Assembly (NCBI GenBank): GCA_026991755.1
Contig: JALXAX010000162.1
Span: 1 to 42,612 of the forward strand
Length of the DNA stretch: 42,612 nucleotides
Direction of reading: 5' to 3'
DNA from: Thiotrichaceae bacterium
GTDB lineage: Bacteria > Pseudomonadota > Gammaproteobacteria > Thiotrichales > Thiotrichaceae
Numbering within the stretch: position 1 is the stretch's first letter; each line of letters starts with the position of its first letter. Made by a program: the position numbers and the translations under genes. Under the pieces are notes generated by a model. The model was not told the DNA's origin and searched no databases. It saw nothing but the letters and a program-made list of their open reading frames with translations. Of this stretch, positions 1 to 42,612 are shown one piece after another.

Positions 1-58
1 TGACAGGCGGTAATAATTTTTTAAGAATTGCTTCTTTGCGTTCTTGTGAATAAGCCAT
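1..58 (-). CDS. Transposase N-terminus, partial (runs off left edge)
   Basis: A minus-strand reading frame starts with ATG at 58-56, has an AGGAT ribosome-binding site a few bases upstream, and stays open to the window edge. It begins MAYSQERKEAILKKLLPPV. This basic, helix-forming start is like the N-termini of helix-turn-helix transposases of IS3-type OrfA proteins. That match is from memory of the family style, not a search. It lies just inside what looks like the terminus of an insertion sequence that interrupts cas1, which supports the reading. Only 19 residues are visible, so the family cannot be fixed. Confidence 0.5.
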   Translation of the reverse strand, partial: MAYSQERKEAILKKLLPPV

Positions 59-125
59 ACTTTGATCCTATCCGCCCCTCTGATTTATGAAATTTTAGGG
101 GTGACAACTAGCCTGACATAGGGGG
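1..125. mobile_element. Right end of an insertion sequence inserted in cas1
   Basis: The transposase-like start at 58-1 points leftward, and between it and the cas1 remnant lies a non-coding stretch ending TGACATAGGGGG at 114-125. A similar terminus (GGGGT, then a spacer, then TGACATAGGGGG) recurs at 9187-9213 without a transposase, which suggests a mobile-element end. The cas1 frame only becomes open after the TGA at 114-116, so coding homology begins right at this boundary. The left end and target duplication lie outside the window. Confidence 0.5.
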
Positions 126-128
126 ATA

Positions 129-896
129 GTGCTACTCACTCACGGCTTAATACCCTATGGAAGCTGGATGGCAAAAGCTGAGGGTAATGTTCTATTGAGG
201 AAAAAACAATACCAATATCAGAGAACTCAACTTGCCCAGTATTTAGTGGCTAACAAGATTGAGCAACAAATGGCTATGCTGAAAAAGCGAAGAAATAAAT
301 CAGCTGAACTTAAAAAATCAATCCTGTCATTACAAGACTATCGAAGTAGATTGCCAAGCCCCGAATATGGTATCCAAGAAGTACTAGGGATAGAAGGCAT
401 AGCTTCTAGGGTTTATTTCAGACAAATGTTTGATGAAATGGATTGGAAAGGAAGGAAGCCCAGAGCCAAGCAAGACATTACCAATTTATTATTAGATATT
501 GGCTACACACAACTCTTTCATTTTATAGATGCACTGCTAAGCCTATATGGATTTGACACTTACCAAGGCGTTTATCACCAGATTTTCTATCAACGAAAAT
601 CCCTTGTTTGTGACCTGGTAGAACCCTTTCGTCCTCTCATTGATCAACGCATACGAAAAGCCCACAAGCTGGGACAAATTCATGAAGAAGACTTTAGTTT
701 CATTAATGGCCAATATCGAATATTTGGCAAGCAAAGTCAGCCCTATGTCGCATTTCTACTCAAGTCATTACTGGATCACAAACAGGAAATTTTTCTTTAT
801 ATACAAAGCTACTATCGTGCCTTTATGCAAGGCAAAGCGATTGATCAATATCCTGTTTTTACTGTGGAGAAAAAACATGCTGATCGTTGCGTATGA
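129..896 (+). CDS. cas1: CRISPR integrase Cas1, N-terminally truncated by an IS
   Basis: Cas1 is the integrase that, with Cas2, inserts new spacers at the leader end of a CRISPR array. This 255-residue frame holds the helical catalytic domain and the three metal-binding residues expected: Glu89 in GIEGIASRVYF, His150 in GVYHQIFY and Glu165 in DLVEPFRP. The frame opens with GTG at 129 directly after an IS end and a TGA at 114. Full Cas1 proteins are about 300-340 residues with the first catalytic Glu much later, so roughly 70 residues of the N-terminal beta domain, needed for dimer contacts, are missing. I infer the gene is inactivated. It overlaps cas2 by 20 bases and the repeat type says it belongs to a type V-A system. 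Confidence 0.85.
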   Translation: MLLTHGLIPYGSWMAKAEGNVLLRKKQYQYQRTQLAQYLVANKIEQQMAMLKKRRNKSAELKKSILSLQDYRSRLPSPEYGIQEVLGIEGIASRVYFRQMFDEMDWKGRKPRAKQDITNLLLDIGYTQLFHFIDALLSLYGFDTYQGVYHQIFYQRKSLVCDLVEPFRPLIDQRIRKAHKLGQIHEEDFSFINGQYRIFGKQSQPYVAFLLKSLLDHKQEIFLYIQSYYRAFMQGKAIDQYPVFTVEKKHADRCV

Positions 897-1149
897 TATT
901 AGTGATAACAAACTACGAACACGGTTTGCTAAATTTCTGTCTAAATTTGGCTATCGTCTACAATATTCTATTTTTGAAATAAAAAATAGCAAACGCATAC
1001 TGAGCATTGTAGAAGCAGAAATTAAAGCTGATTTCGAAAAAGAATTTAAACAAACTGATACCGTTATGATATTCAACTTGAGCAAGCAATGTACCATTAC
1101 AAAGTACGGCTATGCCAAAAATGACGATGAAGACCTCATCATGATCTGA
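877..1149 (+). CDS. cas2: CRISPR adaptation protein Cas2
   Basis: Cas2 forms the central dimer of the Cas1-Cas2 integration complex. The 90-residue product starts MLIVAYDISDNKLRTRFAKF, the usual first beta strand with the conserved Asp7 and Asp10 region followed by an Arg-rich helix, and has the ferredoxin-fold size of the family. I chose ATG 877 because it is preceded by GGAG about 7 bases upstream (GTGGAGAAAAAAC) and starts exactly at the conserved strand; the open frame extends upstream inside cas1 but carries no Cas2 homology. It overlaps the end of cas1 and precedes the array by 140 bases, so cas1-cas2 were one transcript before the IS arrived. The gene itself looks intact. Confidence 0.9.
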   Translation: MLIVAYDISDNKLRTRFAKFLSKFGYRLQYSIFEIKNSKRILSIVEAEIKADFEKEFKQTDTVMIFNLSKQCTITKYGYAKNDDEDLIMI

Positions 1150-1289
1150 TATACTGAACCTTCAGTTTAGGCAAAATTGCAAACCTTAGTCTTAATGAGA
1201 AAAAAGTGAAAAAATTTCTCTTAAATACACTAGAAAGGATAAAAATCAACCGTAAGTTATTGATACTCACCCTTCTCAGCGATTTATCT
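1150..1289 (+). promoter_or_regulatory. CRISPR leader
   Basis: This 140-base A+T-rich stretch lies between cas2 and the first intact repeat and has no coding potential. Its place next to cas2 and opposite the degenerate terminal repeat makes it the leader, which would hold the array promoter and the site where new spacers are added. A TTAAATACACT stretch near 1230 could be part of the promoter; this is weak. Confidence 0.65.
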
Positions 1290-1581
1290 GTCTAAAGCTG
1301 ACCCTTAATTTCTACTGTTGTAGATACAAAATTAGGATCGGTGATGCTACATCGTCTAAAGCTGACCCTTAATTTCTACTGTTGTAGATTTCAGATGTTT
1401 CGTCAGTTGATTCTTCCGTCTAAAGCTGACCCTTAATTTCTACTGTTGTAGATGACGCTTTGAACACAACGGTACCGGGCGTCTAAAGCTGACCCTTAAT
1501 TTCTACTGTTGTAGATATGAAGATGGAAATTTAATTCTATAGGATGTCTAAGGCTGACCCTTAATTTCTACTGCTGTAGCT
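1290..1581 (+). CRISPR. Type V-A (Cas12a-type) CRISPR array, 5 repeats, 4 spacers
   Basis: Repeats are at 1290-1325, 1354-1389, 1418-1453, 1481-1516 and 1546-1581, each 36 nt. They start GTCTAAAGC and end AATTTCTACTGTTGTAGAT. Spacers are 28, 28, 27 and 29 nt. The 3' end of the repeat forms the short stem TCTAC-TGTT-GTAGA, the crRNA handle recognised and cut by Cas12a; the GTCTAAA start is also usual in that group. The first four repeats are identical. The fifth differs at positions 7 (A to G), 29 (T to C) and 35 (A to C); the last change breaks the outer pair of the handle. This places the leader on the cas2 side and transcription on the plus strand. The effector gene is not in the window. 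Confidence 0.95.
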
Positions 1582-1650
1582 AGAATCTGCTGCAGCTTCT
1601 ATGTTTCGCTAAAGTTCAGCTAAGTCACAGCAGCTCTGATCAGAATTAAG
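1578..1650 (+). repeat. Dispersed repeat fragment fused to the last CRISPR repeat
   Basis: The sequence GCTAGAATCTGC begins inside the last bases of the terminal CRISPR repeat and matches the arm of the foldback element found at 2227-2390 and 35817-36019 (GAGGCTAGAATCTGCC). The following stretch with GTTTCGCTAAAG and CAGCTAAGTCACAG matches 35948-35985. The middle of the element is missing, so this is an internally deleted copy. Confidence 0.7.
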
Positions 1651-1677
1651 AGATACCCTATAGACAACAATCATAAT

Positions 1678-1719
1678 AAGTACAATAATAGGTACAATGA
1701 TGTTTAACAGGAGAAAACC
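1678..1719 (+). promoter_or_regulatory. Probable YefM operator and ribosome-binding site
   Basis: Two GTACAAT motifs (1680-1686 and 1692-1698), 12 bases apart, lie just upstream of yefM. YefM-type antitoxins bind palindromes with a TGTACA core, so these half-sites fit autoregulation. The start codon at 1720 is preceded by AGGAG at 1709-1713. Confidence 0.45.
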
Positions 1720-1974
1720 ATGGAAGTAATCAGCTATTCAGCCTTCAGAGGAGGGCTTGCCAAGGCACTGGATAAAGTTAACGATGATCAAGCACCGATT
1801 ATGATTACTCGTCAAAACGGAAAGCCTGCCATTGTAATGTCATTAGAAGAATTCAATGCTTACACAGAAACAACTTATTTGTCTGCTAGCCCAAAAAATG
1901 CGGAACGTCTAAACCGCTCTATCACTGAACTTGAAGCGGGCAGAGGCAAACAACATAAGCTGATCGAAACATGA
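1720..1974 (+). CDS. yefM: YefM/Phd-family antitoxin
   Basis: The 84-residue protein is the antitoxin of a type II toxin-antitoxin pair. Its N-terminal half (MEVISYSAFRGGLAKALDKV ... PIMITRQNGKPAIVMSLEEF) is the Phd/YefM DNA-binding fold, with the family's RQNGKPAIVMS strand almost unchanged. The C-terminal tail is polar and would be the flexible part that wraps the toxin. A good AGGAG site sets the start at 1720. The stop overlaps the toxin start by four bases (ATGA), so the two are translationally coupled. Paired GTACAAT motifs upstream suggest self-repression. Confidence 0.92.
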   Translation: MEVISYSAFRGGLAKALDKVNDDQAPIMITRQNGKPAIVMSLEEFNAYTETTYLSASPKNAERLNRSITELEAGRGKQHKLIET

Positions 1975-2228
1975 TTTTATGTTGGTCTGAAGAGGCATGG
2001 AGTGATTACCTACACTGGCAAAAAACTGATAAAAAGCTACTCAAACGTATCAATGCCTTAATTACTGATGTGACACGAGATGATCCTTTTACGGGCATTG
2101 GAAGCCCTGAACCCTTACGTCATAATTGGTCAGGCTATTGGTCCAGACGGATTAATCAGGAACATCGCATAGTTTACAAGGTTGAGGAGAATAAAATGTA
2201 TATCGCCCAGTGTCGTTATCATTATTAA
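1971..2228 (+). CDS. yoeB: YoeB-family mRNA interferase toxin
   Basis: YoeB toxins bind the ribosomal A site and cut mRNA. The 85-residue product has the family's landmark segments: MILCWSEEAWSDYLHWQKTD, LLKRINALI, PFTGIGSPEPL, WSRRINQEHRIVY and the terminal CRYHY. The catalytic set (a Glu, Arg and His in the last third, and the C-terminal His-Tyr) is present, so it should be active. Length matches E. coli YoeB (84 residues). It overlaps yefM by four bases. Its TAA stop shares its last two bases with the first two bases of a foldback element starting at 2227. Confidence 0.93.
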   Translation: MILCWSEEAWSDYLHWQKTDKKLLKRINALITDVTRDDPFTGIGSPEPLRHNWSGYWSRRINQEHRIVYKVEENKMYIAQCRYHY

Positions 2229-2390
2229 GGAACCTCTGATCAACTCATGATTCGTTTTTCTGAGGCTAGAATCCGCCAGCTTTTCGCTATAAAAGTGACC
2301 AATAGCTACAGCTATTACTAACTTTTCTATCAAAAACCTGACAAATTCTATCTCACAGAAATTCCGATCAGAGTTATTCAGAGATTCCTT
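2227..2390. mobile_element. 164-bp foldback element (AAGGAACCTCTGA ends)
   Basis: Ends are AAGGAACCTCTGA (2227-2239) and TCAGAGATTCCTT (2378-2390), inverted copies with one mismatch. The arms stay complementary almost to the centre, where AATAGC-TACA-GCTATT forms the tip, so the whole element can fold into one long hairpin. A related, longer copy is at 35817-36019, with fragments at 1578, 2756, 6078 and 32874. There is no coding capacity; it is MITE-like. Together with the next 420 bases this fills the gap between yoeB and ridA. Confidence 0.75.
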
Positions 2391-2621
2391 AAGCAAAGGC
2401 GGACTCAAGAGGCTGTGCAAGTATTCGCGGAACGTATAATAATGGTTAAAATTTCCTAGGGTTTGTTCGAAAACTCAGCTAACAGTCTGTTAGGGAGGTT
2501 TATAAGCAAAAAATGGTCAATTTCAGCTTCGAGAAAACTGCTCATAACTTATTCAGAAGCTCCATAAAAAGTGGATATTGATACATTGCTTATAAGGGAT
2601 GTGTGGTGAACCTAAATTCCC

Positions 2622-2800
2622 CAGTTAATCGCTTTCAGCATTGAATAAACTACTGATAGTATTAAAGTAAGAAGCTTTATCTATCTTCACTTATAGAGTG
2701 AAGGCGCTACAGCAGGGTTGCTCTATAGGCTGTTTAGTTGAGGATTTTAGGTTGAATATAGCAGATTCTAGCCTCAGCAAAACGAACCATGAAATAATAG
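2622..2800. repeat. Mosaic of dispersed repeat modules downstream of ridA
   Basis: The stretch 2622-2703 is an inverted copy of 6150-6226, for example CAGTTAATCGCTTTC against GGAAGCGGTTAACTG, and the TACTTTAATACTATC segment. The module CAGCAGGGTTGCTCTATAGG at 2711-2730 recurs in the same orientation at 6116-6135 and, partly, inverted at 5918-5945. Bases 2759-2791 are an inverted arm of the 2227 element. I see no gene in 2391-2813. Confidence 0.65.
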
Positions 2801-2813
2801 AAGTACCCTATAG

Positions 2814-3197
2814 CTAACCTAAAACCATTACACCATCGACTTCCACTTCTGCATCTTTAGGTAACGATGCCACTCCAATAGCCGCACGGGCGGGATAAGG
2901 TTGTTCGAAGAATTCTTCCATGACCTGGTTTATGGTTTGAAAATTACCAAGATCGGTTAAGAAAATATTGACCTTTATAAAGTCGTCTAACGTCCCACCC
3001 GCTGCTTCTGCAACTGCTTGTAGGTTTTGAAAGACTTGTCTGGTTTGTGCTGCAATATCCCCACCGTTCAGTTCCATGGTTTCTGGAATAAGAGGGATCT
3101 GTCCTGAAAAATACACCGTATCCCTTGATTTTACCGCTTGTGAGTAAGTACCGATGGCTTGTGGGGCTTTGTTTGTGGATATAATTGTTCTGCTCAT
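2814..3197 (-). CDS. ridA: RidA family reactive imine/enamine deaminase
   Basis: RidA hydrolyses reactive 2-aminoacrylate and related enamines released by pyridoxal-phosphate enzymes. The 127-residue length and whole sequence fit: the TYSQAV and FSGQIPL strands, the central [13 protein letters not shown] helix, and [22 protein letters not shown] near the end. The substrate-binding Arg lies in PARAAI. The Glu common near the C-terminus in E. coli RidA appears here as Asp (EVEVDG), a mild change. The ATG at 3197 overlaps the spoT stop by four bases, so it is the last gene of the rpoZ-spoT-ridA series, an arrangement common in Gammaproteobacteria. Confidence 0.93.
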
Positions 3198-5386
3198 GCT
3201 GTTGTGTTTCCTGAGGATAGTTTGAAGAGTCTGGATACTTCACTGATGGCTGTTTCAGTGTGTAGTGATCGAATAAGTTTATTAAGTTGTTGAGTATTTT
3301 TAACTTTTACTAGAATACGTAGTTCTTTTCTTTCTCTATCACCCGTAATATTGATGTCTTCGATATTGGTGTTGGCTTCTTGAAAAATCTGTGTAATGCC
3401 TGATAGTACGCCAATTTTGTTATTAGCGATTATTTGTAAAGGAACGGTATATTCAGAGTCATCCTCTTGATCCCAAGAAGATGACATTTTGTCATTAGCC
3501 GAAAGGTGTTTAAGGGCAGGGCATTCACTTCTGTGAATTTGTAGTCCGCTATTGGAGGCTATATAGGCGACTATTTTGTCATCGGGAATAGGGTGGCAAC
3601 ATTCAGACAAGTGTACCGTTAGACCCTTTGCACCTTTGATGTGGAATGGCTCTTCTATGTCGTTAGATAATAACTCGCTGTCGTTAAGTAATCGCCGTGC
3701 TGCAAGCTTGGGCGCTAAGTTTCCTTTGCCAATTTCTCCATATAGGCTATCGAGGTCAGCTAGTTCTAGCGTGTGTAATAGCTGTTTTATATTGTCATTA
3801 TCAATATCGCGTAATGTATTTTTTGATCGGCCAAGTGCTACTTCTAATAGCTCTTTACCTAGGGCGATAAACTCAACCTCTTTTCGGGATGAGGTCCATT
3901 GTCTTATGGCTGCTCTTGCCTTTCCTGTGACGACGAAATTCAGCCATGATGGACGTGGTGATGAGTGTTCATCAGTAATTATTTCTACGGTTGCGCCTTC
4001 ATGCAAGCGGGTGTTGAGGGGGGCTTTTCGGCCGTCAATACGTGCGGCAACACAGTGTTTGCCTACATCGGTATGGATGGCATAAGCAAAATCAACAGGT
4101 GTTGCACCTGTGCGGAGAATCCTTGAATCTCCTTTGGGCGTCATTACTGATACTTCCTGCAGGAAAAAATCTGCTTTCATGTCTTCTAGAAAGTCTTCTG
4201 CATTTTCAGTGGCATCTTTTATTTCTTGAACTTGCGCAAGCCAGGTTGATAGCCTCCGTTGTGCCATATCCACTCGGTGTTGTTCTCCAAGACAAGGGAA
4301 GCGCCATTGTGAGGCGATACCAAACTGGGCGACTTGGTGCATTTCTCGGCTTTGGATCTGGATTTGTATCAGTGTCTGGTTTTTGCTAAGTACGGAAGTT
4401 TGTAATGCTTGAAACCCATAAACCTTAGGTATCGAAATAAAGTCCTTCAGTTCGCCAAATTTAGGTGTGAATAGTTGGTGGACGACACCTAATGCGCGAT
4501 AACAGTCTGAAGAATCTCTGGTTAGAATGCGTACATCAAAGGAGATGTCTCTACGGTTGAAGGTAATTGGGGTCGGCCGACGTTTTTCTTTTTCGTAAAG
4601 CCGATAGATATTTTTTTCCCTTTGGAAAACGGCGGTAGATTTTATATTGGCTTCATCTAATGCATGTTGGATCTTTTTTAAAATGGCATCATAACTTTCT
4701 TTTTTGTGTGTCAGACAGGTATTCCACCATCGATCAAGAACGCGGCTTCGATAGGGGTATAAACTTTTAAAAGCATGCATTTGCAGTTCGTGCCGTAATG
4801 CATTCATCCCCATCCTCCTTGCTAAAGGGGCATGAATTTCTAGTGTTTCTTTGGCGATACGTCGTTGTTTTGCAGCAGGCATGGCGCCTAAGGTACTTAC
4901 GTTGTGGAGTCGGTCCGCTAATTTGATTAAGACCACACGATAATCTTTGATCATGGCATGCATCATTTTTTGGAAGCTAGCAATGCCCGCTTCTTGTTTA
5001 TTTTTGAAGCCAGAAGTGGAGAGTTTTGTGACTCCTTCTACAAGATTAGCAACGGTTTCACCGAACTGTTTGGCTATATCTTCATAAGAATAGTCGGTGT
5101 CTTCTATAACGTCGTGAAGTAGCGCTGCGCAGAGTGAGTCAGCATCCATGTGTAAATCAGCAAGTATCCTGGCTACTTCGAGAGGGTGGGTGACATAGGG
5201 CTCGCCCGATTTGCGTGTTACACCGTCGTGAGCTTGTGCAGCAAGGATAAAGGCATCGTAGACTTTTTTTGAATCTTCTTCAGATAGGTAACGTTCGATG
5301 AGTCGGCATAAGTCAACCATACGAAAAGAGACATTGGGTTCAATGGGGGAGGGGGGGTGAGTATCGGGTTCTTTTTCAACAGCCAT
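3194..5386 (-). CDS. spoT: (p)ppGpp hydrolase SpoT with altered synthetase motifs
   Basis: This 730-residue RelA/SpoT homologue controls the alarmone (p)ppGpp. In order: an HD hydrolase domain with HDVIEDT at 91-97, a synthetase-like domain, a TGS domain (around [13 protein letters not shown]), a Cys/His-containing middle region ([16 protein letters not shown]) and a C-terminal ACT domain ([20 protein letters not shown]). The hydrolase signature is intact. In the synthetase domain the usual NGYQSLHT reads YGFQALQT, and the usual EIQIRT reads QIQIQS, which removes the catalytic Glu and the His; I infer weak or no synthesis. An AAGGA site about 7 bases upstream supports the start at 5386. It overlaps ridA and follows rpoZ after 153 bases. 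Confidence 0.93.
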
Positions 5387-5539
5387 CTTTAGCTTCCTTT
5401 TGAGGAGTAAGGAGTAGGGTAAAGAGTGCAGAGCTTATCGTTACAAGTTGCATGTGTTGAAATACACCCCCATATTGTATCGTTAAAATAGGGGTGGGGT
5501 GCTGTTGGTGCAGCACCTTTCGCTGAAATTGCTGGAAAG

Positions 5540-5773
5540 TTAAGTTTCAATTTCCGTAGTTTCATTGAGTAGAGCCGACTCATTAGCACCCATTTCAGCA
5601 GATACATTTTCTGCTATTTCACGTAAAGCGATGACGGTTGCTTTATCGTTTTCTTCTTCGACTAAAGGTACGGCGCCTTGGGCGATTGAACGAGCACGTT
5701 TAGATGCTTCTAAAATAAGAGTAAAACGACTTTCAGTATGTTCTAAACAGTCTTCTACGGTAACTCTGGCCAT
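5540..5773 (-). CDS. rpoZ: RNA polymerase omega subunit
   Basis: Omega is the small subunit that helps beta-prime fold and joins RNA polymerase; it is also part of the ppGpp binding site in proteobacteria. The 77-residue product starts [20 protein letters not shown] and contains [17 protein letters not shown], both diagnostic of omega. The N-terminal MAR motif involved in ppGpp binding is present. It is a little shorter than E. coli omega (91 residues) because the variable tail is short. It is the first gene of the minus-strand rpoZ-spoT-ridA series; a promoter should lie in 5774-5900 but I cannot single one out. Confidence 0.95.
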
Positions 5774-5917
5774 GCGGGTATTCCTGATAATATTATAGTC
5801 ATCTGATTATATAGCTCATTACTCATAAAAAACAGATTTATTACGGTAATAATAGTTATCTTAGCGGTGATAATCTATTATTCTTGGCGCTCTCTCGGAC
5901 GAAATTAGTGAATTATT

Positions 5918-6028
5918 CTAAAATCCTCAGTTAGACAGCCTATAGAGTGATTCTCTTCGGCTGAATGGCGTACACCTACAGGGATGTAGGTGTTAGGGCG
6001 ACGCAGGACGCTAAAGCCGAGTAAAAAA
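5918..6028. repeat. REP-like palindrome plus dispersed repeat
   Basis: Bases 5918-5945 are an inverted copy of the module at 2718-2745 (CCTATAGAG core). Next comes a compact cloverleaf-like palindrome: outer arms CTTCGGCT (5957-5964) and AGCCGAG (6016-6022), with an inner perfect stem ACACCTACA-GGGA-TGTAGGTGT at about 5971-5992. The inner stem and the following GCGACGCAGGACGC resemble extragenic palindromes common in gammaproteobacterial genomes. It lies in the 468-base gap between the divergent rpoZ and hemH genes. Confidence 0.6.
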
Positions 6029-6071
6029 AGGAATTAATGGTTTGATCCTTAATGAGTATCTTTACATAGTC

Positions 6072-6230
6072 AGTCAGTCGAAGACTTAGTTGAGCTTTAG
6101 CGAAACTTAGAAGCTTCAGCAGGGTTGCTCTATAGGCTGTAGCGTCTTCACTCTATAAGTGAAGCTAGATAAAGCTATTTACTTTAATACTATCAATAAT
6201 TTATTTAATATTGGAAGCGGTTAACTGAGG
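6072..6230. repeat. Inverted partner of the 2622-2745 repeat, upstream of hemH
   Basis: Bases 6082-6118 are the reverse complement of the GCTTCTAAGTTTCGCTAAAG segment present at 35948 and 1598. Bases 6150-6226 are the reverse complement of 2622-2703. The copy ends a few bases before the hemH ribosome-binding site, so any hemH promoter must lie in or before repeat sequence. Confidence 0.65.
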
Positions 6231-6241
6231 AATTTAGGATT

Positions 6242-7360
6242 ATGTTAGTAACTCGTTATAAAGGTGAAAAAGACTACTACCACGGTAAAAATGAATGTAC
6301 GGGTATTTTGCTGGTTAATCTCGGTACACCAGACCAACCTGAAACCGCTTCGGTAAAACGTTATTTAGCGGAGTTTTTGGGTGATCCCAGAGTGGTTGAA
6401 ATACCACGCCTTGTTTGGTTGGCTATATTACATGGCGCCGTGTTACGTCGGCGCTCTCCAATTACTGCAAAACTTTATCGTTCTATCTGGATGCAAGAAG
6501 GTTCGCCTTTATTGGTTTACTCACGCAGGATTGCTGATGCTATTGGCGCCAATGCAAAAAGACATTTTTCGGGGCCGGTAAAAGTTGAGCTGGCAATGCG
6601 CTACGGTAATCCTAGTATTGCTGAGGGTATGGAGAAGTTACGACAACAGGGGGCTAGGCGTTTGTTAGTACTGCCTCTTTATCCTCAATATTCGGCAACC
6701 ACCACCGCTTCGACATTTGATGCAGTTTGTAAGGAATTGCGCACTTGGCGCTGGATTCCTGAACTTCGTGTTGTGAATCAATACCATGATGATTCGGGGT
6801 ATATAAAAGCACTGGCGTCTAGTGTCGAAAGGCATTGGCATGAGTCTGCAAAGCAAAACTATTTGGTGATGTCCTTTCACGGGCTCCCGCAACGTAATTT
6901 GCAACAAGGTGATCCTTATTTTTGTCAGTGCCATAAAACAGCTCGTTTGCTGGCTGAGCAATTAAAACTGTCAGAAGATCAATGGAAGATTACCTTTCAA
7001 TCACGCTTCGGTAAGGCGCAATGGGTGCAACCTTATACGGATAAATCACTTGAAAAACTGGCTAAGGAGGGTGTGCAGCAAGTTGATGTTATTTGTCCTG
7101 GCTTTCCAGCGGACTGTTTAGAGACGCTGGAAGAAATGAATGTTGAGAATAGAGCCATTTTTCTTGAAGCGGGTGGGAAAGAATATCATTATATTCCAGC
7201 ACTCAATGAAAGTGATGAGCATGTCAATGCGCTGATGGATCTTATCGAGCAACATATCCAGGGTTGGCCTGAGGCGAGTGCTTCATGGAATCAGGAAAAC
7301 ACAGATAAAGCGGCTATTCAAACGCAGGCTCATGCGAAAGAGAAGGGCGCTAAGCTTTGA
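6242..7360 (+). CDS. hemH: Ferrochelatase
   Basis: HemH inserts Fe2+ into protoporphyrin IX, the last step of heme synthesis. The 372-residue product carries the family landmarks in order: GILLVNLGTPDQPETASVKR, YLAEFLGDPRVVE, RYGNPSI, LPLYPQYSATTTAS, the catalytic His in MSFHGLPQR, FQSRFGKAQWVQPYT and the CLETLEEMN segment with the metal-site Glu. Length is normal apart from a short charged C-terminal tail after about residue 345. The ATG at 6242 follows AGGATT closely. The next gene starts 13 bases downstream of the stop, so the two are probably cotranscribed. Confidence 0.95.
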   Translation: MLVTRYKGEKDYYHGKNECTGILLVNLGTPDQPETASVKRYLAEFLGDPRVVEIPRLVWLAILHGAVLRRRSPITAKLYRSIWMQEGSPLLVYSRRIADAIGANAKRHFSGPVKVELAMRYGNPSIAEGMEKLRQQGARRLLVLPLYPQYSATTTASTFDAVCKELRTWRWIPELRVVNQYHDDSGYIKALASSVERHWHESAKQNYLVMSFHGLPQRNLQQGDPYFCQCHKTARLLAEQLKLSEDQWKITFQSRFGKAQWVQPYTDKSLEKLAKEGVQQVDVICPGFPADCLETLEEMNVENRAIFLEAGGKEYHYIPALNESDEHVNALMDLIEQHIQGWPEASASWNQENTDKAAIQTQAHAKEKGAKL

Positions 7361-7373
7361 TGAGGAGTCACTA

Positions 7374-8300
7374 GTGTCAAAGCCATGCGGGATTCCCTTT
7401 ACGGCTGATTTATTAAAACCTAAGTATTGGTTAAGCTGGTTGGCATTAGGGGTGAGTTTTATTATATCGTGGCTTCCTATGTGTATGAGGCATGCACTAG
7501 GTGAAAAAATCGGCTCAATGATCTATCGTTATAACCAGAAACGGATGCATGTCATTACCGCTAATTTGCGTATTGCTTTCCCTGATTTAAACGAGCAGCA
7601 ACTACAACAACGGGCTTTAACCTCTATTCAATGGTATGGAAAAGCATTAGTCGAATATTGTTTTCTATTTTTTAGTCCTTCAAAAAGATTACAGAATAAA
7701 ATCTACCTTAAGGGTCATTCAGGCATTGATCAAGCCATCGCTGACGATAGAAATATCGTTATTTTATTGACGCATAGTGTCTGGTTGGATTTTGCTCCAG
7801 CAGGTTTGGGAAATGTGTACCCATTGTACGGTTCATATAAGTCAGCTAAGAATCCTGTGCTTGATTGGATAATGGCAAAAAGCCGCTGTAAGCATGTCGA
7901 TTTCGTTATTTCCAGAGAAGAGGGAATGATGCGGTTGGTAAGGTCTTTGAAACCTGGGCGGTTACTTATTTTTTTACCCGATGAAGATTTGGGTATCGAA
8001 CATGCTGACTTCGCCCCTTTCTTTGGTCGTGAAAAAGCAACCTTAAATACTCCCGCGCGTATAGCAAAACTTAAGAAAGCGGCTTGTTTCCCCTGTTTTA
8101 CTTACTTTGATACAAAGAAAAAGCAATATTGCGTAAAGCTAGGCGATGAGGTGAAACTTTTTTCTAAAGATAAACAGATGAAAAGTGGGGAGATACTTAA
8201 TCAGAGTGTGGAAAGTTTGATTAAAATTGAACCAGATCAGTATATGTGGCTACTAAAGTACTATAGAACGAGGCCTGAGGGAGAACCCTCTGTTTATTAA
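7374..8300 (+). CDS. Lipid A biosynthesis acyltransferase (LpxL/HtrB family)
   Basis: Members of this family are inner-membrane enzymes that add a secondary acyl chain to Kdo-lipid A. The 308-residue product has a membrane segment near the start (WLSWLALGVSFIISWLP), the HX4D acyltransferase motif as THSVWLD, the FLPDEDLG segment and the GREKATLNTPARIAKL block that follows. GTG at 7374 is the likely start: GAGGAG lies 6 bases upstream and it gives the usual LpxL length, while the upstream in-frame extension overlaps hemH and lacks a ribosome site. It follows hemH by 13 bases. LpxL and LpxM are hard to tell apart by eye, so no symbol is assigned. Confidence 0.9.
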   Translation: MSKPCGIPFTADLLKPKYWLSWLALGVSFIISWLPMCMRHALGEKIGSMIYRYNQKRMHVITANLRIAFPDLNEQQLQQRALTSIQWYGKALVEYCFLFFSPSKRLQNKIYLKGHSGIDQAIADDRNIVILLTHSVWLDFAPAGLGNVYPLYGSYKSAKNPVLDWIMAKSRCKHVDFVISREEGMMRLVRSLKPGRLLIFLPDEDLGIEHADFAPFFGREKATLNTPARIAKLKKAACFPCFTYFDTKKKQYCVKLGDEVKLFSKDKQMKSGEILNQSVESLIKIEPDQYMWLLKYYRTRPEGEPSVY

Positions 8301-8371
8301 GCAACTATTCAGCTGGCTTTAAGCAAAGGGGTATAAACTGTGTTAATTTGATCCTTATCGGGCAGATGGTC

Positions 8372-8391
8372 GGTTTTATCTTGATAAAACC
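8372..8391. other. Perfect 9-bp inverted repeat downstream of the acyltransferase
   Basis: GGTTTTATC and GATAAAACC are separated by two bases. No T run follows, so a simple terminator is unlikely on the plus strand; an operator or a structured 3' end are alternatives. It lies 80 bases before the lipoprotein gene. Confidence 0.35.
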
Positions 8392-8471
8392 AAACAGGTT
8401 TCGTTACAATCCACAGAGTCATTTATGACAAGAACTATAATTATAAAAAAATAAAAATCAGGGCTTTTTCA

Positions 8472-9062
8472 ATGAACAAACGCAGTGCATTTTCACTTTT
8501 CGCTTTACCTCTATTATCAGTGGTTTTACTACAGGGTTGTGGTAGTACGACGAATACGAATACGAATAATTCTTTATCAACATTTTTAACATTGCATGAA
8601 AAATATTGTGCGGCTGATTTCGCATCTGCTGAGCAACTCACATCAGCGTTACAAAAAGATCCTAAATTTAAATTAAGCGAAGCTTATGATGGTATTTTTG
8701 AAAGTAACTTATCTAACATCAGTTACGCAATATCTCCAGAAGAAAGTGGTTGCACGACTGATCTGAAAATTAAAACAGCTGCTAATGCTCAGCCTTACTT
8801 CGGTTTTGAGGATATCAATAAAGCCTTATTGTCTAAGGGTTACAAAGCGAAAGGCGAGAAGGAAATTCGTAAAGAAGTAGGGCTTGATAACCATGATTTG
8901 ACGGTAGTCGAGCAACAGTATGAGTCTAATGATAATACGGTCATGACACTTGTTTTTCCTTTAGAAAATGAAGATCAATATTACATGACATTGTTCGTTG
9001 AAAAGTTTGAGATGCAAGGTGTATCACTGAAAGCACCTGACCCAACATTAGTTGAAATCTAA
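8472..9062 (+). CDS. Orphan lipoprotein, unknown function
   Basis: I do not recognise this 196-residue protein. It starts with a basic end and hydrophobic stretch leading to the lipobox LQGC, so it should be lipidated on Cys23 and anchored in a membrane facing the periplasm. The residues after the Cys are Gly-Ser-Thr, with no Asp at +2, so outer-membrane sorting is expected. A TNTNTNN run follows, encoded by repeats of ACGAAT. The mature part has two further Cys residues (KYCAAD and SGCTTD) that could form a disulfide. It stands alone: 171 bases follow the acyltransferase and about 340 non-coding bases follow it. Confidence 0.75.
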   Translation: MNKRSAFSLFALPLLSVVLLQGCGSTTNTNTNNSLSTFLTLHEKYCAADFASAEQLTSALQKDPKFKLSEAYDGIFESNLSNISYAISPEESGCTTDLKIKTAANAQPYFGFEDINKALLSKGYKAKGEKEIRKEVGLDNHDLTVVEQQYESNDNTVMTLVFPLENEDQYYMTLFVEKFEMQGVSLKAPDPTLVEI

Positions 9063-9400
9063 AATACTATGAAATAAGGTTTTATGGGTTGGGCTAACCT
9101 CGCTTTCATAGATTCATTTACCTGATTACTCATATGTTGAAGGGTACAGAACTCTGATTCAGCATCTAAAACAAGCTTATACATGTAAGGGGTCAAGTAA
9201 AATGACATAGGGGGTTATTGTTATTTTGCTAAGTCCACATTGAAATTTCTAGTCGGCTGGTTGTTTATTACTACGACTAATATCTAAAAACACTATGTGA
9301 CTGTTTCACGAAAGCACGGCGAAGAATGTACGAGTAGTAGATACTAGTCTTTTGTTTGCATGCATTCGTGCAAAGTCTCATTATAACAATAATTAATAAT
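9063..9400. other. Intergenic stretch with two mobile-element end relics
   Basis: No gene is visible. At 9187-9213 a GGGGT-spacer-TGACATAGGGGG segment matches the end of the IS that interrupts cas1. At about 9362-9380 the sequence ATTCGTGCAAAGTCTCAT is a decayed version of the CTTTCGTGCAAAGGTCTC terminus seen at 17725-17742 and 35727-35744. Confidence 0.5.
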
Positions 9401-10333
9401 ATGCTTTCTTTTTACCGCTTACTATTGTCCAACTTGTTACTGGTAACGGCACAGCCTGTGTTTGCCTCTACTCTTATGGGTGAGTCTATTTATTTCCTTG
9501 AATTGCTGGTAATCGCCATTGTTGCTGTGGCTTTGATTTTGGTGACATCATCCATTGCTAAAAGTAAAAATACAGTTAAGAAAGCGGCATTAGATATTCG
9601 TGAGGAGATGTCTCAAGAACATACCATGCTACAAATGGCCATGAACAGGATGAAGGAAAAAGAAAAACAGATCTCTTACATGGCGCATTTGTTACAGGAG
9701 CATCTTGAAAAAGGTGCTGAAACTGTGATGGTCTCTGGTCAGAGTAAAAAAAAAGTAAATGAAGAGCTGGATGAACTGATAGTAGAAGTTCTTGATGAGG
9801 TAGATGAACAGTCTGTTGCATCGGCTGTACAGAAAAAACCAGAGCCGAGAACGGCTACTCATCATGTACGCGCCCGTAATAACAAAGCATCTTCTCGACC
9901 TATTGATCCACGAAAAGTATCTGCTGATGGCTCTATCAAGCAGGCGAATTTTGGTCCGAACCAGTACCTTGCCGATATTCAAGCCTATCAGCAACAAATG
10001 CAAGTGCATGTCCAAGAGTTGATAGTACAAAATAATACGGATTTATCAAGTTGCGTAGAAAATCTGCATAGGGAGATGAGTAAAGTACAATCTGAAAGAG
10101 AAAAGTTAAGTGATTTTGTGGTGGCAATAGAGTCCAATATTAGCCCTAATGCCACTCAAAATATGAATGAAAAGGATAGAAAAATAGTTCGTTCACTAAA
10201 TAATGTAGATCAACAGTTACATATTTTGGAAAGGAAACAACAATCTTTGATTAAACGTTATTCACAATCGATTCTAAGGTTTGAGGACTATATTAGTGTC
10301 GATGAGGCAATGAGTGCGGAAGTAGAAGACTGA
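9401..10333 (+). CDS. Membrane-anchored coiled-coil protein, unknown function
   Basis: I cannot name this protein. From ATG 9401 it has 310 residues: a possible signal sequence (MLSFYRLLLSNLLLVTAQP, then VFAS), a strong membrane helix (FLELLVIAIVAVALILVTSS), then a long polar part with many Lys, Glu and Gln heptads (residues about 65-100 and 195-300) that predicts coiled coil, separated by a basic Arg/Ser-rich linker (THHVRARNNKASSRPIDPRK). The open frame extends to a TTG at 9356, but that part is mobile-element relic. Neither start has a clear ribosome site. The overall plan, one membrane anchor plus cytoplasmic coiled coil, suggests a scaffold or cell-envelope role, which is inference. A foldback element follows 9 bases after the stop. 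Confidence 0.6.
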   Translation: MLSFYRLLLSNLLLVTAQPVFASTLMGESIYFLELLVIAIVAVALILVTSSIAKSKNTVKKAALDIREEMSQEHTMLQMAMNRMKEKEKQISYMAHLLQEHLEKGAETVMVSGQSKKKVNEELDELIVEVLDEVDEQSVASAVQKKPEPRTATHHVRARNNKASSRPIDPRKVSADGSIKQANFGPNQYLADIQAYQQQMQVHVQELIVQNNTDLSSCVENLHREMSKVQSEREKLSDFVVAIESNISPNATQNMNEKDRKIVRSLNNVDQQLHILERKQQSLIKRYSQSILRFEDYISVDEAMSAEVED

Positions 10334-10342
10334 GACAGTCTC

Positions 10343-10510
10343 CTAGGAGGCTGTCCGAGAACTAAGAAGCTACTGCAAATCCCATGAGCGTCATAATCTG
10401 AGCTTATTGGAATCGTTAAATAGCTACGGCTATTCGCCTCTTCCAATAATCTCACCTTATGATACTCCTGTGATTTTCGCTACGCTTCTAGTTCTCGGAC
10501 AACCTCCTAG
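10343..10510. mobile_element. 168-bp foldback element (CTAGGAGG ends)
   Basis: The termini CTAGGAGGCTGTCCGAGAAC and its inverted partner GTTCTCGGACAACCTCCTAG match over about 22 bases with one mismatch. Complementarity continues through the arms to an AATAGC-TAC-GGCTATT tip at about 10419-10434. No coding capacity. It sits right behind the coiled-coil gene and before the rpsO promoter and could act as a transcription barrier between them. Confidence 0.8.
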
Positions 10511-10552
10511 ATAGCTAAAATACCAAATATTATCAATTAAGGAAATAAAAGG

Positions 10553-10581
10553 TTAACGCGGGTGAGGGATAGTGTTACAAT
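10553..10581 (+). promoter_or_regulatory. Probable sigma-70 promoter of rpsO
   Basis: TTAACG (10553-10558) and TACAAT (10576-10581) are separated by 17 bases. This leaves a leader of about 90 bases before rpsO, the usual location of S15 autoregulation, though I did not work out a pseudoknot. Confidence 0.5.
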
Positions 10582-10680
10582 CCGCGCCCTTAGTTCTACG
10601 GACTTTATTTGGACTGGCTTTTAGCCACTGAAAATGAGGCTCGTAGTTTTTATGCAACCGTTAATCTGGAGCTTAGGATT

Positions 10681-10950
10681 ATGTCTCTGAATGCAGAAAC
10701 AAAGGCGAAAATCGTAGAAGAGTATCGCCAATCAGACACAGACACCGGGTCACCGGAGGTGCAGGTTGCGCTGTTAACAGCGAATATCAAGCACCTCAGT
10801 GACCATTTTTCTGTCCATAAAAAAGACCACCACTCACGTCGTGGTTTATTGAGAATGGTTAATCAACGCCGTAAATTGCTTGATTATCTAAATAGTAAAG
10901 ATTCTGATCGTTATAAAGATCTGATCAAACGACTCGGTTTACGTCGTTAA
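10681..10950 (+). CDS. rpsO: 30S ribosomal protein S15
   Basis: S15 binds the central domain of 16S rRNA early in small-subunit assembly and represses its own mRNA. The 89-residue product [17 protein letters not shown]..., with [26 protein letters not shown] and a GLRR end, matches S15 along its full length. ATG 10681 gives the standard 89 residues; the in-frame upstream extension is untranslated leader. A strong terminator follows at 10961 and pnp lies downstream, the conserved rpsO-pnp order. Confidence 0.97.
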
Positions 10951-10960
10951 TTACTAAGAA

Positions 10961-10986
10961 AACACCGTACTTGTACGGTGTTTTTT
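10961..10986 (+). terminator. Rho-independent terminator after rpsO
   Basis: The stem AACACCGTAC and GTACGGTGTT with a two-base loop is followed by TTTT. It would separate most rpsO transcripts from pnp. Confidence 0.85.
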
Positions 10987-11016
10987 GCGTTATGAGAGTT
11001 TCTCTCTCTAACTCAT

Positions 11017-11160
11017 TGCGCTCATTGCGCTCATTGAGTAGCATCTAGAGTAGGTTCATCCGAACTACAAGTAATCACTCAGGAAGGTTGTTGACAAGTT
11101 TTTAGAGCAAAAGATGGGTATGTAAATGCCAATATTGCCTGAAAGTTTTTCAACAGCCTG
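11017..11160. repeat. rpsO-pnp spacer: small tandem repeat and imperfect palindrome
   Basis: Bases 11020-11046 hold CTCATTGCG in two full copies and one partial. Bases 11084-11160 are bounded by GGTTGTTGACAAGTTTTT and AAGTTTTTCAACAGCC, an imperfect inverted pair that could fold into the RNase III-type stem known upstream of pnp in enterobacteria, or be a small element. The pnp promoter is probably in the A+T-rich 11165-11205. Confidence 0.4.
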
Positions 11161-11221
11161 CCAGTGATAAATTAAGAATATTTAATTGTATTAAATTATA
11201 TAAAGTAAGGTATCAAAGGAT

Positions 11222-13312
11222 ATGGCTAAAATTACAAAGACGTTTCAATACGGTGATAACACGGTAACTATCGAAACGGGCGAAATAGGTCGTCAAGCAA
11301 CAGGCGCTGTCATGATCGACGTAGATGGCACTGTGTTAATGGTAACGGCGGTAGGTCGTAAAGAAGCAGAGGAAGGACGTGATTTCTTTCCTATGACGGT
11401 TAACTATCAAGAGAAAATTTATGCTGCGGGACGCATCCCTGGTAACTTTTTCCGCCGTGAAGGCCGTCCAAGCGAGACAGAAACGTTAACTTGTCGTTTG
11501 ATTGATCGCCCAGTACGTCCGTTATTTCCCAATGGCTTTACTAATGAAGTACAGATTATTGCAACGGTTATGTCACTCAATCCTGATGTTGATCCAGAAG
11601 TTCCTGCAATCCTTGGTACTTCAGCAGCGTTATGTATTTCAGGTATGCCATTTAATGGTCCAATCGGTGCAGCTCGTGTGGGTTACATTAATGGTGAGTA
11701 TGTTCTTAATCCTAGTAAAACGGCATTAGAAGATTCTTTACTGGATTTAGTAGTAGCAGGTACTGAGTCTGCGGTATTAATGGTTGAGTCGGAAGCAGAT
11801 GAGCTGTCAGAAGAGGTTATGCTGGGTTCTGTTATGTTTGGCCACGAGCAAATGCAGGTGGCGATTCAGGCATTCAAAGAGCTTGCTGAGGAAGTAGCTA
11901 CTCCTGCATGGGAGTGGGAAGCTCCTGTAAAAGACCAAGCTATTGCTGCTAAAGTTGCGGAAGTATCTGAAGCTGCATTAACGGATGCCTTCCAAACGGC
12001 TGATAAAATGGAACGTTACGGAAAAGTAGATGCTGCTAAAGCGGCATTGCTTGAAGCGCTATGTAATGGTGATGAGGATGCACCATCGAAAGATGATGTT
12101 ATGGATGCATTTAAGACACTTGAAAAGAAAATTGTACGAGGTCGCATTATATCGGGTGAGAAGCGTATTGATGGACGAAATGTTGATGACGTTCGTGGTA
12201 TCAGTGCAAGAGTAGGCGTATTACCACGCACTCATGGTTCGGCCTTATTTACACGTGGTGAGACTCAGGCGATTGTTGTGACTACGTTGGGTACAGAGCG
12301 TGATGCACAGTTGATTGATGCCCTAGATGGCACCTTCAAAGAAGGCTTCTTATTCCATTATAACTTCCCTCCTTTCTCAGTAGGTGAGACAGGTCGTACG
12401 GGTAGCCCAGGCCGTCGTGAAATTGGTCATGGTCGTTTAGCTAAGCGTGGTGTTCTTGCAGTAATGCCAGATCCAGAGTCCTTCCCTTACACTATCCGTT
12501 GTGTGTCAGAAATTACTGAATCTAACGGTTCAAGCTCAATGGCTTCGGTTTGTGGAAGCTCACTATCACTGATGGATGCAGGTGTTCCAATTAAAGCACC
12601 CGTTGCGGGTATCGCAATGGGTTTGATCAAAGAAGGTGATGACTTCGCTGTACTATCTGACATCTTGGGTGATGAAGATCACTTAGGTGATATGGACTTT
12701 AAAGTAGCGGGTACAGAAGGTGGTATCAATGCACTGCAAATGGATATCAAGATTGAAGGTATTACTCGCGAAATCATGGAGCAAGCTTTAACGCAAGCGA
12801 AAGCAGGGCGTTTATACATTCTTGGTGAAATGGCGAATGCTATTACTGAATCACGTGAAGAAGTTTCTGACTTTGCACCTCGTTATTCTACGATGAAAGT
12901 ACCTAAAGACAAGATTCGTGAAGTCATCGGAAAAGGCGGAGAGACTATTCGCTCTATTTCTGAAGATACAGGCGCACAAATTAATATTGATGACGATGGT
13001 AATATTAAAATCGCTGCTACTAGTGCCGCTGATGCTGATGCTGCAAAGGCACGTATCGAAGAGATTACTGCTGAAGTTGAAGTCAATAAAATCTACAATG
13101 GAAAAGTGGCTAAGATCATGGACTTTGGTGCATTTGTAACGGTATTGCCTGGTAAAGATGGCTTATTGCACATCTCGCAAATCTCTAAGGAACGTGTGGA
13201 GAATGTTTCAGATCACTTGTCTGAAGGCGATGAAGTTCGTGTAAAAGTGATCGAGATTGATCGTCAAGGTCGTATGCGCTTGAGCATGAAAGAAATTGGT
13301 GACGACGAGTAA
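11222..13312 (+). CDS. pnp: Polyribonucleotide nucleotidyltransferase (PNPase)
   Basis: PNPase is a trimeric 3'-to-5' phosphorolytic exoribonuclease of the RNA degradosome. The 696-residue product has two RNase PH-like domains (first around residues 10-215, second around 310-540), the [22 protein letters not shown] block, the [17 protein letters not shown] segment of the active half, a KH domain ([16 protein letters not shown]) and a C-terminal S1 domain ([20 protein letters not shown]). Length agrees with the family. AAAGGAT precedes the ATG at 11222. It follows rpsO as usual. A 271-bp repeat element lies between the stop and the terminator at 13626. Confidence 0.97.
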
Positions 13313-13329
13313 ATCGTAACCTAAAAAGG

Positions 13330-13600
13330 CTAGTACTCCAGCAACTTAGGTTTAATGGATACAGAGCAATCCAAAGCGCTCAAGACAAGGCTTGGGTTGC
13401 AGCCAATGGTTGTTCCCTTGGCAAGACCCATAACGCAGTATTGAGCGCTTTGGGTTGCTCCCTTCGGGCGAGCCAGGAAGCGGTCATCCACGTTGTTGCG
13501 TCTTTTGTGAAGGGAACAACCATTCCCTGCAAGACGCGCCTAGCGGCTAACCGCTTCCTGACTCGCTGTATCCATCAAACCTAACTTGTTGGAGTACTAG
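13330..13600. mobile_element. 271-bp element with 35-bp inverted ends and two interlocking hairpins
   Basis: The ends CTAGTACTCCAGCAACTTAG and, inverted, its partner finishing GGAGTACTAG stay complementary for about 35 bases with a few mismatches. Inside are two hairpins: 13364-13383 with 13441-13460 (20 bp, one mismatch), and AGGAAGCGGT at 13475-13484 with ACCGCTTCCT at 13550-13559. Their loops carry AATGGTTGTTCCCTT (13405-13419) and its exact reverse complement (13510-13524). There is no ORF. It lies between pnp and the pnp terminator. Confidence 0.8.
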
Positions 13601-13625
13601 GTTTCTAACTTGGCATTTATAGAAG

Positions 13626-13654
13626 AAGGCAACTCGTGAGGGTTGCCTTTTTTT
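13626..13654 (+). terminator. Rho-independent terminator, probably of pnp
   Basis: AAGGCAAC and GGTTGCCTT form a stem around a short loop, followed by a T run. It lies 314 bases after the pnp stop because the 13330 element is inserted in between. Confidence 0.85.
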
Positions 13655-13713
13655 ATGTCTACCAATTGTCAGCAGCTTTGGCACTTCTATAATTTCCTGA
13701 TTATGATGTGTTG

Positions 13714-14202
13714 ATGACACATCTAAAAATAAAAAATAAAAAAGCGTCTGGTTTTACTCTTATTGAATTAATGATAGTAGTAGCCATTGTCGGTATCCTT
13801 TCATCTATCGCTTATCCAAGCTATACAAAATATGTGCAGAAATCAAAGCGAACAGAAGCGATGGTTGCCTTGATGCAAGCCGCTCAACAGCAAGAAAAGT
13901 TTTTCTCGCAGAATTTGCGATATGCACCTAGTGCGACAGCTTTAGGGGTAAATACCAGTACCGAGAATGGTTTGTATACTATTTCTATAACAGGTAAAAA
14001 GTCTGATGGAACGACTTGTGATAATACAACAGCCAATGCTTGTATTTCCTTTACATTAAAAGCGACGGCGCTAGCTTCACAGCTTCACGATACAGATTGT
14101 CGAGAGTTTACTTTAAAGAATACGGGTGAGAAAAAGTCTAAAGGTGTAGATTCTAGTGGCACGTTAAATTCTGCGAATAACGCATCGGGTACTTGTTGGT
14201 AG
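13714..14202 (+). CDS. Type IV pilin, PilE-like minor pilin
   Basis: Type IV pilins are cleaved by PilD and assembled into pili or pseudopili. The 162-residue product has a short basic leader ending in Gly (KNKKASG) before FTLIELMIVVAIVGIL, with the required Glu5 of the mature protein, then SSIAYPSYTKYVQKSKRTEA. The C-terminal part has four Cys residues (TTCDN, NACIS, TDCRE, GTCW), including the terminal disulfide-loop pattern, as in PilE-like minor pilins. The start is uncertain: GTG 13708, TTG 13711 and ATG 13714 are consecutive codons, and I take ATG. The gene stands alone between the pnp terminator and convergent prmC. Confidence 0.85.
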   Translation: MTHLKIKNKKASGFTLIELMIVVAIVGILSSIAYPSYTKYVQKSKRTEAMVALMQAAQQQEKFFSQNLRYAPSATALGVNTSTENGLYTISITGKKSDGTTCDNTTANACISFTLKATALASQLHDTDCREFTLKNTGEKKSKGVDSSGTLNSANNASGTCW

Positions 14203-14237
14203 TTTTGTAGTGGAAAAGTCGGGTGTACTATAGCGGC

Positions 14238-15074
14238 TTAGGGTGGCGAGCTTCCGATAGTTATTCTATCGTTAGACGCATAATCTTTAACCGTGATACA
14301 GGCTTCGAATTTTGCCTGTTGCATGATCTCCCTAGTACGAGAGCCTTGCTCATAGCCATGTTCGATAAGTAGCTTACCGTGTTTTTTAAGATATAGGTTC
14401 GCATTTTCAACGATGATTCTAATATCATCCAGTCCGTCTTTTCCCGAAACTAATGCTTGTGCTGGCTCATGCTTAATCTCTTTCTGCAAGTGTGGGTCTT
14501 GCTCTTCAATATAAGGTGGATTAGAAACAATAATATCAAATCTACCTTTAGGTATATCCGTGAACCAGTTTGACTGCATAAAGTGGATATGTTGCATATG
14601 GTGGTGTTTCGCATTACGTTGTGCAACGGCTAGTGCAGCGGTAGATAAGTCTGTTGCAGTGATACTGGCTTGAGGAAGTTCCTTTGCCAAGGCAATGGCT
14701 ATAGCGCCCGACCCTGTACCTAATTCTAGAATAGTAGGAGATCCAATATCCACACAGGCTTCTATCACCTTTTCAACTAAAAGTTCTGTTTCTGGTCGTG
14801 GGATGAGTACATCAGGTGTCACGCTAAAATCCATTGACCAAAACTCTTTAGTGCCAAGAATATAAGCAATAGGTATGCCGTTGAGTCGTTGTTGTAAAAA
14901 ACTCTGGAACTGCTGCTGTTGTTGCGCGGTAGGGGTGACTTCAGGCCATGCTAGCAGATAGCTACGGTCTTTCTTCAGAATATGAGTAAGTAGTAATTGA
15001 GCGTCAAGTAGTGGACTATCTGAAACGCCTTCTAGCTGTAGTTTGGCATCTTGAAGTAAAGTGGCAATAGACAT
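14238..15074 (-). CDS. prmC: Release factor glutamine methyltransferase
   Basis: PrmC methylates the Gln of the GGQ motif in release factors RF1 and RF2. The 278-residue product has an N-terminal helical domain, the SAM-binding motif ILELGTGSGAIAIALA and the substrate-gripping NPPY motif in IIVSNPPYIEE. I choose ATG 15074 (MSIATLLQD) because a strong AAGGAGG sits 8 bases upstream; an earlier in-frame ATG at 15095 overlaps the prfA stop but would place that ribosome site inside the gene. It follows prfA directly, the gene of one of its substrates, as is usual. Confidence 0.93.
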   Translation of the reverse strand: MSIATLLQDAKLQLEGVSDSPLLDAQLLLTHILKKDRSYLLAWPEVTPTAQQQQQFQSFLQQRLNGIPIAYILGTKEFWSMDFSVTPDVLIPRPETELLVEKVIEACVDIGSPTILELGTGSGAIAIALAKELPQASITATDLSTAALAVAQRNAKHHHMQHIHFMQSNWFTDIPKGRFDIIVSNPPYIEEQDPHLQKEIKHEPAQALVSGKDGLDDIRIIVENANLYLKKHGKLLIEHGYEQGSRTREIMQQAKFEACITVKDYASNDRITIGSSPP

Positions 15075-15094
15075 CCCGTCTACCTCCTTAAGCA

Positions 15095-16177
15095 TTAAGA
15101 ATCTTCACTTAATGATGCTAACTGGTCTGCTTGATACTCATTAATCAGTGGTTCAATCACATGCTCTAAACCGCCATTAGTAATCTCATCTAACTTGTAT
15201 AGCGTGAGATTTATACGATGGTCTGTTACTCGACCTTGGGGGTAATTGTAAGTGCGAATACGTTCAGAACGATCACCGCTACCCACTAAGCCTTTACGAG
15301 TCTCTGCTTGCTCAGAATGCTGTTTTTCTTGCTCTGCCTCATACAGTCTTGATTGTAGTAAAGACATGGCTTGAGCTTTATTTTTATGCTGTGAACGACC
15401 ATCTTGGCACTCTACCGAAACGCCAGTTGGCAAATGCGTTAGGCGAACCGCTGAGTCTGTCTTGTTGACATGCTGACCACCTGCGCCAGAGGCACGAAAG
15501 GTATCAACGCGTAAATCAGCAGGATTAATCTTCGGGGCTTGAACTTCATCAATCTCAGGCATAATGGCAACAGTCGCAGCAGAGGTATGTACACGGCCTT
15601 GTGTTTCAGTCTCAGGTACACGTTGTACACGATGCGCGCCTGACTCAAACTTAAGTCGAGAATAGACATTGGTGCCAATGACTCGACTAATAATTTCTTT
15701 ATAACCGCCATGATCACCCGCATTTTCACTAACGACTTCTAGCTTCCATTTTTGGTTTTCAGCAAAACGTGAGTACATGCGGAATAAATCACCCACAAAA
15801 ATAGCGGCTTCATCGCCACCTGTACCCGCGCGAATTTCCAAAAATACGTTACTGCCATCATTAGGGTCTTTGGGTAATAGATGTTTTTGTAGTGAAAGCT
15901 CTAGCTCTTTTATTTTCCCATTAGCTTCCTGGATTTCTTCTTGAGCCATTTCTTTTAGCTCAGGGTCATCCATCATTTCTTGAGCGGTTTCTAAATCCTC
16001 AGAGACTAGTTGAAATTGAGAAAATTCTTTAATGACGGGTTCAAGCTGGCTGTATTCCATCGATAGTTTTCGGAATTGGTTTTGATCACCAATCACTTCA
16101 GGGTCAGATAGCAAGGCGGCTATTTCTTCGAAGCGCTCTGATAAATTTTCAAGTTTGGCGTATATAGAATCTTTCAC
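15095..16177 (-). CDS. prfA: Peptide chain release factor 1
   Basis: RF1 recognises UAA and UAG and triggers peptide release. The 360-residue length matches E. coli RF1. The GGQ loop is seen as [18 protein letters not shown], after [14 protein letters not shown] and before [15 protein letters not shown]. The absence of a programmed frameshift and the [19 protein letters not shown] segment point to RF1 and not RF2. Its ATG overlaps the hemA stop by four bases and prmC follows, the conserved hemA-prfA-prmC operon. Confidence 0.96.
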
Positions 16178-17433
16178 TGATTTTTCTTCAAGTTGAGTAA
16201 GCTTCGGGCTGCTTCAAGTAGTTTAGTGTCACCGCTATGTGCTGCTTTGTTCATAGCCGCTGTTGGCGTGTGAGATAATTTATTGGTAAGCGTATGTGCA
16301 AGGAATTCTAAGGTATCCTCCGGCGATTTACCATTGCGTAGTAATTTTAATGCTTTTTTCAAAGTTTCATCTTTTAGCTCAGCAGAGTTAGCTCGGTATT
16401 CTCGGATCAGGTCTAATTGACCTTGCGCACGAAGCCAGTCCATATAGGCGCTAACTTCTTGAGTCACCATCTGTTCTGCTTGGTTGGCTGCTGTCTGGCG
16501 AGATTGTTTGTTTTCTTCGATTACCGTTTGTAAATCGTCAACCGTATAAAGGTAGACATCATCCAAGGTACTAACTTCGGGTTCTATATCACGGGGTACC
16601 GCAATATCGACCATAAACATAGGTTGATGCTTGCGTTTTTTTAGTGCTCGCTCCACGCTTCCTTTACCAATAACAGGGATGGGAGCCGCGGTTGACGAGA
16701 TAACGATATCGGCTTCATGCAAACGATTGGCAATTTCTTTGAGGGGGATAGCCTCACCTGAAAATTCATCGGCTAAATATTGTGCGTTCTCAACGCTACG
16801 GTTGGCGACGATAATACGACCAATGCCGTTGCTTTGTAAATGTCGTCCAACCAATTCTATAGTTTCCCCCGCACCTACTAACAATGCAGTTTGCTGATTT
16901 AAATTGGCAAAAATTTGCTTTGCAAGGCTAACGGCAGCATAAGCAACGGATACAGGGTTAGCGCCGATGGCTGTTTGTGTACGAATTTTTTTAGCGGTAG
17001 TAAAGGAGTACTGCATTAAGCGATTGAGTACAGCTCCTGTTGTTTTGTTTTTTAAGGCTACGCTATGCGATGATTTCACTTGCCCAAGAATTTGCGGCTC
17101 ACCCAATACCATGGAGTCCAGTCCACTGACCACGCGTAAAATATGCTTAACCGCTTCGTCGTCATAGTAAATGTATAAGTAGGATTTAAGCTCTTCGGGC
17201 AGGATTTGACGTGACTCTGCGAGCCATTGAATAAGCTTTGCTTTGAGTTGGTCATCGGCTTGATGAGCGATATAGAGTTCAGTACGATTGCAAGTAGAGA
17301 GTAGAACTCGTTCAGACGTAATATTGCCTAAAGCCTCAAGTGCCTGATTAATTTCGTCGGGCGAGAAGGCAAGTTTCTCACGTATTTCGACTGGAGCTGT
17401 ATGGTGGTTGACTCCAACAACAATAATGGGCAT
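16174..17433 (-). CDS. hemA: Glutamyl-tRNA reductase
   Basis: HemA makes glutamate-1-semialdehyde from Glu-tRNA(Glu), the first step of tetrapyrrole synthesis by the C5 route. The 419-residue product starts [20 protein letters not shown], has the catalytic Cys in [11 protein letters not shown] and the [18 protein letters not shown] block, then an NADP domain ([17 protein letters not shown]) and a C-terminal dimerisation helix region. ATG 17433 gives the family length; the frame extends to a TTG at 17460 without support. It pairs functionally with hemH at 6242, though they are not linked. It is divergent from the TPR lipoprotein gene. Confidence 0.96.
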
Positions 17434-17583
17434 TGAGGGAATATTATCATTTGAAAACAAGATATGAATTTTCTGACAGCTGTCCCAAGATTACAAGCTG
17501 ATTAGAGAACTTTATCTAATTTTTTCCTTAAGAGTGCTGATTTTGTGTAATATGGGGTGTTCTTTTGCACATATTTTCATATA

Positions 17584-17742
17584 GAGACCCTTGCACGAAA
17601 GATATGACGGATATAAATGGCTTGAATTTCCTCTATTTCTGCTAAAACTTCGGCCAATAGCTCGGCTATTACCCTCTTTTTTAGCAAAAATAGAGAAAAT
17701 TACGCTCATTTTTCTCTCGCCATCCTTTCGTGCAAAGGTCTC
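17584..17742. mobile_element. 159-bp foldback element (GAGACC...GGTCTC ends), copy A1
   Basis: Ends GAGACCCTTGCACGAAAG and CTTTCGTGCAAAGGTCTC are inverted copies with one mismatch. The arms (CCTCTATTTCTGCTAAAA and TTTTAGCAAAAATAGAG) remain complementary to an AATAGC-TC-GGCTATT tip near 17656-17671. ATATA flanks both ends, possibly the target duplication. It fills most of the 334-base gap between hemA and the TPR gene; its reading frame runs by chance into that gene. Confidence 0.8.
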
Positions 17743-17767
17743 ATATAAGCATAATTTGAGGTTTTTG

Positions 17768-19582
17768 ATGGGGCATATTGATATGTCAAACTGGGTTTTA
17801 GTTTTCAAGCGGAGTTTTATCATCACTGTAATAGGGTCGATGGTTGCTTGTTCGCACGATAATGATCCAGTACCCACTACCCAATCTGCTGAACAAAGTA
17901 TACAAAAAAACCAACCTCATGAGTTTTCAAGTATTCAGAGTGAGCAAATCTACCAAGTCTTACTCGCAGAATATAACTTTCATCATCAAAATTATAAGCA
18001 AGCCAGCCAAATATATAATAATTTATTAATGACCAAGGCTGATTCTCGTGTGGCTGAGCGTGCTACCCAGCTTGCTATAAAAGTAGAAGATTATGATCAG
18101 GCGCTGATTGCGGCTGAACAATGGAAATTGTTAGAGCCAGATTCTGAAGATATTGATCAGTTCTTGGTCTTGTTGTATCAGGAAAAACAAAACTATCTTG
18201 CCGCTGCGAAAGTGCTTACTAGACTGGTGGATGTCTACCCCTTGGGCAAAGCAAAGCCCGTCGATATTGCAGTGGCACTACTTGAACAACAGCAAGATGC
18301 AAAAAATGCTTTTCATACCTTTAAATATTATTTACAGGGTTATCTCAAGATCCACCCAAAAGTTGCTCATGACTATACCTATTACTTAGCACTCTTTGCT
18401 ATGAAGGCTGAGTTGTTTGAGGAAGTGGTTAAAGTAACGGGGTTGCTGGCTCAAATTGATGATAAAGAAATGCGACGCAAAACGGCCTTATTAAGAGTAA
18501 AAGCCTATAGTAAGTTAGATAAACCAGAACTGGCACTAAAAACACTCAAGCAACTTATATCAGAAGCGGCTGACCCTGTAACCAAGCAAAACTATGCCCG
18601 AATTATGGCTTCACTAGGTCAAGCCGAAAATGCAGTCACCTTATTGGAGCAGGCTTACGATAAACACCCTGATAAAGCTGAGCTGTTATTAGATATAATT
18701 GCCATTAGCTTAGATAATAATGATCATGAAAAAGCATTAACCTTTATCGATAAATTACAAGTTATAAAAGGTCAACAAGATAAGGCTCGATATTTTCGGG
18801 GTTTGGTATTCGAAGCGCAGGAGAAGTTCGCAAAAGCGCTGAAAGAATATGTTGCCATTGATAAAGAAAATCAGTCTATTCAGGTCTATACCCGAATAGC
18901 AGCTATGTTGACGGAAGCAAAAGGTTTGCAAGCATCGCTTTCGTATCTGCATAAGAAGCAGGCAGACGCTAGTACAGTGACTAGTGCTGTGAGTAGCACA
19001 GTAAAAGGAAAAGATGCAGAAGTGCTAGGAGATTTATACGCGCTTGAAAGCGAAACGCTACGTCAGCAAGGTCAATATAAGGAAGCATTGGAGGCTAATA
19101 ATAAAGCGATCAAGTTGTTACCTTTAGATATGGGTATTCTCTATTCACAAGCGTTACTTTATGAAGACATTCATCAGATAAAGAAATCTGAGAAAACATT
19201 GCAAAGTATTCTGCGTGTTGATGCTAATAACTCAGCAGCACTTAATGCGCTTGGATACATGTTGTCCGTTCACACCACGCGATTTGATGAAGCTTATCGG
19301 TACATAAAAAAAGCCTATGAATTAAGACCTAATGATCCTGCTATCATAGATAGCTTAGGTTGGGTTTCTTATCAGAAAGGTGATTTAAAAGGAGCAGAAC
19401 GTTATCTGCGTATTGCTTATCAGAAGTTACAAGATCCTGAGGTTGCGAGTCATCTGGTTGAGGTGTTGAGTAAGCAAGGTCAGCAAGAAGAGGCCAACAA
19501 GTTACTCACTGAGATGTTAAAGAAGCATCCAGAAAATAAGCAGCTTATTGAGATAAAAGCAGTTCTTAAGAAGAGCAAATAA
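17768..19582 (+). CDS. TPR-repeat lipoprotein
   Basis: The 604-residue product has a hydrophobic N-terminus ending in a lipobox-like MVAC (from ATG 17768; ATG 17783 is an alternative), then tetratricopeptide repeats over most of its length. Clear TPR helices include YQVLLAEYNFHHQNYKQASQ, LLMTKADSRVAERATQLAI, and near the end ALNALGYMLSVHTTRFDEAY and IDSLGWVSYQKGDLKGAERY. Such TPR lipoproteins stand next to lolB and ispE in many Gammaproteobacteria, and the short intergenic distances here fit an envelope-biogenesis role as a scaffold; the molecular function is not known to me. Elements with related GAGACC ends bracket it at 17584 and 19586. Upstream open frame to 17591 is element sequence and is excluded. 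Confidence 0.85.
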   Translation: MGHIDMSNWVLVFKRSFIITVIGSMVACSHDNDPVPTTQSAEQSIQKNQPHEFSSIQSEQIYQVLLAEYNFHHQNYKQASQIYNNLLMTKADSRVAERATQLAIKVEDYDQALIAAEQWKLLEPDSEDIDQFLVLLYQEKQNYLAAAKVLTRLVDVYPLGKAKPVDIAVALLEQQQDAKNAFHTFKYYLQGYLKIHPKVAHDYTYYLALFAMKAELFEEVVKVTGLLAQIDDKEMRRKTALLRVKAYSKLDKPELALKTLKQLISEAADPVTKQNYARIMASLGQAENAVTLLEQAYDKHPDKAELLLDIIAISLDNNDHEKALTFIDKLQVIKGQQDKARYFRGLVFEAQEKFAKALKEYVAIDKENQSIQVYTRIAAMLTEAKGLQASLSYLHKKQADASTVTSAVSSTVKGKDAEVLGDLYALESETLRQQGQYKEALEANNKAIKLLPLDMGILYSQALLYEDIHQIKKSEKTLQSILRVDANNSAALNALGYMLSVHTTRFDEAYRYIKKAYELRPNDPAIIDSLGWVSYQKGDLKGAERYLRIAYQKLQDPEVASHLVEVLSKQGQQEEANKLLTEMLKKHPENKQLIEIKAVLKKSK

Positions 19583-19585
19583 TAT

Positions 19586-19722
19586 GAGACCTTTGTAGGA
19601 AAGGATGCAGAAGAATGATCTGGGGAATGTAAGCCATTTTTAGTGAGCTTGCCGTTTGATTAAAGCGGCCAACTCAATTATTAAGCTTGCTCTATCAGTC
19701 ATATCTTTCGTGCAAAGGTCTC
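19586..19722. mobile_element. 137-bp element with GAGACC...GGTCTC ends, copy A2
   Basis: Left end GAGACCTTTGTAGGAAAGGA, right end ATCTTTCGTGCAAAGGTCTC: the same terminal family as the 17584 element, but the interior differs and the central stem is GCCGTTT-GATT-AAAGCGGC. It starts 4 bases after the TPR stop and ends 25 bases before lolB. Confidence 0.7.
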
Positions 19723-19746
19723 AAAATATATAAGGATATGATTTAA

Positions 19747-20409
19747 ATGAAAAGACTAGCTAAACTGGAACTGCAAAAAACAACAATGATAAAACAGGTA
19801 TCTATTATTTTGTTGGGGCTAGTGCTATTGAGTGGGTGTTCAACAACCTCTCGACAGGTTCCTGATAGTGTGGTTGATAGTGGCTCTCAAAATAAAAGTT
19901 GGAATGCGAGACAAGCTAAATTAGCTGCTCTAAAAACGTGGCAATTAACAGGGCGGGCAAGTGTAGCTTATCGAGGTGATAATTGGCCTTTTGGTTTAGA
20001 ATGGCGACAAGCTTCAGATAGCCAATACAACATGCAAATTAAGCACCCCTTAACGCAAAGTACTTTAGCAACAGTTGATAAAGCAGGTGGTGTCGTTACC
20101 CTAAAAAGCCAGGGGCGAGTCTATCGTGATAGCAGTGCAGAAAAGCTAATTGAAAATAATCTACGTGTTAAGTTGCCCGTTAAAGGTATGCAGCACTGGG
20201 TTAGGGGAGTGGCATCACCCCATTATCCACTGACTTCAGTAAAGCTAGATCGGTATGGCCGTCCAAACTTATTACAACAGGCAGGTTGGAATATTGCTTA
20301 TTCAAGTTATCAAAACAATGGCTTTGACGCGCTACCCTCTTTGATCAAAGTCTCACGGGCATCTCCTCAGCCTGTACAAATCAAAATGCGTATACGCCAG
20401 TGGCGCTAA
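19747..20409 (+). CDS. lolB: Outer-membrane lipoprotein receptor LolB
   Basis: LolB takes lipoproteins from the carrier LolA and inserts them in the outer membrane; it is itself a lipoprotein. The 220-residue product has the lipobox LLSGC, then KTWQLTGRASVAYRGDNWPF, the WRQASDSQYNMQIKHPL strand, and the RVKLPVKGMQHWVRG and GWNIAYSSYQ segments typical of LolB. AAGGAT 8 bases upstream supports ATG 19747; a later ATG at 19786 would give a shorter signal. It precedes ispE by 54 bases, the standard lolB-ispE order. Confidence 0.93.
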   Translation: MKRLAKLELQKTTMIKQVSIILLGLVLLSGCSTTSRQVPDSVVDSGSQNKSWNARQAKLAALKTWQLTGRASVAYRGDNWPFGLEWRQASDSQYNMQIKHPLTQSTLATVDKAGGVVTLKSQGRVYRDSSAEKLIENNLRVKLPVKGMQHWVRGVASPHYPLTSVKLDRYGRPNLLQQAGWNIAYSSYQNNGFDALPSLIKVSRASPQPVQIKMRIRQWR

Positions 20410-20463
20410 GCTGGCGGCGATGTTGGTTGATGCGGTTGATATCGATAATAGTGTGGTGGTGCG

Positions 20464-21324
20464 ATGAAGCCGTCTAATAAAAGTCTAATTCTACCCGCGC
20501 CCGCCAAGCTTAATCTTTTTTTGCATATTACAGGTCAGCGTAAAGACGGTTATCACTTGCTACAAACGGTTTTCCAGTTCTTGGATTATAGTGACCAAAT
20601 ATATTTAAGTTTGAATGACACTGGTGAAATAAGGCGCGTTGCTGTTGATACATTAATGCAGAGTATCCCCGAAAGTGAGGATTTAACCCTTCGTGCCGCA
20701 GCCTTGTTACAGCAAAAAGCGGGTGTGAAGCAAGGTATTGATATCAGCGTTAATAAAATTTTACCTATGGGCGGTGGTCTGGGCGGAGGAAGCTCGGATG
20801 CTGCGACGGTTTTATTAGGTTGTAACCAACTATGGAATTGTGGATTGTCGCGTGACGAATTAGCAGAGCTAGGGTTACAGCTGGGTGCGGATGTGCCTGT
20901 TTTTGTAAGAGGTTTTGCAGCATGGGCCGAAGGTGTGGGTGAGCAGTTAACGCCGATAGAACCTGTCGAAAGTTGGTATATTGTAGTGCGCCCTAACGAC
21001 TCTATATCGACCGTTGAAATTTTTCGCCAAGAGGGATTGACACGTGACTGTCAACCCATCACAATAGCGCACTTTCTAGAGGGGCACGGTATTAATGTGC
21101 TCGAATCAGAGGTGAGAAAACTTTCTCCCGAAGTCGACGAAGCACTTAACTGGCTGTCGGCCTATTCACCCGCTAGATTAACAGGAAGTGGAAGCTGTAT
21201 ATTCTCCGCAGTAAGTGATAAACAAACTGCTGAAAACATATTGAATAAGCTGCCTGAAAAATGGAAAGGATTTATTGCAAAGGGTAGGAATATTTCCCCT
21301 TTAGAATCTTTTTTAGTAAAATGA
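20464..21324 (+). CDS. ispE: 4-diphosphocytidyl-2-C-methyl-D-erythritol kinase
   Basis: IspE phosphorylates CDP-methylerythritol in the MEP isoprenoid pathway. The 286-residue product has all GHMP-kinase marks: [20 protein letters not shown] at the start, the ATP-binding [24 protein letters not shown] and the C-terminal [12 protein letters not shown]. Length matches E. coli IspE (283). The start at 20464 is the ATG 8 residues before the conserved PAPAKLN block. It precedes tRNA-Gln by 14 bases. Confidence 0.96.
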
Positions 21325-21338
21325 AATACTCATTCAGT

Positions 21339-21413
21339 TGGGCCGTCGCCAAGCGGTAAGGCACCAGGTTTTGATCCTGGCATGCGCAGGTTCGAATCCT
21401 GCCGGCCCAGCCA
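21339..21413 (+). tRNA. tRNA-Gln (anticodon TTG)
   Basis: A complete cloverleaf: acceptor TGGGCCG pairs with CGGCCCA, the D arm lies around GCCAAGCGGTAAGGC, the anticodon stem CCAGG and CCTGG encloses TTTTGAT (anticodon TTG), and the T arm is GCAGGTTCGAATCCTGC. The discriminator is G and CCA is encoded at 21411-21413. It sits between ispE and prs, probably cotranscribed. Confidence 0.97.
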
Positions 21414-21466
21414 TTTTATTTTCACTTTTAGCTACTAGTGAGCTAAAACTAAAGACGAGACCTATC

Positions 21467-22432
21467 ATGTCTGACAAAGACACGATGATGATTTTCGCGG
21501 GGTCAGCTACCCCTCTACTTGCCAAAGCCATCACCGATAAGCTTGGCCTTCCTACTGCTAATCTCATAACCACGCATTTCAGCGATGGTGAGACTCATGT
21601 TGAAATTTTGGAAAATGTACGTGGTAAAGACGTCTTCATTATCCAATCAACGTGTGCGCCTACTAATGACAACCTAATGGAATTACTGATCACAGCAGAT
21701 GCACTTTATCGTGCTTCAGCAGGTCGGATTACAGCAGTGGTTCCTTACTATGGTTATGCGCGTCAGGATCGCCGAACCCGTTCACGTCGTGTACCGATTA
21801 CCGCAAAGCTGGTCGCTGACATGATGACCAGTAGCCGAATAGATCGAGTGCTTACTATTGATTTGCACTCAGAGCAAGTTCAAGGTTTCTTCGATCTGCC
21901 TGTAGACAATATTTACGCCATTGGTGTACTCGCACAAGATATTATCGACAAGGATTATGAAGCTATTAGCGTTGTATCACCTGATGCAGGCGGCGCAGTA
22001 AGAGCAAGAGCACTGGCTAAAATCTTAGGTGATGAAGTCAGTATGGCGATTATTGATAAACGTCGCCCAAAACCCAATGTCTCTGCCATCATGCACTTGA
22101 TGGGGGATGTCGACGGCAAAACCTGTATTATCATTGATGATTTAGTCGATACAGCAGGCACGTTATGCCATGCGGCAGCGGCTTTAAAAGAGAAGGGTGC
22201 GGTAAAAGTAGTGGCTTATGCTACACATCCTGTTCTGTCTGGTGATGCGATTAAAAACATCGAAAATTCAGAGTTAGATGAATTAGTCGTTACAGACACA
22301 ATTCCTCTTGGCGAAGAAGCACAAAAGTGTGCTAGAATCCGCGCGCTTAGTGTTGCAGATATTTTGGCCAGAACAATAGATCGAATCAATTGTGAAGAGT
22401 CCGTAAGCGAATTATTTATAGAAGATGTGTAA
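21467..22432 (+). CDS. prs: Ribose-phosphate pyrophosphokinase (PRPP synthetase)
   Basis: Prs makes PRPP from ribose-5-phosphate and ATP for nucleotide, His and Trp synthesis. From ATG 21467 it has 321 residues (E. coli 315). Seen in order: [16 protein letters not shown], the [12 protein letters not shown] block, [32 protein letters not shown] and the PRPP-binding loop [14 protein letters not shown]. The open frame upstream runs through the tRNA gene and is not translated. A hairpin and a terminator-like stem separate it from rplY. Confidence 0.96.
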
Positions 22433-22467
22433 GTTATTAATATTTAGTTATATATCTTTAGAAATTG

Positions 22468-22530
22468 AGGTGTGACAACTATGTGTTACACCTTTTACTT
22501 AGCCAGCCTGGTCGCGGTCTGGCTTTTTGT
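22468..22530 (+). terminator. Hairpin and probable terminator between prs and rplY
   Basis: AGGTGTGACA and TGTTACACCT (22468-22493) form one imperfect stem; AGCCAG and CTGGCT (22501-22525) form another followed by TTTT. The second could end prs transcripts, leaving rplY 22 bases downstream dependent on read-through or an internal promoter. Confidence 0.5.
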
Positions 22531-22551
22531 TATTTAAGAATAAGGTAAATT

Positions 22552-23235
22552 ATGTCAGATCAAATAGTATTACACGCCAAAAAGCGTGAAGAGCAGGGTA
22601 AGGGTGCGAGCCGCCGTCTGCGCAAAGAAGGTTTAGTGCCGACCATTATTTATGGAGCGGGAAAAGAGCCTAAGATGATCTCTTTAGATCACAATAAACT
22701 ACTACGTTATGAAATGGACGATAGTTTTTTCTCATCTATCTTGAAAGTAGAAATTGATGGAGGTGACGAAGAAAATGTAATCATCCGTGATTATCAGCGT
22801 GATCCAGTCAAACCATTTATTCTTCATGTGGATTTACTTCGCATCAAAATGTCTGAGAAAATGCATACAACGACTCCACTTACTTTCGTGGGTGATGAAA
22901 ACTCGGTGGGTGTTAAAGCAGGTGGTTCATTACAACGTCTTATCTCAGAAGTTGATATTCTTTGTATGCCTGCTGATTTACCAGAATCCATTGAAATTGA
23001 CGTTTCAGCACTAGATATTGGTGATTCAATCCACCTAAGCCAAATAAAAATGCCTGAAGGTGTTGAGCTTGCTGCAATGATTCAAATGGATGAAGCAGAT
23101 GATGACCATAAAGCAGACCTTGATTTAGGTGTTGTTGCTATCCATGCCCCACGTACTGAAGCCGAGCCAGAAGAGACGGATGCTGACGAAGCTGCTTCCG
23201 CTGATGACAAGAAAGAAGATGATGCTTCTGAATAA
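22552..23235 (+). CDS. rplY: 50S ribosomal protein L25, long Ctc form
   Basis: L25 binds 5S rRNA. The 227-residue protein is the two-domain Ctc/TL5 type: an N-terminal 5S-binding domain (KKREEQGKGASRRLRKEGLV, PTIIYGAGKEPKMISLDHN) followed by a beta-rich C-terminal domain and an acidic tail rich in Glu and Asp. TAAGGTAAATT precedes the ATG. It lies between prs and pth as in many Gammaproteobacteria, and pth starts 26 bases after its stop. Confidence 0.95.
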   Translation: MSDQIVLHAKKREEQGKGASRRLRKEGLVPTIIYGAGKEPKMISLDHNKLLRYEMDDSFFSSILKVEIDGGDEENVIIRDYQRDPVKPFILHVDLLRIKMSEKMHTTTPLTFVGDENSVGVKAGGSLQRLISEVDILCMPADLPESIEIDVSALDIGDSIHLSQIKMPEGVELAAMIQMDEADDDHKADLDLGVVAIHAPRTEAEPEETDADEAASADDKKEDDASE

Positions 23236-23261
23236 ATAAGCATCAGATGAGTAGCATATAA

Positions 23262-23840
23262 ATGGCAAGTACAGCAGTACGGCTCATTGTTGGTCTCGGT
23301 AACCCCGGGGCCAAATATACCAAAACCCGGCACAATGCTGGGTTTTGGTTTGTTGAGGCTTTGGCAAATGCCTCTGGCTCTACTTTTCGTGTGGAAAGTA
23401 AGTTCTCTGGTGAAGCTTGTAAAGTTACCCTTGCGGGAAATCCTGTATGGTTGCTTAAACCCACTACCTTTATGAATCGTAGTGGATTAGCCGTCAAGCA
23501 AATCAGCTCTTTTTATAAAATACCCGTAGAATCCATCCTTGTTGTTCATGATGAACTAGATCTTCCCCCAGGCACAGCTCGTTTAAAAGAAGGTGGTGGT
23601 CATGGTGGGCATAATGGCTTGCGTGATATTCATGCGCATATGGGTAAAGAATACAAGCGATTGCGAATAGGTGTAGGCCATCCTGGTGACCGTAACAAAG
23701 TTGTCGATTACGTCTTATCGCAAGTTACTGTTAGCGATGAAATAGAGATTAACAACAGTATTGATGATGCACTAGGTATCATTGATTGGGTAGTAACAGG
23801 TGACATGCAAAAAGCAATGAATCGCCTACATACTAACTAA
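23262..23840 (+). CDS. pth: Peptidyl-tRNA hydrolase
   Basis: Pth frees tRNA from prematurely released peptidyl-tRNA. The 192-residue product has VGLGNPGAKYTKTRHNAGFW with the catalytic His in RHNAG, the TFMNRSGLAVKQI block, the VVHDELDLPPG segment with the catalytic Asp, and GGGHGGHNGLRDI. Length matches E. coli Pth (194). It lies in the prs-rplY-pth-ychF series, with 192 bases before ychF containing a GC-rich stem (CCCTCC...GGAGGAGGG) that could slow transcription. Confidence 0.96.
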   Translation: MASTAVRLIVGLGNPGAKYTKTRHNAGFWFVEALANASGSTFRVESKFSGEACKVTLAGNPVWLLKPTTFMNRSGLAVKQISSFYKIPVESILVVHDELDLPPGTARLKEGGGHGGHNGLRDIHAHMGKEYKRLRIGVGHPGDRNKVVDYVLSQVTVSDEIEINNSIDDALGIIDWVVTGDMQKAMNRLHTN

Positions 23841-24032
23841 CAACATACCCTCCTTTTGCTGGAGGAGGGCTGGGTGTGGGTAGAATGTCAAGCTAAGTGC
23901 ATGATTTGCTACATTCCTTATCATCTAACTCTCTTCCCTACTTACTGGGGGGAGATCTTTTCGTTTAAATTTAGCTTTCTTCTTCTGGGTGAAAGTTAAT
24001 AACAAATAACCAAACCAAATATAGGTATCAAA

Positions 24033-25124
24033 ATGGGATTTAAATGTGGAATCGTCGGCTTACCCAATGTTGGTAAATCAACCCTTTTTAATGCATTAAC
24101 CAAGTCTGGCATACAAGCAGAAAACTACCCGTTTTGTACTATCGAGCCTAATGTAGGCATCGTTCCCGTACCTGATCTACGTCTCAAAGATTTAGAGAAA
24201 GTAGTTAATCCAGAGCGTGTTTTGCCAACTACCATGGAGTTTGTTGATATTGCAGGTTTGGTTGAAGGTGCATCAAAAGGTGAAGGTTTAGGAAATCAGT
24301 TCTTATCCCATATCCGTGAAACAGACGCGATAGCGCAAGTAGTCCGTTGTTTTGAAGATGAAGATATTATTCATGTAGCAGGGAAAATTGATCCTGCTTC
24401 TGATATAGATGTTATCGGAACAGAGCTATCTTTGGCCGATCTTGAAGCGGTAGAAAAAGCCGTTTTTCGCGTGACAAAAATAGCCAAGTCAGGCAACAAG
24501 GAAGCGATAGCTCAAAAAGCCTTATATGAAGGTCTACTTGAGCACTTGGGCGAGGGGAAGCCTGCACGTACCTATGACTACAATGAAAAAGATCAGCCTT
24601 ACATCCAAGAGCTACGCCTAATTACTATCAAGCCCATTATGTTTATAGCTAACGTCAGCGAAGATGGCTTTACCGATAACCCTTTCCTTGAAGTAGTAGA
24701 GAAAATAGCAGCTGAAAATGATGCAGCGGTTATACCCGTATGTGCAGAAATGGAATCTGAGTTAGCGCAGTTAGATGATGAAGAGCAACAAGAATTCCTG
24801 GATGAAATGGGGCTTGAAGAAGCAGGACTAAATCGTGTTATCCGATCAGGTTATGATCTTTTAAGCTTACAGACATTCTTCACCGCTGGCGTGAAAGAAG
24901 TACGAGCATGGACGGTACATCAAGGTGCTTATGCTCCTCAAGGTGCGGGTAAAATCCATACTGACTTTGAGAAAGGCTTCATCCGAGCAGAAGTGATTGC
25001 TTACAATGATTTTATAGAATATCAGGGGGAGCAAGGCGCTAAAGATGCGGGTAAATGGCGTTTAGAAGGAAAGGATTACATCTTACAAGAAGGTGACGTC
25101 GTTCATTACCGATTTAATGTATAG
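24033..25124 (+). CDS. ychF: Redox-regulated P-loop ATPase YchF (OLA1)
   Basis: YchF is an Obg-type P-loop protein that binds ribosomes and prefers ATP. The 363-residue product has [15 protein letters not shown] (G1), [17 protein letters not shown] (G3 region), an [10 protein letters not shown] segment in place of the NKxD motif, which explains ATP preference, and a C-terminal TGS domain (around [19 protein letters not shown]). Length equals E. coli YchF. It closes the housekeeping series. A decayed copy of its 3' third lies 8 kb downstream at 32923, beyond the defence island. Confidence 0.97.
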
Positions 25125-25190
25125 AGGTTGCTTCGTTCTGGTCAGCCTCACTGAAGGAGAAGAAAAGTTTCAGTACTGAGTGTTGTTTCC

Positions 25191-27781
25191 TTAAGCCACA
25201 CTCTCTTGATACAAATACTCCTGAAACCCAATAAAGTTTTCCCGAATCCCCTGAATATCGCCAAGAGCTTCTTTTGCATCAGCAATAGCGTTGTATTTTA
25301 ATTTTAGCAGCTCAGATAAATTCTTGTCATCCAGCTCTTTCACCCCTTCTTTCACATACTGATCTAACACAAAATTTAAGAAGGCTTGTTGTTTGGCATC
25401 GTAATCCATTAGCATGATTTTAGCTTGTGTTGCACGCTCTAATCTTGGAACACAGTCTTTGTGGTATGCCACATAGCTCAACACATCATAAATATCACAA
25501 CCTTCGGCACGAATAGCGCGTTTTAAATCATCTAACTGTTCGCCGCTGTAACCTTTTTCTTCTAACTCGTTCAGTAGTTTTTTACGTGTGCTGGGTAAGC
25601 TCCAAATCTCTCTTAGCTTTTCTTCGCTACCCAAAAAAGCGGGGAGATCACCGTAGAGCTGTTGAATAAATGCAGCGCCAGAAATAGGCGTACCCGATGG
25701 ACTCCAAAAGGATGTTTTAACCATTGAGTCTAGCTCTCTGACTTTATTATCAGAAAGAGTGACTTTTATGATTTTTCTACCGCCATCATCACATACGCAA
25801 GGGTCATTATTACAGACATAACACAACGGTTCTGGCTCTTTAAGGCAGTTGCACTCGTTCTTGAATTTACCGCAAATTTTGCAGGGTTTGTCATCTTCGC
25901 TACTTGTCGTAGGTGTCTTGCTAACGGTGGGCCATCCCATTCTTCATCATTAAAATGCTCATGCGCTTCAACAAAATCATAAACGGTAAAATAATCTTTA
26001 CCATCAAACAATCACGTGCCTCTCCCCACAATTTGCTTAAACTCCACCATAGATTTAACAGGTCGCATTAGTACAATATTACGAATTTCTGGTGCATCAA
26101 CCCCAGTACTAAGTTTTTGTGAAGTAGTTAAAATAGTGGGGATGCTTTTCTCGTTATCTTGAAAATCGCGTAAATGGTTTTCACCCATATTGCCATCATC
26201 TGCCGTTACGCGGTGGCAATAATTTGCGTTTTTACTACTTGAAGTCTGGTTGATTAAATCCCTAATTGCAGCGGCATGAATCTGGGTAGCGCAAAATACT
26301 AGCGTCTTATGGTTTTGGTTAATCAAATCCATAAACAGTTTCACGCGATATTCTTCACGTTGCTTAATTTCTACAATGCGATTGATCTGCTCTTCGGTGA
26401 ACTTTGTACCGATGGGTACAGCTTCTGTTCCTGCATCTTTACCACCAATTACTTCAATATCATCGTCACCTGTGTAGGTGTAATCATCAATGGTTGTGCT
26501 GATTTCTTTGACTTTAAACGGTGTTAAAAAGCCATCGTTAATGCCTTCTTTTAGCGAATAGATATAAACAGGCTCACCAAAGTAATTATAGGTATCGCCG
26601 TTTACATCGCGCTTAGGTGTTGCGGTTAACCCTATTTGAACAGCAGGGGAGAAGTATTCTAAAATCTCACGCCACGAGCTTTCATCATTTGCACCACCAC
26701 GATGACACTCATCAATAATGATTAAGTCGAAGAAATCTTTTGGATATTCGCCAAAGTAGGCTCTTCCACTCTTGCTTCGACTCCGCTCAGCAATCAGTTC
26801 ATCTGAAGACGTTCTCTGAACAGAGTCCGAAGGAGTTCTCTGAACAAAGTCCGAAGGAGTTCCCTGAACAGAGTCCGAAGGAGTTCCCTGAGCGGAGTAC
26901 GGAGGAGTTCCCTGAGCGGAGTCGAAGGGCACGACATCAAAACTATCAACATCACCAGCCAAAAAAGTCTGAAAAATAGTAAAGAAAACATTACCGTTTT
27001 TAGGCACACGCTTTTTCTTGGCAATTTCAGAAGACGCGATCCGCACCAGTGCATCTTCCTCAAATGCACCAAACGAGTTAAATGCCTGATCAGCTAAAAT
27101 ATTACGATCTGCCAAAAATAAAATACGCGGTGAGCGCGAAGCATCACGTTTTAAATTCCATTTTGCATGAAATAACTTCCACGCAATCTGAAATGCAATC
27201 GCTGTTTTACCTGTACCTGTGGCGAGAGTTAATAAAATGCGGTCTTTCTTATTCGCAATCGCATCCAGTGCTTTGGTAATAGCATTATTTTGATAATAAC
27301 GCGGTTGCCATGTACCGCCTTTGTCTTCAAACGGCACAGCAAATAAACGTGCTTTCCATTTGGCAATTTCATCTTTATATTCATCAACAGGAGTCGGGAA
27401 GGTCATTTCCCATAAGGTATCAGGAGAAGGGAAGCTTGTTATATCACCTTCCGTGCCTTCCTCCATATCCATGCCGTAAATCTGTAAACCATTAGTGGCA
27501 TAGGTAAAGCGGATGTTTAAACGCTCTGCATAATCTTTAGCTTGCCCCACACCATCGGTGTAATACACATCCCGTTTTTTGGCTTCTATAATGCCGATAC
27601 GGCGATTTTTATACTCCAACACATAATCAGCAAACAACGGCTTTGACTTTCTACCTTGCCCCAATAAACGCCCCTGTGTTATCGGGAACTCCAAACGCAA
27701 GCGACTATCGCCCACCACACCCCAGCCCACTTTACGCAAAGCGGGTTCAATTAGATCGTGTTTGGTTTGGGCTTCATTCAT
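25191..27781 (-). pseudogene. hsdR: Type I restriction subunit HsdR, broken by stop and frameshift
   Basis: HsdR is the translocase-nuclease of type I restriction systems. The first part (589 codons from ATG 27781) has the N-terminal nuclease-like region (FADYVLEYKNRRIGIIEAKK), Walker A LATGTGKTA and DECH in IIIDECHRGG, and the helicase second domain up to KQIVGRGT. There a TGA at 26014-26012 stands where the Arg of motif VI is expected (GRGT-stop-LFDGKDYF). The frame goes on to WDG near 25935, then homology jumps frame and continues to 25191. The C-terminal part has a Cys cluster (CKICGK, CNC, CYVC, CVC). Residues about 283-335 are an insertion from a palindromic repeat. Either the gene is dead or, less likely, two sequencing errors fall here. 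Last gene of the hsd cluster. Confidence 0.88.
26780..26937. repeat. Tandem palindromic repeat inserted in hsdR coding sequence
   Basis: About five 24-base units such as GAGTCCGAAGGAGTTCCCT follow each other, bounded by TTCGACTCCGCTCAG and GAGCGGAGTCGAAGG. Read on the hsdR strand they give 8-residue units (SAQGTPPY, SAQGTPSD, SVQGTPSD and variants) in frame, lying between helicase motifs I and II. Related units lie at 30728-30900, 31237-31365 and 32611-32627. Confidence 0.85.
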
Positions 27782-27795
27782 CTATTTATTTATCA

Positions 27796-28776
27796 TCAAG
27801 CAATCATCAAGGTAACAATCACCTTAACCATCATTTCCTTATCATCGGGGTGACTCTCAGCAATCATTAACGTTAAGGCAACCAAGGTATTGTTTGATAT
27901 GCTTTGATCGCCATTATGTTTATAAAGTAACTGGTTTTTATCTAAAAACCAAACAAATAAAAAAGCAGCGATACGTTTATTACCATCCGTAAAAGAGTGA
28001 TTCTTCACCACAAAATACAAAAGGTGTGCGGCTTTCTCTTCAGTTGTTTTATATAAATCATCACCACCAAAGGTCTGGTAAATAGCAGACAAAGAGCTTC
28101 TAAAAGATTCATCCTTCTCCCGACCAAACAAACCTTCAAACTGGGTTTGTTTACCTAGCTCATCAATAGCCTTACGAGCCTCATTATATTGGATTTGGAA
28201 AGTCGCTGGGCTACCCGTCTCAGGCATTAGTAAACGTTGGTGGTCATAATCATCCAAAATATCTAGGGCTTTACTGTATTTAGCAATAACCGTAATTAAG
28301 CCCTCTGTTTCATCGCTTTTGAGTTGATATTCAGAGAGTACCTTCTCTTGAAGGCTAATCACTTTTTTAAGTGCTTGTAGTTGCTCAGATTGCTCTTGCA
28401 AACGTGTTTGGTTAATGGCAAAACCTTGAATGAGATAATCTTTAAGAACCTTGTTTGCCCAAATGCGAAACTGTGTACCTTGTTGTGATTTCACCCGATA
28501 GCCGACCGAGATAACCACATCTAAGTTATAGTGCTCAACTTGGTATGACTTGCCATCTGATGCAGTTGTCGCAAATTTTGCGACAACTGCATCTTTGGTT
28601 AATTCACCCTCTTTGAAAACATTATTAATATGCTTGCCAATTGTTTTAATATCACGATTAAATAAGTCAGAGAGCTGGCTTCTATTTAACCACACCGTAT
28701 CACCATCGAGTTTCACCTCAACGCTTGAGCCACTATCAGCTTGGTAGATTTGTATATTATTTTTTGGTTTAGTCAC
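27796..28776 (-). CDS. RhuM-like DNA-binding domain fused to a Fic/Doc domain
   Basis: The 326-residue protein joins two known modules. Residues 1-130 match the RhuM/KilA-type virulence protein domain (NIQIYQADSGSSVEVKLDGD, VWLNRSQLSDLF, EHYNLDVVISVGYRVKS). After a helical linker, residues about 170-300 are a Fic/Doc fold with the active-site motif HSFTDGNKR; the NKR ending is nearer to Doc (phosphotransfer) than to AMP-transferring Fic enzymes (GNGR). Such RhuM-Fic fusions are common inside type I restriction operons, but their function is not settled; regulation or abortive infection are possible. It lies between higA and hsdR on the same strand, 14 bases before hsdR. Confidence 0.88.
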   Translation of the reverse strand: MTKPKNNIQIYQADSGSSVEVKLDGDTVWLNRSQLSDLFNRDIKTIGKHINNVFKEGELTKDAVVAKFATTASDGKSYQVEHYNLDVVISVGYRVKSQQGTQFRIWANKVLKDYLIQGFAINQTRLQEQSEQLQALKKVISLQEKVLSEYQLKSDETEGLITVIAKYSKALDILDDYDHQRLLMPETGSPATFQIQYNEARKAIDELGKQTQFEGLFGREKDESFRSSLSAIYQTFGGDDLYKTTEEKAAHLLYFVVKNHSFTDGNKRIAAFLFVWFLDKNQLLYKHNGDQSISNNTLVALTLMIAESHPDDKEMMVKVIVTLMIA

Positions 28777-28830
28777 TAATATCGGTGGTATTAAATTGTT
28801 AGTTGGATGAATAGCTTAATCAGGTTTTGC

Positions 28831-29115
28831 TTATGCGACAGCATCAAGCTTGATCACATCAGGATGCTCACGATTAGTTGCTTGCCATAAATCATAATTG
28901 GCTTGTAAATTAACCCAAAAGCGTGCCTTGCTTTGCCCTGCACGTTCTAGCTGAATCGCTAAGTCAGGGCTAATACCAGCCTTACCATTAAGCACACGAG
29001 ATAGTGCCGTGCGCGACATACCTAGGCGTTGTGCTGTATCGGTAACGCCCAAGCCTAAAGGCTTAATCACCGTTTCATTTAAGAAAATACCGGGGTGTGG
29101 CGGATTGTGCATCAT
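28831..29115 (-). CDS. higA: HigA-type antitoxin (XRE family)
   Basis: The 94-residue protein is the antitoxin of a HigBA pair. It begins MMHNPPHPGIFLNETVIKPL, typical of HigA/VapI, and has a helix-turn-helix (VTDTAQRLGMSRTALSRVLN) followed by PDLAIQLERA and the FWVNLQANYDLWQA segment. It follows the toxin gene by 27 bases, the toxin-first order that marks HigBA. As in other HigBA pairs it should repress the higBA promoter by binding just upstream of higB. Confidence 0.92.
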   Translation of the reverse strand: MMHNPPHPGIFLNETVIKPLGLGVTDTAQRLGMSRTALSRVLNGKAGISPDLAIQLERAGQSKARFWVNLQANYDLWQATNREHPDVIKLDAVA

Positions 29116-29142
29116 AGTAAAATCTCCAGTTTCAGTATCATA

Positions 29143-29421
29143 TTAGTGATAATCAAGGTAATCCAATAACTCAACATCATTACCTATAAATCGAAATATC
29201 ACTCGCCAGTTGCCGTTTACTTTAAGTGACCAATAGCCACTTAAATCACCTTTAAGCGGGTGTAATGAAAAAGCAGGTAAATCTAATTCATCAGGGAGTT
29301 CTGCAATATCCAAAGCCGCTAAAATCATTTGCAACTTAGTTGCATGGTTAGCATCAATACCTTTTTTGCTACCTGTTTCGTAGAACTTGCGTAAACCTTT
29401 GTGCTGGAAGCTAATGATCAT
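29143..29421 (-). CDS. higB: HigB-type mRNA interferase toxin
   Basis: The 92-residue protein is a RelE-superfamily toxin that cuts mRNA on the ribosome. It starts MIISFQHKGLRKFYETGSKK, a common HigB start, and has KLQMILAALDIA, the HPLKGDLSGYWSLKVNGNWR segment and VIFRF. I choose ATG 29421 because upstream in-frame codons read through a promoter-like A+T-rich stretch (GATACAGTATACAATACT). That stretch has dyad character and may be the HigA operator. It lies between hsdS and higA. Confidence 0.92.
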   Translation of the reverse strand: MIISFQHKGLRKFYETGSKKGIDANHATKLQMILAALDIAELPDELDLPAFSLHPLKGDLSGYWSLKVNGNWRVIFRFIGNDVELLDYLDYH

Positions 29422-29501
29422 ATTGATAGTATTGTATACTGTATCGTTACGGGGTTCAATATTTACAAGTGTAAAGGTGTGTGATTGCAGCAAGGGATGC
29501 T

Positions 29502-30692
29502 CTATGTTAATTCACCATTAAACGCTTTTTGTAGGATGGATTTTTTTAGTTCTTCTGTATTAGATAATTGCCTTTTATAGATTGATATAACCTTATTTAT
29601 TTCATATAAAATAGAATTAATTTTACTTACTATGTTTTTTTGTTTTTCTAGAGATGGTAGGTTGTAAATTTTGAAAGCCCTAATATCTCGCATATTTATA
29701 TGTCCAACAGTAACTCCTTGAGAATGTGATAGTAGGCTTTTTTGTACATCCCTAGAAAGAACAAGGTAAGCTAAATATTTTGGGATAAAAATATCTTCTT
29801 TGGGTCGTATTAGTACAGTTCTTTGTCCCAAACAAACACTTATATTTTCAGGTATCACAGCAATATTACCTGCTGGTGCTTCTCTTGCTAGTATTAAGTC
29901 ACCTGATTGAGGAATAGCCCGTTTAGTCCATTCTTTATAAACTTTTTTTGATACTCGGTTTACGTTATTAAGAATTAATTCACCTTTACCAATATTTGGT
30001 GTACGTATAGAAGGATATCCTATTTCCTGAGTTGGAGCAGTTTTGTGCTCACAATCTACAATCAATTCACAAATATCATTTAAAGGTTTAAATACTGAAC
30101 CACTTAAATTGTTAGAAAAGCACTTCTGCAAGTAACTTTCTATTAAGGCTTCTGAGTTGGTAATATTAGTTTCAATATTGGCTTGCGCCTGATCAATCAC
30201 TTTAAAGGCTTGGTCTAATAGGGTTACGATTTGTTTTTGTTCGGTGACCGTAATAAATGGGATTTGAAGCTCTTTTACAAAAGGTAATTTTACACCTTGT
30301 ACTGTTAATCCTGTTCCAGCATTAATAATTTCATCAGAAATATTTTTGAACCACCAAAAAACATAGTCAGGAATGATATTGTCGGTTTTAGGAATTACTC
30401 CTTTTAAATCTTGATTTATGGCAGTGTCATTTTTTAGTATACAGACTTTCCCAAGTCCTACTCTGGTGGCGATAATGACATTGTTTTTGGGTATGATTTT
30501 TGTGGAGCTATCAGAAACAGCTTGCTTAGTAATGCTTAACTCTGTTTCTTCGAGGTTTTCAACACGCATATCGCGCACAGTAGCCCAAGGTATATGGCCA
30601 CTATAATATTCTTTTTTAGATTTAGAAGGTGTTCCTCCGCCTATTAGATCGCACACTGAGCCTAAATCTACAGTTTCCCAATTTTCCTTCAT
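29502..30692 (-). CDS. hsdS: Type I restriction-modification specificity subunit HsdS
   Basis: HsdS sets the DNA target of the type I complex. The 396-residue product has the usual two target-recognition domains: the first from the start (ENWETVDLGSVCDLIGGGTP), a conserved coiled-coil spacer (LLDQAFKVIDQAQANIETN), the second from about residue 190, and the terminal coiled coil ending LKKSILQKAFNGEL, which is a family hallmark. It looks intact. Its ATG overlaps the stop of the GIY-YIG gene by four bases and higB follows. The second recognition domain region (29650-30120) appears more A+T-rich than its neighbours, as often seen when recognition domains are exchanged. Confidence 0.93.
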   Translation of the reverse strand: MKENWETVDLGSVCDLIGGGTPSKSKKEYYSGHIPWATVRDMRVENLEETELSITKQAVSDSSTKIIPKNNVIIATRVGLGKVCILKNDTAINQDLKGVIPKTDNIIPDYVFWWFKNISDEIINAGTGLTVQGVKLPFVKELQIPFITVTEQKQIVTLLDQAFKVIDQAQANIETNITNSEALIESYLQKCFSNNLSGSVFKPLNDICELIVDCEHKTAPTQEIGYPSIRTPNIGKGELILNNVNRVSKKVYKEWTKRAIPQSGDLILAREAPAGNIAVIPENISVCLGQRTVLIRPKEDIFIPKYLAYLVLSRDVQKSLLSHSQGVTVGHINMRDIRAFKIYNLPSLEKQKNIVSKINSILYEINKVISIYKRQLSNTEELKKSILQKAFNGELT

Positions 30693-31213
30693 GGGTTTTC
30701 CTTGTTGCTTGGGTTTGTGCTTAGCTCGCCGTGCCCTTCGACTCCGCTCAGGGAACTCCTCCGTACTTCGCTCAGGGTATTGCTTTGTATTTCGTTCAAG
30801 GTACTGGTTTGTGGTTTTTTGTGGGCATCAGTATCGGTTATAGCAACGTCATCTGTAACCGCCCCCTGAGACCTGTGCTGAGCGGAGTCGAAGTAGGAGT
30901 CGAAGGGTAAGGTGGCATTACGACTATGACTTTCATTCTGGCACTGAGCTAGTTCTGGTAGCCTATCAAAGTCCCCATCAATCAATGCCTGTTTCTTTTT
31001 ACGACTCCAGCCCTGTACTTGTTTTTCTACATAAAAAGCTTCATCAACTCGTTCGTATTCTTGACTGAATACAAGCTTTACGGGTAATCGTTTTTTGGTG
31101 TAGTTTGCGCCTTCACCATTTTGGTGTTGGGCTAGGCGTATTTCTAGGTTGTTGGTGCTTCCTGTGTAGAAGCTATTGTCGGAGCATTGTAGGATGTAGA
31201 TGTAGCCTTTCAT
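30689..31213 (-). CDS. GIY-YIG domain protein with repeat-derived tail
   Basis: Residues 1-95 form a UPF0213-like GIY-YIG nuclease domain: MKGYIYILQCSDNSFYTGST with the two Tyr motifs (YIY and YTG), Arg in LEIRLAQHQNG, and Glu with a basic helix in YVEKQVQGWSRKKK. The following 79 residues are low-complexity and coincide with palindromic repeat DNA (SLSGVEGHGE, FDSAQHRSQG), so the tail probably arose by repeat insertion that removed the native stop. Small GIY-YIG genes are often hitchhikers; a role in the restriction system is not shown. It sits between hsdM and hsdS, overlapping hsdS by four bases. Confidence 0.85.
   Translation of the reverse strand: MKGYIYILQCSDNSFYTGSTNNLEIRLAQHQNGEGANYTKKRLPVKLVFSQEYERVDEAFYVEKQVQGWSRKKKQALIDGDFDRLPELAQCQNESHSRNATLPFDSYFDSAQHRSQGAVTDDVAITDTDAHKKPQTSTLNEIQSNTLSEVRRSSLSGVEGHGELSTNPSNKENP
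30728..30900. repeat. Palindromic CTTCGACTCCGCTCAGG repeats in the GIY-YIG tail
   Basis: Copies of CCTTCGACTCCGCTCAGGG and partner CTGAGCGGAGTCGAAG lie at 30738-30757 and about 30879-30893, with decayed units between them (GTACTTCGCTCAGGG, GTATTTCGTTCAAGG). They form the coding sequence of the C-terminal tail. Confidence 0.75.
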
Positions 31214-31379
31214 TGGATTGTGCCTAGCTTGCCGTGCCCTTCGACTCCGCTCAGGGAACTGCTTTGTGGTTTTTTGTGGGCATTTATATTGGTTGTAGCG
31301 TAGTCAAATGTAACCGTCGTCTGAGACCTGTACTGAGCGGAGTCGAAGTAGGAGTCGAAGACAGAGGTGGCGTTAATTA
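31214..31379. repeat. hsdM to GIY-YIG spacer made of the same palindromic repeat
   Basis: CCTTCGACTCCGCTCAGGG at 31238-31256 and CTGAGCGGAGTCGAAG at about 31334-31349, with sequence between them close to that at 30760-30880, show a second copy of the same unit. The 166-base spacer holds no gene and breaks what would otherwise be a tight operon. Confidence 0.75.
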
Positions 31380-32864
31380 TCACAATAATCCCTTAACACT
31401 TTCCAACAACTCAGCAGTCTCCCCATCCAAAACCACCATCTCTGCCAATATTGCCTCAGGGCTTCGCAACGGTGCTTCTTCAGGCAAATTAGGATTTTTA
31501 ACACTCAAATCCATTGTCCCTTCCTCAATCTCTGTAACCTTAAAATTCCAAGATTTCTCTGTTTCTGGCTTGGTTTTTTGCAGTTTAATAAACTCTGCCA
31601 TGTCTTTATCATTGAGCGGATTAGTCTTTCCCATGTTTCTGCCAGGGTCTAGCTGGTAGTACCAAATGCTTTTAGTCGGTTCGCCTTTTTGAAAGAATAG
31701 CACCACGGTTTTTACGCCTGCCCCTAAGAATGTGCCAGAGGGCATATCTAAAATGGTGTGTAAGTTGGAGCCTTCTAAGATTAGTCGGCGTAGGGCTACC
31801 GAGGCGTTGTCGGTGTTACTAAGCACGGTGTTTTTAATCACAATCGCGGCACGTCCCCCCGTTTTTAGGCTTTTAATAAAGTGCTGCATAAACAGGAAGG
31901 CAGTTTCTCCTGTTTTTATGTCGAAGTTTTGTTGTACTTCTTTGCGTTCTTTGCCACCAAAAGGTGGGTTGGCAAGAATGACGTTGTAGCGGTTTTTTTC
32001 TTGAATATTACGGATGTCTTCACCCAGCGTATTGGTGTGGATAATATTAGGCGCTTCGATGCCGTGCAGTATCATATTCATAATGCCGATAACGTAGGCG
32101 AGGTTCTTTTTCTCTTTGCCGTAGAAGGTGTTTTGTTGCAGTGTTTTGATATTGCTGGTGGTTTCATTGCTTTCGGCTTTCATGCGCGTCAGCATGTAGT
32201 CGTAGCTTTCACATAAAAATCCGCAAGAGCCTGCTGCACCGTCGTAAACGGTTTCGCCTATTTGCGGGTCGGTGACTGCTATCATGGCGCGTATTAAGGG
32301 GCGCGGGGTGTAGTATTGCCCGCCGTTGCGCCCTGCGTTGCCCATGTTTTTTATTTTGGATTCATACAGGTGGCTAAGCTCGTGTTTGTCTTTGCTGGAG
32401 CGAAACGGTAGCTCGTCGGCGTAGTCTAAAATCTCGCGCAGGTTGTATCCGCTTTGGATTTTGTTTTTAAGCTCAGAGAAGATTTCGCCAATTTTGTATT
32501 CGATGGTTTGGGCGTTGTCGGCGGTTTGTTTAAATTTGGCAAGGTAGGGGAATAGCTTGCTGTCAACAAATTCAACCAGATCATTACCTGTCATAGCGAT
32601 GTGATAGTCCACTTCGACTCCGCTCAGTGAGCCATCTTTTGGTTTTTTTGGCATTGCCCAAGTTTGCCAGCGGTATTCTGGTGCGAGTATGTAGTGGTAT
32701 GTTTCACCTTCGAGTTCAGCCTCGTCGGCTTTGTCTTTTTCTAGCTCATCTAAGTAGCGTAGAAAGAGTATCCATGAGGTTTGACCGATATAGTCTAGCT
32801 CGCTGTCTGCGCCTGAATCTTTGTAGAGAATATCGTCGATATTTTTAAAGGTTTGTTCAAACAT
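31380..32864 (-). CDS. hsdM: Type I restriction-modification DNA methyltransferase HsdM
   Basis: HsdM methylates adenine in the target and is needed for DNA recognition by the complex. The 494-residue product has the N-terminal helical domain (FKNIDDILYKDSGADSELDY), the GGQYYTPRPLIRAMI entry to the methylase domain, a SAM-binding motif in the variant form YDGAAGSCGFL, and the catalytic NPPF in ILANPPFGG. It looks intact. Near residue 77 the stretch KDGSLSGVEVDYH contains a short insertion from the palindromic repeat (GACTCCGCTCAGTGAG). It is first in the cluster; its upstream region (32865-32920) is a foldback-element fragment. Confidence 0.95.
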   Translation of the reverse strand: MFEQTFKNIDDILYKDSGADSELDYIGQTSWILFLRYLDELEKDKADEAELEGETYHYILAPEYRWQTWAMPKKPKDGSLSGVEVDYHIAMTGNDLVEFVDSKLFPYLAKFKQTADNAQTIEYKIGEIFSELKNKIQSGYNLREILDYADELPFRSSKDKHELSHLYESKIKNMGNAGRNGGQYYTPRPLIRAMIAVTDPQIGETVYDGAAGSCGFLCESYDYMLTRMKAESNETTSNIKTLQQNTFYGKEKKNLAYVIGIMNMILHGIEAPNIIHTNTLGEDIRNIQEKNRYNVILANPPFGGKERKEVQQNFDIKTGETAFLFMQHFIKSLKTGGRAAIVIKNTVLSNTDNASVALRRLILEGSNLHTILDMPSGTFLGAGVKTVVLFFQKGEPTKSIWYYQLDPGRNMGKTNPLNDKDMAEFIKLQKTKPETEKSWNFKVTEIEEGTMDLSVKNPNLPEEAPLRSPEAILAEMVVLDGETAELLESVKGLL

Positions 32865-32873
32865 AGGTTGGTT

Positions 32874-32913
32874 TCTATCTCACAGAAATTCTGATCAGAC
32901 TTGTTCAGAGGTT
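32874..32913. repeat. Truncated end of the 2227-type foldback element
   Basis: CTATCTCACAGAAATTCTGA and GTTCAGAGG correspond to 2349-2384 of the complete element. The other arm is absent. It lies between the hsdM start and the ychF remnant and so marks the right edge of the defence island. Confidence 0.65.
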
Positions 32914-32922
32914 TGGGACATT

Positions 32923-33041
32923 CTTCACCGCTTGGGTGAAAGAAATACAAGAATGGACTGTACATCAAGGTGCGGTAAAATCCATACTGGTTTTGAGAAA
33001 GGCTTTATTCTCGTAGAAGTGATGACTTACAATTTTTGATA
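32923..33041 (+). pseudogene. Decayed copy of the ychF 3' region
   Basis: The sequence aligns by eye with bases about 24874-25016 of ychF: GACATTCTTCACCGCT, GTACATCAAGGTGC, GGTAAAATCCATACTG, TTTGAGAAAGGCTT and GCTTACAAT-like segments occur in the same order and orientation, with roughly 15 substitutions over about 117 aligned bases and a 19-base deletion between two CAAGGTGC repeats. It has no start or continuous reading frame. It flanks the restriction and toxin-antitoxin cluster on the side opposite the intact ychF. Confidence 0.85.
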
Positions 33042-33050
33042 AATACGCTT

Positions 33051-33989
33051 CTAACGTCGATCACCCCAAGGGCTTTTATTACTACTCTTACCCTTCTTCT
33101 TACCTCTGTGGGTAGATTTGGAATGTCCCCCTTTGTTGCCTGCTCTGCGATTGCCTTTATTGGCACTATCCCAAGAGCCTGTTTTCTTGCCGTTTTTCTT
33201 GTCTTGTTCTTTTCTACGCCAGGCAGGTTCTGCACCTTCGGGCATCACAAGTTCTAAGCCAACACTTTCATAAAGGCTAATCATGCGTTTAACCGATAAC
33301 TCTTCAAACTTGCCACTGCGTAAGCTTCGATCTAATTGAATATTGCCAAAACGTACACGGCGTAAACGGCTAACGGTAACGCCTTGCGACTCCCACAAAC
33401 GACGTACTTCACGATTACGACCTTCTTTTAAAGTAACGTGATACCACTGGTTAGCCCCTTCACCACCTGCAAATCGGATGTTATCAAAACTAGCTAGGCC
33501 ATCTTCCAGCATCACGCCATTTTGTAGGGTTTTGAGCATGTCTTTGGAGACTTCACCCAAGACACGTACCGCGTATTCGCGTTCAATCTCAGATGAGGGA
33601 TGCATGAGTTTATTAGCCAAAGCACCATCATTAGTAAATAGTAACAAGCCATCGGTATTAATATCTAAACGACCTATTGAAATCCAACGCCCTGGATTAA
33701 GTTCTGGCAAGTTATCAAAAACAGTTTGCCGACCTTTGGGGTCATCTCGCGTACAAATTTCACCCACTTGTTTGTGGTATAGCAAAACAGCGGGGGCAGC
33801 ATTAAGCTTAGTCGATAGGCGTAGCTTCTGACCTCGCAGAATAACATCAGACTGATCAGTAATCTTTTGACCTAAAGTAGCGGTTTTACCATTAACAATA
33901 ACAGCGCCATCAGCAATCCATCGCTCAATTTGACGACGTGAACCGTAGCCCGCTCGGGCCAGTAATTTTTGTATGCGTTCTTCTTCCAT
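33051..33989 (-). CDS. rluB: 23S rRNA pseudouridine(2605) synthase
   Basis: RluB converts U2605 of 23S rRNA to pseudouridine. The 312-residue product has an N-terminal S4 RNA-binding domain (MEEERIQKLLARAGYGSRRQ), then the RsuA/RluB catalytic domain with the active Asp in GRLDINTDGLLLFTNDG and EGRNREVRRLWESQG. The last 60 residues are a very basic, Gly/Asn/Lys-rich tail as in many RluB proteins. RluB is chosen over RluE, RluF and RsuA because of the S4 domain plus the long basic tail. The gene runs toward the ychF remnant and follows the heat-shock operon terminator. Confidence 0.92.
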   Translation of the reverse strand: MEEERIQKLLARAGYGSRRQIERWIADGAVIVNGKTATLGQKITDQSDVILRGQKLRLSTKLNAAPAVLLYHKQVGEICTRDDPKGRQTVFDNLPELNPGRWISIGRLDINTDGLLLFTNDGALANKLMHPSSEIEREYAVRVLGEVSKDMLKTLQNGVMLEDGLASFDNIRFAGGEGANQWYHVTLKEGRNREVRRLWESQGVTVSRLRRVRFGNIQLDRSLRSGKFEELSVKRMISLYESVGLELVMPEGAEPAWRRKEQDKKNGKKTGSWDSANKGNRRAGNKGGHSKSTHRGKKKGKSSNKSPWGDRR

Positions 33990-34035
33990 GCATTGATTAT
34001 GACATACTAGGTCTGAAATAACCTGCTTTCTGGTT

Positions 34036-34073
34036 TAACAAAATCAAGGCTGATCAACGACCAGCCTTGATTC
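34036..34073 (-). terminator. Terminator of the small heat-shock operon
   Basis: Read on the minus strand, AATCAAGGCTG and CAGCCTTGATT (34072-34042) form an 11-bp stem with a short loop, followed by TTTTGTT. It lies 28 bases after the last hsp20 stop and before rluB. Confidence 0.85.
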
Positions 34074-34100
34074 TTTGAGAGTAATGAACAAGTACATGTG

Positions 34101-34577
34101 TTAATGCACTTGTATTTTTCTACGTTTATGATGTCTAGACTTATTGACTTCAACACGCAGCACGCCATGCTTGTAAGTAGCCTCAGCATTTTCAGGATCA
34201 ACTTCATACCCTAAAGGTAATGCACGCTCAAAGCGGCCATAGGCACGTTCTTTAACGCTATAACCTCCCTCGTGCCTTTCTTGTGCGAAGTGTTTTTCAC
34301 CCTTTATATAAAGTACATTGTCAATAACGCTGATATCAAAGTCGCCTTCCTGCATACCAGGTGCTTCGAGGTCGATGATGACTTTATCATCGTTGTCATA
34401 GACGTCTGCACTCAATAAGCCCCAACGGGTTACGCCCACCGTATTATCACGATCTTCTTCAGAACTGTGAAAAGGGGTTAGCGCATTACTAGCGCGGTTT
34501 ACTAAATGATTCCAGCCATTGCTAATGGAATCCCAAGTGCGATTAAATGTTTTTGATACATTGTTTAAATCAATCAT
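34101..34577 (-). CDS. Small heat-shock protein (Hsp20 family), third in operon
   Basis: The 158-residue product has an alpha-crystallin domain: LLSADVYDNDDKVIIDLEAP, GMQEGDFDISVIDNVLYIKG, a GRFERALPL segment and the terminal AEATYKHGVLRVEV strand. Hsp20 proteins hold unfolded clients as ATP-independent oligomers. The short C-terminal tail ends RKIQVH, with an IxV-like anchor motif (IQV). The N-terminal arm is longer than in its two neighbours and has several Trp residues, so it may bind different clients. Gap of 47 bases from the previous hsp20. Confidence 0.92.
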   Translation of the reverse strand: MIDLNNVSKTFNRTWDSISNGWNHLVNRASNALTPFHSSEEDRDNTVGVTRWGLLSADVYDNDDKVIIDLEAPGMQEGDFDISVIDNVLYIKGEKHFAQERHEGGYSVKERAYGRFERALPLGYEVDPENAEATYKHGVLRVEVNKSRHHKRRKIQVH

Positions 34578-34624
34578 AGGAATACCTCCTTATTTACTCT
34601 ACTGTTACAATTCTTGATAGCTGT

Positions 34625-35059
34625 TTACGCGGCTTTTACCTCAACCTTTCGGGGTTTATGCTTCTCAGAACGTGGAATAACCAGTTTCAAAACACCATCT
34701 TTCAAATGGGCATCTATTTTGCTGCTATCCAGTTCAGCACTTAACGTAAACTTGCGACTGAATTTACCCGCACGAACATCCATAAAAGTAGGGTTTAAAT
34801 CATCAGGTGTTTGTAAATCCACATGTCCTTCAATAGTAAGTACATCGTTATCAACATTGACATCTAAAGACTTATGATTCACTCCTGGTAAGTCTACTAG
34901 TACAGTAGCTCCCTCTTTAGTTTCATGGATGTCAGCAACAGGCCTAACTACTCGAGGCTGTTCAGGCTCAAGTTGTGTGGAGTAATTGTGGTTTTGAACC
35001 TCGTTTTCACGCTGGATTGCTGCTTCTTTGTTAGCATTTTTAGTGGTTGTCATATTCAT
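34625..35059 (-). CDS. Small heat-shock protein (Hsp20 family), second in operon
   Basis: The 144-residue product has a polar N-terminal arm, then an alpha-crystallin domain with PVADIHETKEGATVLVDLPG, LDVNVDNDVLTIEGHVDL, FSRKFTLSAELD and the AHLKDGVLKLVIPR strand, and a tail ending RKVEVKAA with a VEV anchor. GGAGG precedes the start. Only 11 bases separate it from the upstream hsp20, so the two are cotranscribed. Different paralogues may form mixed oligomers, which is inference. Confidence 0.93.
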   Translation of the reverse strand: MNMTTTKNANKEAAIQRENEVQNHNYSTQLEPEQPRVVRPVADIHETKEGATVLVDLPGVNHKSLDVNVDNDVLTIEGHVDLQTPDDLNPTFMDVRAGKFSRKFTLSAELDSSKIDAHLKDGVLKLVIPRSEKHKPRKVEVKAA

Positions 35060-35070
35060 TATAAACCTCC

Positions 35071-35499
35071 TTACACATTGACTTTTATTTGATGTGGACG
35101 GACTTCTTCCTTTTTTGCCACATTAATATGCAAAATACCATCTCGATATATTGCTTCTGTTTTATCAGGATCTACCGTTTCAGGTAATGCAATAGTGCGT
35201 TTAAATTTACCGATAAAACGCTCACGTCTGCTAAGACTTTCATTATCATCAAGTTCATCGGCTTCGCGGTTCCCTGAAATACTTAATAAGTTTTTTTCAA
35301 GTGTCACATCTAATTCATCTGCATTCATGCCAGGTGCAAAAAGATAAATTTCAACACTTTTATCAGTAACGCCCATATTGACCTGAGGATAATATGGCTG
35401 CTGATTACGTCGTGGTGTAACTGTTGAAAAACTTGGTGCGAATACCTCATCTAAACCTTCAAACAGTGAAGGAGAAAAGCGCAACATATTAGAAATCAT
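35071..35499 (-). CDS. Small heat-shock protein (Hsp20 family), first in operon
   Basis: The 142-residue product is IbpA-like: a short hydrophobic arm (MLRFSPSLFEGLDEVF), then QVNMGVTDKSVEIYLFAPGM, the LDVTLEKNLLSISG strand, GKFKRTIALPETVD and IYRDGILHINVAKKEE, ending in an IKVNV anchor. GGAGGTG lies just upstream of the start. It is the first of three tandem hsp20 genes behind a sigma-32-like promoter, so it should be strongly heat induced. An IbpA-type RNA thermometer in the 5' leader is possible: the site AGGAGG could pair with CCTC-like stretches, but I did not find a clear partner. Confidence 0.93.
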   Translation of the reverse strand: MISNMLRFSPSLFEGLDEVFAPSFSTVTPRRNQQPYYPQVNMGVTDKSVEIYLFAPGMNADELDVTLEKNLLSISGNREADELDDNESLSRRERFIGKFKRTIALPETVDPDKTEAIYRDGILHINVAKKEEVRPHQIKVNV

Positions 35500-35540
35500 T
35501 AGGCACCTCCTCTTAAATTAATGTTGTGTCTTAAACTCAA

Positions 35541-35568
35541 GCTATGTTTGCTTGATTTAATTTCAAGA
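35541..35568 (-). promoter_or_regulatory. Sigma-32-like promoter of the hsp20 operon
   Basis: On the minus strand TCTTGAAA (-35 like the consensus CTTGAAA) is followed after about 14 bases by ACATAGC, a weak match to the CCCCATNT -10. It lies about 45 bases before the first hsp20 start. The remaining gap up to 36088 contains two mobile-element pieces and no gene. Confidence 0.5.
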
Positions 35569-35723
35569 TCTTTTTTTATATTTTTATTATTTAAGTATAG
35601 AAACCGTCATCTCTCTGACAGTTTGTTATAAACAATCTACGACATTATTTGCTTTCTCGATACTAAAAGTGGATACCTTTTTCTTCGTTAATCAGCGCTA
35701 TTTCTAAACTTCTTTTTACTTGA

Positions 35724-35744
35724 GATCTTTCGTGCAAAGGTCTC
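35724..35744. repeat. Solo GGTCTC-type element end
   Basis: GATCTTTCGTGCAAAGGTCTC is identical in its last 18 bases to the right ends at 17725-17742 and 19705-19722. No matching left end is seen in the preceding few hundred bases, so it is a relic. Confidence 0.65.
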
Positions 35745-35816
35745 TATTTATATAACTGTCAGGACGATGACAGTTATCATCTCTTGAAATCGCTATATTC
35801 GTTCCCACGTAGCAAT

Positions 35817-36019
35817 TAAGGAAACTGAACAAGTCATGATTTGTTTTCCTGAGGCTAGAATCTGCCAATTTTTCGCTATAAAAGTGACCAATATCTACGG
35901 CTATTGCTAACTTTTCTATCAAAAACCTGACAAATTCTATCTGCTGAAAGCTTCTAAGTTTCGCTAAAGCTCAGCTAAGTCACAGAAATTTCGATCAGAC
36001 TCATTCAGACCTTCCTTAA
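35817..36019. mobile_element. Foldback element, longer relative of the 2227 copy
   Basis: It starts AAGGAAACTGAACAAG and ends CAGACCTTCCTTAAG. The interior matches 2227-2390 closely (GAGGCTAGAATCTGCC, CGCTATAAAAGTGACCAATA, CTTTTCTATCAAAAACCTGA) but carries an extra 38 bases (35948-35985, with GTTTCGCTAAAGCTCAGC) that also occur alone at 1598 and inverted at 6082. Confidence 0.75.
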
Positions 36020-36088
36020 GTTATCTGTGTTTTGATACGGTTTTGATACACAGGTGCTTTAGCAAATATTGAAAAGAGGTATTTAGTT
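36020..36088 (+). promoter_or_regulatory. Leader of the PDZ gene with a direct repeat
   Basis: TTTTGATAC occurs twice (36026-36034 and 36037-36045), separated by GG, about 45 bases before the PDZ gene. It may be a regulator site. AAAGAGGT at 36073-36080 is the ribosome-binding site. Confidence 0.35.
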
Positions 36089-37084
36089 ATGGAAAAGAAG
36101 ATAATCCGATCATTAATAGCGGTTGCTATGGCAGCAACAACACAGTCTGGATTGGCTGAGAATAGTGTGAATCAAGGGCTATTAAATGCTAATGAACATA
36201 GTACTATTCAAATGAAGAAACCACACAAATATAGCACTTGGCTAGGTGTATCTCTTGCTCCTGTACCACTGGCTTTATCGACACAGCTTGCTTTACCCAA
36301 TAAGCAGGGTGTAATGGTGGAGTCAGTTGTTTTAGGCTCTCCAGCAGAAAAATCAGGTTTAACTCGTTTTGATATTGTACTGAGTTTTAATAATCAAAAA
36401 CTATTCTCCCCTCAACAATTAGCACAGCTTGTTTCAGCGGCTAAGCCTGATGACGAGGTAACCTTGAGTATTATTAGGGCAGGGGTAAAGCAAGACATTA
36501 AAGTAAAACTGGGGCGCAATGTGGCTGCACAGCGAATGCCACAACACTTTCAGAATAATTTCGGAATGCAGCCCTTTACACCTTTTCAGTTCCCGAGCCA
36601 AACATTCTCTGGAATGCCAAACTTTTGGTCTAGTCCGCTTCCTTCTTTTGGCAGGCCTTATTTAACTCAACCCATATTCCCTAATTTTGGAGTACAAGGC
36701 AATATGCCTAATCTTGCTCCCAACACACTATCAGGGAAAGGTGGAAGTGTAATGCAACAGTTTGAATCTATCAGTATTCAACAAAAGGGTGATGGTGAAT
36801 ATAAGGCGAAAGTACAATTTCAGGAGAATAATGGTGAAAAGAAGGAGTTTTTGTTTGAAGGTAAATACGATGAGGTGCGTAAGCAAATTAAAGAGGCTAA
36901 AGGCTTGCCTGAAAGTAAGAAAAACAGCTTGTTAAATGCACTTAAAAATAATCCTAATCAATTGATGCCTGATGGTTTCATGAGTATTCCACAAATGGGT
37001 GTTTTTCCGGCTACCCCAGCGTTTGAGAAGTTCTTCAATCACAATCATGCACCTGAGCTTAACAATGGTAGAACAAAGCTCTAA
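36089..37084 (+). CDS. Periplasmic PDZ-domain protein without a protease domain
   Basis: The 331-residue product has a signal peptide (MEKKIIRSLIAVAMAATTQS, then GLAEN) and one PDZ domain at about residues 50-145: WLGVSLAPV, GVMVESVVLGSPAEKSGL, RFDIVLSFNNQKL and DDEVTLSIIRAG are the expected strands of a DegP/HhoA-type PDZ. No trypsin-like protease domain or catalytic triad is present. The middle (150-215) is rich in Pro, Phe, Gln and Met, and the C-terminal part (around QQFESISIQQKGDGEYKAKV and FLFEGKYDEVRKQIKEAKGL) is unknown to me. Lying next to a small heat-shock operon, it could be an adaptor in envelope protein quality control; that is inference. Confidence 0.8.
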   Translation: MEKKIIRSLIAVAMAATTQSGLAENSVNQGLLNANEHSTIQMKKPHKYSTWLGVSLAPVPLALSTQLALPNKQGVMVESVVLGSPAEKSGLTRFDIVLSFNNQKLFSPQQLAQLVSAAKPDDEVTLSIIRAGVKQDIKVKLGRNVAAQRMPQHFQNNFGMQPFTPFQFPSQTFSGMPNFWSSPLPSFGRPYLTQPIFPNFGVQGNMPNLAPNTLSGKGGSVMQQFESISIQQKGDGEYKAKVQFQENNGEKKEFLFEGKYDEVRKQIKEAKGLPESKKNSLLNALKNNPNQLMPDGFMSIPQMGVFPATPAFEKFFNHNHAPELNNGRTKL

Positions 37085-37119
37085 CTGCCTATCATAAGCA
37101 TTTTGTGCGAAGGTAGTGT

Positions 37120-37148
37120 CTATAGTCTCCATTCTTTGGAGGCTATAG
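37120..37148. terminator. Possible terminator after the PDZ gene
   Basis: CTATAGTCTCC and GGAGGCTATAG form an 11-base stem with one mismatch. No clear T run follows, so it may only stabilise the mRNA 3' end. Confidence 0.4.
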
Positions 37149-37254
37149 ATTACTGCATTCATGATTATCCTTGTATAACAAACGCTATCCTGTTTCATCA
37201 ATACCCTAATAACGATACAATCACTCGCTATTTATTCATCGTCAAAGAGTGATT

Positions 37255-40200
37255 ATGCTCCCAACTACTTTGCACCCAACGCTTCCAAACACTCCAGAAG
37301 AAATCGTTCATTGGGGGCAATTACACGGTTGTTCGCAAGATTTATTATTAGCCCAAACCGCTAAGCATTTCGAAGGGTTGATTGTGCTGGTTACTGCCGA
37401 TATGAACGAGGCTTACAAGGCTGAGCTGGGTATCAGCTATTTTATTGATAAAGAAAACATTCACGTGTTCCCTGATTGGGAAACCTTGCCTTACGACGTG
37501 TTTTCACCCCTAGAAGACATCGTCTCAGACCGATTAAAAACATTGGCATTACTGCCTCAAACCAAACAAGGGATTTTGATTGTATCGGCGGCTACGTTAA
37601 TGCATGTATTGCCCCCAGTTGACTTCATCAGAGCCAATACACTCACCCTGAAAACAGGTGACACACTAGACATTGAGCTGCTACGTGAAGAGCTAGACAC
37701 ATCGGGCTACCGCAACGTAAGCCAAGTGTTAGAACATGGTGAATATGCTACCAGAGGCTCATTGATTGATCTATTTCCAATGGGCGCAGACCATCCATAT
37801 CGGATTGATTTATTTGATGATGAAATCGACACGATTCGTCAATTTGATGCTGAAACCCAGCGTAGTAGTGAAAAACAAGACAGTATCGAACTACTACCTG
37901 CACATGAGTTTCCGTTTACCAAAGACGGCATTCTGACGTTTAAACAAAACTACCGTACGCAGATCGAAGGCGACCTCACGCAAAGTATCATTTATAACAC
38001 CATTAGCGAAGGTACAGCGCCATCGGGTATCGAATATTACATGCCTTTGTTTTTTGAACAGACGGCTACATTGTTTGATTATTTACCCAAAAATGCGTTG
38101 GTTATACAGTCTGAAGAAGTGCAAACAGCGGCTGAGGACTTTATCGCAACCGTTGCTGATCGTTATGAACAACGCCGTTATAACACTGAAAGGCCTATCT
38201 TAGCGCCTGAGCAACTCTTTCTTTCGGCTGAAAAGCTGAGTGAGTTGATTAGCCCGTATCAGCAAGTGATTACCCACGCGTTTAAGCAAGAAAAGAACTG
38301 CATTAACTATCCTATTACCCCACTGCCTTCTCTGCTCATTCAGCCTCGTGCAGAAATCCCATTAATGGCACTCAAAGCCTTCTTTAAAAGCCATGTAGGT
38401 AAAACCTTGATGGTGGCGGAGTCAGCAGGTCGTCGTGAAGAGCTGATTGGTTTACTACGCGATAACCAATATTCGCCCGTTACGGTAGAAAGCTGGCACG
38501 AGTTTTTAGAAACTGATAACAATCTGTGTATCACCGTTGCCCCAATGGTGGATGGCCTATGGTTGCAGGATGAAAAAATAGCCATTATCCCAGAAGCGTT
38601 ATTGATTGGTCAGCAGGTTCAACAGCAACGCAGACGTAGAAAGCCCACCCGCGATGCGGATGCTATCGTACGCAACCTAACTGACTTGAGTGAAGGTGCG
38701 CCCGTAGTGCATGAGGAGCATGGCGTAGGTCGTTATTTAGGGATGCAAACGATTGATACAGGAGGTAACGAGGCGGAATACCTGATGTTGGAATACGCGG
38801 GGAAAGACAAGCTTTATGTACCTGTTTCTTCTTTGCATTTAATCAGTCGCTACACTGGCACAAGTCCAGAGAATGCGCCTCTGCACAAGCTCGGGACAGG
38901 TCATTGGGATAAGGTTCGTAAAAAAGCCGCGCAGAAAGCCCACGATGCCGCCGCCGAATTATTAGAAATACATGCACGTCGAGCCGCACAAAAAGGGCAT
39001 AGTTTCCATATTGATTTGGTTGAATACAATCATTTTTCTTCATCCTTTCCTTTTGAAGAAACCCCAGATCAGCTGGGTGCGATAGAGCAAGTTTTACGAG
39101 ATATGCAATCCGACCAGCCAATGGATCGTGTAGTGTGTGGTGATGTAGGCTTTGGTAAAACCGAAGTGGCGATGCGTGCCACCTTTGTTGCCGCTAATGC
39201 AGGCAAGCAAGTCGCCATCATTGCACCCACCACCTTGTTAGTTCAACAGCACTTTCAAAACTTTAAAGATCGCTTTGCAGACTGGCCGTTTGTGATTGAA
39301 TCGCTTTCGCGTTTCCGCACCGCTAAGGAAACCAGAGAAACCTTGCAAAGAATGGCAAGTGGCAAGGTTGATATCGTTATCGGTACTCATAAATTACTGC
39401 AAAAAGACATTAATTTTAAAGACTTGGGGCTAGTAGTAGTAGACGAAGAGCATCGTTTTGGGGTGCGTCATAAAGAACAGCTTAAAAAGATGCGTTCTAA
39501 TGTTGATATGCTAACGCTTACGGCTACGCCTATTCCACGAACGTTAAACATGTCATTAGCGGGCTTACGTGATTTGTCGATTATTGCCACTCCACCTGTC
39601 GCGCGTCATGCCGTTAAGACCTTTATTAATGAATGGGATAAAACCATGATTCAGGAAGCCTGCGCGCGTGAACTATCGCGTGGCGGGCAGGTTTACTTCT
39701 TGCATAATGAAGTCAAAACTATCGACAAAATTACTAAAGAATTATCGGATATTCTGCCTGATACTAAAATCCGCTACGCCCACGGACAAATGCGTGAGCG
39801 CGAGCTAGAAGCGATTATGGAAGACTTCTATCATCAGCGTTTTCATGTACTAGTAGCCACTACCATTATCGAAAGCGGAATCGACATTCCCACCGCTAAC
39901 ACCATTTTAATCAATCGAGCGGATAAGCTAGGGCTAGCACAGTTACATCAAATACGCGGACGGGTAGGGCGCTCACATCACCGTGCCTATGCGTACTTAA
40001 TTACCCCACCTATTAAGACATTAACCGTCGATGCCAAAAAGCGATTAGAGGCGATAGAGTCGTTAGAAGATTTAGGTGTAGGCTTCACCTTAGCCTCCCA
40101 CGATTTAGAAATCCGTGGTGCAGGTGAGTTGCTGGGTGAAGACCAAAGCGGGCAAATCCAAGAGATTGGTTTTTCACTGTACAACGAGCTACTAGATCGG

Positions 40201-40698
40201 GCTGTTAAAGCGCTAAAAGCGGGTGAATTGCCCCAACTAGACAAACCGAGCAACGAATCTACAACGGTTGATATTAGCGCTCCCGCACTCATTCCCGCAG
40301 ACTACTTGCCTGATGTACACAACCGTTTGATCTTATACAAACGCGTAGCTAGCGCGGCTGATAAAGACGCATTACGCGAGCTACGAGTAGAAATGATAGA
40401 CCGCTTCGGGCTATTACCAGACTTAGTGAACAATTTATTTACCGTTACGGACTTAAAACTACATTCCGAAAAACTAGGCATAAAAAAGCTCGATCTAGGG
40501 CCGCTAGGTGGACGAATCCTTTTCCATGAAACGCCGAATATTGATGTCGGTAAGCTAATTGGAGTTATCCAAAAACGCCCATGGGAATTAAAGCTAGACG
40601 GGCAAAGCAAGCTACGCTTTGAATATGAGCAGGAAGATGATATTGAAGCGCGGGTACAATGGATTAAACGTTTGTTTGCTGAAATTGCTTATGACTAA
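37255..40698 (+). CDS. mfd: Transcription-repair coupling factor Mfd
   Basis: Mfd removes RNA polymerase stalled at DNA damage and recruits UvrA. The 1147-residue product has, in order, a UvrB-like N-terminal region (DWETLPYDVFSPLEDIVSDR), the RNA polymerase interaction domain (EGAPVVHEEHGVGRYLGMQT), a RecG-like translocase with Walker A GDVGFGKTEVAM and DEEH in VVDEEHRFGVRHKEQLKK, the TATPIPRTLNMSL and QIRGRVGRS motifs, and a C-terminal regulatory domain. Length agrees with E. coli Mfd (1148). ATG 37255 is preferred over GTG 37249 because AAAGAG then has normal spacing. It converges with the PA14 gene. Confidence 0.97.
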   Translation: MLPTTLHPTLPNTPEEIVHWGQLHGCSQDLLLAQTAKHFEGLIVLVTADMNEAYKAELGISYFIDKENIHVFPDWETLPYDVFSPLEDIVSDRLKTLALLPQTKQGILIVSAATLMHVLPPVDFIRANTLTLKTGDTLDIELLREELDTSGYRNVSQVLEHGEYATRGSLIDLFPMGADHPYRIDLFDDEIDTIRQFDAETQRSSEKQDSIELLPAHEFPFTKDGILTFKQNYRTQIEGDLTQSIIYNTISEGTAPSGIEYYMPLFFEQTATLFDYLPKNALVIQSEEVQTAAEDFIATVADRYEQRRYNTERPILAPEQLFLSAEKLSELISPYQQVITHAFKQEKNCINYPITPLPSLLIQPRAEIPLMALKAFFKSHVGKTLMVAESAGRREELIGLLRDNQYSPVTVESWHEFLETDNNLCITVAPMVDGLWLQDEKIAIIPEALLIGQQVQQQRRRRKPTRDADAIVRNLTDLSEGAPVVHEEHGVGRYLGMQTIDTGGNEAEYLMLEYAGKDKLYVPVSSLHLISRYTGTSPENAPLHKLGTGHWDKVRKKAAQKAHDAAAELLEIHARRAAQKGHSFHIDLVEYNHFSSSFPFEETPDQLGAIEQVLRDMQSDQPMDRVVCGDVGFGKTEVAMRATFVAANAGKQVAIIAPTTLLVQQHFQNFKDRFADWPFVIESLSRFRTAKETRETLQRMASGKVDIVIGTHKLLQKDINFKDLGLVVVDEEHRFGVRHKEQLKKMRSNVDMLTLTATPIPRTLNMSLAGLRDLSIIATPPVARHAVKTFINEWDKTMIQEACARELSRGGQVYFLHNEVKTIDKITKELSDILPDTKIRYAHGQMRERELEAIMEDFYHQRFHVLVATTIIESGIDIPTANTILINRADKLGLAQLHQIRGRVGRSHHRAYAYLITPPIKTLTVDAKKRLEAIESLEDLGVGFTLASHDLEIRGAGELLGEDQSGQIQEIGFSLYNELLDRAVKALKAGELPQLDKPSNESTTVDISAPALIPADYLPDVHNRLILYKRVASAADKDALRELRVEMIDRFGLLPDLVNNLFTVTDLKLHSEKLGIKKLDLGPLGGRILFHETPNIDVGKLIGVIQKRPWELKLDGQSKLRFEYEQEDDIEARVQWIKRLFAEIAYD

Positions 40699-40779
40699 CG
40701 GATGTTTTGTTCATAGTTATATGGGTCGAACAGACGCATTGGGGGTACAAGTAGTGAGAGTGAATCAGGCAACTCTTCA

Positions 40780-40820
40780 GATGGTAACTAATTTAGTTAC
40801 CATCCAAAAAGGATGCTTTT
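40780..40820. terminator. Convergent terminator between mfd and the PA14 gene
   Basis: GATGGTAACTA and TAGTTACCATC form a perfect 11-bp stem with a three-base loop. Overlapping it, CATCC-AAAAA-GGATG followed by CTTTT makes an alternative terminator for mfd. The structures exclude each other because both use the CATCC bases. Confidence 0.65.
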
Positions 40821-42342
40821 AGGGGGTATGAACTGAATCATGTTGCCAAAATAGTCGGTAATTATCTTCATACAAAGACTCTTCATGACGAAATGTAATC
40901 TTGTGGTCGCCTGCTTCAAGAAATACTTGATTAGAAGACACATGATTAGCATCGGAGCAATCATGCGTATTAGGGAATACACAACTGCCATGGGTTCCAT
41001 ACCACCAGCCTACACGTCCTTGAATATCTAACCCGCGTACAGAAGCACCTTCAATCACTATGTCTATGGCATCATCACCATCTATGTAAAATCTATAAAA
41101 TCCAGATTCTGGGATGGTAATATAGCCTGCGATTTTACTGAGATAGAAATCACTTGCACCATGAGGATTGTTATTTGCACCTGTTGTATTAATGAGTGCT
41201 ATGGGTGAACTACCTTGAGGGTTTGCCTCAACTTGCTCAAATAGCTGATCCATCTCTTCTTTGCTAGCAGGGTCGCTACCATGTTCAACTAATCCTGTAA
41301 TATCAAAGGTAGTTAAAGTGAGATTATTAAATGCAGCTGCGGGAACAATTTCCTGATCCCAGCTTTCTCCTGGTTGATGTGCGCCACCAGAAGCAGCAGT
41401 ATAGGTAGCATCTATGACTTTCCATGTTCCAAAGGATTGGTATCTAATTCTGATATAGACGGTGCTACCATCAGTCGGTAAACCAGTAACCTCAATACTA
41501 ATGGATTCATTGGGTGTTGTACTATTGGTATTACCACCCGTGAAGTAATCAGCAGCTCCCTCTGAGCTCCCTGCAATAAGCTCCCATTGCTGCAGGGAAG
41601 AAAAGGCTATATTAGGACGCCATACGAACGTTACAGATGAACCTGACAAGGTTGAACCTGGAGCAGGGCTTTGTATTCTAGCCTGCGAATCATGTTCCCA
41701 AAATAGTCGGTAATTATCTTCATACATAGACTCTTCATGACGAAATGTAATTTCATGGTCACCTGCTTCAAGAAATACTTGATTAGAAGACACATGATTA
41801 GCATCGGTGCAATCATGCGTATCAGGGAATACACAACTGCCATGAGTTCCATACCACCAGCCTACACGTCCTTGAATGTCAAGCCCACGTACCGAAGCTC
41901 CATCAATCACCAAGTCTATGGCATCATCACCATCTATGTAAAATCTATAAAGTCCAGATTCTGGGATAGTAATATAGCCCGTGATTTTACTGAGATAGAA
42001 ATCACTAGCTCCATGAGGATTATTATTTGCACCTGTTGTATTAATAAGTGCTATGGGTGAACTACCTTGAGGGTTTGCCTCAACTTGTTCAAATAGCTGA
42101 TCCATCTCTTCTTTGCTAGTAGGGTCACTACCATGTTCAACTAAACCCGCAATATCGAAAGTAGTTAATGTAAGATTATTAAATGCAGCTGCGGGAACAA
42201 TTTCCTGCTCCCAGCTTTCTCCTGGTTGATGTGTATCATTAGCAGCATAAGCCTGAGACACAAAGCTGAGAATAAATAGTGTCATAAAAACTATTTGAAA
42301 CAGCCTACTTTGAATATTTATTAATATTTTAAATGAGTCCAT
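40819..42342 (-). CDS. Secreted protein with two near-identical PA14-like modules
   Basis: The 507-residue product has a signal peptide (residues 1-34, hydrophobic FMTLFILSFVSQAYA). Two modules follow, at about 38-219 and 322-503, each with GYITIPESG, FYIDGDDAID, GASVRGLDIQGRVGWWYGTH and YEDNYRLFW. These are marks of the PA14 beta-barrel, a carbohydrate-binding fold. Each has a Cys pair (SCVFP and THDC) likely to form a disulfide. Between them (220-320) is an Ig-like segment (SPAPGSTLSGSSVTFVWRP). The modules differ at about a dozen positions and the DNA copies are offset by 852 bases, so the duplication is recent or kept uniform by recombination. No membrane anchor or sorting signal is seen at the C-terminus. 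It is probably exported and binds glycans. Confidence 0.85.
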   Translation of the reverse strand: MDSFKILINIQSRLFQIVFMTLFILSFVSQAYAANDTHQPGESWEQEIVPAAAFNNLTLTTFDIAGLVEHGSDPTSKEEMDQLFEQVEANPQGSSPIALINTTGANNNPHGASDFYLSKITGYITIPESGLYRFYIDGDDAIDLVIDGASVRGLDIQGRVGWWYGTHGSCVFPDTHDCTDANHVSSNQVFLEAGDHEITFRHEESMYEDNYRLFWEHDSQARIQSPAPGSTLSGSSVTFVWRPNIAFSSLQQWELIAGSSEGAADYFTGGNTNSTTPNESISIEVTGLPTDGSTVYIRIRYQSFGTWKVIDATYTAASGGAHQPGESWDQEIVPAAAFNNLTLTTFDITGLVEHGSDPASKEEMDQLFEQVEANPQGSSPIALINTTGANNNPHGASDFYLSKIAGYITIPESGFYRFYIDGDDAIDIVIEGASVRGLDIQGRVGWWYGTHGSCVFPNTHDCSDANHVSSNQVFLEAGDHKITFRHEESLYEDNYRLFWQHDSVHTP

Positions 42343-42534
42343 TACATTTTTCTCCTTTTGTAAAATATAGATAACCCTATGCTTTCCAGAAAGAGTATAT
42401 TTAAGTGGCTGAATATTATTGAATTATTATTCAGAGCTTCCTCAAATAACCACTTTATTTATGAAAACTCACACAGTATTTTTTTAGGTTCATCCGTTAA
42501 GTGCGTACTTTTCTCAGACGCCTGAGCTAACAAA
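42343..42534. other. Upstream region of the PA14 gene
   Basis: A+T-rich, no gene. AAGGAGAAAAAT just before the PA14 start (minus strand) is its ribosome-binding site. The stretch TGAATATTATTGAATTATTATTCA at about 42411-42434 has dyad symmetry (in parts TGAATA and TATTCA) and could be an operator or promoter element. Confidence 0.4.
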
Positions 42535-42612
42535 ATGAGCGTGAACATGCCTAAATATGATCTTTGCTACCAAACAGAGATCACGGCATGTCCACGACCT
42601 TACTTTACCACG
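42535..42612 (+). CDS. Unidentified ORF running off the right edge
   Basis: From ATG 42535 the frame stays open for 26 codons to the window end, beginning MSVNMPKYDLCYQTE. I do not recognise the protein. ATG 42547 is an alternative start. The sequence before it (42481-42534) is unlike its surroundings and might be the end of an insertion sequence, but there is no repeat or partner end in view to prove this. Confidence 0.3.
   Translation, partial: MSVNMPKYDLCYQTEITACPRPYFTT

Follow-up and report, generated by a model that had tools for sequence, protein, structure and literature searches.

A mobile element downstream of pnp in a Thiotrichaceae bacterium carries a covarying pair of hairpins found between different transposon ends in many proteobacteria

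Introduction

The interiors of MITEs are usually regarded as decayed filler. Directly downstream of the pnp reading frame of a Thiotrichaceae bacterium (GenBank assembly GCA_026991755.1), a 271-bp element at positions 13330-13600 folds into two long hairpins between inverted ends, and the locus raises the question of what moves such an element and what keeps its interior folded. The window referred to below is the whole stretch of DNA that was analysed, namely the 42,612 nucleotides of contig JALXAX010000162.1. A preliminary description, made from the letters of the window alone, had reported 35-bp inverted ends enclosing two hairpins, and had proposed that the 15-base loops of these hairpins, being exact reverse complements, could kiss and lock the fold. 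The element was regarded there as an inverted duplication under constraint, more elaborate than an ordinary MITE and possibly acting as a structured RNA or as a folded single strand of DNA during transposition. That MITEs form stable folds is familiar from earlier work (PMC10969869).

Layout of the element

Table 1. Features of the element and of its immediate neighbourhood in the window. R1 is a model built from relatives of hairpin B.
Feature	Position	Strand	Basis
pnp reading frame, just upstream of the element	11222-13312	+	ORF list
Whole element	13330-13600	+	CTAG at each end, holding the duplicated TA; edges sharp in the own-genome copies compared
IS630-type terminal inverted repeat on the left side (outer stem A)	13330-13363	+	26 of 33 bases identical to an IS630-type transposon end
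Hairpin unit B, motif orientation	13364-13460	+	R1, 98.3 bits (not independent, R1 being built from relatives of B); covariation
Apical motif AATGG-N5-CCCTT of B (loop 1 of the preliminary description), AATGGTTGTTCCCTT	13405-13419	+	Direct reading; consensus fold
Spacer between the units	13461-13468	+	Part of CCC-TTC-GGG
Hairpin unit C, the unit of B on the opposite strand	13469-13565 (13468-13566 as a hairpin)	-	R1, 73.9 bits, E 6.3e-15
Apical motif of C (loop 2 of the preliminary description), exact reverse complement of AATGGTTGTTCCCTT	13510-13524	-	Direct reading; consensus fold
Right terminal inverted repeat	13566-13600	-	26-28 of 33 bases identical to IS630-type transposon ends
Terminator-like hairpin with a T run, downstream of the element	13626-13654	+	Direct reading; not reported by the scan

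The near-perfect inverted ends of the element, 35 nt each (13330-13364 and 13566-13600) and 91% complementary, enclose a core of about 204 bp made of two 97-nt hairpin units, B and C, which face each other across a spacer of 7-8 nt (Table 1). Above the long lower stem of each unit come an internal loop (AAGGC facing AACGC), a short upper stem and, at the apex, the motif AATGG-N5-CCCTT. Folded as RNA, the element reaches -153 kcal/mol (z -14.0) and none of 200 shuffles was equally stable; the DNA fold has a z of -13.7. The inverted ends and the two hairpins are confirmed, with a stability far beyond that of shuffled sequences. Direct reading also confirms that the two 15-mers are exact reverse complements and that a TTGCAG flank is common to both. 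No ORF of 80 aa or more overlaps the element, and no sigma-70-like promoter was found inside it by the scan.

The upstream frame is taken by us to be pnp (polynucleotide phosphorylase), the name given in the preliminary description. As a terminator-like hairpin follows downstream, the element would sit within the 3' transcript of pnp. The pnp 3' regions of three relatives (G001, G004 and G005) are without the element. Elsewhere in the window, dispersed and partly palindromic repeats at 2227-2353, 5918-6242, 10343-10523, 17585-17746 and 35816-36019 match the flanks of element copies, and this genome seems to carry several MITE-like families. The Rfam S15 leader at 10620-10737, upstream of an apparent rpsO, is an ordinary feature.

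Mobility and target site

The element is a MITE that targets TA within CTAG. Its own genome, a draft of 207 contigs, holds it in at least 42 places, a lower bound as the initial pass scored 40 of 105 candidates, some of these places being partial copies. A 30-bp pattern of the ends matched the same genome 110 times at no more than 3 mismatches, the reversed control pattern giving 0 matches. Among relatives, matches were obtained in 20 of the 95 genomes searched (the own genome being counted), and the element-bearing contigs belong to Thiotrichaceae, Leucothrix and Cocleimonas. An empty site is provided by a paralogous stretch in locus L017, where a lone CTAG stands in the place of the CTAG-element-CTAG of the filled copy and 118 of 123 bases match. 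Tandem copies have one CTAG in common. Five copies (L020, L027, L198, L073 and L086) are flanked by TTAG..CTAG or CTAG..CTAA, which indicates that only the TA is duplicated since a 4-bp duplication would not predict such flanks. The TA is altered on one side in L010, L018 and L028, which is read as mutation, and the target paralogues of L026 have CTAT, a case that neither duplication model fits cleanly. The insertions are intergenic, and simple ORF calls around 30 copies displayed no bias in gene orientation (9 same and 8 opposite).

Reduced copies are found as well. Thirteen solo copies of 37-38 bp were examined and 12 of them have one common junction, at TGGA, which fits slippage involving short repeats at the base of the folded core; L072 and L079 are copies retaining a single hairpin. 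An element is also observed at the same place in two Cocleimonas genomes (L130 and L136). Its identity of 97.1% falls within the range of the flanks (81-100%), which points to an old insertion that was retained.

Transposase family

Duplication of TA typifies the IS630/Tc1-mariner group, and the ends of the element are of the IS630 type, shared with IS that encode a DDE_3 transposase. In the 1248-bp element L261, the DDE_3 gene is flanked by perfect 33-bp ends beginning CTAGTACATCGACC. L267, of 1395 bp and with an interrupted coding region, has ends CTAGTACTCC..TGATGGATA of which 26-28 of 33 bases match those of the element, shuffled ends reaching at most 19. The ends of L255 match more weakly, at 16-20 of 33 bases, which is inside the range of shuffled ends or close to its maximum. 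All three loci come from other genomes than that of the element, where DDE_3 is represented by two weak remnants only. No intact DDE_3 gene was found in this 207-contig draft and no DDE_3 hit in 15 chosen relatives; such hits are present in 9 of the 25 core-carrying genomes of the class. The lack of an intact gene in the own genome concerns the present activity of the element and not the family to which it belongs.

Other candidates for a helper were considered. The DDE_Tnp_1 genes of the own genome were rejected as movers, none of the 10 hits having CTAGTAC ends. The DDE_Tnp_1 gene that neighbors one copy (L205, L213) seems to belong to a separate IS, at L205:2066-3343, which appears inserted in hairpin B of that copy. 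The R1 scan of eight loci with DDE_3 or DDE_Tnp_1 genes revealed no hairpin unit. No protein family stands out beside the elements as a linked helper gene, the largest recurring group being present at 6 of 77 loci.

Covariation and geometry of the hairpin unit

The 78 distinct full copies were grouped into 38 clusters below 92% identity. The stems diverge strongly and wholesale between clusters and lineages, and the fold is kept. In alignment A1, made of 21 diverse copies, 77 of 92 pairs have changed on both sides. In 25 diverse B hairpins, 93.7% of the cells are paired and 27 of 33 pairs have both-sided changes; covariation scores 0.754, versus 0.244 for shuffled and at most 0.113 for slid alignments. 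The four apical pairs, AA/TT and GG/CC, barely vary and are uninformative either way. The structural constraint proposed in the preliminary description is supported, as is its view of an element more elaborate than an ordinary MITE.

B and C are two inverted copies of one structural unit. R1, built from B hairpins only with no C hairpin used, detects hairpin C on the other strand with 73.9 bits. The inverted duplication of the preliminary description is supported. Applied to 77 sources, R1 returned 158 matches, of which 150 were aligned. All 56 pairs of neighbouring units on opposite strands are in the facing order, with a spacing of 7 nt in 46 pairs, 8 nt in 6 and 9 nt in 1. Three units of alternating orientation are observed at L229:1501-1859 (G180, a single-contig genome), which suggests unit arrays.

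Elements with a single hairpin were also encountered, at L138:291-386, L114:3309-3404, L162:6273-6368 and L103:4362-4458, with ends of the AAGGAAGCTCTGATTAAT or TTAAGGGCACCTCTATTAAT type. The AAGGC/AACGC internal loop is present in these elements too, under a different apex that is mostly of the GCAATAGC..GCTATTGC kind. A pseudoknot between AAGG and CCTT was considered and rejected, as single-hairpin elements without CCTT still keep AAGGC/AACGC.

Spread and exchangeable ends

With E <= 0.001 as the limit, 87 of the 274 genomes sampled from the class (the own genome being counted) had matches to R1, whose E-values are rough; these genomes represent 73 of 222 genera. At E <= 1e-5, matches were found in 56 of 299 genomes of the phylum, including 34 from outside the class, of which 32 belong to one family. 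Twenty such loci were examined: 18 have an outer inverted repeat scoring at least 12, and 15 of these elements measure 260-274 bp. The same fold is displayed by four whole elements with unrelated stems.

The ends of core-bearing elements are of several types: CTAGTRC, TAGGGYCTGTTGACG, TATACTCAAG, GAGCCTGTCTCA and TTAAGG. In genome G537, elements with ends of the GAGCC type show a 3-bp TNA duplication in 6 of 7 cases, as is characteristic of the IS1031 group of IS5. The unit was detected by R1 in all six G537 loci scanned (L300, L302, L304, L306, L307 and L309) and also in L288, another stretch around the seventh G537 element. The presence of TA ends and of TNA ends around the core indicates one core framed by ends on which different transposases act. 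At the mismatch limits used, a partner IS was seen neither in G537 for the GAGCC (TNA) ends nor in four genomes for TAGGG ends. The recurrence of the core in MITEs with quite different ends across many proteobacteria suggests that the fold itself is kept. In genome G509 (e.g. L334, L337 and L338), full elements of about 262-285 bp are accompanied by solo palindromes of 50-59 bp that have TAGGGTCTGTTG ends, much as the own genome has its 37-bp solos.

The databases were searched for further matches. None was obtained in viral contigs with one pattern, in phage records with element 13330-13600, or in plasmids with this element or L223; two other elements gave weak partial matches in plasmids. 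Rfam 15 contains no matching family, the weak matches being all far below the cut-offs. No description of the element or of its core was found in the open full-text literature, a collection mostly devoid of subscription papers, and the element is undescribed in the available parts of PMC5896051, PMC4853749, PMC2718517 and PMC10969869.

Strand asymmetry and proposed action

Selection on double-stranded palindromes alone would lead to equal numbers of G-T and A-C mismatches in the stems. These were counted in a strand-neutral test, in which pairs were chosen on a Watson-Crick content of at least 0.6 in 35 of the 38 clusters, three incomplete or chimeric rows being dropped. The G-T:A-C counts were 48:42 in the outer stem, 57:26 in B on the top strand, and 18:44 in C on the top strand, that is 44:18 on C's own strand; summed in unit orientation they amount to 101:44. 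The R1 alignment of 142 distinct rows, which leans to the model, holds 345 G-T wobbles among 4,608 cells versus 53 A-C. A strand test based on folding only one strand was set aside as biased, because folding the opposite strand altered the count. In 30 recent own copies the excess is already visible (25 G-T versus 12 A-C events) and may therefore be partly mutational; the substitutions in these copies are 0.67 at paired versus 0.53 at unpaired positions, paired positions being not more conserved.

The explanation that we favor, and regard as probable, is a non-autonomous MITE moved by an IS630-type transposase, whose core is kept for its single-strand fold, mainly as a protein-bound RNA. The transposase would recognize the ends of 30-odd bp and duplicate the TA within CTAG. 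Selection would act on the core as a single strand in its folded state, RNA more probably than DNA, with a stem sequence free to change and with its pairing and unpaired motifs kept. With the two units on opposite strands, whichever side is transcribed or exposed as a single strand presents one unit in motif orientation. The main action would be that of an RNA transcribed from neighboring genes and bound by a widespread cellular protein and, less likely, that of a single-stranded DNA hairpin at replication forks. Either action would aid the persistence of the element, whichever transposase moves it. The possibility of an action as a folded single strand, raised in the preliminary description, is supported. 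Computation establishes the mobility, target, ends, fold, covariation, geometry and spread, and the preference for RNA over DNA, the binding protein and the benefit are inferences. Against this explanation stand the lack of an intact DDE_3 gene in the own genome and of any in the 15 chosen relatives, the G-T excess of recent copies together with the absence of higher conservation at their paired positions, and the absence of a gene-orientation bias, of an internal sigma-70-like promoter and of an Rfam match.

The strand-specific mismatch pattern and the conserved unpaired bases would also suit a device made of single-stranded DNA, a hairpin that at replication brings the ends together or binds a nuclease or recombinase, raising transposition or copying. 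The 37-38 bp solos, with one junction in 12 of 13, suggest slippage across the folded core, and the similar 50-59 bp solos of another lineage are in line with such a device. However, the TA and TNA duplications fit ordinary double-strand transposases, the common wobble pairs suit RNA better, and neither a linked recombinase gene nor any outstanding protein family was found beside the elements. A DNA device of this kind seems rather unlikely.

The strongest rival for the covariation is template switching between the arms of inverted repeats, a mechanism published for hairpins (available part of PMC8794818), which would keep the stems of a plain palindromic MITE paired without selection. It is favored by stems that change wholesale between lineages and by recent own copies that look nearly neutral. 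Yet such switching would be expected to repair the T-C mismatch in AATGG/CCCTT and the internal loop as well, and both persist. It also leaves unexplained why the G-T excess is restricted to the strand of the unit, why the units face each other at 7 nt and why the total length is nearly constant. Weakened by loops that persist, by the strand asymmetry and by the facing arrangement, it is judged an improbable account of the element.

There remains the proposal that the two 15-mers pair with each other, in RNA or DNA, and lock the fold. The 15-mers are complementary but are not mainly loops: in the consensus fold AA/TT and GG/CC are paired inside each of them, which leaves about 5 apical bases unpaired. 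Their exact complementarity holds for element 13330-13600, its subfamily and several clusters, but not family-wide, most copies of genome JANTGD having only 7-11 of 15 bases complementary. In the 35 of 38 clusters where the 15-mers were readable (three were missed by the pattern), the AATGG/CCCTT flanks agree in 312 of 350 cells. The five middle bases match in 91 of 175 cells versus 86.9 expected on shuffling, and 26% of the shuffles are as high. In A1, the loop-loop covariation is 0.090; 41 of 500 shuffles score as high, the slid control scores higher (0.098), and each of the middle five loop-loop pairs fails in 5-7 of 21 sequences. Further copies, to which the preliminary description had looked for compensating changes, compensate in the stems and not in the loop-loop pairing, with middle bases of one 15-mer changing unmatched by the other, which is the outcome that the preliminary description had itself named as refuting. 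The 15-mers agree to the extent that they do because the hairpins are inverted copies of one unit with a conserved AATGG-N5-CCCTT. With self-paired 15-mers that do not covary, kissing loops are highly improbable in spite of the exact complementarity seen here and in several clusters.

Relation to known elements and significance

ERIC and Correia elements are textbook TA-duplicating palindromic elements. Like these and like IS630-type MITEs, the present element is non-coding, palindromic and intergenic, with a TA target, the ends of an autonomous IS and a strong fold of its transcript. It differs from them in a core that is a paired covarying unit, present in many genera and between unrelated ends; ERIC and Correia are set apart by description. 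REP, BIME and REPIN, associated with RAYT transposases, consist of imperfect hairpins arranged as inverted pairs and bearing unpaired bases specific to one strand, and the element resembles them in both respects. Unlike theirs, its units measure 97 nt instead of 20-40, its target duplications fit DDE transposases and, by eye, no GTAG or CGTC tag is present at the foot of the unit. According to the available part of PMC5896051, QMITE1 (300-400 bp, 2-3 nt duplications) and QMITE2 (150-190 bp, 7-11 nt) of Coxiella burnetii are present in about 50 copies each with very stable folds, and no orthologues of QMITE1 are reported elsewhere. As described there, they share with the element the condition of a gammaproteobacterial MITE with tens of copies and a very stable fold, and differ from it in size and target duplication.

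A bolder view can be put forward tentatively. The facing pair of units might be an independent genetic entity, a selfish and structured core some 200 nt long, repeatedly fitted with unrelated transposase ends (IS630-type TA; IS5-type TNA or TTAA) across Pseudomonadota, the folded strand of which would be recognized by a conserved host protein.

The interior of the element is its most widely shared part, with a very strong covariation; it is present in roughly one in three genomes sampled from the class and between ends calling for different transposases. The core is therefore a candidate family of structured RNA or DNA, absent from Rfam 15. If the fold is functional, it would allow the reasons for the success of some MITEs in different hosts to be tested directly.
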